Origin: Alphaproteobacteria bacterium | GTDB lineage: Bacteria; Pseudomonadota; Alphaproteobacteria; UBA9219 | Assembly: GCA_026225415.1 (NCBI GenBank) | Contig: JAMFSS010000002.1 | Coordinates: forward strand, 89,915 to 153,914 | DNA length: 64,000 bases | Direction: 5' to 3' | Shown: positions 1 to 64,000 of the stretch, one piece after another | Layout of the letters: each line of letters begins with the position of its first letter | Numbering within the stretch: the first letter of the stretch is position 1 | Program-made: the position numbers and the translations under genes | Notes under the pieces: model-generated | Database searches by the model: none | The model's input: the letters and a program-made list of their open reading frames with translations, nothing else | Told to the model about the DNA's origin: nothing

Positions 1-1326
<1,326 letters not shown>

Positions 1327-1384
1327 TTAACAAAACTTAGCGAAATTATGCCCGTCTTTACACCCCTTTTTTTGAGAGTTTTCC

Positions 1385-2599
1385 ATGTCCAAAATCAAAG
1401 TCAAAAATCCATTGGTTGAAATGGATGGCGATGAAATGACCCGCATCATCTGGCAGATGATTAAGGATTGGCTGATTTTGCCCTATTTGGACATTGAATT
1501 GAAATATTTTGATCTGGGTATTCAGGAACGCGACCGCACTGAAGATAAGGTAACAATTGAAGCGGCCGAAGCCACCAAGAAATACGGCGTGAGTGTTAAA
1601 TGCGCCACCATCACCCCCGACGAAGCGCGGGTGAAGGAATTTAATTTGAAGAAAATGTGGAAATCGCCCAACGGCACCATTCGTAATATCCTGAATGGCA
1701 CCGTTTTCCGCGAGCCGATTATCATCAGCAATGTGCCGCATTATGTGCCGCATTGGCACAAGCCCATCGTCATCGCGCGCCATGCGTTTGGTGATCAGTA
1801 TAAAGCAACCGATTTCAAGGTGCCCGGCCCCGGCACATTGACCGTGACATTCACCCCCGCCGATGGCTCTGCCCCCATTACGCATGAAGTGCATAAATAT
1901 CCGGGCGCAGGCGTGGCATTGTCGATGTTCAACGAAGATGAATCGATCAAAGGTTTTGCGCATGCGTGTTTTAATTATGCGCTCGACCGTAAGCTTCCGA
2001 TGTTTCTGTCGACCAAGAACACGATTTTGAAAGCCTATGACGGGCGTTTTAAAGACATATTCGCCGAAATTTACGAAGCGGAATATAAAGCGAAATTCGC
2101 AGCCGCTGGCCTGCCCGAATATGCGCATAAACTTATAGATGATATGGTCGCGCAGTCCATTCGCGGCGACGGCGGTTTTCTGTGGGCCTGTAAAAATTAT
2201 GACGGCGATGTGCAGTCGGATTCGGTTGCGCAGGGTTTCGGCTCGCTGGGTTTAATGACATCCGTATTATTGTCGCCCGATGGCAAGACGATTGAAACCG
2301 AAGCGGCACACGGCACCGTCACCGCCCATTATCGCGATCATCAGGCGGGCAAGGAAACCTCGACCAATCCTATCGCCACCATCTTTGCGTGGACGCAGGC
2401 CATTCAATATCGCGGCAAGATTGACGGCACGCCCGATGTTGTGGAATTCGGCAAAAAGCTGGAACGCGTTTGCATCCAGACGGTTGAACAAGGCCACATG
2501 ACCAAGGATTTGGCGTTGCTGGTTGGCAGCGATCAGAAATGGTTGAACACCCGCCAGTTTTTGGAGAAGATTACCGAGAATTTGAAGGCGGTGGGATAG
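1385..2599 (+). CDS. icd: NADP-dependent isocitrate dehydrogenase
   Basis: Oxidatively decarboxylates isocitrate to 2-oxoglutarate in the TCA cycle, making NADPH. The 404-residue length and the N-terminus ([18 protein letters not shown]) place it in the eukaryote-like dimeric subfamily common in alphaproteobacteria, not the E. coli type. The substrate-binding stretch [18 protein letters not shown] lies near residue 100, and the family signature [20 protein letters not shown] near residue 270. The ATG follows a GAGAG Shine-Dalgarno by 7 bases. The gene stands alone, divergent from ligA, and ends at a strong terminator. It also supplies NADPH, the same coenzyme pool served by the pnt genes just downstream. 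Confidence 0.98.
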
Positions 2600-2613
2600 C
2601 TTTTTACACAAAC

Positions 2614-2645
2614 AAAAACCCCGCATTGTAAGATGCGGGGTTTTT
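2614..2645. terminator. Rho-independent terminator, bidirectional
   Basis: A perfect 8-bp stem (CCCCGCAT at 2619-2626 with ATGCGGGG at 2633-2640) encloses a 6-base loop. It is flanked by five A upstream and five T downstream, so it can work in both directions. It lies between the convergent stops of icd and the next minus-strand gene. Confidence 0.95.
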
Positions 2646-3323
2646 CTAAGTCAAAATACTTCTCCTTTGCCATTCAAGCTTAGCATCAATCAAATCACTA
2701 AACCAAGCTTCAATGCCTTCTAAGTAATTAGCCAATTTTTCCATACCTTCTGCAAAAACGCGAATATTTATATGAACTAAATCTTCTTTTAATGATGGAA
2801 CATCTTTTGTAATTTTTTTACCTTGTTTTGTGGTTGCATATCGAAACCGCTGCCCATCTGGGTCATGTTCATTTAATTGAGCAATATACCATTCAACTCC
2901 ATCAATATCCTCTAATGCAAAAGGTTCTTCTGGCACTAAAGCACAGACTGGATTGAGTAGCGGCCTAAGAATAGTCCATAAATCATAAAGCCTGTGCCCA
3001 TGAGGGGATTCAAACATGTCTCTATCCAACAAAGATGAAGCGATAATTATGATGGATTTCAAGATTAGCTCTATATGATGCCTATAAAGATAAACAATAG
3101 GATAGACAAGCCTGTCTCTACCATTCTGCGCTTCACACACTTCTTTTGCCAAAGCAAAAGCTGCTGCTCGATACCCTGAGCTATAAGCATATTGCACATC
3201 CCAATGTGCAATAAAGGCATTGGACTGAAAATCATCGCCAAAACCAAAAAGCTTTGGGTCATTTTTATGTGGAGCAGCAATGGGCCCGAATATCGGCGGG
3301 GTTTTTAAAGCATCACCAGGCAT
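2646..3323 (-). CDS. Unknown protein, possibly HEPN-like, AT-rich
   Basis: I do not recognise this 225-residue protein with certainty. The start is taken at the ATG at 3323 because GGGAGG lies 7 bases upstream; a TTG at 3338 is a weaker alternative. It is mostly alpha-helical. The stretch YPIVYLYRHHIELILKSI (about residues 74-91) resembles the Arg-x-x-x-E/His helix of HEPN-fold proteins, but the match is by eye only. There is no signal peptide. Codon and base use are clearly more AT-rich than in icd and pntB on either side, which suggests later acquisition. It occupies a single-gene slot between two core metabolic units and shares the icd terminator. Confidence 0.6.
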   Translation of the reverse strand: MPGDALKTPPIFGPIAAPHKNDPKLFGFGDDFQSNAFIAHWDVQYAYSSGYRAAAFALAKEVCEAQNGRDRLVYPIVYLYRHHIELILKSIIIIASSLLDRDMFESPHGHRLYDLWTILRPLLNPVCALVPEEPFALEDIDGVEWYIAQLNEHDPDGQRFRYATTKQGKKITKDVPSLKEDLVHINIRVFAEGMEKLANYLEGIEAWFSDLIDAKLEWQRRSILT

Positions 3324-3347
3324 ATTCAGACCTCCCAAGAAATCATT

Positions 3348-4742
3348 TCAGGCATCCAGCGCCTTAACAATATCCTCGCACATTTTTTTGGCGTCGCCGA
3401 ACAGCATCATGGTGTTGGGACGGAAAAATAATTCGTTTTCAACACCCGCATAGCCCGCCGCCATCGACCGTTTGATAAACAGAACCGTTTTGGCTTTTTC
3501 GACATCCAAAATCGGCATGCCATAAATGGGCGAGGATGGATCGGTTTTGGCCGCCGGATTGGTCACATCATTCGCGCCGATAACAAACGCCACATCGGTT
3601 TGGCCGAAATCGCGGTTGATTTCTTCCAGCTCCAGCACATCGTCATAGGGAACATTGGCTTCGGCCAGCAAGACATTCATGTGCCCCGGCATGCGTCCCG
3701 CGACGGGGTGGATGGCATAACGAACCTGCACGCCCGCTTCTTTCAAATGATCGGCCATTTCGCGCAAGGCATGTTGGGCTTGGGCGACAGCCATGCCGTA
3801 ACCGGGCACGATTACAACGCTTGCGGCATTTTTCAAAATAAATCCGGCATCATCCGCCGAACCGATTTTCACGGGGCGGTCGCCCGCCGCCGCGCTGGCC
3901 GATGCCGATGCGGGGTCTGTGCCAAAGCCGCCTAAAATCACATTAAAGATCGAGCGGTTCATGCCCTTACACATAATGTAAGACAAGATTGCGCCGGATG
4001 AACCGACCAAAGCACCCGTGATAATGAGCAACGAATTTTCCAGCGTAAAGCCTGTGGCCGCCGCCGCCCAACCGGAATAGGAGTTGAGCATGGAGACAAC
4101 CACGGGCATATCCGCGCCGCCAATCGGCAGGATAAGCAGGAAGCCGAGCAACACGGATGTGCCGACAATCAACCAATAGGCAATCGGGCTTTGGGTAAAG
4201 ATCAACGCCACAACCGACATTACGATAAGAATGCCCAAGCCGAGATTGAAGTAATGTTGGAATTTAAATGTGAGCGGTTTGCCGGATACAAGCCCTTGCA
4301 GTTTCGCGAAAGCGACCAGAGAGCCACTGAAGGTTATCGCGCCAATTGCCACACCCAAACCCATTTCGATCAGGCTGGCGATTTGGATATTGCCCGCCTG
4401 TCCAATGCCATAGGCATCGGGGTTGAGGAACGCGGCGGACGCCACCAGAACGGCAGCCAAACCAACCAGAGAGTGAAACGCCGCCACCAATTGGGGTAAT
4501 GCGGTCATTTTGATTTTGCGCGCGACAATCGCGCCGATGCCGCCGCCCAACGCAACCGCCGAACCGATGACCAGATAGGATGTTGTTTCGATCAAGGACA
4601 GCGTGGTGACAATGGCCAGAGCCATGCCGAAAATGCCAAAACGGTTACCGTTGCGGGCCGTTTCCGGTGATGCTAACCCACGCAGCGCCATAATAAAACA
4701 AACGCCGGAAAACAGGTATGCGAGTGAAATAACGCTGTTCAT
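3348..4742 (-). CDS. pntB: NAD(P) transhydrogenase subunit beta
   Basis: Membrane subunit plus NADP(H)-binding domain III of the proton-translocating transhydrogenase, which uses the proton gradient to reduce NADP+ with NADH. The 464 residues hold about nine hydrophobic segments in the first ~270 residues. The domain III nucleotide fold follows, with [36 protein letters not shown] and the C-terminal GDAKKM segment. Length and order are normal. The start codon overlaps the stop of pntAb by 4 bases (ATGA), so translation is probably coupled. It is the last gene of the pnt operon. Confidence 0.98.
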
Positions 4743-5173
4743 TTCTTGCCACCCTTCGGTGTGGTGGGTTCTTTTTTCTTATACATCGCCAACATGCGTT
4801 GCGTGACGATAAAGCCGCCGAATATATTGATGGATGCCAGCACAACCGCGCCCAACCCCATCCATTTCGACGGCGACATATCAACCGGCCCTGCGGCCAG
4901 CAAAGCGCCCACGATAATCACGGAAGACACCGCATTGGTAACGGCCATAAGCGGCGAATGAAGCGCGGGCGTGACGCGCCACACGACATAGTAACCGACG
5001 AAACACGCCAACACGAAAACCGTCAGGCCGGTGATAAAGAATCCCTGACCAGCTGCCGGCGCTTGCCCCACAATCGTTTGCGCCTGTTTGGCAAGCGATG
5101 CCGCCATATCGGCCAGCCTTTGCTGGTCGGACGCGATGCTGTTCAGGCCATTGACGATATCGTTTAAAGCCAT
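4739..5173 (-). CDS. pntAb: NAD(P) transhydrogenase subunit alpha part 2
   Basis: Small membrane component of the transhydrogenase. In organisms such as Rhodospirillum rubrum the alpha chain is split into a soluble NAD(H)-binding part and this membrane part. The protein (144 residues) has three or four transmembrane helices: [20 protein letters not shown], the [20 protein letters not shown] segment and [17 protein letters not shown] short charged tail, [13 protein letters not shown], ends it. The N-terminal ~40 residues are hydrophilic and longer than in minimal homologues. It is coupled to pntB by a 4-base overlap and separated from pntAa by one extra gene. Confidence 0.96.
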
Positions 5174-5182
5174 GGGGTTTCC

Positions 5183-5599
5183 TTATTTCTTTTCCGGTGT
5201 CGTTGGCGTCGTGGATGATGCCGGAATTTGCGTTGGACTTTGTGGCGGCGCAATCGGCGCTGTTGTTTCCGGCACTGTTGGTGCGGTTACTGTTGGGGGC
5301 GTGATAACGGGCGCGGTATCGGTTGGCGGCGTTACCGGCGTGGCGGGAAGCACAGCAACGGGCGCAGCGGGCGGCAGGGGCGCAATACGTTTTTGCAAAG
5401 CGTCCAGTTCAAACAAAATTTTATCTTCGCGCGCTTCGATAGAGGCGATGCGCGCATCGTTGTTCTGCACCGTCGCTTTGATATCGACCATATAGCTGGC
5501 GAAAACGATGAACAAAGTCGAACAGCACAACACCGAAACGGCGATGCTGGATACCCACCATAACAAAGATTGTATTTTGACGGTGATTTCAGAAGACAT
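5183..5599 (-). CDS. Unknown single-pass membrane protein with Pro/Thr-rich tail, inside the pnt operon
   Basis: I do not recognise this 138-residue protein. Residues ~10-35 form one hydrophobic helix (SLLWWVSSIAVSVLCCSTLF), with a short N-terminus before it. Residues ~40-70 are charged and likely coiled coil (NNDARIASIEAREDKILFEL). The last ~65 residues are almost only Pro, Thr, Ala, Val and Ile, an extended low-complexity tail. It sits 18 bases after pntAa and 9 bases before pntAb, so it is co-transcribed with the transhydrogenase. That position suggests an accessory or assembly role, but this is inference from position alone. Confidence 0.75.
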   Translation of the reverse strand: MSSEITVKIQSLLWWVSSIAVSVLCCSTLFIVFASYMVDIKATVQNNDARIASIEAREDKILFELDALQKRIAPLPPAAPVAVLPATPVTPPTDTAPVITPPTVTAPTVPETTAPIAPPQSPTQIPASSTTPTTPEKK

Positions 5600-5617
5600 G
5601 TTTTTCCCCCTATAGGT

Positions 5618-6769
5618 TTACGACAATGGCGCAAATTGCGGATGCACCACGGCGCCCTGATGCGTCAGGGTAACGGCTTTGACAATTTCATCATTCCAAT
5701 CGACAGCCAGCGTGCCGCCGGTTTTGGCGGTGATCAGCGTGACAAAATTCAACAGATTGCGCGCATATAATGCTGACGCATCAACCGCAATGCGGCTGGC
5801 CATATTGCGGTGGCCGATAATTTTGACATGATGCGCTTCGACAATTTTCCCGGCTTCGCTCAGGGCGCAATTACCGCCTTGTTCCACGGCTAAATCGACC
5901 ACAATTGAACCTGGTTTCATGCTTTTCAACATCGCTTCGGAAACCAATTGCGGCGCGGCGCGACCGGGGATAAGGGCGGTGCAAATAACGATATCCTGTT
6001 TCTTGATTGTTTCGGCGATCAGTTCGGCCTGGCGGCGTTTGTAATCGTCGCTCATTTCCTTGGCATAGCCGCCTGCTGTTTCGGCCTGTTTCGTTTCATC
6101 GCTGTCGACCATAACGAATGTCGCGCCCAAACTTTCGACCTGTTCGCGCGCCACGGGGCGCACATCGGTCGCCGACACAATCGCGCCCAATCGGCGCGCC
6201 GTTGCAATGGCCTGCAAACCCGCAACCCCTGCCCCCATGACGAAAACGCGGGCGGGCGGCACGGTGCCGGCTGCTGTCATCATCATCGGGAAGGCGCGGC
6301 CAAATTGTTCCGCCGCATCCAACACGGATTTATATCCCGCCAGATTGGATTGGCTGGATAATACATCCATCGCCTGTGCGCGAGTGATGCGCGGCATAAG
6401 TTCCATTGACATTGATGTGACATCGTTGCGGGCATAGGTTTGCAGGTCTTGCCGCGCGCCATAGGGGTTGAGCATGCCGATCAGCAACGCGCCGTGCTTC
6501 AACAGGCCGGTTTCATTTCGGCCTTCGGCTTCGGTCATCGGGCGTTGGACTTTGAGCACAATATCCGCATCGCGCAGCAAGACTGCCGTATCGCCCACAA
6601 TGCTGGCGCCAGCGGCTGCGTAATATTCGTCGGGGTACGAGGCTTCGCTGCCCGCGCCGGTTTCAACCGCGACATCATAGCCCAGTGCCTTGTATTTCTT
6701 GACCATATCCGGCGTGATCGCCACGCGGCGTTCATAGGGACGGCGTTCTTTGGGGACAGCAATTTTCAT
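5618..6769 (-). CDS. pntAa: NAD(P) transhydrogenase subunit alpha part 1
   Basis: Soluble NAD(H)-binding domain I of the transhydrogenase, homologous to alanine dehydrogenase. It begins MKIAVPKERRPYERRVAITP. The Rossmann segment VFVMGAGVAGLQAIATARRLGA is near residue 165, followed by the SATDVRPVAREQVESLGA loop. About 383 residues is the normal length for the split form. The ATG at 6769 gives the family's typical N-terminus; a GTG two codons upstream is possible. It is the first gene of the operon pntAa - small membrane gene - pntAb - pntB, and is divergent from the large helicase gene. Confidence 0.97.
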   Translation of the reverse strand: MKIAVPKERRPYERRVAITPDMVKKYKALGYDVAVETGAGSEASYPDEYYAAAGASIVGDTAVLLRDADIVLKVQRPMTEAEGRNETGLLKHGALLIGMLNPYGARQDLQTYARNDVTSMSMELMPRITRAQAMDVLSSQSNLAGYKSVLDAAEQFGRAFPMMMTAAGTVPPARVFVMGAGVAGLQAIATARRLGAIVSATDVRPVAREQVESLGATFVMVDSDETKQAETAGGYAKEMSDDYKRRQAELIAETIKKQDIVICTALIPGRAAPQLVSEAMLKSMKPGSIVVDLAVEQGGNCALSEAGKIVEAHHVKIIGHRNMASRIAVDASALYARNLLNFVTLITAKTGGTLAVDWNDEIVKAVTLTHQGAVVHPQFAPLS

Positions 6770-6972
6770 GGGCACCGGGCAAGAATCGATAGGGAACTGA
6801 TTATGTTTTATTTTTAGGGGCTTGGGAAGATTGTTGCGTAGACAATGCTGATAACCATATAATGCTTATTCTTGGGCTAGTTTGCTTTTTAAACATGAAA
6901 CTAATTTAGATGCTGACTTGCAATCCTTGGCTTGCTATCAACTACTATAAACCACCATAAACATTACAAAAA

Positions 6973-9900
6973 ATGACTATTAATTCGACCATTATACAAA
7001 ACGCCGTCCGCCGCAGTCTTCAAGACGGTATGTTGACCGCCCAAGATGCTTTGAACACAGCGCAGATTGAAGCGCTCGAAAGCTATGCAGGATTTTTAAA
7101 TGAATCCGCTGATCCTAACCGCGCCTATGTGGATATGGCGACCGGCACAGGCAAAACAGGTTTGTTTTCCGTTATGGTGCGCCACGCCCACCAGATCGCC
7201 GCAGAGCAAGGATTCGGCGGTGATTTCCGAACGGTGATTGTCGAGCCCACACTCCCCCTCATACGACAGACGCAAGAAAAGCTCATTGCAGCTGCCCCTG
7301 AATTAAAAGGCGCGATAGGTTTATTTGGTGACAGAGAAAAAGACCTCAGCAAGCCCATTTCTATCGTGACTTATGACGCGTGGCTTGGACTGCTAGAAAG
7401 CGGCCAGTTGAACAGCAGCAATGTCAATTTCCACATTCCCGATGAAGCACATCATAGTTTGTCGGAACGCCGCAGAGGTCTTTTTGACGAAAAACTTGCG
7501 GGCGCTATGCATTTCGGCGTCACGGCTTCAGCGCAATATGATGCCGAAAAGAGTGTCGAACTTACATTGCGTAACCGCATATATAAACTTGATCTGCCCG
7601 ACGCTATTGAACGCAGCTTCCTAACAGACTACGCACATATTCAATATTATGTGATGCGTATTCTGCCCGATATGTTGAAAAACAAGCAGGTTGATCTGAG
7701 CAATGGCGATTTCACCCTGATTAAAAGACTAGAATGGGCAAAACTGATAACGCGCGTTTATGCTGACATGGTGGATGGTATCAGCGGCCAACCGCTATCA
7801 GATAAAATCGGCATGATTTTCGCCGCCGACACCCGCGCCGCCGATGGCATGGCTGCACGACTTAACGAAAACCCCGTTCTTAAGCGCAAAGCCCAAGAGC
7901 GTGGCTTTAAGGATGTCGCTGTTTCCATCCATTCGGTTGGACATAGTTCTGCTGTCCAAGACTCATTGCAAGATCAATACCAGAACGGCGAATATATGGT
8001 CGCCGTAGGTGACAAGAAATTTCAGGCTGGCTTTGATCATCCTGCCGTGAAATTCGTAGCGCCTTATCCGGGTGCTTCCCCTGTTGAAGCGATTCAGGAA
8101 ATTGGTCGAGCTACGCGTAAATATACGGACCCACGCACTGGGCAATCGCAAGGCACCGTCATTATTGAGGCTATTCCCTATATTGGTGACGCCGACCCCA
8201 AAAAAGATGAGAAAGCACGTCGGGAAGCGCTTGCCAAAGTTGTGACCGCTTATCAGATTTTGGGTCGCAGCCTTGTTTTCGCTCCGGGTCGGAAACCAGT
8301 ATTGCCTCCGTCCAATGCTCGCTCGAAAGGGAACAAAGGCGGCCACTTTATTCTTTCGCCACAGTGCGAAGTTGATACTTTTATTACAGAAGAAGATACT
8401 CTCACAATAAGCCGCCAGATCGGTGCAGCAAGAAATTACACCAGAAATCTTACCGAAGAGCAAATCCTTCACTGGGTAACCGCGACACACGAAAAGACTG
8501 GCAAACTTCCTGTTGCCGATGATCCAATTATATGGACTAGAAATGACAATGGTGATTTCGAATTAATCGAAGATGAAACATGGCGTGCCGTTGATACTGC
8601 ACTAAAAACAAAAGGCAGAGGCTTACAAAAATCCGATGGATCTGCGATCGCAGCATCATTATATGACCTAAAGCAAAAACATGATTTGGATAAAATTTTA
8701 ACTGTACAAAAGATTATCTCATGGATGAAAGCGACTGAAGAGAAAACTGGCAAATTACCTCTCAGAGGAGACGAAGCCATCTGGTCTAAAAACGACAACG
8801 GTGGCTTTGAATTAATTGAAAACGAAACATGGGCAAAAATTAATTATGCACTGCATAATGGGCGCAAAGGATTAATCAATTCAGATGGTACGATCATTGC
8901 GGATTCTCTCACTGATTTCAAAATTAAATATGGCGTTGTGGATGCCCGCCTTTTGTCTGAAAGACAAATAATTGAATGGCTGTTGGCAACGCACGAAAAG
9001 AACGGACACCCCGTAAAGCGTCGCGATAAAATCGTTTGGTCTAAGGATGCTAAAGGCAATTTTGAAATAGTCTCCGGCGAAAATTGGATAGCTATTGATC
9101 AGGCTCTTCGAGATGGGCAACGTGGGTTAGTTTGTGAAGATGGTTCACCCATCGCCAACTCTTTACATGGCCTTAAAAATAAAAACGACCTTGTAGATCA
9201 GCCAACGTTATTAAAAAGCACTGAGCGCACGACTAGTGGCATTGGAAAAGTTTTAAAACCAGCAGCTCAAGAAATTGGCAAGCTAACTAATGATATTTTA
9301 GGACACGCCGAACATGATCTAAAAAAGAGGCATGGCCTCAATCAGAATTCTAGATTGGACGAAGGACACATTGTTAAATGGATTAAAGACACCTACGAAA
9401 AAACAGGCAAGATTCCCGGAGCTAAAGATAAAGATGTCTGGGCTAAGGATGCTTTAGGGCAATTTACTTTAGTTGAAGGTGAAACCTGGCGAGCAATAGA
9501 CCATGCTCTTACGAGGAGACATCGCGGATTAACAAATGAGGATGAAACATTTATCGCCCGATCTTTAATGGGTCTGAAAATTAAACATGGATTAGATTAC
9601 AGCAAGCTTACGGAAGATCAGATTCTTGAATGGATAAGTGCTACTTTTGAGAAAACAGGTAAATACCCATCTAAGGCGACACACACTCCTGTCTGGACTC
9701 GCCAGAATGGAGGGCTTTCTGTTGTAGATGGCGAACAATGGGCCGCAATAGATAAGGCGATAAAATATGGTTATCGTAGATTGGTTAAAAGTGATGGTTC
9801 CAAGATTGCAGCAGGCCTTGCCGATTTAAAAAGAAAACATGGATTTGTTGATGAGCCTGCTTCTAATGTGAAGCCATCACCTAAGCAAAACGATGCAATC

Positions 9901-11100
9901 ATATTGCCATCGCCCCCATCCATACTTGTCGACCCCGCAGAAATAGCCCGCAAAACGGTAACGGATCTTTTTGCTGAACTTTCTGGAAAATTGCTTGCGG
10001 ATGTCTCTATGATTGTCGAGCAGCTAAGGCCACAGCCTGTGCCGACCGTGGAAGACGCGCCATCCGTCGCAGTCGAATTACCGCGCCAGAAACGCAAATA
10101 CACCAAGCGCACAGCGGTCAAAACAGAGGCTGAAAGCTCTCCTAAATCTGGTGCAGTTGTCTTTAACGCGCCATTATTTGAAGCCAAAGACAATGCAGGT
10201 ATAAACATGCAGACCTGCCTCGTAAATGCGGAACGTGCAGCTAGCTACGAAGATTTAATTGGCGTGCGCGGCAATCTGCAAAAATTCGCCGAACTCCTTA
10301 TCCATCACTCCATGCTTGGCATGCAGCAATTTCTAGCAAATCTAGAAATTGAAGCAAATACAAGAAAAGGCATAGAGGATACCATTAAGCAGTATCGCAA
10401 TGATTTTGCTTCACGAACTGCGCAGACTGATTCACTCGCTTCTTTTAGAAAAGTCGCAGTTGATCTTAAAGATCATCCCTCGGGCGCATTGCCTTCGTCG
10501 ATATATTTTGGATTGCGTAAACTGTCAAATGTAGCGGCGAATAGCTCCACCGAGCTACTAGACATAGCCTTCCAGATTGCCCAATGGTTCGATGCGTCTT
10601 TTTGTCGCAAGGTTGAATTGTCTGCGACTGCAAAGGCTGAACCCGATCTCAAACCCCAAGCAATCATTGAACATATCAAACAACCGGAAACCGTCGTTAT
10701 TCCAGCGAGCATGTTAAAAGTTTTAGGGCTTACCGCCGAACAAATGGATGCGGTTAAGGACACGAACGCGGGCCAGATCATCACCCATTTTGTTGAGCAT
10801 TTGGCCGAAGAGCCTCCAGCAATCAAACAAACGCGCAATGCACACGCGCAAATGGCCTACCAGGCTGTCGCCCCTGTTGTGAAAGACATGGTGGGCAATG
10901 GAAAAAATATTCAAGAAGTGATCGATGAATTGAATAGATTAGAGGATATGAGCGCCTCTGTGAGAGAGCCAACTCAATGGAGAGTTGGATTGCTGTTGCG
11001 TGGCGTGGTTCTCAATCGCGGCTCCTTGCCTTTTAGCGCTTTTGAACTGGAGAGGCCGACGCAATCTAGAATGCGTAATGATAGGAAAAACAAGCTTTAG
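6973..11100 (+). CDS. Large SF2 (DEAD/DEAH) helicase with five tandem ~84-residue repeats
   Basis: A 1375-residue protein. Residues ~20-440 form a superfamily 2 helicase core: Walker A MATGTGKT (about 55-62), DEAH box at 157-160, motif III TAS (~185), and motif VI QEIGRATR (375-382). A linker leads to five repeats (~492-960) with the pattern I--W---T-EKTGK-P, then VW, then ETW-AID-AL, then RGL---DGS-IA-SL--LK-KHGL. A shortened remnant lies between repeats 3 and 4. The C-terminal ~400 residues hold a basic patch (RQKRKYTKR near 1037) and then mostly helical sequence I cannot assign. No methyltransferase or nuclease motif is evident, and no partner gene adjoins. Base use in the repeats is more AT-rich than in the flanks. 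The upstream 197 bp should hold its promoter; there is no strong Shine-Dalgarno. A DNA-defence or DNA-repair role is possible but unproven. Confidence 0.88.
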   Translation: MTINSTIIQNAVRRSLQDGMLTAQDALNTAQIEALESYAGFLNESADPNRAYVDMATGTGKTGLFSVMVRHAHQIAAEQGFGGDFRTVIVEPTLPLIRQTQEKLIAAAPELKGAIGLFGDREKDLSKPISIVTYDAWLGLLESGQLNSSNVNFHIPDEAHHSLSERRRGLFDEKLAGAMHFGVTASAQYDAEKSVELTLRNRIYKLDLPDAIERSFLTDYAHIQYYVMRILPDMLKNKQVDLSNGDFTLIKRLEWAKLITRVYADMVDGISGQPLSDKIGMIFAADTRAADGMAARLNENPVLKRKAQERGFKDVAVSIHSVGHSSAVQDSLQDQYQNGEYMVAVGDKKFQAGFDHPAVKFVAPYPGASPVEAIQEIGRATRKYTDPRTGQSQGTVIIEAIPYIGDADPKKDEKARREALAKVVTAYQILGRSLVFAPGRKPVLPPSNARSKGNKGGHFILSPQCEVDTFITEEDTLTISRQIGAARNYTRNLTEEQILHWVTATHEKTGKLPVADDPIIWTRNDNGDFELIEDETWRAVDTALKTKGRGLQKSDGSAIAASLYDLKQKHDLDKILTVQKIISWMKATEEKTGKLPLRGDEAIWSKNDNGGFELIENETWAKINYALHNGRKGLINSDGTIIADSLTDFKIKYGVVDARLLSERQIIEWLLATHEKNGHPVKRRDKIVWSKDAKGNFEIVSGENWIAIDQALRDGQRGLVCEDGSPIANSLHGLKNKNDLVDQPTLLKSTERTTSGIGKVLKPAAQEIGKLTNDILGHAEHDLKKRHGLNQNSRLDEGHIVKWIKDTYEKTGKIPGAKDKDVWAKDALGQFTLVEGETWRAIDHALTRRHRGLTNEDETFIARSLMGLKIKHGLDYSKLTEDQILEWISATFEKTGKYPSKATHTPVWTRQNGGLSVVDGEQWAAIDKAIKYGYRRLVKSDGSKIAAGLADLKRKHGFVDEPASNVKPSPKQNDAIILPSPPSILVDPAEIARKTVTDLFAELSGKLLADVSMIVEQLRPQPVPTVEDAPSVAVELPRQKRKYTKRTAVKTEAESSPKSGAVVFNAPLFEAKDNAGINMQTCLVNAERAASYEDLIGVRGNLQKFAELLIHHSMLGMQQFLANLEIEANTRKGIEDTIKQYRNDFASRTAQTDSLASFRKVAVDLKDHPSGALPSSIYFGLRKLSNVAANSSTELLDIAFQIAQWFDASFCRKVELSATAKAEPDLKPQAIIEHIKQPETVVIPASMLKVLGLTAEQMDAVKDTNAGQIITHFVEHLAEEPPAIKQTRNAHAQMAYQAVAPVVKDMVGNGKNIQEVIDELNRLEDMSASVREPTQWRVGLLLRGVVLNRGSLPFSAFELERPTQSRMRNDRKNKL
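8446..9852 (+). repeat. Five tandem ~84-codon repeats inside the helicase gene
   Basis: Repeat starts fall at 8446, 8695 and 8950, then after a ~48-codon degenerate spacer at 9349 and 9601. Each unit carries an EKTGK or EKNGH box, a VW/IW box, an E(T/N/Q)W box and an IA-SL--LK box. The periods of 249-255 bases show units of 83-85 codons. The spacer between units 3 and 4 (EIGKLTNDILGHAEHDLKKR) retains the end of a unit, so it looks like an eroded copy. The layout resembles helicase-associated or homing-endonuclease-associated repeats, which are DNA-binding; that parallel is inference. Confidence 0.85.
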
Positions 11101-11313
11101 GCTATAATTTATCGGCTAGATTCATTTTACTTCGTTTATTTCGGTACAGAAATTACCTGTCACCACAATCAAGCCATATTTTAAACATAGATTCCCGCCG
11201 AGAAAAGGGCGAGACTGTGGACTCGAAAAGCCTTTGAACGGGCGTTTCGGCGTTTTTGCCTTTGTATGCCTTCCCCTGCCCCCGTATCGCTTTAGCCTGC
11301 CGGAGTTTTCTGA

Positions 11314-14300
11314 ATGTGGATTGTGCGCATTGCGTTGGGGCGGCCTTATACCTTTGTCGTGCTGGCTATTCTGCTGTTGATTTTCGGGCCGTTAAGCGTC
11401 GCGAAAACGCCTATCGATATTTTTCCAAATATTGGTATTCCGGTTGTCGCCACGATCTGGAATTTCGGCGGATTGCCGCCCGATGAAATGGCCAACCGTA
11501 TTGTCGGCACCTATGAACGATCCCTGACCACCACTGTCAATGATATCGAACATATTGAATCGCAATCATTGTCCGGTATTGCCGTTGTTAAAACCTTTTT
11601 CCATCCCGGCGTTAAAAGCGATATGGCAATGGCCCAGACAACCGCTATTGCCCAGACACAGTTACGCTCTCTACCGCAAGGCGCCACGCCGCCTTTCATC
11701 ACCATCTATAACGCTTCGAGCGTGCCGGTTATGCAATTGGCCTTATCGAGCAACACGTTGTCTGAGCAGGAATTATTCGACACCGGCACCAATACAATTC
11801 GGACACAGTTGGCGACCGTTCAGGGCGCGGCATTACCCAACCCCTATGGCGGTAAAATGCGCCAGATTCAGGTCGATTTGGATCAGCAAAAACTGCAAGC
11901 GCTGGGGTTATCGGCACAGGATGTCAACACCGCCATCGGCAACCAAAACCTTATTTTGCCGTCGGGCACCGAGAAAATCGGCGATTATGAATATAACGTG
12001 AAATTGAATGCCAGCCCGACTGTGGTGGATGATTTCAACAATCTGCCGATTAAGGCTGTGAATGGCACCACCATTTACATCCGCGATGTTGCACATGTGC
12101 GCGATGGTTTTGCGCCGCAAACCAACATTGTGCGCGTTGACGGGAAACGCGCCGTGTTGATGACGGTGCTGAAAACCGGCGATTCATCGACGCTTGATAT
12201 TATCTCGCGCGTCAAAAGCAAGGTTGAACAATTCCGTGGCAGCCTGCCGCCCGGCCTTGATCTGCATATCATCGGCGATCAATCGGTTTTTGTGCGCGCC
12301 GCCATTTCGGGCGTGGTGCGCGAAGGCATTATCGCCGCCACCCTGACCGGCTTTATGATTTTGCTGTTTTTGGGAAGCTGGCGCAGCACGTTGATTATCA
12401 CTCTGTCCATTCCACTTTCCATTCTTGCGTCATTAATGGCGTTATCTGCCTTGGGCGAAACGATCAACATTATGACTTTGGGCGGGCTGGCACTGGCGGT
12501 TGGTATTTTGGTCGATGATGCGACTGTGGCCGTTGAAAACATCAACTGGCATCTGGAACATGGCAAGGATGTCGAAGAGGCCATTTTGGATGGCGCGCAG
12601 CAAATCGCCATTCCCGCTTTGGTGTCCACACTGTGTATTTGCATCGTGTTCATCCCGATGTTTTTCCTGAGCGGCGTTGCGCGTTATCTGTTCGTGCCGC
12701 TGGCCGAAGCCGTCATGTTCGCCATGCTGGCGTCTTATTTCCTGTCGCGCACCCTTGTGCCGACGATGGCCAAATATCTTTTGCACAAGCATGAAGAAAA
12801 AAATGAACATGCGCCGAAATCGAAAAACATCCTGGTGCGCGGGCAGTTGGAATTTGAGCGCCGGTTTGAATCTTTCCGCGACGGCTATCATGACTATTTA
12901 AAAAAGACGCTGGATCATCGTGGTCTTTTTATCACGATTTTTCTGGGCTTTGTGTTGTTGTCTGTGGCGGCGTTGGGGCCGTGGTTGGGGTCGGATTTTT
13001 TCCCGTCCGTCGATGCCGGGCAAATTAAATTACATTTCCGCGCCCATACCGGCACGCGCGTCGAAGAAACGGCGGCTTTGTGCGATAACGTCGATACGAT
13101 TATTCACAGCGTCATTCCGCAATCCGATCTGGACAGCGTTACGCATAATATCGGCATCCCGAACAGCGGCATTAACTTGACATACAGTAACTCCGCGCCC
13201 ATTGGGCCGGCGGATGCCGATATTTTGATTTCCTTGAATGAAGACCATAAACCCACGGCGGATTATGTGCGCACGTTACGCGAAAAACTGAACGAAAAAA
13301 TGCCGGGCGTTTTATTCACCTTCCTGCCCGCCGATATGGTCAGCCAGATTTTGAATTTCGGACTGCCCGCGCCAATTGATATTCAGATTATCGGCGCCAA
13401 TGCCGACAACCGGAAATATGCCGAAGAATTGTTGGAGAAAATCGTGCATATCCCCGGCGTGGTCGATAGCCGCCTTCACCAACCCGACGATGCGCCCGAA
13501 TTCCGCATTAAGGTCGACCGCACGCGCGCCGAAGAATTGGGCATCACCCAACATGATGTGGCCAGCAATTTGCTGATATCGCTTTCCGGCAGCTTCCAGA
13601 CATCCCCGACTTTCTGGCTCGATCCGAAAAACGGCGTTTCCTATTCCGTTGTGACGCAAACGCCGCAATACCGTTTGGAAAGCCTCGATGATTTGCGCAA
13701 CATCCCCGTTGTCGGATTAAAGGGCAGCCAGCAGATTATGGGTGGCCTTGCGACAATCGAACGCGGCGTTGGCCCCGGTGTTGTTTCGCATTACAACGCG
13801 CAACCCGTGTTGGATGTTTTCGCCAATGTGCAGGATCGCGATTTGGGCGGCGCGTCTGCCGACATCAAGAAAATTTTAAAAGACACCGCGAAAGATGTGC
13901 CCAAGGGAACCATGGTCATTCCGCGCGGCCAGATGGAAACGATGGATAGTAGTTTTACCGGCCTTTATCTTGGTTTGCTCGGCGCGATTGTCTTGGTTTA
14001 TTTCCTCATCGTCGTGAATTTCCAATCATGGACGGATCCGTTTATTATCATCACCGCATTGCCGGGTGCGATTGCGGGCATTGCGTGGATGTTGTTCCTT
14101 ACCCACACGACACTCAGCGTGCCGGCTTTGACTGGCGCCATTATGTGTATGGGCGTGGCAACGGCCAATTCTATTCTGGTGGTCAGCTATGCCCGCGAAC
14201 GCATGACGCATGGCGATGATGCGTTGAAGGCCGCGTTGGAAGCGGGATTCACGCGGTTGCGCCCCGTTATGATGACAGCGCTGGCAATGATTATTGGTAT

Positions 14301-14478
14301 GGTGCCGATGGCGATGGGTCTGGGCGAAGGCGGCGAGCAAAATGCGCCCCTTGGCCGCGCCGTGATCGGCGGCCTTATATTTGCAACGGGCGCGACGTTG
14401 TTTTTTGTGCCTGCCGTTTTCACATTGATACATGGCCGTAAAGGCGCAGCTGAAATGACTCCGAAGGAGAACACCTAA
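11314..14478 (+). CDS. RND efflux transporter permease subunit
   Basis: Inner-membrane proton/drug antiporter of a tripartite pump that spans both membranes. The 1054 residues show the family's twofold plan: TM1 at residues ~10-30, a large periplasmic loop, TM2-6 at ~335-480, and the same again in the second half. The proton-relay pair is present in TM4 (GILVDDATVAVENI, Asp401-Asp402). These two adjacent aspartates fit the AcrB-like drug branch better than the heavy-metal branch. The ATG follows GGAG by 9 bases. It is the first gene of the operon, with the adaptor starting on the very next base. The substrate cannot be told from sequence. Confidence 0.95.
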   Translation: MWIVRIALGRPYTFVVLAILLLIFGPLSVAKTPIDIFPNIGIPVVATIWNFGGLPPDEMANRIVGTYERSLTTTVNDIEHIESQSLSGIAVVKTFFHPGVKSDMAMAQTTAIAQTQLRSLPQGATPPFITIYNASSVPVMQLALSSNTLSEQELFDTGTNTIRTQLATVQGAALPNPYGGKMRQIQVDLDQQKLQALGLSAQDVNTAIGNQNLILPSGTEKIGDYEYNVKLNASPTVVDDFNNLPIKAVNGTTIYIRDVAHVRDGFAPQTNIVRVDGKRAVLMTVLKTGDSSTLDIISRVKSKVEQFRGSLPPGLDLHIIGDQSVFVRAAISGVVREGIIAATLTGFMILLFLGSWRSTLIITLSIPLSILASLMALSALGETINIMTLGGLALAVGILVDDATVAVENINWHLEHGKDVEEAILDGAQQIAIPALVSTLCICIVFIPMFFLSGVARYLFVPLAEAVMFAMLASYFLSRTLVPTMAKYLLHKHEEKNEHAPKSKNILVRGQLEFERRFESFRDGYHDYLKKTLDHRGLFITIFLGFVLLSVAALGPWLGSDFFPSVDAGQIKLHFRAHTGTRVEETAALCDNVDTIIHSVIPQSDLDSVTHNIGIPNSGINLTYSNSAPIGPADADILISLNEDHKPTADYVRTLREKLNEKMPGVLFTFLPADMVSQILNFGLPAPIDIQIIGANADNRKYAEELLEKIVHIPGVVDSRLHQPDDAPEFRIKVDRTRAEELGITQHDVASNLLISLSGSFQTSPTFWLDPKNGVSYSVVTQTPQYRLESLDDLRNIPVVGLKGSQQIMGGLATIERGVGPGVVSHYNAQPVLDVFANVQDRDLGGASADIKKILKDTAKDVPKGTMVIPRGQMETMDSSFTGLYLGLLGAIVLVYFLIVVNFQSWTDPFIIITALPGAIAGIAWMLFLTHTTLSVPALTGAIMCMGVATANSILVVSYARERMTHGDDALKAALEAGFTRLRPVMMTALAMIIGMVPMAMGLGEGGEQNAPLGRAVIGGLIFATGATLFFVPAVFTLIHGRKGAAEMTPKENT

Positions 14479-15699
14479 ATGTCAGAGCCTTCCCACAAAA
14501 AACATCATCATAAACTCGGGCTATTGCTTGTTGTTCTTGTCATCATTGGCGTATGGGGCGTTGTGTCGCGTATCGAAGCGGCATCGGCGCTCAAGAAAAA
14601 CACCAATAAGGAAGCGGTGCCCCATGTGATTGTGCTTGCCGCGCCACACACACCATCCAATGAAGAAGTGGTTTTGCCGGGCACCGTACAGGCGTGGCAC
14701 GAAGCGCCGATTTACGCGCGCACCAGCGGTTATCTGAAAAACTGGAATGTTGATATCGGCGGCCATGTCAAAGCCGGTGATGTGTTAGCGGATATTGAAA
14801 CCCCCGAAATCGATGCGCAATTGCATCAGGCCGAAGCGGATTTGGCAACCGCCAAAGCCAACAACATTCTGGCGCAAAGCACAACCAAGCGTTGGCAGGA
14901 TTTGTTAAAAACCCATTCCGTGTCGCAACAGGAAGCCGATGAAAAAAGTGGCGCTGCTGCGGCCTCTGCAGCCACCATGGCGGCATCGCAAGCCAATCTG
15001 GATCGCCTGCATCAATTGGAAGATTTTAAAACGGTGATTGCGCCATTCGACGGCATTATCACGGCGCGTAACACCGACAAAGGAGCCCTTATCAATGCGG
15101 GCAGCAACGGTACGGGGCTAGAGCTTTTCCACATTGCCGACACATCCAAATTGCGGATTTATGTTCAGGTGCCGGAAAATTATGCGCAATCGATTACACC
15201 CGCCGTAAAAGCCGATTTGCTGCTCCCCGAATATCCTGGCCGCACCTTTGAAGCATCCTATGAACATAGCGCCGATGCGCTGGACCCCGTTACACGGACT
15301 TTGCTGGTTCAGTTTGTGTACGATAACGGCAATGGTGATTTAATGCCGGGCAGCTATGCCGAAACGCATTTAAAATTATCGTCGGGCAACACGGCCGTTC
15401 ATTTGCCGGTCAGCACTTTGTTGTTCCGCGGTGACGGGATGCAGGTTGCCACTGTGGTCGATAATGTCGCGCATTTGAAAACCATTACCATTGGCCGTGA
15501 TTATGGCAAGGAAGTGGAAGTTTTGACCGGCATCAGTGCTGATGAAATGGTTATCAACAACCCGCCGGATTCGCTGGCCGACGGACAAAAGGTCGAAGCC
15601 ACAACGCAGGATGCGGCACCCAAGAAAGATGATGCGCCGAAAAAAGACGATGGCCAAAAATCCGATGATAAAGACAGTAAGGATGGCGCAAAACCATGA
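14479..15699 (+). CDS. RND efflux periplasmic adaptor (membrane fusion) subunit
   Basis: Links the permease to the outer-membrane channel. The 406-residue protein has a His/Lys-rich N-terminus (HKKHHHK), one membrane anchor (LGLLLVVLVIIGVWGVV), a first lipoyl half near residues 75-105, a coiled-coil hairpin at ~110-175, a second lipoyl half (KTVIAPFDGIITARN), a beta-barrel, and a membrane-proximal domain. The tail is a run of Lys/Asp repeats (KKDDAPKKDDGQKSDDKDSK), unusually charged for the family. GGAG lies 8 bases before the ATG. Gene spacing is zero to the permease and minus 4 to the outer-membrane factor. Confidence 0.95.
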   Translation: MSEPSHKKHHHKLGLLLVVLVIIGVWGVVSRIEAASALKKNTNKEAVPHVIVLAAPHTPSNEEVVLPGTVQAWHEAPIYARTSGYLKNWNVDIGGHVKAGDVLADIETPEIDAQLHQAEADLATAKANNILAQSTTKRWQDLLKTHSVSQQEADEKSGAAAASAATMAASQANLDRLHQLEDFKTVIAPFDGIITARNTDKGALINAGSNGTGLELFHIADTSKLRIYVQVPENYAQSITPAVKADLLLPEYPGRTFEASYEHSADALDPVTRTLLVQFVYDNGNGDLMPGSYAETHLKLSSGNTAVHLPVSTLLFRGDGMQVATVVDNVAHLKTITIGRDYGKEVEVLTGISADEMVINNPPDSLADGQKVEATTQDAAPKKDDAPKKDDGQKSDDKDSKDGAKP

Positions 15700-17099
15700 T
15701 CCATCTTCGCCGTTCTTTGGGTCTGTCACTCGCTCTGGCGCTTGCCGCTTGCGACTTTGCGCCGAGTTATCAGGTGCCGTATGCGCCCGCGCCCGCTGCG
15801 TATAAAGAATCTGGCAATTGGGTTGTTGGAAAACCGGATGATGGCAACGGCACCAGCGAATGGTGGCGCGAATTTGGCGACCAAACATTAGACACGCTGG
15901 AAGAGCAAGTCACAGAAGCCAACCAGAATTTAAAAATCGCCGTCGCGCAATATGATCAGGCGCGCGCCCTATCGCGCGAGGCGCGTTCCGCCTATTACCC
16001 ATCCATCACGGCTAATGCGGGGGCGACGCGCGCGCGTTATTCGCAATCAACCGCCAATGTCTCGTCCGTGAATCAATATAATGATTTCACGATGGGCGCG
16101 GATTTGTCCTATGAAATCGATGTGTGGGGGCGTGTGCGCAACACGGTCGAGGCGAACGAAGATCAGGAACAGGCGACGCAAGACGATCTGGCCGGTGTCG
16201 CGTTAAGCCTGCATGCCGAATTGGCCGATGATTATTTCGCGCTGCGCGGTGATGATACGTCGCAAGATATTTTGGATAAAACGGTTGAGGCCGATCAAAA
16301 AGCGCTTGATTTAACCCAGCAACGATACAAAGGCGGCGTATCGGCCGAGGTCGATGTTGATCAGGCCGAAACCCAGTTGGAAAATGCGCGGACGCAGGCA
16401 ACCGATATGCATCTGCAACGCGCGCAGCTGGAACATGCGATTGCCATTCTGGTTGGCAAGGCGCCCGCCGATTTCGCGCTGGCCGTTGCGCCATTGACCA
16501 CCAAAGCGCCGCTTCTGAACGCCGGCATCCCCTCCACCCTTATGCAACGCCGCCCCGATATTGCGGCAGCCGAGCGCCGCGTGGCGGCGGCCAATGCCGA
16601 AATTGGCGTGGCGCGCGCCGCATGGTTTCCCACATTCAATTTAATGGCGATGGCGGGCGTGGACAGCGCCTCGGCATCAAAACTGATATCGGCACCCAGC
16701 CTGTTTTGGTCATTGGGGGCCTCTGCCACTATGCCGTTATTTGAAGGTGGATTGATCGATGCGATGAATGATGTCGCCCGCGCCGCCTATAACCAGCAAG
16801 TCGCGAATTACCGCCAGACGGTTTTGGTGGCTTATGGCGAGGTGGAAGATAATCTGGCCTCTATCCATCATCTGGATATGGAAAACAAAACACAGGCCGC
16901 AGCGACTGCCGCGGCGGAACGCTCCCTGATGCAGGCCAATATTTTGTATAAAGGCGGTGATGCGACTTATCTGGATGTCGTCGTGTCGCAAAATAACGCG
17001 TTACAGGCTGAACTGGCCACGGCCACATTGGAGGTGCGTCGCCTGACCGCCAGCGCGGAATTGATCAAGGCGTTGGGCGGGAGCTGGAAGAAGGATTAG
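15696..17099 (+). CDS. RND efflux outer-membrane factor lipoprotein (NodT family)
   Basis: TolC-like trimeric outer-membrane channel of the pump. The signal peptide ends in the lipobox LALAAC (Cys about residue 19), so it is a lipoprotein like OprM. Two internally repeated OEP domains cover about residues 60-260 and 270-465, with the typical LMQRRPDIAAAERRVAAANA segment. Its start overlaps the adaptor stop by 4 bases. Its last 35 bases overlap the convergent gene on the minus strand, and no terminator is seen. Function is firm; the substrate is unknown. Confidence 0.95.
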   Translation: MIHLRRSLGLSLALALAACDFAPSYQVPYAPAPAAYKESGNWVVGKPDDGNGTSEWWREFGDQTLDTLEEQVTEANQNLKIAVAQYDQARALSREARSAYYPSITANAGATRARYSQSTANVSSVNQYNDFTMGADLSYEIDVWGRVRNTVEANEDQEQATQDDLAGVALSLHAELADDYFALRGDDTSQDILDKTVEADQKALDLTQQRYKGGVSAEVDVDQAETQLENARTQATDMHLQRAQLEHAIAILVGKAPADFALAVAPLTTKAPLLNAGIPSTLMQRRPDIAAAERRVAAANAEIGVARAAWFPTFNLMAMAGVDSASASKLISAPSLFWSLGASATMPLFEGGLIDAMNDVARAAYNQQVANYRQTVLVAYGEVEDNLASIHHLDMENKTQAAATAAAERSLMQANILYKGGDATYLDVVVSQNNALQAELATATLEVRRLTASAELIKALGGSWKKD

Positions 17100-17625
17100 C
17101 CAATTTTATGCCAATCGCGTCCCGATTGTAAAATAACGTCACCCCATGGCCATAGGCAATATCCGGGATTTTTTGAGCGATAACTTCAATCATTGTGGGG
17201 GGATGAAAATACCCGGGCTTGGTCGAAGGATCTGGAATATAAAGTAAGGCTTTATACCTTACACCCTCGAATTCGATCCCGGCGGGGCTAAGGAAGAAAT
17301 TTTCCGCGAAGTTCGGAATCTCATTATCAAATTTATCTGTCCAGCGCACAGTGGTAAAAGAGAATTCCGGTTTTAAAATCGTCATGGCATAAGGCGCGAT
17401 ATTGCAACCCAAAGTACCTACGACATAAGCTTCATCCGCAGCACCGCCGAAATAAGCATCGAAATCCAATCCCCGTTTTTTAAATTCGGGAATTTGCAGC
17501 CGGATAGTCCCGCCATCCCGATTAAATCGTTGGTCATGCCCTTCAAGCGCCTGCCCCGATGCAACGCGGTAACCTTGTTTGATGATTGCACTTACAAATT
17601 GCATTTTTATTTCCATTACACCCAT
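17065..17625 (-). CDS. Unknown protein, ~186 residues
   Basis: I do not recognise this protein. It may start at the ATG at 17625, 17616 or 17604 (MQFVSAIIKQGYRVASGQ); the last gives a compact N-terminus. It looks globular, soluble and mixed alpha/beta, with no signal peptide or membrane segment and no clear catalytic motif. Its 3' end overlaps the efflux lipoprotein gene by 35 bases in convergent orientation. Base use is more even and AT-richer than that of the efflux operon. Its divergent neighbour is the entericidin-like peptide gene. Confidence 0.6.
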   Translation of the reverse strand: MGVMEIKMQFVSAIIKQGYRVASGQALEGHDQRFNRDGGTIRLQIPEFKKRGLDFDAYFGGAADEAYVVGTLGCNIAPYAMTILKPEFSFTTVRWTDKFDNEIPNFAENFFLSPAGIEFEGVRYKALLYIPDPSTKPGYFHPPTMIEVIAQKIPDIAYGHGVTLFYNRDAIGIKLANPSSSSRPTP

Positions 17626-17666
17626 TATTTATGCCCTACCCCAGATTAAACCCAAGGAGCTAAAAA

Positions 17667-17798
17667 ATGAAAAAAACCACCCTTTTGTCCTGCCTCGCCC
17701 TCCTCACCCTTCTATCGGCCTGTAATACCATTTCGGGAGCCGGAAAAGACGTTAGCGCCGGGGGGCAAGATATTTCGCATGCAGCAAATCACGACTAA
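17667..17798 (+). CDS. Entericidin-like small lipoprotein (43 residues)
   Basis: Entericidins are tiny bacteriolytic or antidote lipoproteins of the cell envelope, linked to stationary-phase and envelope stress. The sequence begins MKKTTLLSCLALLTLLSACN and has the lipobox LLSAC with Cys19. It continues TISGAGKDVSAGGQDISHAA, matching the family pattern C-N-T-x-x-G-x-G-K-D. AAGGAG stands 7 bases before the ATG. Only one copy is present, whereas E. coli has an ecnA/ecnB tandem pair. It lies upstream of lon, with a long hairpin between them. Confidence 0.88.
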   Translation: MKKTTLLSCLALLTLLSACNTISGAGKDVSAGGQDISHAANHD

Positions 17799-17831
17799 TA
17801 GTCGTTAACCATCCTATTACTGAATGATATC

Positions 17832-17865
17832 AACGTATGTGGAAACCCACCTTTCCACATACGTT
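17832..17865. other. Perfect 14-bp inverted repeat between entericidin-like gene and lon
   Basis: Arms AACGTATGTGGAAA (17832-17845) and TTTCCACATACGTT (17852-17865) enclose a 6-base loop. No T-run follows, so it is not a standard intrinsic terminator. It lies 34 bases after the peptide stop and about 40 bases before the lon promoter. It could be an mRNA 3' end stabiliser or an operator for a dimeric regulator. Confidence 0.75.
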
Positions 17866-17902
17866 ATATCCACAAAATGCCTCGAATCCTTGTTTTTGGC
17901 AT

Positions 17903-17932
17903 CTTGATATGGTCGGATAGACGCCCCACATA
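17903..17932 (+). promoter_or_regulatory. Heat-shock-like (sigma32/RpoH) promoter of lon
   Basis: CTTGAT at 17903-17908 and CCCCACATA at 17924-17932 are 15 bases apart. This is close to the RpoH consensus CTTGAA ... CCCCAT. Transcription would begin near 17938-17942, leaving almost no leader for the ATG at 17947 but a normal leader for the ATG at 17968. That supports the downstream lon start and heat-shock control of lon. Confidence 0.65.
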
Positions 17933-17967
17933 GACTATCTGAGCCTATGAACAAACGAGGATTCCCC

Positions 17968-20376
17968 ATGGATACAGCATCCGCCGGTGGCGCATTATAT
18001 TCCATTTTATCGTTACGCGACGTTGTCGTGTTTCCGCATAAACCCACGCCTCTCTTTGTAGGCCGGGAAAAATCTGTCCGCGCGTTGGAAGACGCTATGC
18101 AGGACGATAAACAGATTTTGATGCTGACGCAGAAATCATCCACGCAAGATGATCCTATGCCCGAAGATTTATACACGGTCGGCACCGTCGGCACCGTGTT
18201 GCAACGTTTGAAATTGCCGGATGGAACGGTCAAGGTTCTGGTCGAAGGCACGCACCGCGCCAAGGTGACGCAATTCACCAAGAACCCCGATTTCTTTCAG
18301 GCATTCGCCGAACCTATCGAAGAATTTGCCGGCGACCCGAACGAGCTGGACGCGATCGCCCGCGCCGTGGTTGGGCAATTCGACCAATATATCCGTTTGA
18401 ACAAAAAGATTACGCCGGAAATTCTGGTGACGATCAACCAAATCGAAGACCCCGCCAAGCTGGCCGATATTATTGCAGCGCATCTGGCATTGAAGATTTC
18501 CGATAAACAGGCTTTGCTGGAAATCGCGTCGGTCAACCAACGGTTGGAACGTATTTTCGGCCATATGGAAGGCGAAATCGACGTCCTTCAGGTCGAAAAG
18601 AAAATCCGCACCCGCGTCAAGAAACAGATGGAAAAGACGCAGCGCGATTATTATCTGAATGAACAAATGAAAGCCATTCAGAAAGAATTAGGCGAAGGCG
18701 AAGACGGCAAGAACGAAGCCGATGAATATGTCAAAAAAATCGCCGGCAAAAAATTCACCAAGGAAGCCCGCGAAAAAGTCGAAAGCGAATTAAAAAAGCT
18801 GAAAAGCATGTCGCCAATGTCGGCGGAATCCACAGTCGTGCGCAACTATCTCGACTGGATGGTGAATATTCCGTGGCAGGAACGCACGCGCGTGCGTCGC
18901 GACCTCAAAGGCGCGGAAAAAGTTCTTGATCAAGACCATTATGGTTTGGACAAGGTCAAGGAACGCATTTTGGAATATCTGGCGGTACAACAACGCGCCA
19001 ATAAAATTAAGGGGCCGATTTTGTGCCTCGTCGGCCCTCCGGGTGTCGGCAAAACATCATTGGGTAAATCGATAGCCAAGGCGACAGGCCGCAATTTTGT
19101 GCGCATGTCATTGGGCGGCGTGCGCGATGAATCGGAAATTCGCGGCCATCGCCGTACCTATATCGGGTCGATGCCCGGCAAAGTCGTTCAGGGCATGAAG
19201 AAAGCGAAATCTTCCAATCCGCTTTTCCTGCTCGATGAAATCGACAAACTCGGCCAAGACTGGCGCGGCGATCCATCTTCGGCATTGCTCGAGGTGTTGG
19301 ATCACGAACAGAACAACAGCTTCAACGATCATTATCTGGAAGTGGATTATGATTTATCGGACGTTATGTTTGTCTGTACTGCGAACAGCCTGCGCATGCC
19401 GCAGCCATTGCTTGACCGTATGGAAATCATCCGTCTGTCGGGTTACACCGAAGACGAAAAGATTGAAATTGCCACACACCATCTGTTCAGCAAAATCCAG
19501 AAGGATCACGGGCTAAAAAAAGGCGAATTTTCCATGTCGGAAGACGCGCTGCGCGATCTTATCCGTTATTACACGCGGGAAGCCGGCGTACGTAGCCTTG
19601 AACGCGAAGTGGCTAATTTGGCGCGTAAGGCGCTTAAGGAAATCGTGTCGGGCAAAACCAAATCGGTTCATGTCACCCGCCGCAATCTGGAAAAATATGC
19701 GGGCATTAAACGTCACCGGTTTGGCGAAGTCGAAGCCGAAGATCTGGTGGGCGTCACCACAGGCCTGGCATGGACGGAAGTGGGCGGCGAATTGCTGACC
19801 CTCGAAGCCGTGTCATTACCGGGCAAAGGCCGCATCACGACGACCGGCAAGCTGGGCGATGTGATGAAGGAGTCGGTACAGGCTGCGGAAAGCTATGTGA
19901 AGTCGCGTGCGATTGCGTTCGGCATCAAGCCCACACATATTGCCAAACGCGATATCCATGTGCATGTGCCGGAAGGCGCGACGCCGAAAGACGGCCCCAG
20001 CGCGGGTGTAGGTATGGTGACATCGATCGTGTCGGTCTTGACCAATATTCCGGTGCGCAAAGATGTGGCAATGACGGGCGAAATCACCCTGCGTGGCCGC
20101 GTGTTGCCGATTGGCGGGTTGAAGGAAAAATTGCTGGCGGCTCTGCGCGGCGGCATCACGACAGTGTTGATCCCCAAGGACAACGAAAAAGATCTGGCCG
20201 ACATCCCCGATAATGTCAAAAAGGGTATGAGCATTTTGTTGATGAACACCGTCGATGAAGTGTTGAAGCACGCACTTGTGCGGCCTTTGACCCCAATCGA
20301 ATGGGATGAAGTGGCGGAAGAAGCGGCTTTGGCGGCGAAGGAAAAGGCGAGTGCGGCGGATGTTGTGAAACACTAG
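17968..20376 (+). CDS. lon: ATP-dependent protease Lon
   Basis: Cytosolic AAA+ serine protease that removes misfolded and short-lived regulatory proteins. The start at 17968 (MDTASAGG) is preferred over 17947 because GAGG lies 7 bases upstream and because of the inferred promoter position; this gives 802 residues. Domain order: LON N-domain (~10-205), coiled coil, AAA+ module with Walker A GPPGVGKT (356-363) and Walker [11 protein letters not shown], then the protease domain with catalytic Ser678 ([10 protein letters not shown]) and Lys721 (GGLKEKL). These match E. coli Ser679/Lys722. All key residues are present. A clpX neighbour, common elsewhere, is absent. Confidence 0.98.
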
Positions 20377-20396
20377 GCTTCACAGTTTAAGAAAAC

Positions 20397-20423
20397 TGGA
20401 CCCCCGCCTTCGCGGGCATGACG
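20397..20423. repeat. REP-like palindrome (TGGA-CCCCCGC-CTTC-GCGGG-CATGACG)
   Basis: A short GC-rich palindrome directly after lon, with a CCCGC/GCGGG stem (20403-20407 with 20412-20416). Its edges TGGA and CATGACG match the other REP-like sequences in the window at 62728 and 63374. It may help end or protect the lon mRNA. Confidence 0.65.
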
Positions 20424-20430
20424 CGCAACG

Positions 20431-20625
20431 TTACAATTCTAAATTTTTCAAAGTTTTAGGATTTGATATTTGATTACGGTCAAGCTCAGCACTTTCATAT
20501 TTATCATCCGGCTGCTTCCACTCTGGATGAAGATATAAAACTAACGCATCCGCAGCCTTGCGAAAACCATAACTACCAATCAGTGCTGCTGGAGTAATAA
20601 ATATAAGCGATTCAAGCTTAGTCAT
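20431..20625 (-). CDS. Unknown small membrane-associated protein (~64 residues)
   Basis: I do not recognise it. The start is taken at the ATG at 20625 (MTKLESLIFITPAALIGSYG); a GTG at 20634 is possible. The first ~30 residues are hydrophobic, with one likely membrane segment, followed by a polar charged tail. It follows another small AT-rich unknown gene on the same strand with a 16-base gap, so the two may be one transcript. Short length and weak Shine-Dalgarno evidence keep the confidence moderate. Confidence 0.45.
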   Translation of the reverse strand: MTKLESLIFITPAALIGSYGFRKAADALVLYLHPEWKQPDDKYESAELDRNQISNPKTLKNLEL

Positions 20626-20641
20626 TGTTCCCACACCCCTT

Positions 20642-21010
20642 TTACAATTGCGCCGTCTGCGCAGAATTCTCGTTTCTAAAATGCGATCGAGCAGGGCTCG
20701 GAGTTAAAGACAACGCATAATCGATGCAAAGAATTTGCTCAATGAGTTTCATTTTTTCTCCATCCATTTCAGAAGAAACTTCGTACAATCCCTTACCTCT
20801 TCGGTGCAGCATATGGTCAGTACACCAACCAATTTGCCAGCTATCTTCTGTAACTTGGCTGACCCAATCTGCCCGGGGTTCATTTGACGTTTCATGACCA
20901 AAAATATGTCCGGCAATCCTCCATGCCAATTTTTCTACAAATTTTCTATCCTCTGCGAGGTCTGCTTCTACCCTGTGTCTAAAAAATAATTCAAAACTAT
21001 GGCTCGTCAT
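20642..21010 (-). CDS. Unknown soluble protein (122 residues)
   Basis: I do not recognise it. It starts MTSHSFELFFRHRVEADLAE, with a good AAAGGAG sequence 7 bases before the ATG, which supports a real gene. It has no signal peptide or membrane segment. It is rich in His, Trp and Glu (HIFGHETSNEPRADWVSQ), with no catalytic pattern I can name. The base composition is AT-richer than that of lon and purK on either side. Together with the small gene downstream it looks like an acquired two-gene unit. Confidence 0.6.
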   Translation of the reverse strand: MTSHSFELFFRHRVEADLAEDRKFVEKLAWRIAGHIFGHETSNEPRADWVSQVTEDSWQIGWCTDHMLHRRGKGLYEVSSEMDGEKMKLIEQILCIDYALSLTPSPARSHFRNENSAQTAQL

Positions 21011-21107
21011 AAAAAACTCCTTTTATAAATTATTTCAAAAATTATAATCTTCAACGCATTTTTTGGCAATAATCTTGTGGCAAGCTAACCCTCTGTTTTA
21101 ATTATAA

Positions 21108-22196
21108 TTACCACTCCCCCTTCAAAACATTTACATGCCCCATCTTGCGGCCTGCGCGGGTTTCTTTTTTTCCGTACAGATGGAGGGCGGTTTGCGGTTG
21201 CGCCAGATATTCCGCCCAGCTGTCCGCTTCATCACCGATTAAATTATACATCACGGCGCGACTGTGCGGCGTGGGGTCGCCAAGCGGCAATCCGCATACC
21301 GCCCGCACCAACTGTTCAAACTGATCAACCACACAGGCATCCATCGTCCAATGGCCGGAATTATGCGGGCGCGGCGCGACTTCGTTCATCAATACATGCT
21401 GACCCTTTTCATTGGGGCTGCGCAGAACGAAAAACTCAACCGCCAGCAAACCGACAACGCCGAGTTTTGTCGCGAGCAAACGTGCGGCATGTTCGGCCTC
21501 CTCAGCCGCATGCGGGGGAAGATTGGCGGGCGCGTGGGTTTCCGCCAGAATGTGACTGCGGTGGATATTTTCGACGGCGGGATAGGCCGCCGAAGCGCCG
21601 TCGGCGCGTACCGCAACGATAACCGAAACTTCGCACAGGAAATCGATATAGGCTTCAAGGATGCCAACCGGCGCTCCCATTTGCGCCCAGGCTTGGGCGG
21701 CGTCTGTGGCATGTGTAATTTTCACCTGTCCCTTGCCGTCATACCCCATGCGGGTCGATTTCAAAATCGCAGGCAGTTTGAATTTGGGTAACGCCGCCGC
21801 CAATTCTTCCGCCGAATGGACAATGGCAAAATCTGTCGTGCCGATACCGATACTTCGCGCGAATGTCTTTTCCTGTTCGCGGTCTTGCGCCACGCGCAAC
21901 ACCTCTATGCCCGGATGCACCGCCGTATGTCGCGCGACAATTTCCAATGTGCGCAACGGCACATTTTCCCATTCCAAAGTCACGACATCGACCGCCGTTG
22001 CAAAACCTTCCAATACCGCTTCATCATCGAAGCTGGCACAGGTATGGAACGCCGCAACTTCAACCGCGGGCTCACCCGCATCGGGACAAAATATATGGCA
22101 ACGATAACCAAGCTTGGCCGCTGCCAACGCTGTCATGCGCCCCAACTGCCCGCCGCCCAAAATGCCGATGATCGAATGTGGCGGCAAGGTTTTCAT
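21108..22196 (-). CDS. purK: N5-carboxyaminoimidazole ribonucleotide synthetase
   Basis: ATP-grasp enzyme of purine synthesis that carboxylates AIR to N5-CAIR, the substrate of PurE. It begins with the [17 protein letters not shown] nucleotide-binding loop. The ATP-grasp core follows with [18 protein letters not shown] (about residues 139-156), [14 protein letters not shown], and the metal-site motif [14 protein letters not shown]. Its 362 residues are typical. The start overlaps the purE stop by 4 bases, so the two are co-translated. Confidence 0.97.
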
Positions 22197-22726
22197 TTCT
22201 TCTTTTTCGCTTTAACCGTCACGGGTTTTTTGCCCACGGATGCCGTCTGCGCCGCACGCCATTTCGCCAGTTTCGCCGCGACATTGGCATCTTGCAAAGC
22301 GATGATGGAAACCGCAAGCAATCCTGCATTGGTCGCACCCGCATTGCCAATCGCCAAGGTGCCTACCGGAATACCGGCGGGCATTTGGGCGATGGACAGC
22401 AAACTGTCGATACCGTCCAGAGTTTTGCTTTGCACCGGCACACCCAGCACCGGCAAGGTTGTCAGCGCGGCGATCATGCCCGGTAAATGCGCCGCGCCGC
22501 CTGCGCCCGCGATGATGACTTGCAAGCCATTACCCGCCGCGCCCTTGGCATAGGCCACCATACGTTCGGGGGTGCGGTGCGCGGAAACGATGCCCGCTTC
22601 GTATGGCACGCCGAAATCGCCCAGAATTTTGGCGGCGTTTTGCATACATTCCCAATCCGACTGGCTGCCCATCACAAGGCCGACGAGAGGGCGTGATTGG
22701 GGGTTTTTGCTGTTTTTAAGCGCCAT
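22193..22726 (-). CDS. purE: N5-carboxyaminoimidazole ribonucleotide mutase
   Basis: Converts N5-CAIR to CAIR in purine synthesis. The family core starts at [20 protein letters not shown], with the catalytic SAHRTPERM segment and the [15 protein letters not shown] loop. The ATG at 22726 is chosen because it lies just before the conserved core; in-frame TTG/ATG codons at 22783 and 22780 would add 18-19 non-conserved residues. The C-terminus carries an extra basic tail ([12 protein letters not shown]). It is first in the purEK operon and divergent from the GGDEF gene, with only ~77 bases between them. Confidence 0.96.
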
Positions 22727-22803
22727 GGCATGCTTTCCGAATATAAGGGGAACAGGGCATTTTCTTAACCTGTTTTTCATCAAATTGATAGAATCTTTAT
22801 GTC

Positions 22804-23415
22804 ATGACAAATCAATTCGATTTTACGACCGACTGGCTGGCCGATGCCGCCCTGACCCCCGAACAAAGACGGGCGTGGAACGCGTTGCGCGGCGATTTGG
22901 CCGCCGCCCATGCGCGTAATCAGGAGTTAACCGACAAGCTGCACCGGGCCGAACAACAAAGCCCCGACACCGAACCCACCATTTTAAACCGCCCCGAATT
23001 CAACCGCGAAGTCGCCCGCATGTTGGCGTTCGATGAACGTTATGGCGGCATGTCGAGCGTTTTGTATTTTGACTTTGACGGGATGGAATCAACCTCGACC
23101 CAATTCGGCAAATCGGTCGTCAACGCCACCTTGCGTGAAATTGGCGCGGTGATGATTAAAAGCGTGCGCGGATCGGATATCATCGGACGTCTGGCACCCG
23201 ATGAATTTGGCGTGTTGTTGATGCGGTGCGATAATGGCGCCGCCTGGACAAAGGCCGAGGCGATAGCGGCGAGCTTGCAAAAAACCGTTTCCGAAATCCA
23301 CGGTTGTAAACTCACTATCAAAGTCAGCTATGGCGCTTATACCTTCCGCGATAATGAAGATCTGGCGATGGGGTTAAAGGAAGCGGCCCAAGGTTTAACC
23401 CAAATCAAGCAATAA
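22804..23415 (+). CDS. GGDEF-domain protein with degenerate active site
   Basis: A 203-residue protein. An N-terminal helical part (~1-60) leads into a GGDEF domain (~60-200), recognisable from LNRPEFNREVARML, VLYFDFDGMES and SVRGSDIIGRL. The signature loop reads APDEF (residues 131-135) instead of GG(D/E)EF. Without the two glycines, diguanylate cyclase activity is unlikely; it may be a c-di-GMP or GTP sensor, or a scaffold. There is no membrane segment or receiver domain. Its last 11 bases overlap the convergent DUF465 gene. Confidence 0.9.
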   Translation: MTNQFDFTTDWLADAALTPEQRRAWNALRGDLAAAHARNQELTDKLHRAEQQSPDTEPTILNRPEFNREVARMLAFDERYGGMSSVLYFDFDGMESTSTQFGKSVVNATLREIGAVMIKSVRGSDIIGRLAPDEFGVLLMRCDNGAAWTKAEAIAASLQKTVSEIHGCKLTIKVSYGAYTFRDNEDLAMGLKEAAQGLTQIKQ

Positions 23416-23605
23416 TATCCGGCAGCAACTTGCTTTCCACACGCATGATGTCGTCGCGCAAAACCAGTTTGCGCTTTTTCAGCCGCTGAATTTGGATCAT
23501 GTCCGGTACGGCGCGTTGCGTCAGGGCGCTGATGGCATCGTCCAGATCGCGATGTTCGGCTTTTAACTGCGCCAACATGTCTTCAAGTTTATCTTGCTCA
23601 TTCAT
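23405..23605 (-). CDS. DUF465 (YdcH-like) small coiled-coil protein
   Basis: A 66-residue protein of the DUF465 family, widespread in alphaproteobacteria. It has a helical N-terminal part (LKAEHRDLDDAISALTQR) and the typical IQRLKKRKLVLRDDI segment near the C-terminus. Function is unknown. It probably forms a helical hairpin or dimer in the cytosol. It overlaps the 3' end of the GGDEF gene by 11 bases, and the dispersed 61-bp hairpin lies just upstream of its start. Confidence 0.88.
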   Translation of the reverse strand: MNEQDKLEDMLAQLKAEHRDLDDAISALTQRAVPDMIQIQRLKKRKLVLRDDIMRVESKLLPDIIA

Positions 23606-23622
23606 TGGGGTGCTGTCTCTCT

Positions 23623-23683
23623 AGACCGCGATCGTTTTGGATAGAAGCCCTTGCGCACCATCCAAAGCGTGAATCGCTGGTCT
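23623..23683 (+). repeat. Dispersed 61-bp hairpin repeat, copy A
   Basis: Bounded by AGACC and GGTCT. Counted by eye, it matches the minus-strand sequence at 57406-57466 at 50 of 61 positions with no gaps. Outer stem: positions 1-5 with 57-61, then 6-10 with 51-55 around one bulged base. Inner stem: a 10-bp helix of positions 11-20 with 38-47. A small GC stem-loop tops it. An A-rich stretch follows in both copies. Confidence 0.85.
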
Positions 23684-23698
23684 TATCAAAAAAAGGTG

Positions 23699-23746
23699 GA
23701 GCGTGATTTTTCTTCTCTTCTGGTTAAATATCAAGAAATCACGCTC
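23699..23746. other. Long-arm hairpin downstream of repeat copy A
   Basis: GAGCGTGATTT (23699-23709) and AAATCACGCTC (23736-23746) form a perfect 11-bp stem around 26 bases; CTT/AAG can extend it inward. It starts 15 bases after the 61-bp repeat and lies ~110 bases before pfkA. There is no T-run, so it is not a plain terminator. The whole span 23623-23746 could be a structured RNA or leader. Confidence 0.65.
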
Positions 23747-23855
23747 TTGTGGTCGCGCTATATACCAGAAAAATGGGCTTTATGCCACGGTTCTGTTTGC
23801 TTAAAATGCTTTATGGCCTACAATTGGCGGCCCCTGTCAGATTCCAAGGAAATCC

Positions 23856-24956
23856 ATGTCCCCTACCCCCTCCAATGCCCCCAAAAAACGTATCGCCATT
23901 TTAACCAGTGGCGGCGATTGTGCTGGCCTTAACGCCGTTATGCGCGCCGTTGTTTTGCGCGCCGAAACCCTGAATTGGGAAGTGATAGGCATCATGGATG
24001 GCACACACGGGCTTTTGGAAAGCCCGCCGCACTATGCGCAACTCCACAGCAAGAATATGGATACGGTTGTGATGCGTCAGGGCGGCACAATTCTGGGCAC
24101 CACGAACAAAGGCGACCCGTTTGCCTATCCCATGCCGGACGGCACATTAAAAGACCGTTCAGGTGAAATTATCGATGCGTTTAAAAGTTTGGGTTGCGAA
24201 GCTTTGATCGGCATCGGCGGTGATGGAAGTTTGGCGATTTTGTCGCGCCTTGCGAAACAAGGCGGCTTTCCGTTGATCGGTATTCCCAAAACAATCGACA
24301 ATGATTTGGGCGCAACGGAAATGTCGGTCGGTTTTGGCACCGCCGTTGATGTGGCGACCGAAGCATTGGACAGATTGCAACCCACAGCCGCCAGCCATGA
24401 CCGCATTATGATTTTGGAAGTGATGGGACGCGATGCGGGTCATATAGCCTTGACCGCCGGTATTGCGGGCGGCGCCGATGTTATTTTGATCCCCGAAATT
24501 CCGTATGACATTAAAAATATTGCCGCGCATATCAAGAAAATCCGTGAAAATGGCCGCAATTTCGCGCTGGTGGTTGTGTCGGAAGCGGTGAAAACCGCGC
24601 ATGGCCAAAGCGTCAGCAAGGATTTCTTTGGCGGTCAAAAACGCCTGGGCGGTATTGGACATATCTTGGGCGAGCAAATTGCGGATGCCTGTCAGGCGGA
24701 AACGCGCGTGACCGTTTTGGGGCATGTGCAGCGTGGCGGACAACCGATTGCGCAAGACCGTATGTTGGCCGCCGCCTTTGGCGTGCATGCCGTCAGCTTA
24801 ATTGAACAAGGTAAATTCGACCGTATGGTTGGGTGGCAGCACCGTCAGGTTGTCGATGTGCCGATTGCCGAAGCGATTAAAGAAAACCATGTCGTGGAGA
24901 AAGACGGCACATTGATGCGTACAGCGCGTGGTTTGGGCATTTGTCTGGGGGATTAA
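23856..24956 (+). CDS. pfkA: 6-phosphofructokinase
   Basis: Phosphorylates fructose-6-phosphate to the 1,6-bisphosphate in glycolysis. It starts MSPTPSNAPKKRIAILTSGGDCAGLN. The phosphodonor-site motif reads GGDGS, which fits ATP (PPi enzymes have GGDD), while the catalytic loop reads PKTIDND, with the Lys seen in PPi-dependent or mixed-type enzymes rather than the PGTIDND of E. coli PfkA. MGRDAGHIAL and HVQRGG are intact, and 366 residues is normal for the long bacterial clade. Its 3' end overlaps the convergent unknown gene by 4 bases. The donor specificity is uncertain. Confidence 0.95.
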   Translation: MSPTPSNAPKKRIAILTSGGDCAGLNAVMRAVVLRAETLNWEVIGIMDGTHGLLESPPHYAQLHSKNMDTVVMRQGGTILGTTNKGDPFAYPMPDGTLKDRSGEIIDAFKSLGCEALIGIGGDGSLAILSRLAKQGGFPLIGIPKTIDNDLGATEMSVGFGTAVDVATEALDRLQPTAASHDRIMILEVMGRDAGHIALTAGIAGGADVILIPEIPYDIKNIAAHIKKIRENGRNFALVVVSEAVKTAHGQSVSKDFFGGQKRLGGIGHILGEQIADACQAETRVTVLGHVQRGGQPIAQDRMLAAAFGVHAVSLIEQGKFDRMVGWQHRQVVDVPIAEAIKENHVVEKDGTLMRTARGLGICLGD

Positions 24957-25636
24957 GAGGCCAGCACGTTTGGCGCGGGGTGTGGTGCCGCAATCGCAAC
25001 ATGGGTGGATGCGCCCACAACCGCATTATCCGCGCGTAAATTGCGGCGCAAGCCCATACGGTCGATGACTTTCTTATTCATGGCCGCGACGAAAGCCACA
25101 GAAAAAGCGCGCCAGCCATTTTTTGCAAGAAGCGCGGCGGGGGCAAACACTCCCGCCACACTGGATTCCATCACGGCCACGCTGGCGAACAGGGATGTAA
25201 AGCCAAATTGGGGTGCAGACACATTATCATTGTCGACAGAGTCGTTATCGTCTTTTTTGTTTTTGCGTGGTTCGGGTGTCATGCCCAAACGTTTTTCGGC
25301 TTCGATCCTGTCGCGGCGATTGCTGGAATGAAGTTTAAGGATAAGCCCGCGGACAGCATCTTCACCCAGCGCGTTTTTCAACATGCGCACATACCACGGC
25401 GCCAACATCAAACTGCGGAACAGAAACGAATCCGCGCGTTTGGGTTCATAGTCAGATTTTTTATCCAAAGGCTTTTCGCGTTTGATGAGATGATCGCGGT
25501 TGGTGTCTTTGGGAATTTGGCTGCCCATCATCCAGAGCCGGTCATTAAACCGCATGCGCCACACGCCGGGCGTCACCTGTGCGGCCTTGGTTGCCTCGGT
25601 CAGATCATCATAGGATTTGCGCGCGGGATGAAACAT
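24953..25636 (-). CDS. Unknown basic protein (227 residues)
   Basis: I do not recognise it. The N-terminal half is soluble and basic, with Trp- and Arg-rich stretches (GVWRMRFNDRLWMMGSQIPK, SLMLAPWYVRMLKNALGEDA). An Asn/Asp/Lys low-complexity linker follows near residue 125 (RKNKKDDNDSVDNDN). A more hydrophobic part (~140-195) could associate with membrane. There is no signal peptide and no catalytic pattern. It is convergent with pfkA, overlapping by 4 bases, and lies downstream of a Cys-rich lipoprotein gene on the same strand. Confidence 0.65.
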   Translation of the reverse strand: MFHPARKSYDDLTEATKAAQVTPGVWRMRFNDRLWMMGSQIPKDTNRDHLIKREKPLDKKSDYEPKRADSFLFRSLMLAPWYVRMLKNALGEDAVRGLILKLHSSNRRDRIEAEKRLGMTPEPRKNKKDDNDSVDNDNVSAPQFGFTSLFASVAVMESSVAGVFAPAALLAKNGWRAFSVAFVAAMNKKVIDRMGLRRNLRADNAVVGASTHVAIAAPHPAPNVLAS

Positions 25637-25700
25637 GCCCCATTATGCCAGAATGTTGGTTAAGGAACCGTTCTTTTTAATAAACGATTGAATTATATGA

Positions 25701-26000
25701 TTATTCGGCCTTGCAACCGGGCAGGCAATTCTTCAAAGAGGTACGACATTCACCGCTGGCGCCGAAAACGCCGCTGGGCCCCTGCTGGCCGTCATTGTTG
25801 ACGGCTGAACTGCTATCCATGCAACGGCTGTAATCATCGTTGCAGGAACGCTTGCACATTTCCTTGTCGCTTTCGATGACCGTTTCTTTGCCATCGCGTC
25901 CGACATAGGTATCAACAGGTTTGGTGCCCGATATACAGCCAGAAAGCCCGACCGCGATAAACGCCCCCATAACCAACATCATGAGGGTGCGTTTTTGCAT
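25701..26000 (-). CDS. Cys-rich small lipoprotein (99 residues)
   Basis: It has a signal peptide (MLVMGAFIAVGLSGC) with lipobox LSGC. The mature part holds six further Cys in a mirror layout: C-x3-C-x6-C (CKRSCNDDYSRC) and later C-x6-C-x3-C (CRTSLKNCLPGC). These probably form three disulfide bonds in the periplasm. I know no named family for this. It starts 4 bases after the rplQ stop region on the same strand, so it may be read through from the ribosomal operon, which would be unusual for an envelope protein. Confidence 0.75.
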   Translation of the reverse strand: MQKRTLMMLVMGAFIAVGLSGCISGTKPVDTYVGRDGKETVIESDKEMCKRSCNDDYSRCMDSSSAVNNDGQQGPSGVFGASGECRTSLKNCLPGCKAE

Positions 26001-26004
26001 GGGG

Positions 26005-26439
26005 TTAGACCTTTGCTGCTTCGGCTTCCGCCGCGGTTTGTTTCAGGAGCAGTTCGCGTTGCTTGGCGCCCTTGGCTTCCGTGTCGCGTTCAACGAATTC
26101 GATCATGCCCATTGCGGCTGCGTCGCCGTAACGGAAACCGGCTTTGATAACGCGGCTGTAACCGCCGGTGCGCGTTTTGTAACGTTCCGCCAATGTGCTG
26201 AACAATTTACGGACCGCTGTTTCATCGCGCAAAATCGACAGTGCGCGGCGACGATTGGCAAGGCCACCTTTTTTGCCGAGCGTAATCAGGCTCTCGGCAA
26301 TCGGGCGTAATTCCTTGGCCTTGGCCAACGTCGTGGTGATCTGTTCGTTTTCGATCAGGGCCACAGCCATATTGGCGAACATCGCCTTACGGTGGGTAGC
26401 GGTGACGCCGAGTTTACGATGTGCATTTCCGTGACGCAT
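26005..26439 (-). CDS. rplQ: Ribosomal protein L17
   Basis: Large-subunit ribosomal protein near the exit tunnel. It begins [20 protein letters not shown], the family's classic N-terminus, and includes [20 protein letters not shown]. The 144 residues include an Ala/Glu-rich C-terminal tail typical of alphaproteobacterial L17. It is the last gene of the alpha operon (rpsM-rpsK-rpoA-rplQ), separated from rpoA by 111 bases that contain a hairpin. Confidence 0.98.
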
Positions 26440-26505
26440 GTTCTTTCCTTCTATGGCTTGGCTCTGTGATTTCCCTGATGGGCTCTTGCAGAAACCGGTT
26501 GAGAG

Positions 26506-26536
26506 AAGACGCAGCCTGAAATCAGAACTGCGTCTT
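26506..26536. other. Hairpin in the rpoA-rplQ spacer
   Basis: AAGACGCAG (26506-26514) and CTGCGTCTT (26528-26536) form a perfect 9-bp stem with a 13-base loop. In the direction of transcription (minus) no T-run follows. It is therefore more likely a processing or attenuation site that sets the rpoA/rplQ ratio than a full terminator. Confidence 0.6.
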
Positions 26537-26550
26537 TTAGATTATTTTTC

Positions 26551-27567
26551 TTAGAACGGTTCTTCCATGCGCTTGGCCAGGTCTTCAATATTTTCTGGCG
26601 GCCATGTTGGGATTTGCATACCAAGGGTCAGGCCCATCTGGGTCAAAACTTCCTTGATTTCGTTCAAGCTCTTGCGGCCAAAATTCGGCGTGCGGAGCAT
26701 TTCGCCTTCCGATTTTTGAACCAGATCGCCGATATAAACGATGTTGTCGTTCTTGAGGCAGTTGGCCGAACGAACCGACAATTCCAGTTCGTCAACCTTG
26801 CGCAGCAAGTTACGGTTGAAGGGCAGATCGCCAACAGGTTCTTGCGTACCGGCATGGGCGTGCGGTTCTTCAAAGTTGATGAAGAACTGCAATTGGTCTT
26901 GCAGAATACGCGCGGAAATCGCCACGGCGTCTTCAGGCGAGATCGAGCCATCGGTTTCAACGGTAATCGCCAGCTTGTCATAATCAGTGACTTGGCCAAC
27001 GCGGCTATGTTCGACCTTGTACGCAACCTTGCGGACGGGGCTGAACAACGCATCGATAGGCAACAAACCAATAGGTGTGTCTTCCTTGCGCAGGGCGGCA
27101 GCCGGAATGTAACCACGGCCTGTTTCGACCATCAGTTCCATCGACAATTTCGCGCCGCGATCCAATGTGCAGATAACCAAATCGGGGTTCATCACTTCGA
27201 CTTCCGAACCGGTTTCGATTTGCTTGGCAGTCACTTCGCCCGGGCCTTCGGCGCGCAAACGAACGCGGCGCGGCAGGTCGCTGTGCGAACGCAGGGCAAG
27301 GCTCTTGAGGTTGAGGATCATATCGGTGACATCTTCGCGCACGCCGGGGACGGACGAGAATTCATGCAGCACGCCTTCAATCTGGATCGAAGTGACGGCG
27401 GCACCTTGCAGCGACGAAAGCAAAACGCGACGAAGCGCATTGCCCAATGTCATGCCAAAACCACGTTCCAACGGTTCGATCACCAGAGTGGCGATGTTGG
27501 GGTTATTGTCCGACGCATGGACATTCTTGGTTGGCTGAATAAGAGATTTCCAGTTCTTTTGCAACAC
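26551..27567 (-). CDS. rpoA: RNA polymerase alpha subunit
   Basis: Scaffold subunit of RNA polymerase. The start is the GTG at 27567 (protein [15 protein letters not shown]), preceded by GAAAGGG; the longer in-frame extension upstream is not conserved and overlaps rpsK. The N-terminal domain (~1-235) carries [20 protein letters not shown], the core assembly motif. The C-terminal domain (~255-338) carries [20 protein letters not shown], which binds UP elements and activators. The 338-residue length is standard. Confidence 0.98.
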
Positions 27568-27616
27568 GGTCAGACCCTTTCGGTTTATTTCAGAATAGGT
27601 AGTGTGATTTCTTGCG

Positions 27617-28024
27617 TTAGACGCGGCGACGTTTGCGTGGACGGCAGCCATTATGCGGTATCGGCGTCACATCGCGGATGGATGTCACCGAAAAACCGAC
27701 AGCCTGCAAAGCGCGCAGTGCGGATTCACGACCGGCGCCCGGGCCCTTGACTTCGACTTCGACAGAGCGAACGCCATGTTCAATGGCTTTCTTGCCTGCG
27801 TCTTCTGCCGCCATCTGCGCGGCGTAAGGGGTCGATTTACGCGAACCCTTGAAGCCCATCAAACCCGAAGAAGACCAAGCTATGGTGTTACCCTGCGCAT
27901 CGGCAATCGTGATGATGGTGTTGTTAAAGCTGGCATTCACATGGGCGATGCCATTGACGATATTCTTGCGTTCGCGACGGCGGCGAACCGCGGTCTTGTC
28001 GGTTTTTTCTTTAGCTGCGGCCAT
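27617..28024 (-). CDS. rpsK: Ribosomal protein S11
   Basis: Small-subunit platform protein. The family core [20 protein letters not shown] and the C-terminal [18 protein letters not shown] are intact. The 135 residues include a short extra basic N-terminus ([19 protein letters not shown]), usual in alphaproteobacteria. It is the second gene of the alpha operon, 97 bases after rpsM and 49 before rpoA. Confidence 0.98.
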
Positions 28025-28121
28025 TTTTCTTCTTTCTTTGGTTCAAACATTGCCACAACGAGGCGGCAACTATCCGTTTTGCTCCCCTATGCCAAGGCTT
28101 TGGGGAACAGGTTGCTAAGAA

Positions 28122-28499
28122 TTATTTCTTAGCGATTTTCTTGCCGGCAATCGGCTTGGCTTTGCCCTTACGGGTGCGCGCATTGGTATGCGTGCGTTGT
28201 CCGCGAACGGGAAGCCCCTTACGATGACGCAGCCCGCGATAGCAAGCCATGTCCATCAAACGCTTGATGTTCATTGAAATATCGCGGCGCAAATCGCCTT
28301 CAACTTTGTAATTCTTGTCGATATCTTCGCGAACCTTCAGGATTTCGCCTTCGGTCAATTGATTTACACGCTTGGTCGGGTCGATGCCGACGCGCGCGCA
28401 AATTTCCAAAGCATTGGTTGGTCCAATACCAAAGATATAACGAAGCGAGATGTGCAACGGCTTGGCCGTCGGGATGTTTACGCCTGCAATACGTGCCAC
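28122..28499 (-). CDS. rpsM: Ribosomal protein S13
   Basis: Small-subunit head protein that contacts tRNA and L5. The start is the GTG at 28499 ([20 protein letters not shown]), with GGAGA 7 bases upstream. Codons further upstream give a non-conserved hydrophobic extension and are rejected. The 125 residues contain the H2TH region and the basic tail [17 protein letters not shown]. It is the first gene of the alpha operon here. The usual upstream neighbours secY and adk are absent; instead a purine/pyrimidine palindrome and a kinase gene precede it. Confidence 0.98.
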
Positions 28500-28589
28500 T
28501 TGAGTCTCTCCAAAAGTTCGCCAAATTTCAATAAACAGCAAAAACACCGCCAAAGCCAAGGCCAAAGCGGGGTTAAGGTGGCGCAGTAT

Positions 28590-28752
28590 AAGGATTAAGA
28601 AAGGGGAGTCAAGGAAGAAAGGAGGGAAAGAGAGGGCGAGAAGAAGGGGAGATAGAGGGAGAAATAAAGAGAAAACAGGAAGCAAAACAACAAGGATTCA
28701 GACTTTTTTCCCTCTTTTCTCGCCCCACCTCTCCTTGCCTCTCACCTTCCCC
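28590..28752. repeat. Purine-arm/pyrimidine-arm imperfect palindrome 1
   Basis: A ~100-base almost pure A/G tract (28590-28690) is followed by a ~50-base almost pure C/T tract (28702-28752). Blocks such as GGGCGAGAA in the left arm face TTCTCGCCC in the right. It fills the space between the kinase stop and the rpsM leader. It is one of three like elements in the window (see 33211 and 55469). Confidence 0.75.
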
Positions 28753-30483
28753 CTATATCGACAAAATATAAGGTACGCGTATCTCAAACCGCGTCCCTTT
28801 GCCCATTTCCGAGAAAACTTCGATCTTGCCGCCCAGATTTTTGACTTCGCGTTCAACCGCTTCCATCCCCACCCCGTGGCCGGACAATTCATTAACCACG
28901 TCGCGGGTTGAAAAGCCCCATGAGAAGATGTTCTGGATAACGGCATGATCGCTTTGTTCATGCCATTTGCCTTCGGGCGCGGTGGTCGCCAGCTTGGCGC
29001 GAACGCGGGTCGGGTCGATGCCGCCGCCATCATCTTCGATGCCGATATGAAGCCATTGCTGGTTTTCGGCGCCCATTTCCAGATCGCAGTGGATACTCAC
29101 CTGCCCCGCGGGATCCTTAGAACGGCCAAGGCGCGTCACGGCAGGTTCGATACCATGATCGATGATGTTGCGGCAGATATGCGTGAGCGAGAACATCAAG
29201 CCATGCAAACGGCGAGTCAGCACCGGCGGGTTGGAGCCGGTGTAACGGATAGGCTTGACCTGCTTGCCGGTAATTTCGGCAAGGTCGGCCAATTCGCGGT
29301 CGAACTGGTTGAAACAATCGCGGATGGGCAGCGCAACAATAAAGCGCAGATAATGATCGATGACTTCGTGGCTGGTTCCCGCCGCATTCATCACGACGGC
29401 AAAATTATACAATGCGCTTTCTTCGATTTCGTGCATGTTGCCGCGGCGTTCGTAATCCTGGCCGATCAATTCCTTGATCTGTTCCAACACATCGTTCAAA
29501 TCTTTTTCAATGCGGCGGCGGCCCGATGCCAGTTCGGCATTAAATTGTTCATCGGTGGTGATTGTTTCGCTGCGTAAAATGCCTTCCAGCGCATGAACCG
29601 TGTCGCCCACATCGTTCAAATGGAAATGCTTCACGGCGGCTTTTAACGTATGCAGCATGCGCAACAGATCAGATGAAGTTTCGCGTGTCACGGGCAAGGA
29701 TGACTGCTCGAGGAACTGCCGCACATGGGTGATGGTTGCCAAAAACTGATTGCGCTCGCGGAAGATGCGGCAAATCATATCGGCGTAATCCTGACGTTTT
29801 TCGGCCAGATCCTGTGCCGCATATTCTTCCGTCTGGTCGGTCGCGATTAAAACGACGCGCGACAAAATTTCTGGCTTGGAATAAATAGGGCGGTACACCA
29901 GTGTGATGCGGCGACTGTCGCCATGCGGAAAAAACTGCGGCAGGAAATTGACGACATCCTGAAAACCCAGCGCGTGGTTGGGCATGAACAAAACATCCAG
30001 CCAATCCTTGAAATCGCCGCGCCCTTCTTCGGGCACGCGCAAAACATCCATAATATCTTTGCCGGAAGGAACGGTGGCCAGCAAATCAAGACAGGCCTGC
30101 GAATAAACGCTGTCACATTTCCCATCGATGCCGAAAGACAAGAACCCCTGCCCCAAACTGTTGACCAGAACTTCGGTCAGATTGGCGTGGTCGGAAACAA
30201 GCTTATGAACGGCAAAATTTAAATAATAAAGATAACCAATGCCGCCAATGGTGGCGACCGTGATGATGACAAAACTAAGAAGGCTGGTCACCGCCATCAG
30301 CCCGAACACAGGCAAGGCAACCGCCACCAGCAAGACGACAACAATAGCCGTCATCCCCGCAAGAGAGGTATGCAGCACATCGACATGGCGTTGGGCTTCT
30401 GTTAGCGCGGAAGACGTACCCGCAGGCGCGCGGCCAGCGGAAATATCGCCATTTGTCAGTGCAAGAGTGCTGGCATCATCCAT
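28753..30483 (-). CDS. Membrane-bound CheA-like histidine kinase (Hpt + HATPase, no CheW domain)
   Basis: A 576-residue protein. Two membrane helices (~42-62 and 67-92) are followed by a PAS-like region (~100-215) and a coiled coil. An Hpt-like helix bundle has His278 in MLHTLKAAVKHF. The ATP-binding domain is CheA-type: HICRNIIDHGIEPA (N box), IEDDGGGIDP (G1) and GHGVGMEAV (G2). It lacks the P2 and the C-terminal CheW-like domain of true CheA, so it is probably not tied to chemoreceptor arrays. It is the last gene of a cheY-cheX-kinase operon, 16 bases after cheX. The likely role is phosphorylation of the neighbouring CheY-like protein. Confidence 0.9.
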   Translation of the reverse strand: MDDASTLALTNGDISAGRAPAGTSSALTEAQRHVDVLHTSLAGMTAIVVVLLVAVALPVFGLMAVTSLLSFVIITVATIGGIGYLYYLNFAVHKLVSDHANLTEVLVNSLGQGFLSFGIDGKCDSVYSQACLDLLATVPSGKDIMDVLRVPEEGRGDFKDWLDVLFMPNHALGFQDVVNFLPQFFPHGDSRRITLVYRPIYSKPEILSRVVLIATDQTEEYAAQDLAEKRQDYADMICRIFRERNQFLATITHVRQFLEQSSLPVTRETSSDLLRMLHTLKAAVKHFHLNDVGDTVHALEGILRSETITTDEQFNAELASGRRRIEKDLNDVLEQIKELIGQDYERRGNMHEIEESALYNFAVVMNAAGTSHEVIDHYLRFIVALPIRDCFNQFDRELADLAEITGKQVKPIRYTGSNPPVLTRRLHGLMFSLTHICRNIIDHGIEPAVTRLGRSKDPAGQVSIHCDLEMGAENQQWLHIGIEDDGGGIDPTRVRAKLATTAPEGKWHEQSDHAVIQNIFSWGFSTRDVVNELSGHGVGMEAVEREVKNLGGKIEVFSEMGKGTRFEIRVPYILSI

Positions 30484-30499
30484 GACAAGCCTTCAGATA

Positions 30500-31009
30500 T
30501 TAGTCATTTCCAGAAGCGCCGGATGGTTGATGCATGGCGATATAGACCTGAAACATTTTTCCGTCCAAATGGAACGGAACAATCATATATTTGCCGCGAT
30601 GGAACTGGCTGACAAAATGGCCTTTGCCCGACACCACGCAAGGGATGCCCAGCTTGACCTGATGCCCGCGCTGGTTCAATTCGGTTTTGACCTGACCGAA
30701 AACCATGTTGGTCAATTCGCCAACCGCATCGACTGCCATTTCGTGCGTGATGGAAACCGATTTGCCGACAACCTGGGGTAAAATATCGCGCATGGTTTCG
30801 AATGTCATGCACAACATCAATGTGCCTTCCAGATGCGATTGCACCATGCCGATGATGCCGGAAATGTCGCCTACCAACGACACCATGCCGTCGCCATATT
30901 CGCTTGTGCCTGCCGTTACTTCGACATTAAAAGTCTCGCTCAGCGATTTGGTAACCGCGCCGATAACATCTTTGGCAAGCGTCTCGTTGAGACCGATAAG
31001 ATTTGTCAT
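30500..31009 (-). CDS. CheX-like chemotaxis phosphatase
   Basis: The CheX/CheC family dephosphorylates CheY-P. The start is the ATG at 31009 (MTNLIGLNETL), with GGGG 6 bases upstream, giving 169 residues. The active-site helix AVGELTNMVFGQVKTELN has the family's E-x-x-N pair. GTLMLCMTFETMRDILPQVV is the typical CheX beta-alpha segment. It lies 10 bases after the CheY-like gene and 16 before the kinase, forming a complete phosphorylation/dephosphorylation module. Confidence 0.88.
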   Translation of the reverse strand: MTNLIGLNETLAKDVIGAVTKSLSETFNVEVTAGTSEYGDGMVSLVGDISGIIGMVQSHLEGTLMLCMTFETMRDILPQVVGKSVSITHEMAVDAVGELTNMVFGQVKTELNQRGHQVKLGIPCVVSGKGHFVSQFHRGKYMIVPFHLDGKMFQVYIAMHQPSGASGND

Positions 31010-31019
31010 GCTGCGCCCC

Positions 31020-31457
31020 TTAACCGAAAATGCCTGCGCCGGATTGACGCTTGCGTTTAAGCCATTCGTTAATTTCAAACAGCTTTTTCGCCAGATCGGC
31101 AGGTGAAACGGGTTTGACGATGTACGAGGTTGCCCCTGCCTTGATCGCCTTCATGATGTTTTGCTGCTCGGATTCCGCCGTCAGCATAACAAAAGCCGTG
31201 TCGGCATATTCCGGTTTGGCGCGGAAATAGCTGAGCACTTCCATGCCGGAAATGGTCGGCATGTTCCAGTCAAGGAAAACGATATCGTAAGACTGGTTGG
31301 CCGAACGCGCTTTTTGCACCAGATCGATGGCTTCGTTACCATCGGCGGCGGTCTGCACATTTTCGATCTTGGATTCCCGAAGCGTATTACGCACAAACTG
31401 CCGGATCAAAAAATGATCGTCGGCAATCAGGACTTTTAAACTGGCGAGCTGACTCAC
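31020..31457 (-). CDS. CheY-like single-domain response regulator
   Basis: A 145-residue receiver domain without an output domain. The start is the GTG at 31457 (VSQLASLKVLIADDH), with AGGAG 8 bases upstream; the longer upstream reading is not conserved. It shows the acidic pair (IADDHFLIRQ), the phospho-acceptor Asp in DIVFLDWNMP, Thr in VMLTAES, and Lys in YIVKPV. A ~20-residue tail (LKRKRQSGAGIFG) follows the domain. It is first in the three-gene signalling operon and is the probable target of the kinase and of CheX. Confidence 0.93.
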   Translation of the reverse strand: MSQLASLKVLIADDHFLIRQFVRNTLRESKIENVQTAADGNEAIDLVQKARSANQSYDIVFLDWNMPTISGMEVLSYFRAKPEYADTAFVMLTAESEQQNIMKAIKAGATSYIVKPVSPADLAKKLFEINEWLKRKRQSGAGIFG

Positions 31458-31614
31458 GAGGCATTCTCCTTTTATGGCTTTTCCCTGACAATCACCAGCT
31501 GCGCTGGATGCGCAAAGATAATGTGAGGGACGGGACTCCGTTAGGCATGCGGGTAAAGCTTGCGATTCTTGCCACAAAATCATTGCCGCATAGTTAAGGA
31601 CGGGAAGATGGGAA

Positions 31615-32232
31615 TTAGAAAAGTTTTTTAAGCGCGGCGCTCAGCCGGTGACGCACTTGTTCGCGCCACACAACCCCTTGATTTACAACCCAATTTAACT
31701 GAATAGCGCGGCGTGGCCCCTCAAAGGAATCATGGCCATGCCAGGCATTAGGTTGGTTTCGGAAGGCCAACAATGTCCCCTGAATGGGGGGCACCTCGGC
31801 AAAAGAATCGTCCAGGCTGTTGGGCGAGCGCAGTAGACGCAGCCTGCCGCCCGGCTGTTCCCATTTGCCATTCATATAGATAAGGACAGTTATCAGCTTG
31901 GTTTTACTGTCGGTATGGATTTGCCCATCGGTGGCGCGGCATTGGCCGCGCACTGTCACGGTGGTCGGGCGATTGGCCAAATCCATATTGAATTTATCCG
32001 CGATAATCGCGGTCATCTCATCGCCCTGAATATCATCCATAAACTGGCGGAACGCGCCGCCGTAAGTCAGGGAAGGCAAAGGCACACTGCCCGCGATTTT
32101 GACATCGGGGTAATCGGCTTCGATTTTGGCCAAGGAGTCATCGCGCACAAAATTCGGCACGATGACATAGGGAAACGGATCCTGTGTCACCGGGGTGCCG
32201 CGCAGCGCATCGAGATTGATTGTTTGTGCCAT
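31615..32232 (-). CDS. 2OG-Fe(II) oxygenase
   Basis: An iron/2-oxoglutarate dioxygenase of 205 residues. The double-stranded beta-helix carries the metal triad: HTD in DGQIHTDSKTKLITVLIY, and a distal His in WHGHDSFEGPRRAIQLNW, where the following Arg should bind 2-oxoglutarate. The substrate is unknown; relatives act on small molecules, cell-surface sugars or proteins. It starts 26 bases after the stop of the ELM1-like gene on the same strand, so the two may share a transcript. Confidence 0.88.
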   Translation of the reverse strand: MAQTINLDALRGTPVTQDPFPYVIVPNFVRDDSLAKIEADYPDVKIAGSVPLPSLTYGGAFRQFMDDIQGDEMTAIIADKFNMDLANRPTTVTVRGQCRATDGQIHTDSKTKLITVLIYMNGKWEQPGGRLRLLRSPNSLDDSFAEVPPIQGTLLAFRNQPNAWHGHDSFEGPRRAIQLNWVVNQGVVWREQVRHRLSAALKKLF

Positions 32233-32258
32233 GGCTTTAAAATAGATTTTGGCAGGCT

Positions 32259-33266
32259 CTAGGTCAACAGGCTTCTGATACGATCTGCCACTAACTTCAT
32301 ATCATCAAGCGGAGCATAAACCCAATCATCGATATGCCCTGTAAAAGGGCGCGTCATGCCGTCATCGCGCATCGCCTGATGGAACCGGCGAAATTTATCC
32401 GACCCGCCCGGCAGATTGACAATCATAACCGGCTTGCCGGTAGAACAGGCTTCGGTCACCATACCCACGCTGTCGCAGGTAGCAATAATCGCATCGGCCA
32501 AACCCAGCATACCATAATAAGGGTTGGGCACCGGCCCGTTCCAATCCCAGATATAGGCGTTCGTTCCCTGCATTGCTTCGCGCAATATCGCCATATTCTC
32601 ATCGCCTGTGCGGCGCGACGGCGTGATCATCAAACTTGCGCCGCTATTGGCTAGCGCTTTTAACTGTGCAGCCAACACTTTCATTTCGCGCGGCGTCAGG
32701 CTGTAAACCGCATTGGTTCCACCAACCAGAACGGCGATGCGCGGGTTGGGTAAATGGGCGATTTGCGGCGCGAATTTTTTCGCTTCGCGCGCCAGCATTT
32801 CGGGTGTGACGCGATGCAACGACCCGCGCGTGGTCATGACATTGGCACCGCTTAGGGCATCATGGCGCGGCACAATCACCAAATCAAACCGCGAAGGATC
32901 GATAACAGGATTTTGAATTTGCACCGTGACGGTTCCCCTGCCCCCATCTTTGCGTGACATGCGCCGCGCATACAATGCAGCCGGCACGCTCGCCCGTCCG
33001 GTGGCAATCAGTAAATCCGGCCAGGGTGGCGTGATATCATCACCCGCCCCATCAAACGCCCATTGCAACCCATGTCGTAAAAAGGGGCTTAGCTGCTTCC
33101 ACGGGCTGCGAAGCTTGACGCGCTTGATAACAGGGGTTAATCCCAATGCCTCGGCCAACCCGACACATTGGTTTTCCATCCCCGCTTTGCCGTCGGTCAC
33201 GACCCAACAAGTGAGGGGGCCGGGGGTCGGGGGTCGGGGATCAAGAGTGTCTTTTATATTGTGCAT
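32259..33266 (-). CDS. ELM1-like (DUF1022) protein, GT-B fold
   Basis: A family related to plant ELM1, found in many alphaproteobacteria and thought to be glycosyltransferase-like. It shows WVVTDGKAGMENQCVGLAEA near the N-terminus, PDLLIATGRASVPAALYARR, VLVGGTNAVYSLT and CDSVGMVTEACSTGKPVMIV, a nucleotide-sugar-site-like pattern. Its 335 residues are typical. Residues ~9-18 (DPRPPTPGPL) are encoded by the G/C-rich arm of a palindrome, so the N-terminus looks altered by a repeat. A later start is possible but lacks an obvious codon. Function is unproven. Confidence 0.85.
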   Translation of the reverse strand: MHNIKDTLDPRPPTPGPLTCWVVTDGKAGMENQCVGLAEALGLTPVIKRVKLRSPWKQLSPFLRHGLQWAFDGAGDDITPPWPDLLIATGRASVPAALYARRMSRKDGGRGTVTVQIQNPVIDPSRFDLVIVPRHDALSGANVMTTRGSLHRVTPEMLAREAKKFAPQIAHLPNPRIAVLVGGTNAVYSLTPREMKVLAAQLKALANSGASLMITPSRRTGDENMAILREAMQGTNAYIWDWNGPVPNPYYGMLGLADAIIATCDSVGMVTEACSTGKPVMIVNLPGGSDKFRRFHQAMRDDGMTRPFTGHIDDWVYAPLDDMKLVADRIRSLLT

Positions 33267-33350
33267 TTAATGCTTAGAAATTTTCCTGATATAGAAGTCA
33301 ATCTTATTCTATGCTACCCCTGATCCCCGCCCCCTGACCCCTGACCCCAC
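33211..33350. repeat. Purine-arm/pyrimidine-arm imperfect palindrome 2
   Basis: Left arm 33211-33245 is G-rich, with repeated GGGGGTC and GGGGATCA. Right arm 33317-33350 is its C-rich counterpart, with TGATCCCC, CCCTGACC and CTGACCCC. They enclose ~70 AT-rich bases that hold the ELM1-like start codon. The right arm ends 6 bases before the AsnC-family start. Confidence 0.8.
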
Positions 33351-33356
33351 CTTCCC

Positions 33357-33860
33357 ATGAAGCACGTCAAACTCGACCGCACCGATATTCGCATTTTGCG
33401 CGAATTACAGCATGATGGCAGCATCACCAATGTCGAGTTGGCGAAAAAGGCCGGCATTTCGCCGCCACCCTGCCTGCGCCGCGTTAAAGCGTTGGAAGAA
33501 GCCGGTTACATCCGCGGTTATCACGCCGATATCGCGGCCGACAAAATGGGTTTTGGCATTACCGTCTTTACGATGATCGCCCTGACCAACCATACCGAAA
33601 GCGATATTGCGCATTTCGCAAAGTTAATCGAAGGCTGGCCGCAAGTGCGCGAAAGCTATTTGATGACAGGCGATTGCGATTATCTTTTGAAGATTGTCGC
33701 GGAAGATTGGGAAGCATTTCAAAAATTTGTGACCAGCCAGTTGACCGGCGCGCCCAATATCGCGCATATCAAATCCATGCCCGCGATGCGCCGCAATAAA
33801 TTCTGTCCCGGCGTGCCGATTGAGGATCGAGTTGAAGTGAAGAACGAAGCTCGAGGTTAA
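33357..33860 (+). CDS. Lrp/AsnC family transcriptional regulator
   Basis: A dimeric or octameric DNA-binding regulator that responds to amino acids. The 167 residues comprise an N-terminal winged HTH (~1-60; LDRTDIRILRELQHDGSITN, LAKKAGISPPPCLRRVKALE) and a C-terminal RAM ligand domain (SYLMTGDCDYLLKIVAEDWE). The ATG is preceded by a C-rich tract (CCCCACCTTCCC) and no Shine-Dalgarno, so the mRNA may be leaderless or poorly translated. It is divergent from the ELM1-like gene. Its targets cannot be inferred. Confidence 0.95.
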   Translation: MKHVKLDRTDIRILRELQHDGSITNVELAKKAGISPPPCLRRVKALEEAGYIRGYHADIAADKMGFGITVFTMIALTNHTESDIAHFAKLIEGWPQVRESYLMTGDCDYLLKIVAEDWEAFQKFVTSQLTGAPNIAHIKSMPAMRRNKFCPGVPIEDRVEVKNEARG

Positions 33861-33872
33861 CCTCCCTTCGTC

Positions 33873-33931
33873 ATCCCAGAAGTTTTGCTTTTTCGTGCCT
33901 TCAGGCGCGGAAATGCAAAGCTATCTGGGAT
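33873..33931. repeat. Long REP-like hairpin after the AsnC-family gene
   Basis: Outer stem ATCCCAGA (33873-33880) pairs with TCTGGGAT (33924-33931). A second stem, AGTTTTGCTTTTTCG against CGGAAATGCAAAGCT, encloses TGCC-TTCA-GGCG. The whole 59-base unit is nearly self-complementary and lies 12 bases after the stop. It resembles dispersed intergenic palindromes of other proteobacteria. Confidence 0.75.
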
Positions 33932-34036
33932 CCAGTTTTCATTTCCATACAAAAACCACGCATTAACCATAAATCATTATTGACTTGTTCTGCTCATCTA
34001 TGAAATCTTTCTACATCTATTTTCAAGGAAATTTAA

Positions 34037-34381
34037 ATGAGCACATCTTCCAAAAGTCTTTTGGCATATATAGGCACTATGACCGCTAGCATGAGCGCTA
34101 TAGGATATCTATTAATCGCCGATGGCATAGCAACCAATAAAGCAGACGCACAAATTATTTCTCAAACTAATGCAGCCGTCGAAACAAAAACAATTCAGAT
34201 GGCTCGAACCTTTCGAGCTTGTGCGGAAGGCGCCATTTTCAATCAATGCGAAGCCGGAGAAATAATTAAACTTCCTACTCCCACCCAGTCCGGCGAACTT
34301 TTGATTGTTTCAACCGGCTTTGGCAGCCGCCCCGTTTTTGATGAAAACAACGGCAAGAAATATCCTGTGTTTGCCCGCTAA
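34037..34381 (+). CDS. Unknown exported or membrane-anchored protein (114 residues)
   Basis: I do not recognise it. Residues ~8-28 (LLAYIGTMTASMSAIGYLLI) form one hydrophobic helix, either a signal anchor or an uncleaved signal. The rest is polar, with two Cys (FRACAEGAIFNQCEAGE) that could form a disulfide bond in the periplasm. Base use is AT-richer than in its neighbours. It is a single gene with AAGGAAA before the ATG, and a terminator-like hairpin follows it. Confidence 0.6.
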   Translation: MSTSSKSLLAYIGTMTASMSAIGYLLIADGIATNKADAQIISQTNAAVETKTIQMARTFRACAEGAIFNQCEAGEIIKLPTPTQSGELLIVSTGFGSRPVFDENNGKKYPVFAR

Positions 34382-34390
34382 GAATTCATC

Positions 34391-34422
34391 GCCAGCCTGC
34401 ATTTGCAATGCTGGCAATTTTT
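34391..34422 (+). terminator. Rho-independent terminator
   Basis: GCCAGC (34391-34396) pairs with GCTGGC (34410-34415), with a small inner TGC/GCA stem. AATTTTT follows at 34416-34422. It ends the unknown exported-protein gene and lies just before the convergent stop of the CorC-like gene. Confidence 0.75.
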
Positions 34423-34428
34423 CTCAGA

Positions 34429-35742
34429 CTACCCCTCGCCCTCCTCAACATCATCGACAGGTGGCGTAACCAAAACCTTATCCACGCGGCGGCCATCCAT
34501 ATCGATAACCTCGAACCGCGCTTCTTCCCATGTGAAGGCATCGCCAGCCGTGGGTATGCGCTTCAGATGGTCGATCACAAATCCGGCCAGTGTTTGAAAA
34601 TCACCCTCGCCGCGCATATTTTTTAACCCAATCAAAGCTTCGACTTCATCAACCGGAGTCATACCGTCGATCAACCAACTGCCATCTTCGCGCTGGCGGG
34701 GCTTCTCGCCGTAATCCTGTCCGCGTCCCGGCAAACCGCCGGTGATGGATTCCATGATATCGGTGATGGAAACCAAACCTTCGACACTGCCATATTCATC
34801 AACGACAATCGCCAGATGTTGGCCCGTCTTTTTAAACTGGTCGAGCAAACGCAAAACCGGCGTAGTATCCGCCACAATCAAGGCCGGGCGCATCGCGGTT
34901 TGCAAAGACAGATTGATACCGTCGAAAGATTCATTCAGCAAATCCTTGGAATGGACGATGCCCAGAATTTCTTCCATATCGCCCCGCGCGATAGGAAAAC
35001 GGCTGTACCCGCTGCTGCGGATGGCGTTTTTGTGCTCACGCGGCGGTTCATCGATATTCAACCACACAACATCCATACGCGGCGTCATAATCGACCGCAC
35101 TGTGCGGTCGGCCAAACGCATCACGCCTTCCAGCATATCTTTCTCGGCGGGCTTTAACGCGCCCGATTGCGTGCCTTCGGCGATCAAATCCTTGATTTCC
35201 TCTTCAGTAACTTTTTGTTCCGGCGGGTTATGCAAATGCAAAAGCCGCAACAAACTATCCGTGGACCACGATAATAGCCATACCACGGGCGCGGCAACCG
35301 TTGCGCAGAAACTCATGATGGGCGCGACGCGCACCGCGATTTTTTCTGCATAGGATAAACCGATGCGTTTCGGCACCAATTCACCGACCACCAGATTAAC
35401 AAAAGTGACGCCCGCAACCGTGAGCGTGAGGGCAGCAACATCGCCATGCGGCGCAATCCACGGGATGGTGTTCAGATAAACGCCGAAACTGGCCGCCAAA
35501 GTCGCGCCGCTGAACGCCCCTGCCAAAACGCTGTTTAACGTCATGCCGATTTGCACGATGGAAAGATAGGACGAAGGATCTTCGCCCATATCCAAAACCA
35601 ACTGGGCGCCCGATTGATCGTCTTCGGCCATTTGCCGCAACCGCGCGCGCCGCGCCGACACAATCGCCAATTCGGACATGGCGAAAAACCCGTTCAAGAG
35701 AACGAGCAAAACGACAATCATAAGTTCGGTGGTCAGGGACAA
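34429..35742 (-). CDS. CNNM/CorC-type transporter-associated protein (hemolysin-family, DUF21-CBS-CorC_HlyC)
   Basis: A 437-residue membrane protein of the family linked to Mg2+/Co2+ homeostasis and once called hemolysins. The DUF21 domain (~1-190) has four hydrophobic segments (LMIVVLLVLLNGFFAMSELA, LTVAGVTFVNLVVGELVPKR). A CBS pair (~215-335) carries VRSIMTPRMDVVWLN and GQHLAIVVDEYGSVEGLVS. A CorC_HlyC domain (~350-430) ends it. All domains are complete. It stands alone, convergent with the preceding gene. Ion specificity cannot be read from sequence. Confidence 0.94.
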   Translation of the reverse strand: MSLTTELMIVVLLVLLNGFFAMSELAIVSARRARLRQMAEDDQSGAQLVLDMGEDPSSYLSIVQIGMTLNSVLAGAFSGATLAASFGVYLNTIPWIAPHGDVAALTLTVAGVTFVNLVVGELVPKRIGLSYAEKIAVRVAPIMSFCATVAAPVVWLLSWSTDSLLRLLHLHNPPEQKVTEEEIKDLIAEGTQSGALKPAEKDMLEGVMRLADRTVRSIMTPRMDVVWLNIDEPPREHKNAIRSSGYSRFPIARGDMEEILGIVHSKDLLNESFDGINLSLQTAMRPALIVADTTPVLRLLDQFKKTGQHLAIVVDEYGSVEGLVSITDIMESITGGLPGRGQDYGEKPRQREDGSWLIDGMTPVDEVEALIGLKNMRGEGDFQTLAGFVIDHLKRIPTAGDAFTWEEARFEVIDMDGRRVDKVLVTPPVDDVEEGEG

Positions 35743-35852
35743 GGCAAGCCGACGGGAAATTTCAATTTCAGGAACGATACATCAAAGTAATTCAATAGCA
35801 ACAATCATTTATTCACCGCACACGGCACAATCCGCCACCAACAAATAAAAAA

Positions 35853-36581
35853 TCATTCTGCGGTAAAGCGGGGCAACATTCTTGTGTGCTTTAATTTCAT
35901 TCTGCGAGGGTGGGCCACAGCCTCATAAGGTTGCAACACCGTTGCAAAAATAGCATTGAGCTTTGATATATTTCCATCCGCTGCTTCTATGCAGGCAGAG
36001 TCAAAATCCCATTTTCTCTCGGATATTTTTGTCCAATCGAAATCACGGCCTGCCTGTCTGGCCATTGCCGTCAGCAATGTTTTCAGGCTGCGCCCATTTC
36101 CTTCTCTGAAAGGATGGATGATATTAAGTTCATTATATAAAGACGCGAAGGCATCCGTAAACTTGCTATCCGACAAAGCAGACAGGCCAGCAGCGATATC
36201 GCCGTTCAAGGCATGTTGATTATGAAAGGCGGAAAAAACTTCTTTCGACTTGGCTTCAATTTTTTCTTTATCGGTAAACACATGCTTTTTACGCATATTG
36301 ATTGTTCTAAGCTTACCCGCCCAATCATAGACGGGGCCGAACACAACACGGTGCGCAATACGCAAATCGTTTAATCCCCATTTGCCGTTATGGTTTTTAA
36401 GCCGCGCAAGGGCAAAGGGTATTGTTACAGATGTAACCATTGCTTCGTAGCGGACAAGGCTCAGCCCATCCGTAATGCCCGCACTGTTGGGTGGCACATT
36501 GGATATAGCGCCCGGCTCCCTTACCCCTGAGGATGAGGGTTTTCTCTGGCAAATTTGCTTTCCTGAGCTAATAAAGCGCAT
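35853..36581 (-). CDS. Fic-domain AMP-transferase toxin
   Basis: Fic proteins transfer AMP or other groups to target proteins. With ATG 36581 as residue 1, the active loop HPFREGNGRSLK starts at His156. It fits HxFx(D/E)GNGRxxx, but the last Arg of the canonical motif is Lys. The upstream GPVYDWAGKLRTINMRK segment is the usual Fic beta-flap region. The true start is uncertain: this ATG overlaps the antitoxin gene by 61 bases, while an internal GTG or ATG (EAMVTSV) would give a shorter protein that still has the Fic core. It forms a class I pair with the small gene upstream. Confidence 0.88.
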   Translation of the reverse strand: MRFISSGKQICQRKPSSSGVREPGAISNVPPNSAGITDGLSLVRYEAMVTSVTIPFALARLKNHNGKWGLNDLRIAHRVVFGPVYDWAGKLRTINMRKKHVFTDKEKIEAKSKEVFSAFHNQHALNGDIAAGLSALSDSKFTDAFASLYNELNIIHPFREGNGRSLKTLLTAMARQAGRDFDWTKISERKWDFDSACIEAADGNISKLNAIFATVLQPYEAVAHPRRMKLKHTRMLPRFTAE

Positions 36582-36811
36582 AATTCAAAATACTCTTCTT
36601 TTGTAACTCGTCCTGTAATCCAAATATCCGCAATCATCGTATCTATTTCTGACTTCCAACCCGCGCCTTCAAGTCTGTTTAAGGCATAGGCTTTGTTAAA
36701 TTCTATTTCCCTCGCTGCAAGCGCATCGCCACTAAACACGGCTTCCCTCGCCTGATATTCTTCAAGACGTTCAATAAATCCCGGACGTTGGGGTGGTTTA
36801 AAAAAATTCAT
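36521..36811 (-). CDS. VbhA-like antitoxin of the Fic pair
   Basis: A 96-residue helical protein. It starts at the ATG at 36811 (MNFFKPPQRPGFIERLEEYQ), with AAGG 6 bases upstream. Class I Fic antitoxins block ATP binding with an (S/T)xxxE(G/N) helix; here the helix reads ALNRLEGAGWKSEID. It keeps Glu-Gly but has Leu where the Ser/Thr is expected. The C-terminal part, ADIWITGRVTKEEYFELCAL, is like the VbhA tail. It overlaps the Fic gene, consistent with coupled expression. Confidence 0.82.
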   Translation of the reverse strand: MNFFKPPQRPGFIERLEEYQAREAVFSGDALAAREIEFNKAYALNRLEGAGWKSEIDTMIADIWITGRVTKEEYFELCALLAQESKFARENPHPQG

Positions 36812-36960
36812 GAAGCGCCTTTCTTGCCGATTACAGCATATAGCCATTTCAAAAACCTTAACAATTCATCAACTTACTATTAACAACTCCGATTATCAGC
36901 TTTTTGTCGTACCACCAAGCATAGAATCAGGTATAAAATGATCCGCTTCGGAGGTACCCC

Positions 36961-38175
36961 ATGCGCGTCTATGACTACATCCTCATCACGCTTTTCTTCG
37001 GCCTCATCATCGGTGGATGCGGGGTGTGGGTTTTTACGCGCGCCAAAATCGGCACCGAAACACAATTAGGCGAAAAATTCCGCGCCATCGCCGCCGAAAC
37101 CCTGCGCGACAATCATGAAAGTTTTTTGCAACTGGCCGAAGGCCGGTTGAAACAAAGCGAAATTACATCCGCCGCCACGTTGGATAAAAAATCAATAGCG
37201 ATTGATGAGCTGATTAAGCCGGTTCGCGATACCCTGCAAAAAATGGATGCGCAGATCCAGGCTTTGGAAACCAAGCGCGAAGGCGCGTATCAGGAAGTTT
37301 TGAAAGCCGTCGGCCTTTCGAACGAAGCCCAACAAAAACTGCGCGAAGACACCGGCCAATTATTGCAAGCCCTGCGCACCCCCACCACGCGTGGCCGTTG
37401 GGGTGAAATTCAGGTGCGCCGTATCCTTGAAATGACCGGCATGTCCGAACACACCAGTGATTTTTCATCGCAACAACATATTGCGGGCGAAGAAGAAGGC
37501 CGCGCGGGCGCGTTGCGTCCCGATTATGTTGTTTCGCTGCCCGGCGACCGTTGCGTAGTTATCGACAGCAAAGTGCCACTGTCTGCCTATATGGATGCCG
37601 CGCAAAGCGAAGACGCGAACGTCAAACAAGCCGCGATGTTACAGCATGCGAAACAGGTGCGCGAACATATCCGCAGCCTGTCTTCCAAATCATATTGGGA
37701 ACAGATTTCCGGCTCGGCCGATTTCGTGGTGTTGTTTGTGCCGGGCGATCATTTCCTTGCCGGTGCGTTGGATTGCGATCCCGGTCTGGTTGAATACAGC
37801 ACGATGCATAATGTGGTTCTTGCCACGCCCATGACATTGGTTGCCTTGTTGCGCACCGTCGCGCTCAGCTGGCGTCAGGAAAATCTGCGCGAAAATGCGC
37901 AAAAACTTGGCTCGTTGGGCGGTGAACTCTATGCCGCGATAACAACCATGACCGACCATATGAGCGATATGGGACGCAAGCTGTCGGGCAGCCTTGACAG
38001 CTATAATAAAATGGTCGGCAGCATGGAACGCAATGTTCTGACCAAAGCCCGCCGCCTGCGTGATTATGGCGCGGATAAAGAAGGCAAGGAATTGACCGAA
38101 AGCCTTGATCCTATCGACCTGCATCCGCGCAGCCTCCAAAATACCGAGGCTAAAATTAAGGATAACGCGGCTTAA
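36961..38175 (+). CDS. rmuC: DNA recombination protein RmuC
   Basis: RmuC limits inversions between short repeats; it is a membrane-anchored, coiled-coil protein with a nuclease-like fold. The N-terminal membrane helix (ILITLFFGLIIGGCGVWVFT) leads to a coiled coil (~40-120). The conserved core follows: RGRWGEIQVRRILEMTGM, RPDYVVSLPGDRCVVIDSKVP and NVVLATPMTLVALLRTVALS. Its 404 residues are normal. It stands upstream of def, with its own spacer and a promoter between them. Given the abundance of palindromes in this window, a gene that restrains repeat recombination is a fitting neighbour. Confidence 0.94.
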   Translation: MRVYDYILITLFFGLIIGGCGVWVFTRAKIGTETQLGEKFRAIAAETLRDNHESFLQLAEGRLKQSEITSAATLDKKSIAIDELIKPVRDTLQKMDAQIQALETKREGAYQEVLKAVGLSNEAQQKLREDTGQLLQALRTPTTRGRWGEIQVRRILEMTGMSEHTSDFSSQQHIAGEEEGRAGALRPDYVVSLPGDRCVVIDSKVPLSAYMDAAQSEDANVKQAAMLQHAKQVREHIRSLSSKSYWEQISGSADFVVLFVPGDHFLAGALDCDPGLVEYSTMHNVVLATPMTLVALLRTVALSWRQENLRENAQKLGSLGGELYAAITTMTDHMSDMGRKLSGSLDSYNKMVGSMERNVLTKARRLRDYGADKEGKELTESLDPIDLHPRSLQNTEAKIKDNAA

Positions 38176-38206
38176 TTCTTACCCATTTTAAGAACAATTC
38201 TAAAAT

Positions 38207-38235
38207 TTGATTATCAAGCCCCAAATCGTTATAAT
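38207..38235 (+). promoter_or_regulatory. Sigma70-type promoter of def-fmt-truA
   Basis: TTGATT (38207-38212) and TATAAT (38230-38235) are exactly 17 bases apart, ~30 bases before the def ATG. A GCCCC/GGGGC hairpin overlaps the promoter (38218-38240) and may modulate it. Confidence 0.7.
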
Positions 38236-38265
38236 GGGGCGTTGTTGTATTAATGTGGACATTCC

Positions 38266-38796
38266 ATGGCTCAGCTTGCAATTCAAATCATACCCGCCGA
38301 AGTGCTGCGCCAAAAAGCGCACCCCATTGTAACGGTCGATAAACGTATCGCCAAATTCATGGAAGACATGGCCGAGACAATGTACAAAGGCAATGGCATC
38401 GGTTTGGCCGCCAATCAGGTAGGCGCGCTCGACCGCGTGATAACGGTCGATGTGTCGGACAGCCGCGACGGTTCCGAAGTTTACCTGATGGGCAACCCCG
38501 AAGTGGTATGGAGCGACCCCATCGAGACCTTCACCTACAGCGAAGGCTGTTTGTCCATCCCCGGCCATTATGCCAAGGTGACCCGCCCGCGCCGCATCCG
38601 CGTTTCCTATCTCGATCAAGCGGGTAAAAAGCGCGAATTGGAAGCCGAAGATTTATTCAGCCAATGTATCCAGCATGAAATCGATCATCTCAACGGCGTG
38701 TTATTCATCGATCATCTGTCGAAACTGAAACGCGATATGATTTTGCGCAAGATCGAAAAAGCAATTATAGACGAAGACAGCGCACATATTTTGTAA
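38266..38796 (+). CDS. def: Peptide deformylase
   Basis: Removes the formyl group from nascent N-formyl-Met. The three family motifs are present: GIGLAANQVG (~45), EGCLSIPG (~97) and QHEIDHLNG (~142), which supply the Cys and two His metal ligands and the catalytic Glu. Its 176 residues are normal. Its stop overlaps the fmt start by one base (TAATG), giving the common def-fmt pair. Confidence 0.98.
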   Translation: MAQLAIQIIPAEVLRQKAHPIVTVDKRIAKFMEDMAETMYKGNGIGLAANQVGALDRVITVDVSDSRDGSEVYLMGNPEVVWSDPIETFTYSEGCLSIPGHYAKVTRPRRIRVSYLDQAGKKRELEAEDLFSQCIQHEIDHLNGVLFIDHLSKLKRDMILRKIEKAIIDEDSAHIL

Positions 38797-39722
38797 TGAC
38801 CTTCGCAAATCCCCTTCGCATCGCCTTTATGGGCACCCCCGGCTTTGCCGTGGTGGCGTTAAAGGCGTTGCATGACGCGGGGCACGACATCGTCGCCGTC
38901 TATTGCCAACCACCCAAACCGGCGGGGCGGGGCCAGCAGATTCAAAAGACACCGGTGCATCGCGCGGCAGAAGAATTAAACATCCCTGTCCACACGCCGA
39001 AAACTTTGCGCAACATGGAAGAGCAAGAAAAATTCAGCGCGTTAAATTTAGACGTGGCGATTGTCGCCGCCTATGGCTTGATATTACCCCAAGCGATTTT
39101 AGACGCGCCCACACGCGGCTGCCTTAACATTCACGGTTCGTTGCTGCCACGCTGGCGCGGCGCGGCCCCCATTCAACGTGCCATTCTGGCGGGCGATACC
39201 GAAACCGGTATTACCATCATGCAAATGGATGCGGGTTTGGACACAGGCGCTATGCTGTTGAAAGAGTCCACCCCCATCACATTACAAACAACCACGCAAA
39301 GCCTGCATGACGAACTCGCCGCAATGGGCGGGCGCCTCATCACACAGGCTTTGCAAAATCTCGACACGCTCACACCCATCCCCCAACCTGAAACTGGCGC
39401 AACCTATGCCGCCAAACTTACCCGCGATGACGGCAAAATTGATTGGATGAAATCCGCCGCAGAAATCGAACGGCAAATGCGCGCGCTGCATCCTTGGCCC
39501 GGTTGTTTTTTCACGCTGAACGGCGAAAATATAAAACTTCTGGCGGCGGAAATCGTGCAAAACCAATCCGGCACACCCGGCACTTTACTGGACGAAAATT
39601 TTACCATTGCCTGCGGCGAACAATCCCTGCGCCTTATCACCGTTCAACGCGCGGGTAAAAATGCAACCGATGGCGCATCCTTGCTGCGCGGGCTGCGGCT
39701 TGCGGTGGGCACGTCCTTATGA
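38796..39722 (+). CDS. fmt: Methionyl-tRNA formyltransferase
   Basis: Formylates initiator Met-tRNA using 10-formyl-THF. The N-terminal catalytic domain has RIAFMGTPGFAVVALKALHD and the formyl-THF signature NIHGSLLPRWRGAAPIQRAI (Asn/His about residues 109-111). The C-terminal OB-like domain includes LHPWPGCFFTLNGENIKLL. Its 308 residues are complete. It overlaps def by 1 base and truA by 4 bases, so the three genes are translated as one unit. Confidence 0.98.
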   Translation: MTFANPLRIAFMGTPGFAVVALKALHDAGHDIVAVYCQPPKPAGRGQQIQKTPVHRAAEELNIPVHTPKTLRNMEEQEKFSALNLDVAIVAAYGLILPQAILDAPTRGCLNIHGSLLPRWRGAAPIQRAILAGDTETGITIMQMDAGLDTGAMLLKESTPITLQTTTQSLHDELAAMGGRLITQALQNLDTLTPIPQPETGATYAAKLTRDDGKIDWMKSAAEIERQMRALHPWPGCFFTLNGENIKLLAAEIVQNQSGTPGTLLDENFTIACGEQSLRLITVQRAGKNATDGASLLRGLRLAVGTSL

Positions 39723-40465
39723 CCCGCTGGAAAATTACGGTCGAATATGACGGGCTGGGTTTTTCTGGCTGGCAACGGCAACCGGATGCGGTAACGGTAC
39801 AAGGTACGATCGAAGAAGCCATCAAGAATTTTTCAGACGAAATCGTCACGTTGCATTGCGCCGGACGTACCGATGCAGGCGTGCATAGTCTAGCACAAGT
39901 CGCGCATTTCGATCTGAATAAACCCACCAATGGCGATGTTATCCGCGATGCGCTTAATTTCTATCTGCGTCTGACCAAGGCTGTAATTTTGCACGCCGAA
40001 CAGGTCGACGAGAATTTTCATGCCCGTTTCGATGCGTCGGAGCGCCGTTATTTTTACCGCGTTATCAACCGCCGCCCGCCAACCCCGTTACAGGCCGACC
40101 GCGCCTGGCATGTCATCAAACCGCTCGACATCAATGCGATGCAAAAATGCGCCGATATCCTTGTCGGCACTTATGATTTCTCCACCTTCCGCGCGGGAAA
40201 TTGTCAGGCTAAATCGCCGATCCGCACCTTGGATAAATTCATCATTACCCGCAATGGCGAAGAGGTGATTTTTTCAATCACGGCGCGATCATTTTTGTAT
40301 CATCAGGTGCGCAACATGGTCGGCACTTTGTCGTTAATTGGCACAGGCAATTGGGATTTCGATATGTTCCAATCGGCATTCAAAGCCGCGGACCGCACCA
40401 AAGGCGGCCCGACAGCACCCGCCTATGGGCTGTATTTCCAGTCCGTGACTTATCCACAGAAATGA
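39719..40465 (+). CDS. truA: tRNA pseudouridine(38-40) synthase
   Basis: Makes pseudouridine at positions 38-40 of tRNA anticodon arms. The catalytic Asp lies in CAGRTDAGVHSLAQVAHFD (about residue 52). It also has the RYFYRVINRRPP segment and the C-terminal LYHQVRNMVGTL. Its 248 residues are normal. It is the last gene of def-fmt-truA. Its final codons contain the first of two DnaA-box sequences. Confidence 0.97.
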   Translation: MTRWKITVEYDGLGFSGWQRQPDAVTVQGTIEEAIKNFSDEIVTLHCAGRTDAGVHSLAQVAHFDLNKPTNGDVIRDALNFYLRLTKAVILHAEQVDENFHARFDASERRYFYRVINRRPPTPLQADRAWHVIKPLDINAMQKCADILVGTYDFSTFRAGNCQAKSPIRTLDKFIITRNGEEVIFSITARSFLYHQVRNMVGTLSLIGTGNWDFDMFQSAFKAADRTKGGPTAPAYGLYFQSVTYPQK

Positions 40466-40478
40466 ACACTTATCCACA
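40450..40478 (+). promoter_or_regulatory. Two tandem perfect DnaA boxes (TTATCCACA)
   Basis: TTATCCACA occurs at 40450-40458 and 40470-40478, in the same direction and 20 bases apart, about two helical turns. The first lies in the end of truA, the second in the spacer before the pilus secretin gene. An AT-rich stretch follows. Confidence 0.7.
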
Positions 40479-40536
40479 GCCTATTGAAAAGTCTGCCACT
40501 TACATACGATAGCAACTTATAATAGTAATTTTGCAG

Positions 40537-40550
40537 AACACGTTCGTGTT
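40537..40550. promoter_or_regulatory. Palindromic operator candidate before the pilus locus
   Basis: AACACG-TT-CGTGTT is a perfect 14-base palindrome, 25 bases before the secretin ATG. Its place suggests a repressor or activator site in the leader of the pilus operon. A TATAAT at 40518-40523 may be the -10 element, but no good -35 is seen. Confidence 0.5.
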
Positions 40551-40574
40551 TAGGTAAATTGTATAGTTAATATC

Positions 40575-42314
40575 ATGAAGCTACGGCTTCTTCCTCATCT
40601 TAAGCTTTCGCTTTTGTGCCTTATATTGGCACAAGGTTGCTCGTCAACCGATCTGGCGACACCCAACCTCATAGACCCCTCCGGCGGCCTTACCCGCGAA
40701 GATTATCTGGCGCTGCGCAACCGCACGCCCAGCGTGCCGCAACCAGAGGCCAAAACGCCGCCCCCCATTCCCGATATGCCATCCGATGATGATGGCGATG
40801 GCGCGGATGGTATGAACGCCTCGCTTGATAGACTGGTTAGCCTAAATGTGACCGACAATGTGCCGGTGCGCGATGTGTTGATGGAGCTGGTGCGCAAAAC
40901 CGGCGCAAATTTGGAACTTGATCCGCGCGTGCAGGGCAGCGTGATTTTATCCGCGCATGACCAACCATTTGGACAGGTGCTAAAACGCATCTGCGCACTC
41001 GCCAATTTGCGGTACAAGGTCAACGGTACTTTTATCCATATCGAACCCGATACCGCGTACCAAAAATCCTATCGGCTCGATTACCTAAGCCTGTCGCGCA
41101 AAACATCCAGCGACACATCAATTGCCACCAATGTGTTTGATGTCGATGTGGGTAGCAACGGCACCAACACGACATCCTCAAGCGGCACCGGCGGCGGCAC
41201 ATCAAGCGCGACACAAAATAATTCCACCGCCAAAATTTCCGCGCTGTCAGAAGCCGATTTCTGGGCGGAAACATCCAAATCCATCGCGCAAATTCTGGAT
41301 GCCGGTAATAAACAAACCGACAAAGCGACGTTTAGCATCAACAAACAGGCGGGCATGGTGACCGTTTACGGCACAGAGCGCCAACAAGATGCGATCGATA
41401 AATATTTTGCGATATTGAAACGCAAATCCTATGCGCAAGTATTGATCGATGCGCGCATTATCGAAGTCGAATTGGATGACACCTATCAAGCCGGTATCGA
41501 TTGGACAGCCGTATTCAACAATGCCTCGGTTATCGCCACCAATTTAGGGCCACAGGCCGCGCTTAATACCAACGGTTTTTTCACCGCGGGCGTAACGGGC
41601 ACCAATTTCAACGCCATCGTCAGTCTGGTCGAAACCTTCGGCACCACGCGCGTTTTATCCGCGCCGCGCGTAACGGTATTGAACAACCAAACTGCCGTGA
41701 TGAAGGTTGCCACCAATCAGGTTTATTTTATCACTCAGGCGCAATTCACAACCACAACCAACGCCAACGGCTCGTCCGTTACCACTAACCCGGTTTACAC
41801 CAGCACGCCGCACACGGTTCCGGTCGGTCTTGTGATGACGGTACAGCCCGCCATTGATGCCGCGACCAACCGCGTCACCATGACTCTGCGCCCCACCATC
41901 TCGCGTATTGTCAGCGAGGTGAATGATCCGTCGATAAGTTTGAACGCGGCGGTCGCGGGCGTTTCTACCCCGGTGCAATCGCAAATTCCTGTGCTGGCGG
42001 TACGCGAAATGGATTCCGTTATTCAACTTCATTCCGGCGAAATCGCCGTCATGGGCGGATTGATGCAGGATAGTTCTATCAACACCGATCAAGGCGTGCC
42101 GATACTGGATGAAATTCCCTATATCGGCAATCTGTTCAAAACACGCGACAATAACGGCAAGACCAGCGAACTGGTGATTTTGTTGCGCGCCACCATTTCC
42201 GACCAACCGCCACCTGACAGGGCCGACAAAAACCTGTACCGCATCTACAACAAAGACCCGCGCCCGATGGTTCCCGACGCTAATGCGCAAGACGATGACA
42301 CCCCACCCCTGTAA
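40575..42314 (+). CDS. MshL/PilQ-like outer-membrane secretin lipoprotein
   Basis: Forms the outer-membrane pore of the pilus or secretion machine. The signal peptide ends in lipobox LAQGC (Cys about residue 22). A Pro/Asp-rich linker follows (~50-80), then an STN-like domain (~85-165; VPVRDVLMELVRKTGANLEL). A Ser/Thr/Gly-rich loop (~190-215) precedes an N1-like domain. The secretin core (~330-560) has RVLSAPRVTVLNNQTAVMKV and the signature VPILDEIPYIGNLFK. Its 579 residues and lipid anchor match the MshL/PilN type more than PilQ. It is first in an operon with prepilins, an ATPase and a platform protein. Confidence 0.93.
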   Translation: MKLRLLPHLKLSLLCLILAQGCSSTDLATPNLIDPSGGLTREDYLALRNRTPSVPQPEAKTPPPIPDMPSDDDGDGADGMNASLDRLVSLNVTDNVPVRDVLMELVRKTGANLELDPRVQGSVILSAHDQPFGQVLKRICALANLRYKVNGTFIHIEPDTAYQKSYRLDYLSLSRKTSSDTSIATNVFDVDVGSNGTNTTSSSGTGGGTSSATQNNSTAKISALSEADFWAETSKSIAQILDAGNKQTDKATFSINKQAGMVTVYGTERQQDAIDKYFAILKRKSYAQVLIDARIIEVELDDTYQAGIDWTAVFNNASVIATNLGPQAALNTNGFFTAGVTGTNFNAIVSLVETFGTTRVLSAPRVTVLNNQTAVMKVATNQVYFITQAQFTTTTNANGSSVTTNPVYTSTPHTVPVGLVMTVQPAIDAATNRVTMTLRPTISRIVSEVNDPSISLNAAVAGVSTPVQSQIPVLAVREMDSVIQLHSGEIAVMGGLMQDSSINTDQGVPILDEIPYIGNLFKTRDNNGKTSELVILLRATISDQPPPDRADKNLYRIYNKDPRPMVPDANAQDDDTPPL

Positions 42315-42325
42315 CGGAGATTAAA

Positions 42326-42964
42326 ATGACAAAAAACAGAAAATCGCAATCTGGTTTCACCCTCGTCGAATTATCCATCGTTCTTGTCATTATCGGGCTT
42401 ATCATCGGCGGCGTTTTAACAGGGCGGCAGATTATGCAAAACGCCGAAGTGACCAACGCCCTGAATTCCATTCAGGCTTATCAGGCGCAGTTTCAAACCT
42501 ATGTGCAGAATTATGGCGCTTTGCCGGGGGATGATGCTTCGGCGGTCACGCGTTTTGGCAACAATGTGTCGAACCATGGCGACGGAAGCGGTACCCTTGA
42601 TGGTAGCTTTGACAGCGTGGTAGTCGGTGCCGAAACTATCTTGGCGTGGCAAGATTTACGCGCCGCAGGTCTGGTCAAGCCGCAGGCATCCAACATCCAA
42701 CCTACCAATCCTTTTGGCGGTATTTTTGGCTTTCAACATGGTGCGTTTTCTATCGCATCGAATGTTTTGTGTCTGAACAATGTATCGGGTGATGCCGCAC
42801 AGGCAATTGACTCTCGCCTTGATGACGGTGTCAGTGGCACAGGAACCATTCAGTCCATTCAGGAAACGCCCGTTGCAGGCACGCCGACAACGGCAACCCC
42901 CGGCGCAACCCCCACGGCGAGCTATGTTTCGGGACAAACCTATACAATGTGCATCGGCATGTAA
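42326..42964 (+). CDS. Type IV prepilin-like protein
   Basis: It has a class III signal: a short basic leader (MTKNRKSQSG) is cut before FTLVELSIVLVIIGLIIGGV, with the +5 Glu present. The remaining ~180 residues are a globular head with a Gly/Asp/Ser-rich middle and a Thr/Pro-rich tail (TPTTATPGATPTAS). Two Cys near the C-terminal half (VLCLN and TMCIGM) may form the pilin D-loop disulfide. It is 11 bases after the secretin gene. It may be the major pilin or a pseudopilin. A prepilin peptidase gene is needed but is not in this window. Confidence 0.9.
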   Translation: MTKNRKSQSGFTLVELSIVLVIIGLIIGGVLTGRQIMQNAEVTNALNSIQAYQAQFQTYVQNYGALPGDDASAVTRFGNNVSNHGDGSGTLDGSFDSVVVGAETILAWQDLRAAGLVKPQASNIQPTNPFGGIFGFQHGAFSIASNVLCLNNVSGDAAQAIDSRLDDGVSGTGTIQSIQETPVAGTPTTATPGATPTASYVSGQTYTMCIGM

Positions 42965-42973
42965 GGATACATC

Positions 42974-43906
42974 GTGACAAGGAAGGAAAAACATTTGGGT
43001 TTTACGCTTGTCGAAATGGCCGTGGTTCTGGTCATTATCGGCCTGGTGATCCTGACCATTTTTCCGGCACTGAACGCGATGCGCAGTGCCAATGAACGTG
43101 CTTTGACCCAAAGCAATTTGCACAGCCTCATGCTTGCCACGGCAACATTCGTACAAGCCAATGGATGTTTACCCTGCCCCGCTAGTCCTTATGCCGTAAA
43201 TGCAAATTTCGGCAAATTAGGCGGTACGGGCACAGCCTGCGGAAACTGTCCCTTGGCTTCAGCTCAAGGCATTGTTCCTTTTGCCTCATTGGGCATTCCG
43301 GAATCCACAGCACACGATGGATGGGGGCATTGGATAACGATGCGGGTTGATCCGATATTAGCAGTGCTTCCCACAAATCCCCTTGGCACCACATTCGTTC
43401 CGCCAGCGTCTATTTGTACCTCTGCCGATTTTACAAATAACGCAACATTTTGCGCTGTACCAAACCAAGCTCCCCTTGGCACAAATAGTCCCGTCAACAT
43501 TTCCAGCAAAGGTTTGTGCAGATATAATTTGAGTCACGCATCAGGTGCCTTGCCAATTACTGTCTCAATACCTGCCGGCGGGACACAACAAGCCGCAGTC
43601 ATTTTTATCAGTCACGGCACAACAGGCTATGGCTCTTATATTGATGCGCCGGTGAATATAAGTGGCCAGAACGGTATAATCATACAATTTCCATCAAACT
43701 TAACAATCCAATCCGGCTATCCCAAATGCAGCCCACCTTATGGTGGTTTCGCCCAATGCAACAGTGCAGGCAACAACAGCGCCCAATTTTACGATGCTCC
43801 CACAATTATCAGCGCCAACGATAATTATGACGACATCCTAGCCTATGCCGACCGCAACACACTCATCACAATGCTGGGTAATCCCGGCTGTGCCACGACA
43901 TGGTGA
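42974..43906 (+). CDS. Large Cys-rich prepilin-like protein (possible tip or minor pilin)
   Basis: It has a GTG start and the leader TRKEKHLG, then FTLVEMAVVLVIIGLVILTI with the +5 Glu. At 310 residues it is about twice the length of a standard pilin. The head holds close Cys pairs, NGCLPCPASP (~63) and ACGNCPLAS (~88), and further Cys near 150-190 and 260-305, suggesting several disulfide bonds. This layout fits a minor pilin at the fibre tip, possibly an adhesin; that role is inference. It lies between the first prepilin and the ATPase gene. Confidence 0.87.
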   Translation: MTRKEKHLGFTLVEMAVVLVIIGLVILTIFPALNAMRSANERALTQSNLHSLMLATATFVQANGCLPCPASPYAVNANFGKLGGTGTACGNCPLASAQGIVPFASLGIPESTAHDGWGHWITMRVDPILAVLPTNPLGTTFVPPASICTSADFTNNATFCAVPNQAPLGTNSPVNISSKGLCRYNLSHASGALPITVSIPAGGTQQAAVIFISHGTTGYGSYIDAPVNISGQNGIIIQFPSNLTIQSGYPKCSPPYGGFAQCNSAGNNSAQFYDAPTIISANDNYDDILAYADRNTLITMLGNPGCATTW

Positions 43907-43916
43907 GGACAAGCGC

Positions 43917-45671
43917 ATGAATAAAATAATCCCCCTTCGTAAATCGGAAAAAACCGCGCGGCTCGGCGATTTGCTTCTTGATGATAATATCATCACGCAA
44001 GACCAGATGCAGATTGCCCTGCACGAACAACGCCGCAGCGGCGACAGGTTGGGCGCGACGCTGGTTAAATTAGGTTTTATCAGCGCGGATATTCTGGCCT
44101 CTGCTCTTTCCGCGCATACAGGCCACGATGCCGTTGAACTAAAAAATATCGAAATCGACAGCGAGGCGATGGAACGCTTGCCCCGCCCCGTCGCCGAAAG
44201 ATGCCGCGCGGTGCCAATCGCATTCGATGGCCACATACTGCATCTGGCAATGGCCGACCCGCACGATATCGCGGCGATGGATGAAGTGCGCCGCTATTTC
44301 CCGCGCAACATCGACCTTGTGCCGCTCATCGCCTCGCCGAATGAAATCAGCGATGTGATCGACAGTTATGCCTGTGCCCATAGTGATTTCGATGATATCC
44401 TGGAAGAAATGGAAGGCACCGTCGCCAGCCTGACAAGCGAAAACGAAGCGTGGCAACATCCCATTATCCGTCTGGTCAATAATATCCTGACCGATGCTGT
44501 GCGTTTGGGCGCGTCCGATATTCATTTGGAGCCCGAAGGCACATTTGTGCGGTTACGTTTGCGCATTGATGGCGTTTTGCAACAGAAACGCGCGCTTCAT
44601 AAATCGCATTGGCCGGAATTGTCGCACCGCCTGAAAATTATGGCGGGCATGAACATCGCCGACACGCGTAGCATGCAAGATGGCCGTTTCCACATGCAAA
44701 TCGGCGGCGCGGAAATCGATTTTCGTATGGCGGTGATGCCGACGGTGCAGGGCGAAAATATCGTTATCCGTATCCTCGATCATCGCCGCGCTTTGCTGAC
44801 GCTGGAAAAATTGGGCTATGATGCCGAAGCCTTGGCGCAACTCGACCTCATCCTTCAACGCCCCGAAGGGGTTGTGTTGGTCACGGGCCCGACCGGAAGC
44901 GGTAAAACCACCACGCTATACGCGATGTTAAAACGCCTGAACAATGTCGCGGTCAATATCATGACATTGGAAGAACCGGTCGAATATCAGTTCGAGATGA
45001 TCCGCCAGACCGCCATTCAGGAACAGCAAGGCCTAAGCTTTGCCGAAGGCGTACGCGGTATTTTGCGCCAAGCGCCCGATATCATTTTCATCGGCGAAGT
45101 TCGCGACGATGACACCGCGCGGATGGCGTTACGCGCATCAATGACCGGGCATCAGGTTTTTACCACATTGCATTGCAACGATGTGTTCGGCGCGTTGCCG
45201 CGTTTGGCCGATCTGGGTCTGCCCGCCAGCATGATGGCCGAAAATGTCAGCGGCATTATCGCCCAACGTCTGGTGCGCAAACTTTGTCCCAAATGCAAAA
45301 CCACGCGCGTTGCCACGGCAGATGAAGAAAAGATTTTGCGCATGAACGGCCCAATGCCGATGCCCTCATTCTCAGGCCTCGCGGAAACCCAAAGCAAATT
45401 CGACATGCCGATAAATATCGCCGAAGCCAAGGGGTGCGACCATTGCCACCACACAGGTTATCGCGGGCGATTGGCCGTGACCGAAATCCTGCGCATCACA
45501 CCGGAAATGGATGAGTTGATTGCGGCCGACGCCCCGCGCAGCGCCAAGCGCAAACTGGCGGCAAGCGAAGGATTCCGCGCGATGGCAGCCGACGGTATCG
45601 CCAAAGTTTTGCGGCATGAGACAAGTCTGGAAGAGTTGCGCCGCGCTGTGGATATGACGAGGATCGCATAA
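43917..45671 (+). CDS. GspE/PilB/MshE-type assembly ATPase
   Basis: Hexameric cytoplasmic ATPase that powers pilus or pseudopilus assembly. It starts at MNKIIPLRKSEKTARLGDLL (43917). The N-terminal MshEN-like domain (~20-150) contains ITQDQMQIALHEQRRSGDRL, a type of domain known to bind c-di-GMP. Walker A GPTGSGKTTT is at ~324-333. The Asp and His boxes, including IIFIGEVRDDDTARMALRAS, are intact. A four-Cys zinc site is formed by CPKC (~457) and CDHC (~506). The zinc site marks an extension ATPase, not the retraction ATPase PilT. Confidence 0.95.
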   Translation: MNKIIPLRKSEKTARLGDLLLDDNIITQDQMQIALHEQRRSGDRLGATLVKLGFISADILASALSAHTGHDAVELKNIEIDSEAMERLPRPVAERCRAVPIAFDGHILHLAMADPHDIAAMDEVRRYFPRNIDLVPLIASPNEISDVIDSYACAHSDFDDILEEMEGTVASLTSENEAWQHPIIRLVNNILTDAVRLGASDIHLEPEGTFVRLRLRIDGVLQQKRALHKSHWPELSHRLKIMAGMNIADTRSMQDGRFHMQIGGAEIDFRMAVMPTVQGENIVIRILDHRRALLTLEKLGYDAEALAQLDLILQRPEGVVLVTGPTGSGKTTTLYAMLKRLNNVAVNIMTLEEPVEYQFEMIRQTAIQEQQGLSFAEGVRGILRQAPDIIFIGEVRDDDTARMALRASMTGHQVFTTLHCNDVFGALPRLADLGLPASMMAENVSGIIAQRLVRKLCPKCKTTRVATADEEKILRMNGPMPMPSFSGLAETQSKFDMPINIAEAKGCDHCHHTGYRGRLAVTEILRITPEMDELIAADAPRSAKRKLAASEGFRAMAADGIAKVLRHETSLEELRRAVDMTRIA

Positions 45672-46879
45672 TGCCGTCTTACGCCTATCGCGCCGTTCAT
45701 ATATCGGGTCGCGTTTCGCGCGGTGAAATGGCCGCCGCCAACGAAAACGAATTGGCGGATTATCTAAGCCAGTCAGGGTTTGAATTGATCCACGCGCGGG
45801 AAAAACAAAAACCGTCATCACATATTGCGTTTTTACGCGCGTCAGTTCCTCCCCGTTGCATTGCGTCTTTTTGCATGCGAATGCATGATCTGTTGCAATC
45901 CGGCATCATTTTTCCCGATGCCTTGCGCGATGTGACGGAAACGACAGAAAACCGCACTATGGCTGGCGCGTTGGGGCAAATCTTGCATGCGCTTTCCAAT
46001 GGCACCGGCATTGCGGATTCTTTTACCCTCTCGCATCTTTTTTCTCCTTTGTTTATCGCCATTGTCGGCGCAGGCGAAACGAGTGGCGATATGACACACA
46101 TCTTCTCCTATCTTGCCACCCACACCGAAAATACCGCCAAGAACGCCGAAAAAACGCGCCGCGCCTTGCACTATCCTGTTTTTCTGTTTCTGGTCGCGGG
46201 CAGTGCGGTTTTGTTTATGATGGTGATGGTCATCCCGCAAATCGTGCAATTTCTGAATGGCATTCAGGGTCATTTGCCTTTCAGCACACGCCTGTTGGTC
46301 GCGCTCTCCAGCCTCTTCACAAATTACGGCCTGACAACCGCATCCATCCTTATTTTATCAGGCGGCGTTATATACATCGCCAAAAAAACTATTCCGTCCT
46401 TTGCCCTTTTTTGCGATGCAGTTCTTTTACGTTTGCCTTTTATCGGCAACCTCATCACCAAAATATCGCTCGCGCGTTTTACGCATAGCTTCGCCATTCT
46501 GTTCGACAGCGGTTGCACCGTACGCGATTGCATGAACCAATCAACCGCGACACTTTCCAACCGCGCTCTGCAACAGGGCATGCGTGACGCGTCCGAAAAA
46601 ATAACATCCGGCGCATCGCTTTCCCTTGCGCTCGCCGGCATTATGCCGCGCTATGCCATCGGCCTGCTTCGCATAGGCGAGCGCAGCGGCAATTTAAACA
46701 AAAGCCTGCACGATATTTCCACCACCTATGAACGCGAAGCGCAGGAAGCGAGCGAAAGTTTCATCGGTATTCTCGAACCCGTCCTCACCCTCGCCATCGG
46801 CGCGATATTGGCATGGACGGTCATCGCGGTTCTCGGCCCGTTGTATGGCAGCCTGTCCGTGTTGGGGGGACGCATGTGA
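45671..46879 (+). CDS. GspF/PilC/MshG-type inner-membrane platform protein
   Basis: Polytopic inner-membrane protein at the base of the machine. It begins MPSYAYRAVHISGRVSRGEM, and two T2SF cytoplasmic domains (~70-190, ~270-395) each precede membrane helices (PVFLFLVAGSAVLFMMVMVI; LTLAIGAILAWTVIAVLGPL). IVGAGETSGDM and LLRIGERSGNL are the paired family motifs. Its 402 residues are normal. It overlaps both neighbours by one base (TAATG and ATGTGATG junctions), so it is tightly coupled to the ATPase. Confidence 0.95.
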   Translation: MPSYAYRAVHISGRVSRGEMAAANENELADYLSQSGFELIHAREKQKPSSHIAFLRASVPPRCIASFCMRMHDLLQSGIIFPDALRDVTETTENRTMAGALGQILHALSNGTGIADSFTLSHLFSPLFIAIVGAGETSGDMTHIFSYLATHTENTAKNAEKTRRALHYPVFLFLVAGSAVLFMMVMVIPQIVQFLNGIQGHLPFSTRLLVALSSLFTNYGLTTASILILSGGVIYIAKKTIPSFALFCDAVLLRLPFIGNLITKISLARFTHSFAILFDSGCTVRDCMNQSTATLSNRALQQGMRDASEKITSGASLSLALAGIMPRYAIGLLRIGERSGNLNKSLHDISTTYEREAQEASESFIGILEPVLTLAIGAILAWTVIAVLGPLYGSLSVLGGRM

Positions 46880-48339
46880 TGTTTAATGGCACCCGCCCGC
46901 ATATTATTTTGATGATCGGCGATGACGGCATTGTGGCTGTGCCGCATGATATCGCCAATGCGTCGGTGTTTTTTGTGCCCACAGAAAATAAAAATGGCGC
47001 ACAGATTATCGATGATTTTATCAACCGCTATCCAAACGCGCGGCTTACGCTATGCGCCGATAATCTGGCACAGGATTATCGTGTTGACGCGCTACCGCCC
47101 CTCACCATCTTTGATCGCGCCAAACTCATTAAACGCCGCCTCCAACAAAGTTTTCCTTTGGCGCGAGTGACAACATCACGGCGTTTTACAAAATCGAAAA
47201 ATCAGATATTGCTTATCGGCCTTAATGGCAATAACGCTGCGTTGCAATGGGCCGACAGGTTACGCGGCCGCATGCCACGCCTCACCCTTTTGCCGGTCGA
47301 AGCGGCGCAGCTTTTGGCAAAATTGTCGGCGGAAACGACCAAAGGCTGGGCGATGCTGGTCAGCCGCCAAAAAACAGGCGGCTTTCGGCAAATTGTAACC
47401 CATAAGGGCAATCTGGTTTTTACGCGCCTGACGCCCCTGCCTTCTGACGGCGAAGACCAAAGCAATATCATCGTCCGCGATATTCAGGCCAGCCTTGATT
47501 ATCTGACGCGGCTTGGCTTGCAAAACGCCCACGATCTTTCGGTGCTGCTGCTGATGCAGAATTTGGACCTTTCGCCCTTTGCCGATTTGTCTTTGCAATC
47601 GCTGCAATGCCTGCCGCCCTTGGCGGCCGCGCAAAAACTCCGCCTTCCCTTTGCGTCAGACAATGATGATAGCGCCGACGTTTTTTATGCCGCTTCGTTT
47701 GCCGAAACGCGCCCCGCTCTATCGCTCATGCTTCCCGATGCCAAAAACCTGTATCTAAATAAACAAACGCGATTTTGGGGCATGCGCGCCGCCTCCGCCT
47801 GCCTCGCTTTCTCTCTTATATTTGCCGTGTGCAATGCCGCCGATCTTTTTTCTACTCTGTATCAAACAGAACAGGAAACAACGCGCCTCAATGCCACCCA
47901 AAATGAACTTGCGCAGGCGCAGGCCAACGCCGCACCTTTGACTGAACCTCTGGGCCGCCTTCGTCAGGCGCTCGCCCGCCGCCATATTTACGAACAGGAA
48001 ACACCGACCCCGTGGCATGGGCTCAATGAAATAGCGGCAGCCCTAACCGATGACTCAAAAATTATCCATATCGATTGGGAAAACAAAACCGCCGGCGCGC
48101 CAGAAAAAATAACCATTGGCATGCGCATGACAACGAATACAGATGCGACAGACCGCGCCGCCATCGTCACCCGATTCAGCAACATCACGCAAAACATCGC
48201 GCTGGCCGCAGCCGATTATGATGTTGTGGAAACCAAACCGCCCTTCCCCGCTTTGCCACAGGAAACCGTGACAGCAGAAACGACGACATCTGCGCCAGAC
48301 CCAACCGGCGATATTATCCTGCAAAGGAAAACGCCATGA
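46879..48339 (+). CDS. PilM/PilN-like (MshI/GspL-like) assembly protein
   Basis: A 486-residue bitopic protein starting at MFNGTRPHIILMIGDDG. The cytoplasmic part (~1-295) looks like the actin-like fold of PilM/GspL, though motifs are weak. One membrane helix (~299-320, RAASACLAFSLIFAVC) leads to a coiled coil (~325-370, TTRLNATQNELAQAQANAAP) and a small PilN-like ferredoxin domain. So PilM and PilN functions appear fused, as in MshI or GspL. It sits between the platform gene and a PilO-like gene, overlapping the latter by 4 bases. The call rests more on topology and position than on motif. Confidence 0.8.
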   Translation: MFNGTRPHIILMIGDDGIVAVPHDIANASVFFVPTENKNGAQIIDDFINRYPNARLTLCADNLAQDYRVDALPPLTIFDRAKLIKRRLQQSFPLARVTTSRRFTKSKNQILLIGLNGNNAALQWADRLRGRMPRLTLLPVEAAQLLAKLSAETTKGWAMLVSRQKTGGFRQIVTHKGNLVFTRLTPLPSDGEDQSNIIVRDIQASLDYLTRLGLQNAHDLSVLLLMQNLDLSPFADLSLQSLQCLPPLAAAQKLRLPFASDNDDSADVFYAASFAETRPALSLMLPDAKNLYLNKQTRFWGMRAASACLAFSLIFAVCNAADLFSTLYQTEQETTRLNATQNELAQAQANAAPLTEPLGRLRQALARRHIYEQETPTPWHGLNEIAAALTDDSKIIHIDWENKTAGAPEKITIGMRMTTNTDATDRAAIVTRFSNITQNIALAAADYDVVETKPPFPALPQETVTAETTTSAPDPTGDIILQRKTP

Positions 48340-48932
48340 TCGATTGGCGTCAACATCGTTTGTGGTTGGGGCTGTTGTTTGCAGCTCTGGTTATCGGCGC
48401 GGCCAGCACGCCGTTGTTGTGCATCGCGCAACACAAAGCCAACGCAACACTCGCGAGCATCCAAAGCAAAAAAACACAAAGTGAAACGGCGTTGCAACAA
48501 TTCCAAAGCGACAGCGCCGAAGCCGAAAAAATGAAAGACGAAATCGACGCCGATGATACAGGAAAATTGCTGGCGCCCGTCGACCGTCTTCGTGCCGCAA
48601 AAATTCTCGAGAACCGGGCACAGGAAACCCACCTGAGCCATTTTACCTACACCCTGTCGCCGGAAGAAAAGATCAGCATCGACACCATTGGCGCGGGCAA
48701 ACAGGAATTGGCAAACAGCAAGCTAAGCCTTGCGGCGGACGCACCGACAGACGCCGATGCCTATCTGTTTCTGGACAATATCGCGCATACATTGCCCGGC
48801 CATCTGGCCTTGCGCCATATTTCCCTGCGACGCGTCGAAGGCGATACTATTACAGCGGCGAATATCCACATCATGGCAGAGGCGGAATGGTTGTCGAATG
48901 GCGCGATACAAAATCTGGCGGGCACACCATGA
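48336..48932 (+). CDS. PilO-like (GspM/MshJ-like) inner-membrane protein
   Basis: A 198-residue bitopic protein. It has a short N-terminus, one membrane helix (LWLGLLFAALVIGAASTPLL), a coiled coil (~38-75, LASIQSKKTQSETALQQF), then an alpha/beta domain with YLFLDNIAHTLPGHLALRHI. This is the PilO/GspM plan: a dimerising partner of the PilN-like domain. Sequence motifs are weak, as usual in this family. Its 4-base overlaps with both neighbours place it firmly in the assembly operon. Confidence 0.75.
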   Translation: MIDWRQHRLWLGLLFAALVIGAASTPLLCIAQHKANATLASIQSKKTQSETALQQFQSDSAEAEKMKDEIDADDTGKLLAPVDRLRAAKILENRAQETHLSHFTYTLSPEEKISIDTIGAGKQELANSKLSLAADAPTDADAYLFLDNIAHTLPGHLALRHISLRRVEGDTITAANIHIMAEAEWLSNGAIQNLAGTP

Positions 48933-49315
48933 AAAAAATCAGCGCCCTTCTGTTGCTTCTCGCCACGCCCGCTTTCGCCGCAGAAAACAACGCACCGCCC
49001 CCGGCTTCGCTCTTCTTCACCCCATCCGAAACGCATGAGGCCGAACGGCTTGCGGCGCACGAAGCGCCCACAGGCGCAGGCGATATAAGGCTGGGCGCGA
49101 TTATGTATTACGGCCCGCAAGATTGGTCGTTATGGTTGCAGGGCGAAAAATGGACTCCTGAAACATCCCGCGACGATTTGCATATATTGCAAGTCTCGCC
49201 CAATGATGTGCATCTGTCCTGGCGCGATGATGAAAAAGGCGAAACGCATCTGATCACCTTACATCCCAATGAATCTTATCAGATCGCAACCGGCAAAACT
49301 ATTTTTGCGCCATAG
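48929..49315 (+). CDS. Periplasmic PilP/MshK-like protein
   Basis: A 128-residue protein with a cleavable signal peptide (MKKISALLLLLATPAFA). The mature part has a Pro-rich linker and a small beta domain (IRLGAIMYYGPQDWSLWLQG, VSPNDVHLSWRDDEKGE, IATGKTIFAP). This is like the HR domain of PilP/GspC or MshK, which docks to the secretin. It is the last plus-strand gene of the locus and overlaps the TPR gene on the other strand by 17 bases. The call relies mainly on domain style and operon position. Confidence 0.75.
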   Translation: MKKISALLLLLATPAFAAENNAPPPASLFFTPSETHEAERLAAHEAPTGAGDIRLGAIMYYGPQDWSLWLQGEKWTPETSRDDLHILQVSPNDVHLSWRDDEKGETHLITLHPNESYQIATGKTIFAP

Positions 49316-50006
49316 TCTGGTTATTTAAATAAAAAAGGCGTTGGCGAATGCCGCCAATTTTGCTGGCCGATGGCGCCGTGTGGTTTTGTGCATCATAGGC
49401 ATCTACCACCTGTTGATACAGCGCAGCGGCACCCGCATCCCCCGCATGATCCAACATAACCGCCAGCGCCAAAACATAACGCATATTATCAGGTGCGGCA
49501 TCCACAGCGCGGCGTTGAAAACGTATCGCTTGGTCGAGATCATTTTGGTCAATTGCATTATGCGCCAACGCAGCCAGATTGGATGCAGCCTGTTCCGGCG
49601 TATGACGCGTTGTGCGTTCACTTTGTACGACAATATTCATATCCGTATGGATGCTCTGCGTATTATGCTTAGTGATTATGACATGCGGCGGCAAAGCATC
49701 GGCCAATTGCGCAACCTCGTCCGGAGGCGCAAGGCTGTTAGCATCAATCCTGATATCATAAGGCGCGACTTTGACAGCAACTTGTGGCACAGCGATTTGT
49801 GCAGCGGGTGCAGGCGTAATGTCGTGCCATGCCGCAAAAATGCCCAAACATAAAATAAAGCTGAATACTGCCAACATGCACGCGCATGCAATGCGCCGCA
49901 TATCCCAATAGAGCCGCGGCAACGCCACGCGCGACATTTTTTGCAATGCGTGGCTGTGAAAATCATTGGCGGGGCGCAAGGATTTGCGGACTGATTTCAT
50001 GGCCAT
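49299..50006 (-). CDS. Membrane-anchored TPR protein (MshN-like candidate)
   Basis: A 235-residue protein. A basic N-terminus and one membrane helix (~37-58, IACACMLAVFSFILCLGIFA) precede a periplasmic part. A Pro/Ala linker is followed by TPR-like helices (~130-225: AASNLAALAHNAIDQNDLDQ, AIRFQRRAVDAAPDN). MSHA loci include a TPR protein (MshN) of like topology. It is on the opposite strand, convergent with the PilP-like gene by 17 bases, so it is not part of the same transcript. Two starts, 50006 and 50000, are possible; neither has a clear Shine-Dalgarno. Confidence 0.75.
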   Translation of the reverse strand: MAMKSVRKSLRPANDFHSHALQKMSRVALPRLYWDMRRIACACMLAVFSFILCLGIFAAWHDITPAPAAQIAVPQVAVKVAPYDIRIDANSLAPPDEVAQLADALPPHVIITKHNTQSIHTDMNIVVQSERTTRHTPEQAASNLAALAHNAIDQNDLDQAIRFQRRAVDAAPDNMRYVLALAVMLDHAGDAGAAALYQQVVDAYDAQNHTAPSASKIGGIRQRLFYLNNQTMAQK

Positions 50007-50051
50007 TTTGTACCACGAATCAAACCGTTACGCGATAGAGATAATGTAATG

Positions 50052-51830
50052 TCAGAACGATTCGGCGGGGAAATCCATAATGGGTTTGGCGCCGGAAAGG
50101 ATAGCCAAATTCAAAGCGTTAACCTGCGGCATGACCCGCGCGAAATAAAACCGCGCCGTCCTCAGCTTGGCATCGTAAAACGCAGCGCGATCGCCCGCCA
50201 ACGGCAATTTCACCGCTGCCACTTTTGCCATCTTCAACCACATGAAACCCACGGCAACATAGGCGAACAGTTTAAGATAATCGGTCGACGCCGCACCCGC
50301 TTCATCAGCATTACCAAACCCGCGCGTGGCAACCGTAAGGGTCGATACTTGTAATTTGCCGAACGCCGACATAAACATCGGCAAAAATTCCGCCAAGGCC
50401 GCATTTTCTTTTTCCGCCGCGATGAAATCGGCAACCGGATGGAAGAAGGTGCGCATCAATCGGCCAAAATCTTCCGGCATTTTGCGCCCGACAAGATCCA
50501 GCCCCTGAATACCGTTGGCGCCTTCGTAAATTTGGGTGATACGCGCATCGCGCACATATTGTTCGACACCATGTTCGCGGATATAGCCATGCCCGCCATA
50601 AATCTGTACCGCAATATTGGTGACATCAAATGCCATATCGGTCGTAAAAGATTTAATGATGGGGATCATGAGCGCGACAAAATCCGCAGCCTCGGCACGT
50701 TTTTTCTCATCAGGGTGCTTCAACTCAACATCCAACTCACGCCCCACCCAAAACGCCAAGGCGCGACACCCTTCGGTCAACGACTTCATCACCAATAAAT
50801 TGCGGCGCACATCGGGATGCACAATCAAAGGATCTGCGGGCTTATCGGGGAATTTCACGCCCGTCAGAGAGCGCATCTGCAAGCGTTCTTTGGCATAGAT
50901 CACAGCATTTTGGTATGCGACTTCGGCCAAACCCAACCCTTGCAATCCCACAGCCAGACGCGCTTCATTCATCATGGTGAACATCGCGCTCATGCCCTTG
51001 TTGGGTTTGCCTACCAGCCAACCCACGGCATTATCGAAATTCATCACACAGGTCGCGGAACCTTTGATACCCATTTTATGTTCGATACTGCCGCACGCCA
51101 CAGCATTGCGCGACATATCAGTGGGCATAAATTTCGGAACGAGGAATAAGCTTATCCCCTTCACACCGACAGGGGCATCGGGCAACCGCGCCAAAACCAG
51201 GTGGATAATATTTTCCGACAGATCATGCTCACCAGCGGAAATGAAAATCTTGGTGCCGGTAATTTTATATGAACCATCTGTTTGTGTGTCGGCTTTAGTT
51301 CGTATTAAACCCAAATCGGTGCCGCATTGTGGTTCGGTCAAACACATCGTACCAGTCCAAATACCGTCAGCCAGTTTTGGCAGATACAGGTTTTTCAACT
51401 CATCGGTCGCATGCTTTTCAATCGCGTTATACGCGCCGTGGGATAGGCCGGGATACATGCCGAATGACATATTGGCCGAGCTGAAAATCTCATCCAAAAC
51501 GCAATTCAACAAAATCGGCAAACCTTGGCCGCCATATTCCGTTTTACAAGACAACCCCGACCAACCACCTTCGCGGAAAGTGTTATAGGCATCCTTAAAT
51601 CCACTGGGCGTTTTCACTTCGCCATTTGCAAAAGTACAACCTTCGGCATCGCCGGATTGATTCAGCGGAAACATAACTTCCTCGCCAATTTGCGCGGCGG
51701 CTTCCAAAATCGTGTCGACATTTTCCGCCGTTGCTTCCTCATAACCCGCCAACGCCGCAAGTGCGGGCGCATCGATCACCTCGTTTAACACAAAACGGAT
51801 ATCTTCAAGCGGGGCTTTGTATGTGGGCAT
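50052..51830 (-). CDS. Acyl-CoA dehydrogenase (long form with C-terminal extension)
   Basis: FAD enzyme that starts each beta-oxidation cycle. Its 592 residues match the bacterial long-form family with an extra C-terminal domain. It shows GTMCLTEPQCGTDLGLIRTK (FAD/substrate site), KIFISAGEHDLSENIIHLVL, and RDARITQIYEGANGIQGLDL with the catalytic Glu. The N-terminus (MPTYKAPLEDIRFVLNEVID) is typical of this group. It lies ~105 bases downstream of the fadB-like gene on the same strand. Together with the thiolase gene these encode a full beta-oxidation set. Confidence 0.96.
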   Translation of the reverse strand: MPTYKAPLEDIRFVLNEVIDAPALAALAGYEEATAENVDTILEAAAQIGEEVMFPLNQSGDAEGCTFANGEVKTPSGFKDAYNTFREGGWSGLSCKTEYGGQGLPILLNCVLDEIFSSANMSFGMYPGLSHGAYNAIEKHATDELKNLYLPKLADGIWTGTMCLTEPQCGTDLGLIRTKADTQTDGSYKITGTKIFISAGEHDLSENIIHLVLARLPDAPVGVKGISLFLVPKFMPTDMSRNAVACGSIEHKMGIKGSATCVMNFDNAVGWLVGKPNKGMSAMFTMMNEARLAVGLQGLGLAEVAYQNAVIYAKERLQMRSLTGVKFPDKPADPLIVHPDVRRNLLVMKSLTEGCRALAFWVGRELDVELKHPDEKKRAEAADFVALMIPIIKSFTTDMAFDVTNIAVQIYGGHGYIREHGVEQYVRDARITQIYEGANGIQGLDLVGRKMPEDFGRLMRTFFHPVADFIAAEKENAALAEFLPMFMSAFGKLQVSTLTVATRGFGNADEAGAASTDYLKLFAYVAVGFMWLKMAKVAAVKLPLAGDRAAFYDAKLRTARFYFARVMPQVNALNLAILSGAKPIMDFPAESF

Positions 51831-51935
51831 TCAACTCTCCGTATTATCTAAATTTTTTACCAAAAGCGGCCGCGAAAAAGCGCCACAACATCCAAGACGC
51901 GAAACGCCAGAATTTGTCTTTGGCCGCACCGAACA

Positions 51936-54278
51936 TCAATTCCTCAATGGCTTGCCGGTTTTCAAAATCGTACCAATCCGCGCCACAGTCTCCGGCGTGT
52001 GAACCAGCTTCATAAATTCAATGCGTTCAAGTTCGAGGATTTGCGCCTCGGTCGTTGGCGTGGTGAAATCACGTTCACCGCCACACAACACCGCTGCCAA
52101 AGCCTTGGACACCGTCACATCATGCGGCAAGGCCTTGCCCGCCAAACGGAATCCTTCAATCGCCAAACCAAGCGCAGCGCGGCCTGTTGGCCCCGGTAAA
52201 TTCAGCACCAACGGTTCCGGCGCTTTATAATCCTTGGCCAATTCCAACACGCGTTGTTTGGCATCGAACAACAAACGATCGCGATTCATCGTGATGCCAT
52301 CTGTGTCGCGCAGATACATCAAATCACGCGCATCGAATGCCGATTTCGCGACCTTGGCCACGCTAACGGTTTCAAACACTTGCGCCACGGGCGGTATCGG
52401 CCCGCCGAAACGGCGTTTTTTGCTAAATGCGCGCCCCAACATTTGCGCACAACCACCCCAACCGGGGATAACGCCCACGCCAACTTCGACCAGCCCAATA
52501 TAAGTTTCGGCATGTGCCTGTACCGCCGCGCAATGCAATGTTAACTCGCACCCGCCACCCAAAGCCAAACCAGTCGGCGCGGCCACGGTCGGGAAAGGCG
52601 CGAATTTTATCATCTGATAAGTTTCATGGCCTTTTTTAATCAAATCTTCCATCGCCGGATACATCGCGATGTTCAAGGCGAACAACGCCAAGCCCAGATT
52701 GGCGCCCGCCGAAAAATTGTCGGCTTCGTTATGCACGACCAAACCTTTATACTTGCCCTTGCTGTCATTGATGATGCCGACCGATTTTTGCATAATCGCA
52801 AAAGTATCGGGGTCAATCGCATTCATCTTGGTATGGAATTCAAAACACAAAACGCCATCGCCAATATCCCACAGGCTGGCGGAACCGTTTTTGGTGATCG
52901 GTTTTCCGGCGGCACGTTTCACATCACCCAACAACAACACACCCGATGGGCGTTGCACCTGTTTATACACGCCATCAACGCCAAGATATTCCAATCGGCC
53001 ATTTTCGGTACGGTAAAAACTCCGCCCCGCCGCCTTTTGCAAAAACGCCGGCACGACCCGATTTTCCGCAGCCAACCGCGCGGCCATCCAATCGGCACCC
53101 AATTGGTCGATCAATTCAAACGGCCCGAATTTCCAGTTGAAACCAAGACGCATGCCAGCATCGACGGCGACAATATCATCGGCAATTTGCGGCACCAGCG
53201 AAGCCGCATAAGACAAAGCCTGCGACAATACGCTCCACACAAATTTACCGATTTTGTCATCGGCCTCACACAGCAAACGCAATTTCTTTCCAGCATTTTC
53301 TACCGCCGCCAACCGTACCTTTGCCGTTTCGCGGTATGCGCCAGTATTTAAATCAACGGTTTCTTTTACCTTGCCGCCATTATCGCGGTTCAACCGATAA
53401 AAACCGCCTTTGCCTTTGCGCCCCGTGTAACCATCGGCGATCATCTTATCAATCACGGCATGCGGAATATTGATCGAACGATACGCATCATCGGCGGGCA
53501 AAGTCGCAAGGAATGATTTCGCGATGAGCGGCATCAAATCCAAACCAATCAAATCCAACAAACCAAACACGCCCGTTTTCGGCATGCCAACAGGTTTACT
53601 GAACACGGCATCGGCTTCTTCAACCGTTAAACCAAATTCATAAGCGGCATTAACGGCGCATTGAATGAAGAAAACGCCCAAACGGTTAGCAATAAATCCG
53701 GGCGTGTCCTTGCAAGGCACAACGCCCTTGCCCAATTCACGGTCGCAGAAATCGCGGATCATGTCGGCGGCACCGGCATGCGTTTTATCACCCGTCACCA
53801 ATTCCAGCAAGCGCATATAGCGCGGCGGATTAAAGAAATGCGTTATCAGAAAATCTTTGGCGAATTGTTCCGATTGGCCCTGAACAAGAATATGCATCGG
53901 AATGGTCGATGTATTTGACGAAACTATCGAACCGGGTTTGCGCACCGCATCAATTTTCTTATACAAATCAGCTTTCACCTGCGGGTTTTCCAACACTGCT
54001 TCGATAATCCAATCGACATCGGACAACTTGCTCAAATCGTCTTCCAAATTTCCGGCCGCAATCAACTTCGCATTTTTCGGATGCATAAACGGCGCAGGAT
54101 CCATCTTCGCCAGTTTCTCAACCGCACCCTTAGCCAGAAAATTCCGGTCGGGCTGGTCTTTTAAAACAATATCCAACAACACAACCGGCACACCCGCATT
54201 GGTGATATGCGCCGCAATCTGGCTGCCCATCACGCCCGAACCGATAACCGCAACTTTTTTGATAAGCGATTGAGCCAT
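51936..54278 (-). CDS. 3-Hydroxyacyl-CoA dehydrogenase / enoyl-CoA hydratase bifunctional protein
   Basis: Hydrates enoyl-CoA and oxidises the 3-hydroxyacyl-CoA. It starts at MAQSLIKKVAVIGSGVMGSQ (54278) and has 780 residues. The dehydrogenase part comes first: Rossmann motif GSGVMGSQIA, then ITHFFNPPRYMRLLELV with the catalytic His, then the C-terminal HAD domains. The enoyl-CoA hydratase part (~490-700) follows: FSAGANLGLALFA and PTGLALGGGCELTLHCA form the oxyanion hole. This dehydrogenase-first order is the reverse of E. coli FadB. Its ATG overlaps the thiolase stop by one base. Confidence 0.95.
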   Translation of the reverse strand: MAQSLIKKVAVIGSGVMGSQIAAHITNAGVPVVLLDIVLKDQPDRNFLAKGAVEKLAKMDPAPFMHPKNAKLIAAGNLEDDLSKLSDVDWIIEAVLENPQVKADLYKKIDAVRKPGSIVSSNTSTIPMHILVQGQSEQFAKDFLITHFFNPPRYMRLLELVTGDKTHAGAADMIRDFCDRELGKGVVPCKDTPGFIANRLGVFFIQCAVNAAYEFGLTVEEADAVFSKPVGMPKTGVFGLLDLIGLDLMPLIAKSFLATLPADDAYRSINIPHAVIDKMIADGYTGRKGKGGFYRLNRDNGGKVKETVDLNTGAYRETAKVRLAAVENAGKKLRLLCEADDKIGKFVWSVLSQALSYAASLVPQIADDIVAVDAGMRLGFNWKFGPFELIDQLGADWMAARLAAENRVVPAFLQKAAGRSFYRTENGRLEYLGVDGVYKQVQRPSGVLLLGDVKRAAGKPITKNGSASLWDIGDGVLCFEFHTKMNAIDPDTFAIMQKSVGIINDSKGKYKGLVVHNEADNFSAGANLGLALFALNIAMYPAMEDLIKKGHETYQMIKFAPFPTVAAPTGLALGGGCELTLHCAAVQAHAETYIGLVEVGVGVIPGWGGCAQMLGRAFSKKRRFGGPIPPVAQVFETVSVAKVAKSAFDARDLMYLRDTDGITMNRDRLLFDAKQRVLELAKDYKAPEPLVLNLPGPTGRAALGLAIEGFRLAGKALPHDVTVSKALAAVLCGGERDFTTPTTEAQILELERIEFMKLVHTPETVARIGTILKTGKPLRN

Positions 54279-55414
54279 TATACGGCCTCCAAAATCGTCG
54301 CAATACCCTGCCCGCCGCCGATACATTGTGTGGCCAATGCGAATTTTTTGCCTTCACGTTTTAACAAAGAAGCAGCCTTGCCGGTAATGCGCGCGCCCGT
54401 CGCACCCAATGGATGCCCCAAGGCAATCGCGCCACCATCCAGATTGATTTTCGATACGTCCAAATCCAAATCGCGGATACAGGCCAATGATTGGCTGGCG
54501 AACGCTTCGTTCAATTCGATGATATCAATATCCGCGACCGTCAAACCGGCGCGTTGCAAAGCTTTGCGCGTTGCGACCACGGGACCGATGCCCATAATTT
54601 CCGGCGCACATCCGCCAACCGCAATCGATTTAATCCGCGCCAAAATCGGCAAGCCATGCGCCTTGGCATATTCCTCGCTGCACACCAAAGTCACGGATGC
54701 GCCATCCGTCAATGGCGATGATGTGCCCGCCGTTACGCTGCCCTTATCATCAAACGCGGGTTTCAATTCCGACAATTTTTCCGGCGTCGTGCCTGCGCGG
54801 ATACAACCGTCCTTATCCACTAAACCACCCGGCGATTGTACGCCGATAATTTCATCGGCCAATCTTCCCGCCGCCTGCGCCGCCGCTGCCTTGGCATGCG
54901 ATTGCACCGCGAAGGCTTCCTGCTCCTTGCGCGTAATGCCATATTTCTTGGCGACATTTTCCGCCGTGGTCCCCATGCTCATATAGGCCGCCGGATATTT
55001 TTCCGCCAACGCAGGATTAGGCATCGGGTTAAACCCGGACATGGGCACGCGAGTCATGCTTTCGACACCGGCGCATAAAAATACATCGCCCGCGCCCATT
55101 TGTATTGCGCCCGCCGCCATGTGAACCGACTGCATCGACGAACCGCAAAAACGGTTCACCGTCACGCCTGCGACACTAAGCGGCAATTGCGCGATAAAAC
55201 CGATCAACCGCGCGACATTCAACCCCTGCTCGCCTTCGGGAAACGCGCAACCTAAAATCAAATCTTCGATATCATCGGGGTTTACCTTGGTGCGTTCAAC
55301 CAATCCGCGAATAACCGCCGCCGCCATATCATCGGCGCGAGTCTTGGCGAATTCACCCTTGTTCGCGGGACAGAAAGCAGAACGGGCATAGCCAGCAATA
55401 ACGACGGATTTCAT
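54278..55414 (-). CDS. Acetyl-CoA acyltransferase (thiolase)
   Basis: Cleaves 3-ketoacyl-CoA to acetyl-CoA in the last step of beta-oxidation. It starts at MKSVVIAGYARSAFCPANKG (55414), with GGAG 6 bases upstream. It has the active Cys in NRFCGSSMQSVHMAAG (~91), GGAIALGHPLGATGARI with the catalytic His, and CIGGGQGIATI with the second Cys. Its 378 residues are normal. It is the first gene of the thiolase - hydroxyacyl-CoA dehydrogenase - acyl-CoA dehydrogenase operon. A purine-rich palindrome arm lies upstream. Confidence 0.96.
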   Translation of the reverse strand: MKSVVIAGYARSAFCPANKGEFAKTRADDMAAAVIRGLVERTKVNPDDIEDLILGCAFPEGEQGLNVARLIGFIAQLPLSVAGVTVNRFCGSSMQSVHMAAGAIQMGAGDVFLCAGVESMTRVPMSGFNPMPNPALAEKYPAAYMSMGTTAENVAKKYGITRKEQEAFAVQSHAKAAAAQAAGRLADEIIGVQSPGGLVDKDGCIRAGTTPEKLSELKPAFDDKGSVTAGTSSPLTDGASVTLVCSEEYAKAHGLPILARIKSIAVGGCAPEIMGIGPVVATRKALQRAGLTVADIDIIELNEAFASQSLACIRDLDLDVSKINLDGGAIALGHPLGATGARITGKAASLLKREGKKFALATQCIGGGQGIATILEAV

Positions 55415-55468
55415 GAAAAACTCCAAAGGTGAGACATCCTTATTTTGCATTAATGGACATGAACAAAG

Positions 55469-55604
55469 AGTTAAAGAGAGAGGAAGGCAGGGGAAGATCG
55501 GGGAAGGAAGGGAATGGTTAGAGGAAAGATAAAAAGAGAATCTTCCCTTCCCCCCTATCTTCCCCTAGTCTTCCCCTCCCTATTCCTCTAACCCCCTCTC
55601 TAGT
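55469..55604. repeat. Purine-arm/pyrimidine-arm imperfect palindrome 3
   Basis: Left arm 55469-55539 is A/G-rich, with AGGGGAAGATCGGGGAAGG. Right arm 55540-55604 is C/T-rich, with blocks that reverse-complement it (CTATCTTCCCCT, CTTCCCTTCCC, CCTCTAACCC). It fills the divergent spacer between thiolase and asd. The right arm runs up to the asd ATG and leaves no Shine-Dalgarno. Confidence 0.8.
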
Positions 55605-55605
55605 T

Positions 55606-56625
55606 ATGAAAAAATACAAAGTAGCCGTTGTCGGCGCCACCGGCGCCGTGGGTCGTGAAATACTGAAAACACTGGCCGAACGCAATTTTCCCGTATCCGA
55701 AGTTATCGCGCTGGCTTCTGGCCGTTCGGCGGGTGGCGGCGTCAGCTATGGCGAAGATGCGGTTTTAACGGTGCAAGATTTGGCCAAATTTGATTTCAAG
55801 GGCGTCGATATCTGCCTGTCTTCCGCAGGCGCGAAAATCTCCGAAGAATTCGTCCCCCGCGCCGCCAAGGCCGGATGCGTGGTGATCGACAACACCTCGC
55901 ATTTCCGTATGGACCCCGATGTGCCTTTGATCGTGCCCGAAGTTAACCCGGACGCGATTGCGGGTTACACCAAACGCAATATCATCGCCAACCCCAATTG
56001 TTCGACCATCCAAATGCTGGTGGCGCTCAAACCCCTGCACGACCTCGCCACCATTAAACGTATCGTGGTATGCACTTATCAATCGGTTTCGGGAGCGGGC
56101 AAGGAAGCGATGGATGAGCTGTTCGTGCAAAGCCGCGCGATTTTTGTGAATGATGAATTGAAAAAAGAAATCTTCACCAAACAAATCGCCTTTAACGTCA
56201 TTCCGCAAATTGACGTATTTATGGAAGACGGCACCACCAAAGAAGAATGGAAAATGGTCGCGGAAACCAAAAAAATTCTCGATCCGAAAATCAAATTGTC
56301 GGCCACTGCCGTCCGCGTGCCGGTCTTTATCGGCCATGCCGAGGCTATAAATGTCGAATTTGAAAAACCCATCACGGCAACCGAAGCCCGCGCCGTTTTG
56401 AAAAAGGCAAAAGGCATCACAGTCATCGACCAACATAACGAAGAAGGTTTTGTAACACCGGTCGAATGCGCCGGTGAAGATAATGTGTTCGTCAGCCGTA
56501 TCCGCGAGGATATATCGGTCGAAAACGGCCTGAATTTATGGGTGGTCGCGGATAATTTGCGTAAAGGCGCGGCATTAAATGCGGTGCAGATTGCGGAACT
56601 TCTGATTAAAAATTATCTGAAATAA
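55606..56625 (+). CDS. asd: Aspartate-semialdehyde dehydrogenase
   Basis: Makes aspartate semialdehyde for lysine, threonine, methionine and cell-wall diaminopimelate. It begins KYKVAVVGATGAVGREILKT (NADP loop). The catalytic Cys is in ANPNCSTIQMLVALKPL (~131), and the C-terminal half has VRVPVFIGHAEAINVEFEKP with the catalytic His. Its 339 residues are complete. The ATG at 55606 gives the conserved N-terminus although only pyrimidine-rich sequence precedes it. The end is convergent with an unknown gene, with ~21 bases between. Confidence 0.97.
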   Translation: MKKYKVAVVGATGAVGREILKTLAERNFPVSEVIALASGRSAGGGVSYGEDAVLTVQDLAKFDFKGVDICLSSAGAKISEEFVPRAAKAGCVVIDNTSHFRMDPDVPLIVPEVNPDAIAGYTKRNIIANPNCSTIQMLVALKPLHDLATIKRIVVCTYQSVSGAGKEAMDELFVQSRAIFVNDELKKEIFTKQIAFNVIPQIDVFMEDGTTKEEWKMVAETKKILDPKIKLSATAVRVPVFIGHAEAINVEFEKPITATEARAVLKKAKGITVIDQHNEEGFVTPVECAGEDNVFVSRIREDISVENGLNLWVVADNLRKGAALNAVQIAELLIKNYLK

Positions 56626-56646
56626 TTGAATAAGGAGTTCGGCTTT

Positions 56647-57084
56647 CTACCGCACAAGCGCCAAGACCGGATAGCGCTGTAGCCGCGCATGCCTTCTGGC
56701 CTCTGCCATTCGCTTTATCTGCAACTCATATGCCGCATCGCCCACGACAGTGACGATTTGCTCGGCCACAGATTTGGCATTTGGAAATTTGATTGTCTTG
56801 GCCTTAACTTCACTTTTTCTTTGGTTGACCACTTCCAAAGTCAGAATAGATCCTCTGCGAATATTACCATCCTCATAGACCAGCGTTGCAGCACCGATAA
56901 GTGCCTGACCTCCCCCACTGTCGCCACGGGGACGAAATTCCAGAATGCCCAATATACTATTCTCATAAGCCTCTAAATAATGGACTTCGCAAACAACGCC
57001 CTCTTTCACAAGAAGCGTTTCAATCTGCCGTGCCATTCCGGTAATTTGGATATGGGCTGGCGCTATATCCTGCAACGCGCTCAT
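56647..57084 (-). CDS. Unknown soluble protein (145 residues)
   Basis: I do not recognise it. It is mixed alpha/beta, with no signal peptide or membrane part. A Gly-rich segment (EFRPRGDSGGGQALIGAATL) precedes beta strands (GSILTLEVVNQRKSEVKAKT) and a basic C-terminal helix (KRMAEARRHARLQRY). The start codon directly follows the stop of the gene upstream (TAAATG), so the two are coupled. It is the last member of a three-gene run of small unknown genes that carries the 61-bp hairpin in its middle. Confidence 0.6.
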   Translation of the reverse strand: MSALQDIAPAHIQITGMARQIETLLVKEGVVCEVHYLEAYENSILGILEFRPRGDSGGGQALIGAATLVYEDGNIRRGSILTLEVVNQRKSEVKAKTIKFPNAKSVAEQIVTVVGDAAYELQIKRMAEARRHARLQRYPVLALVR

Positions 57085-57381
57085 TTATCCCGCCCGCGCA
57101 TTGGTGCTTACATCATCCGCAACAGCTACCAGATAAGCCAAATCCTCAGCCTCGCGCCAACGGCGGCAGGCTTCGCCCGCCTTTATCGTGTCTTTTTCCG
57201 ATATGGCCAGCGGGTTATTCAACAATCCGCGATAGGCGTCATGCGCGCCCTCGGCGCGGGTTTCCAGCCATTCGATCAAATCATCAATGTCTGTCTGGTT
57301 GAATTCACTTGGGGTCAGTTCGCGCTTGATACGTTGCGCCACATGGGTTCCAAAACGGCTGTGCAGTTCTTCATAAAACAT
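57085..57381 (-). CDS. Unknown acidic helical protein (98 residues)
   Basis: I do not recognise it. The start is the ATG at 57381 (MFYEELHSRFGTHVAQRIKR), with AAGGGG about 5 bases upstream. A longer in-frame reading would translate the 61-bp repeat and is rejected. It is mostly helical, with acidic and Trp-containing segments (TDIDDLIEWLETRAEGAHDA, ACRRWREAEDLAYLVAVADD). The 61-bp hairpin ends 24 bases before its ATG and may act as a leader or control element. It is coupled to the next gene through TAAATG. Confidence 0.6.
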   Translation of the reverse strand: MFYEELHSRFGTHVAQRIKRELTPSEFNQTDIDDLIEWLETRAEGAHDAYRGLLNNPLAISEKDTIKAGEACRRWREAEDLAYLVAVADDVSTNARAG

Positions 57382-57405
57382 GAAACCCCTTCTTCTTTTT
57401 GGTTT

Positions 57406-57466
57406 AGACCAGCGATTCACGTTTGGGATAGAACGCAACAGCTTTCATCCCAAGCGATCGCGGTCT
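57406..57466 (-). repeat. Dispersed 61-bp hairpin repeat, copy B
   Basis: Read on the minus strand, it starts AGACCGCGATCG and ends GTGAATCGCTGGTCT, identical at both ends to copy A at 23623-23683. There are eleven internal differences. Positions 16 and 42 changed together from T-A to G-C, which keeps the stem. It lies between two small unknown genes, 2 bases after the stop of the first. Confidence 0.85.
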
Positions 57467-57468
57467 AG

Positions 57469-57678
57469 TTAATGCCGCGTTTGGTAACGAATATTTTCTT
57501 TCATCACGAACATCACGTTACGCAAACGATCCGCATAGGAAAGTTTGGCGACGCCCTTCTCCGTAATGCCTTCAAATTGTTCGAGCGTCCGCAAAATGGC
57601 GCGCGCGTTATCGATGCCGAAACGGCCTTCCAATTCAATAAAATCTAACCCGTCAAAGGTGAACATTTCGTTTTCCAT
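57469..57678 (-). CDS. Unknown small protein (69 residues)
   Basis: I do not recognise it. It starts MENEMFTFDGLDFIELEGRF; Met5 (57666) is an alternative. It is helical, acidic in the first half and basic towards the end (LSYADRLRNVMFVMKENIRY). There is no signal peptide. It lies upstream of the 61-bp hairpin and two further small unknown genes on the same strand. Its length and look recall small regulators or phage-like proteins, but I see no motif that decides it. Confidence 0.55.
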   Translation of the reverse strand: MENEMFTFDGLDFIELEGRFGIDNARAILRTLEQFEGITEKGVAKLSYADRLRNVMFVMKENIRYQTRH

Positions 57679-57793
57679 CAGACCGTCCGCACTTTTTATA
57701 ATTTCTCGTTATAACCGCTCGCTTATAGTCACCTATAAAATCTGGCTTTAACTGTTTTAGACAATAAGCTACCAATTTTGGGTTGTAAAGGTC

Positions 57794-57830
57794 AAAAAAA
57801 GAGGGGTAAATGCTTTCACCCCTCTTTTTT
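57794..57830. terminator. Rho-independent terminator after ferredoxin
   Basis: GAGGGGT (57801-57807) pairs with ACCCCTC (57818-57824). A 10-base loop lies between, with seven A upstream and six T downstream. It works for the minus-strand ferredoxin gene, 18 bases after its stop, and could work in both directions. Confidence 0.92.
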
Positions 57831-57847
57831 CAGCTCTTTTAGATGAA

Positions 57848-58162
57848 TTAAACGGAACCAGCCGCCAGCTTAACGACCAAACCGTCCAGATCTTTCGTAA
57901 AAATAATCTGGCAAGCAAGGCGCGAATCCTGCGTCACATCAAACGCACCGTCCAACATGCCGACTTCTTCTTCATTCGGCTCTGGCAATTTCGCCTTCCA
58001 CGCCGGATCAACATATACATGGCATGTCGCACAGGCGCATGAACCGCCGCATTGCGCCAGAATGGGGATGCCGCCTTCACGGATTATTTCCATCACCGTC
58101 CATTCTTCCGTCGCCAGAAGCTCGTGGTTGGTGCCTTCCATATCGGTCATGATAACTTTCAT
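57848..58162 (-). CDS. 2Fe-2S ferredoxin (adrenodoxin/FdxB type)
   Basis: A 104-residue plant/adrenodoxin-fold electron carrier. The cluster ligands are C-x5-C-x2-C in CGGSCACATCHVYV (three ligands among its Cys) and a later Cys in SRLACQIIF. The N-terminal sheet (MKVIMTDMEGTNHELLATEE) and VGMLDGAFDVTQDSRL are typical of the alphaproteobacterial adrenodoxin-like group. It lies 27 bases after the reductase gene on the same strand and ends at a terminator. The reductase is a likely electron donor. Confidence 0.93.
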   Translation of the reverse strand: MKVIMTDMEGTNHELLATEEWTVMEIIREGGIPILAQCGGSCACATCHVYVDPAWKAKLPEPNEEEVGMLDGAFDVTQDSRLACQIIFTKDLDGLVVKLAAGSV

Positions 58163-58189
58163 CGTCTTACTTTCTTTATGTGGTGATTA

Positions 58190-59323
<1,134 letters not shown>

Positions 59324-59983
59324 TTAAATTCCGGCAGAAATCGGCTCTTTTTTATCAATCTTTGTGTAAAAGCTTGCCAGATTCGACAGTAAAAACGCCA
59401 AAACAGATAAAACAACGAAAAAATTATGCGTGGCGATTGCAAGCGCAACATTGCTGGCCGAAGCCGCCACCAAAATTGGAGGCGCGATTTTCAATAAAAT
59501 ATCGGCTTTCCTTTGCCCCTCCACAAAATCGGCCATCGAGAAAATCAGGCAACCAGACATAATTAAACCACCTAAAACAGACTGGACTAAAGCCGTCTGT
59601 GAGGAAGAAAGCCTCACGGCATCCATAAATAATCCTACGCCATTCACTGATAACATGAAGAACGACACGCCTATTGGCTTGCTTTTAAAAAAAGCACAGA
59701 GGCGCACCGGCAAAGCACCCAAAACATATTGCGCAAAAGCCCGCAACCCCAAAGTCGCCCGCGAAAGCACCCCGCTTTCATGCGCGACGCGACGCATCTG
59801 ATCATCCCCGTAAGCAAGCAATATCAAATGGGCCGCAAGCGTAAAAAGAGCGCCGCCCAATTTTGGCAGGCTTACCCAGCCTTGTGACGCAAAAGCAAAC
59901 CCCAGATAACCAAGGTCACCCACGATATTACATAAAGCCATCATCGAAAAAGGATGGGCGCGAATATAGCGAACAAATGACAT
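59324..59983 (-). CDS. Unknown multi-pass membrane protein (219 residues)
   Basis: I do not recognise the family. There are about six hydrophobic helices: MALCNIVGDLGYLGFAFASQ, LGGALFTLAAHLILLAYG, VSFFMLSVNGVGLFMDAV, ALVQSVLGGLIMSGCLIFSM, PPILVAASASNVALAI and FFVVLSVLAFLLSNLASF. There is no large soluble domain. It follows the reductase unit on the same strand with a 75-base gap, probably as a separate transcript. A transport role is possible, but nothing in the sequence shows a substrate. Confidence 0.7.
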   Translation of the reverse strand: MSFVRYIRAHPFSMMALCNIVGDLGYLGFAFASQGWVSLPKLGGALFTLAAHLILLAYGDDQMRRVAHESGVLSRATLGLRAFAQYVLGALPVRLCAFFKSKPIGVSFFMLSVNGVGLFMDAVRLSSSQTALVQSVLGGLIMSGCLIFSMADFVEGQRKADILLKIAPPILVAASASNVALAIATHNFFVVLSVLAFLLSNLASFYTKIDKKEPISAGI

Positions 59984-60054
59984 TTATACTCCCCTGATCT
60001 TCAACTTGCGCCAACACACTTGCCCCCGCAAGTTGGAATCGATAATCATGGGGC

Positions 60055-60252
60055 ATGGACAAACTGGACATAATCATCGAAACCACCCGCATTGGCGCAA
60101 CCCTGCGCGTGGCGGCTATGGATGCCGCAACTGGCATCGAGATCATTTTTCAGGCTCCCCTTAAAACCAGCCAGAGAACATTGCATCAACTGGCGGTTAA
60201 GAAAATGGAATATGTGCTGAAAAAGGCCGAAGAGGGCAAAAACAGCGATTAA
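60055..60252 (+). CDS. Small conserved protein upstream of mdh (DUF6898-like)
   Basis: A 65-residue protein starting MDKLDIIIETTRIGATLRVA. It has a compact beta-beta-beta-alpha look with a basic C-terminal helix (TLHQLAVKKMEYVLKKAEEG). Such a small gene is often found directly upstream of mdh in alphaproteobacteria and I believe it is DUF6898, but the name is from memory. Its function is unknown. The stop is 80 bases before the mdh ATG, so co-transcription is likely. Confidence 0.7.
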   Translation: MDKLDIIIETTRIGATLRVAAMDAATGIEIIFQAPLKTSQRTLHQLAVKKMEYVLKKAEEGKNSD

Positions 60253-60272
60253 CATTTTGTTTGCACTTCTGA

Positions 60273-62079
<1,807 letters not shown>

Positions 62080-62180
62080 GTTTTATTCCAGTGGCATAAG
62101 TTAATTATAAATCCATCTGCCCGTCACATTATTTTCATGTTACAATGCGCGCCAACAAAAAATAAACAAGGAGAGATATT

Positions 62181-62396
62181 GTGCGCGCTTATTTCCTGAT
62201 TTACGCATGCGAATTATTGACACGTGAAACGGCTAAAGATTTTGGAAAAGCCGTTATGACCTCTTCTGTCATATCGCTTGCCATGACTGGCGCAGTTCGC
62301 CCCGGCTTGATCGCGCTTTCCACCGCTGTCTACACAGCGGATTCCGTCGCCAAGCGCACGAAGCAGCTCATTCAATACCGCTCCATCGGGCTCTGA
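62181..62396 (+). CDS. Unknown small protein (71 residues)
   Basis: I do not recognise it. A GTG start at 62181 follows a strong AAGGAGAG sequence by about 6 bases, which argues for real translation. The sequence MRAYFLIYACELLTRETAKD is followed by a more hydrophobic middle (VMTSSVISLAMTGAVRPGLI), perhaps a membrane-associated helix pair, and a basic end (SVAKRTKQLIQYRS). Its stop is 3 bases from the stop of the convergent GlsB/YeaQ gene. Function is unknown. Confidence 0.6.
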   Translation: MRAYFLIYACELLTRETAKDFGKAVMTSSVISLAMTGAVRPGLIALSTAVYTADSVAKRTKQLIQYRSIGL

Positions 62397-62399
62397 ATA

Positions 62400-62654
62400 T
62401 TATCGCCGCTTGATAAGCGAGATAATCAGCAACACCACAATGCCGCCAATCGCGCCATCGATGATATAAGCCACCAAACCGGTGCCCAGATGGATGCCCA
62501 AGCGCGGCAATAAATAACCGGCAACGGCAGAGCCCAAAATGCCGACGATGATATCGCCAATCAAGCCCAGCCCGCCGCCGACAACAACTTGCCCCGCAAG
62601 CCACCCCGACGCCGCACCGACCAATAACCAGATAATCAAAGCTTCCATTGGCAT
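62400..62654 (-). CDS. GlsB/YeaQ/YmgE family stress-response membrane protein
   Basis: An 84-residue protein with three glycine-rich hydrophobic helices: ALIIWLLVGAASGWLAGQVV, GLIGDIIVGILGSAVAGYLL and GAIGGIVVLLIISLIKRR. This is the transglycosylase-associated/YeaQ family, commonly induced by acid or envelope stress. The ATG at 62654 follows a strong AGGAGG by 5 bases. It is a single gene. Confidence 0.92.
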   Translation of the reverse strand: MPMEALIIWLLVGAASGWLAGQVVVGGGLGLIGDIIVGILGSAVAGYLLPRLGIHLGTGLVAYIIDGAIGGIVVLLIISLIKRR

Positions 62655-62725
62655 GATAACCTCCTAAAAAAACAAATCTGTAAAACCGGACGCGCAAGAA
62701 TAATAACAGGCAAATCCAGCCACGT

Positions 62726-62750
62726 CATCCCGGACTTGATCCGGGAGGCG
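62726..62750. repeat. REP-like palindrome (TCCCGGA-CTTGA-TCCGGGA)
   Basis: TCCCGGA (62728-62734) pairs with TCCGGGA (62740-62746), preceded by GTCA. It is the common proteobacterial 'gtcatcccggacttgatccggga' type of dispersed palindrome. It lies between the divergent-side leader of the YeaQ-type gene and the TPR gene stop. Confidence 0.75.
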
Positions 62751-62797
62751 CCCAAGAGCCATTTGCCGCGAAGCAACAATACTCTCGTAAAAAGACT

Positions 62798-63433
62798 TTA
62801 CGGTGAATTTGCCGCAGCCGCCTCTAAATCCTGCGCCCGGCCAAAATCTTCCTGCGCATTCTTGTCATTACCCAAATGTACCCACGCAAGCCCCCGCTGG
62901 CGCAAGGCATCGGCATTTTTTGGATTGTTTTTTAAAACCCTGTTCAAATCGTCCAAAGCATCCCAATATTTTTCCGACATCATAAGAGTTTCGGCGCGGC
63001 CAATCAAAGCCGCGCTGTTCATCGGCGCGATTTTTAGCACCGACGCAAATTGACCTTCGGCATTTTTGGCATCCTTGGCCGCCAGAAATTCCTTGCCCGA
63101 CAAATTATGCATCATCACGCCGCGACCCTTGTCGCGCTTGTCGAACCCCGAAGCCAAAGCCCAGAATTCTCGCGCCGCATCTTCATGCATGCCCCGCGCG
63201 CCTTGGGCAAAGGCGCGGCATAAATGCGCGTCATTGCCGCCGTTATTTTTTATCCATGCCTGCGCTTCCGCCGCTGCAATATCGGGCATTTCCTCGACAT
63301 GCTTCAGGCATTTTTGCAGGTGGGGGGATTCAGTGGAAATATCCGCCGCATAAGCCCCCGAAACAAGAAGCACCATCATCCCCGCGAAGGCGGGGATCCA
63401 TCTTCTTAATAATGTTCTGCGCTTATCGGTCAT
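62798..63433 (-). CDS. Exported TPR protein
   Basis: A 211-residue protein starting [20 protein letters not shown]. Residues ~11-30 serve as a signal peptide ending near SGAYAAD. The WIPAFAGMM part is the translation of a REP-like palindrome. The mature part is helical with TPR repeats: [40 protein letters not shown] and [20 protein letters not shown], then [20 protein letters not shown]. It probably acts as a periplasmic protein-interaction module. It overlaps the lepA end by 11 bases on the same strand. Confidence 0.82.
63374..63400. repeat. REP-like palindrome inside the TPR gene's signal-peptide codons
   Basis: ATCCCCGC (63378-63385) and GCGGGGAT (63390-63397) form a perfect 8-bp stem with a GAAG loop. 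It is the widespread 'tggatccccgccttcgcggggatgatg' element read on the minus strand. It is in frame and codes for about WIPAFAGMM near the N-terminus of the TPR protein. Confidence 0.85.
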
Positions 63434-64000
63434 CCATCTTCAACGCCGCAATAAACGCCGATTGCGGAATTTCCACCTGCCCAAATTGGCGCATGCGCTT
63501 CTTGCCTTCTTTTTGCTTATCCAACAATTTTTTCTTACGCGAAATGTCGCCGCCATAACATTTGGCCGTTACGTCCTTACGCATCGCCGAAATGGTTTCG
63601 CGGGCAATAACCTTGGCGCCAATCGATGCCTGAACCGCAATTTTAAACAACTGTTTCGGGATCAACTCCTTCAACCGTTCACACAACATACGCCCGCGTT
63701 TTTCCGCATTGGCGCGATGCACGATGATACCCAAAGCATCGACAGGTTCGGCATTGACCAAAATCGACATATTGACCAAATCGCCTTCGCGGTATTCTTC
63801 AACCTGATAATCGAAACTCGCGTAACCTTGGCTGATGGATTTCAAACGATCATAAAAATCGAATACCACTTCGTTCAACGGCAATTTATAAACCAACATG
63901 GCTCGCGCCCCGACATAGGTCAGCTCGACCTGCTCACCGCGACGGTCATTACACAATGCCAAAATACTACCCAAATAATCATCGGGCGTTAAAATAGTCG
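63423..64000 (-). CDS. lepA: Elongation factor 4 (LepA), C-terminal part (5' end outside window)
   Basis: Ribosome-associated GTPase EF4. Only the last ~192 codons are in the window; the GTPase domain lies beyond the high-coordinate edge. It is recognised by [20 protein letters not shown], the EF-G domain V-like [20 protein letters not shown], the LepA-specific [20 protein letters not shown], and [20 protein letters not shown] with its C-terminal [14 protein letters not shown]. This tail domain is unique to LepA and complete. The stop overlaps the start of the TPR gene by 11 bases. Confidence 0.97.

Follow-up and report, generated by a model that had tools for sequence, protein, structure and literature searches.

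A putative SF2 helicase with an undescribed five-repeat module and a motor shared by a patchy group of alphaproteobacterial proteins

SF2 enzymes are established to hydrolyze ATP and to move along nucleic acid. In the helicases with HA (PF03457) repeats, a known plan is observed, in which the SF2 motor is followed by several mostly helical C-terminal modules of ~70–85 aa. A different arrangement was described for PbeA, in which an HKD nuclease and an SF2 helicase form one fused protein encoded in an operon (PMC10853773). The gene analyzed here occupies positions 6973–11100 (+) of the window, i.e., of the whole 64,000-nucleotide stretch of DNA from an Alphaproteobacteria bacterium that was studied, and represents a single intact ORF of 1375 aa with no internal stop.

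The helicase core of the SF2/ResIII type (residues about 27–430; 7051..8262, +) was recognized by PF04851 with an E-value of 3.6e-14 (53.5 bits; cut-off 22.5) and by alignment with seven relatives. The Pfam matches to ResIII and DEAD (E 3.7e-8) cover residues 27–185; Helicase_C was missed by Pfam and was seen only through the family alignment. All the motifs listed in a preliminary description of this DNA, namely GTGKT (Walker A), DEAH, TAS, and QEIGRATR, were found in the protein, which, judging from its sequence, is an SF2 helicase of the ResIII type. Past motif VI, a short segment (FITEEDTL in the window protein) is common to most of the aligned relatives before their tails start. The post-core segment placed by the alignment at residues 464–486 (CEVDTFITEEDTLTISRQIGAAR; 8362..8430, +) has similar counterparts preceding the arrays or tails of the relatives.

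The motor is followed by the array described earlier as five repeats of ~84 aa, and a profile search recovered exactly five significant units with 102–112 bits each. Three tandem copies, namely repeat 1 (residues 492–574; 8446..8694, +; 111.9 bits), repeat 2 (residues 575–659; 8695..8949, +; 107.3 bits), and repeat 3 (residues 660–743; 8950..9201, +; 112.4 bits), are separated by a 50-aa linker (residues 744–793; 9202..9351, +) from two further tandem copies, repeat 4 (residues 794–877; 9352..9603, +; 110.3 bits) and repeat 5 (residues 878–962; 9604..9858, +; 102.0 bits). The start-to-start spacing was 83, 85, 134, and 84. A sixth, eroded copy had also been proposed; the linker gave no profile match, and this copy was dropped. 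The pairwise identity of the five units was 41–51%, which is 15–22 s.d. above that of shuffled copies, and an independent profile built from IMG/VR sequences only matched all of them (E 1.5e-9, obtained for repeat 1, to 1.1e-6). Their DNA sequences share only 50–57% identity, indicating that the array is old.

No model in Pfam, NCBIfam, PADLOC, or PHROGs matched the repeat above the cut-off, and among PDB sequences neither the repeat nor the C-terminal tail of the helicase was matched above the cut-off. The searches for known families of the repeat and the tail gave a sub-threshold CATASP signal (E 4.8e-6), in which no individual stretch was significant. The repeats had been likened to helicase-associated or homing-endonuclease-associated ones. 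Membership in the HA (PF03457) repeats was not supported, with no match for the five-repeat region up to E 1 or for the whole protein up to E 10, and the repeats also gave no Pfam match that would place them among the homing-endonuclease-associated repeats. The five-repeat module is an undescribed protein module that has no name in the databases. Using 15 window and IMG/VR sequences as input, an AF2 model of repeat 4 was obtained, in which a helix (6–20) is followed by two strands (32–34 and 40–42) and two further helices (48–58 and 74–80); the mean pLDDT was 83 for the best model and 64–73 for the other four. The predicted fold of the repeat is helix, beta-hairpin, helix, helix. A Foldseek search with the model against PDB and BFVD gave nothing significant, and VIA returned a single PDB chain, a winged-helix regulator, with a Z of 2.1, which is too weak to use.

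The C-terminal tail of 410 aa (residues 966–1375; 9868..11100, +) had been presented as basic and as having no nameable family. The latter was confirmed, with the tail unmatched in family and PDB-sequence searches and no known relative found. The tail is, however, neutral (50 K+R vs. 50 D+E; pI 7.2). The single-sequence model of this part had a pLDDT of 39 and was unusable.

The long form of the repeat was found in 2 of the 33 genomes of the order. A second protein of the same genome (733 aa; C1, L008:8885-11086), whose gene is flanked by rpoD and the gene of formate-tetrahydrofolate ligase (fhs), has a 245-aa N-terminal part assigned to no family, followed by five copies of the long repeat. 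The gene of this paralogue is AT-rich (GC3 0.36), and its 3′ end overlaps a gene of an HTH_3 regulator (8449-8919). Elsewhere in the order, the repeat was detected only in G031, in a 315-aa protein with three copies of the long form, and, by eye, at a contig end of G026. The G026 protein (L069:4975-5898), which is encoded beside lon, has its counterpart of the middle domain in common with the paralogue (31% over 97 aa, E 1.8e-12); a short-form repeat was recognized by eye at the end of the G026 protein. Thus, the middle domain plus repeats represents a second architecture in the order.

The short form, of ~74 aa, occurs as five tandem copies in each of the IMG/VR contigs L027 and L028; such arrays are presumably common in Planctomycetes, which we treat as a lead only. 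The two forms were related with an hhalign probability of 99% (E 3.5e-18), and the relation was reciprocal: the long-form profile found L027 and L028, and the A3 profile found all five window repeats. The repeat copies were more alike within the proteins (45% in the window protein and 61% in the paralogue) than between them (30%), which fits the growth of each array through separate duplications; no such within-protein excess of identity was seen for the copies of G031. Beyond its own genome, the long form was not found among 385 class genomes and 299 phylum genomes, and among 319 phylum genomes, the short-form profile revealed no convincing array outside the own genome. A DNA signature of the long repeat gave six matches among 84,980 species genomes, all in unrelated proteins; because the signature required exact spacing, this result argues only weakly for absence. 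In the phage collection, neither the whole window protein nor the repeats had a match, and in the plasmid collection the repeats and the tail were unmatched and only two matches to the motor were obtained. The viral contigs searched with alignment A2 and with the whole protein gave nothing.

In a motor search of the 385 class genomes, strong or moderate matches came from four further genomes; additional relatives were plasmid proteins from Bosea and Methylobacterium and a protein of the order-mate G032. The motor of G267 is 35% identical to that of the window over 441 aa (E 4e-79), and the closest motor, L097 (35%), has no array. Against a profile of eight motors, the members scored 467–551 bits (505 bits for the window motor), the next genome 199 bits, and other helicases 138 bits or less; since the profile was built from the members themselves, including the window protein, its informative feature is the gap below them alone. 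These motors form a rare and patchy alphaproteobacterial helicase group, apart from other helicases.

The attachments behind the motors differed. The helicase of G389, a strongly reduced 0.9-Mb genome, carries six very regular 72-aa repeats (L099:6951-9776), L100 carries at least five repeats of 79–84 aa, and the Methylobacterium plasmid protein carries six repeats of ~82 aa; in all three arrays, every copy was recognized by the profile of the other copies, far above 200 shuffles. The repeat number among relatives, whose comparison had been proposed in the preliminary description, could thus be counted, but the units belong to other repeats: their relationship to the window repeats was undetectable (hhalign probability below 1%). 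The Bosea protein has candidate repeat units, for which the test was not significant. On its plasmid, pANAM02 (L049:1-11165), this motor relative lies near genes of a DNA methyltransferase, an ATP-binding protein, and a RecD-like ATPase, the last of which matches several PADLOC candidate models; the segment is possibly a restriction-like locus. In the helicase of G032 (L010:5981-8317), a C-terminal Sigma70_r4 domain was detected (E 6.9e-6), and a C-terminal stretch resembling sigma-70 region 4 was recognized by eye in the helicase of G232 (L098:7048-9603). The simplest reading that these comparisons suggest is one motor with exchangeable attachments, resulting from true exchange or from the independent growth of arrays.

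As had been noted, the window gene stands alone among transhydrogenase and efflux genes: pntA (5618-6775) is divergent from it upstream, and an RND efflux operon begins downstream at 11314. Both the transhydrogenase operon and the efflux pump are flanked by different genes in the nine same-genus genomes, so that an empty site is not demonstrable; the helicase gene is not part of a conserved context. No direct repeats beyond chance flank the gene, and no ortholog of the whole protein was found in the nine same-genus genomes or in the other genomes of the order that were searched. The repeats are indeed AT-richer (GC 0.41 vs. 0.50 in the core and 0.48 in the tail), with a GC3 of 0.30–0.35 compared to 0.48 in the motor and 0.46 in the tail, and the GC3 of the whole gene is 0.42 vs. 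0.55–0.64 for most neighbors. The absence from relatives, the other context of the flanking operons, which are joined elsewhere to other genes, and the deviating, low GC3 support acquisition, as does the patchy distribution, and the gene was probably acquired from outside, in line with the earlier suggestion. Another candidate for an acquired gene is an orphan of 230 aa between icd and pntB (2646-3338, −), which has a GC of 0.39, a GC3 of 0.29, and no Pfam match.

We give an even chance to the explanation that the protein is a single-polypeptide, ATP-driven DNA translocase or helicase of a rare SF2 (ResIII) subgroup, with an exchangeable and probably nucleic-acid-binding array behind a conserved motor. 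By analogy with SF2 enzymes, the motor presumably hydrolyzes ATP and moves along nucleic acid, and the array, located at the same junction as the attachments of several relatives, would most likely hold or read nucleic acid during pumping. The array probably anchors or aims the motor, because HTH-like or sigma-like domains take the same position in the relatives and the HA helicases provide a known plan. We infer that the window protein is catalytically active, that its repeats bind nucleic acid, and that it has an accessory role in DNA processing or DNA surveillance. The idea of the preliminary description that the repeats are DNA-reading modules is plausible, since the relatives carry at this place other arrays, some of them HTH-like, or sigma-region-4 tails. 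A bolder version, in which one-gene DNA motors possess a replaceable reading-head cassette, each lineage retargets the same engine, and the five-repeat module is a new modular nucleic-acid reader, must be considered unlikely.

Some of the observations point away from a nucleic-acid-reading array. Units 1–3 are acidic (pI 5.8), although units 4–5 have a pI of 9.2, and no DNA-binding fold was matched confidently; as the repeats are not uniformly basic and no such fold was found, they could bind protein instead. The module also occurs without a helicase, in other proteins, either alone or behind another domain that belongs to no known family. It could then be a protein-binding scaffold module in a helicase whose substrate is RNA or a partner complex, with no DNA reading involved; we consider this quite unlikely, since the HTH-like and sigma-like domains found in the same position in the relatives favor nucleic acid. 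The same domains, namely Sigma70_r4 in the G032 relative and the similar tail seen by eye in the G232 relative, would agree with a remodeler linked to transcription or replication, whose array would direct the motor to promoters or to the polymerase. However, the window protein has no Sigma70_r4 domain, and the absence from all same-genus genomes does not fit a conserved housekeeping role, so that this alternative seems very unlikely.

A defense role, which had been suggested in the preliminary description, would imply a single-gene anti-phage or anti-plasmid system, in which DNA that is foreign or modified is recognized by the array and then destroyed or displaced by the motor and a nuclease concealed in the unassigned tail. 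The patchy distribution, the atypical composition, and the solitary position of the gene agree with this, and PADLOC matched the window motor, chiefly to PbeA (E 7e-7; relatives down to E 9e-20). Nevertheless, these matches are weak and do not extend beyond the motor, no defense genes were found beside the window gene or the inspected chromosomal relatives, and the latter sit singly among housekeeping-type genes rather than in defense islands. The Bosea plasmid relative, with its DNA methyltransferase and RecD-like ATPase, is the only one with restriction-like neighbors. In addition, the HKD motif is absent, no nuclease family was found, the repeats were unmatched in the phage and plasmid collections, and the tail was unmatched in plasmids. 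A defense system is therefore rather unlikely, and the translocase or helicase with an exchangeable array is preferred. Should its array read nucleic acid, the module would count as a new repeat-based binder; a comparison of the relatives would then show directly how the exchange of arrays retargets one motor. Even otherwise, the repeat is an undescribed mobile module with no database name yet, and the helicase group provides a defined set of proteins for testing it.

In comparison with the known systems, PbeA has weak motor similarity to the window helicase; however, PbeA possesses an HKD nuclease, whereas the window protein has neither the HxKxxxxD motif nor a nuclease profile match, and PbeA is encoded in an operon with PbeB, PbeC, and PbeD, unlike the window gene with its transhydrogenase and efflux neighbors. 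The standard motifs of the window motor are the same as in the ResIII SF2 helicases (PF04851), i.e., the motors of type III Res and type I HsdR; unlike these, the window protein has no modification partner and no detected nuclease, and it carries a C-terminal repeat array. No linked modification or specificity subunit of type I or III restriction was seen by eye among the ORFs at 1-22196. The overall plan is shared with the HA-repeat helicases, but the window repeats have no PF03457 match. By the features tested, the window protein does not appear to be an HA-repeat helicase, a homing-endonuclease-associated repeat protein, PbeA, or a restriction subunit. The short-form arrays of L027 and L028 consist of a homologous module in five tandem copies, like the window array, but have no helicase in the same ORF and lack the ~10-residue insert that the long-form model shows as a beta-hairpin. 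The relatives L097, L098, L099, L100, and L010 and the Methylobacterium and Bosea proteins share the motor and, in most cases, the post-core segment with the window protein, and differ from it in having other arrays, HTH- or sigma-like tails, or no array.
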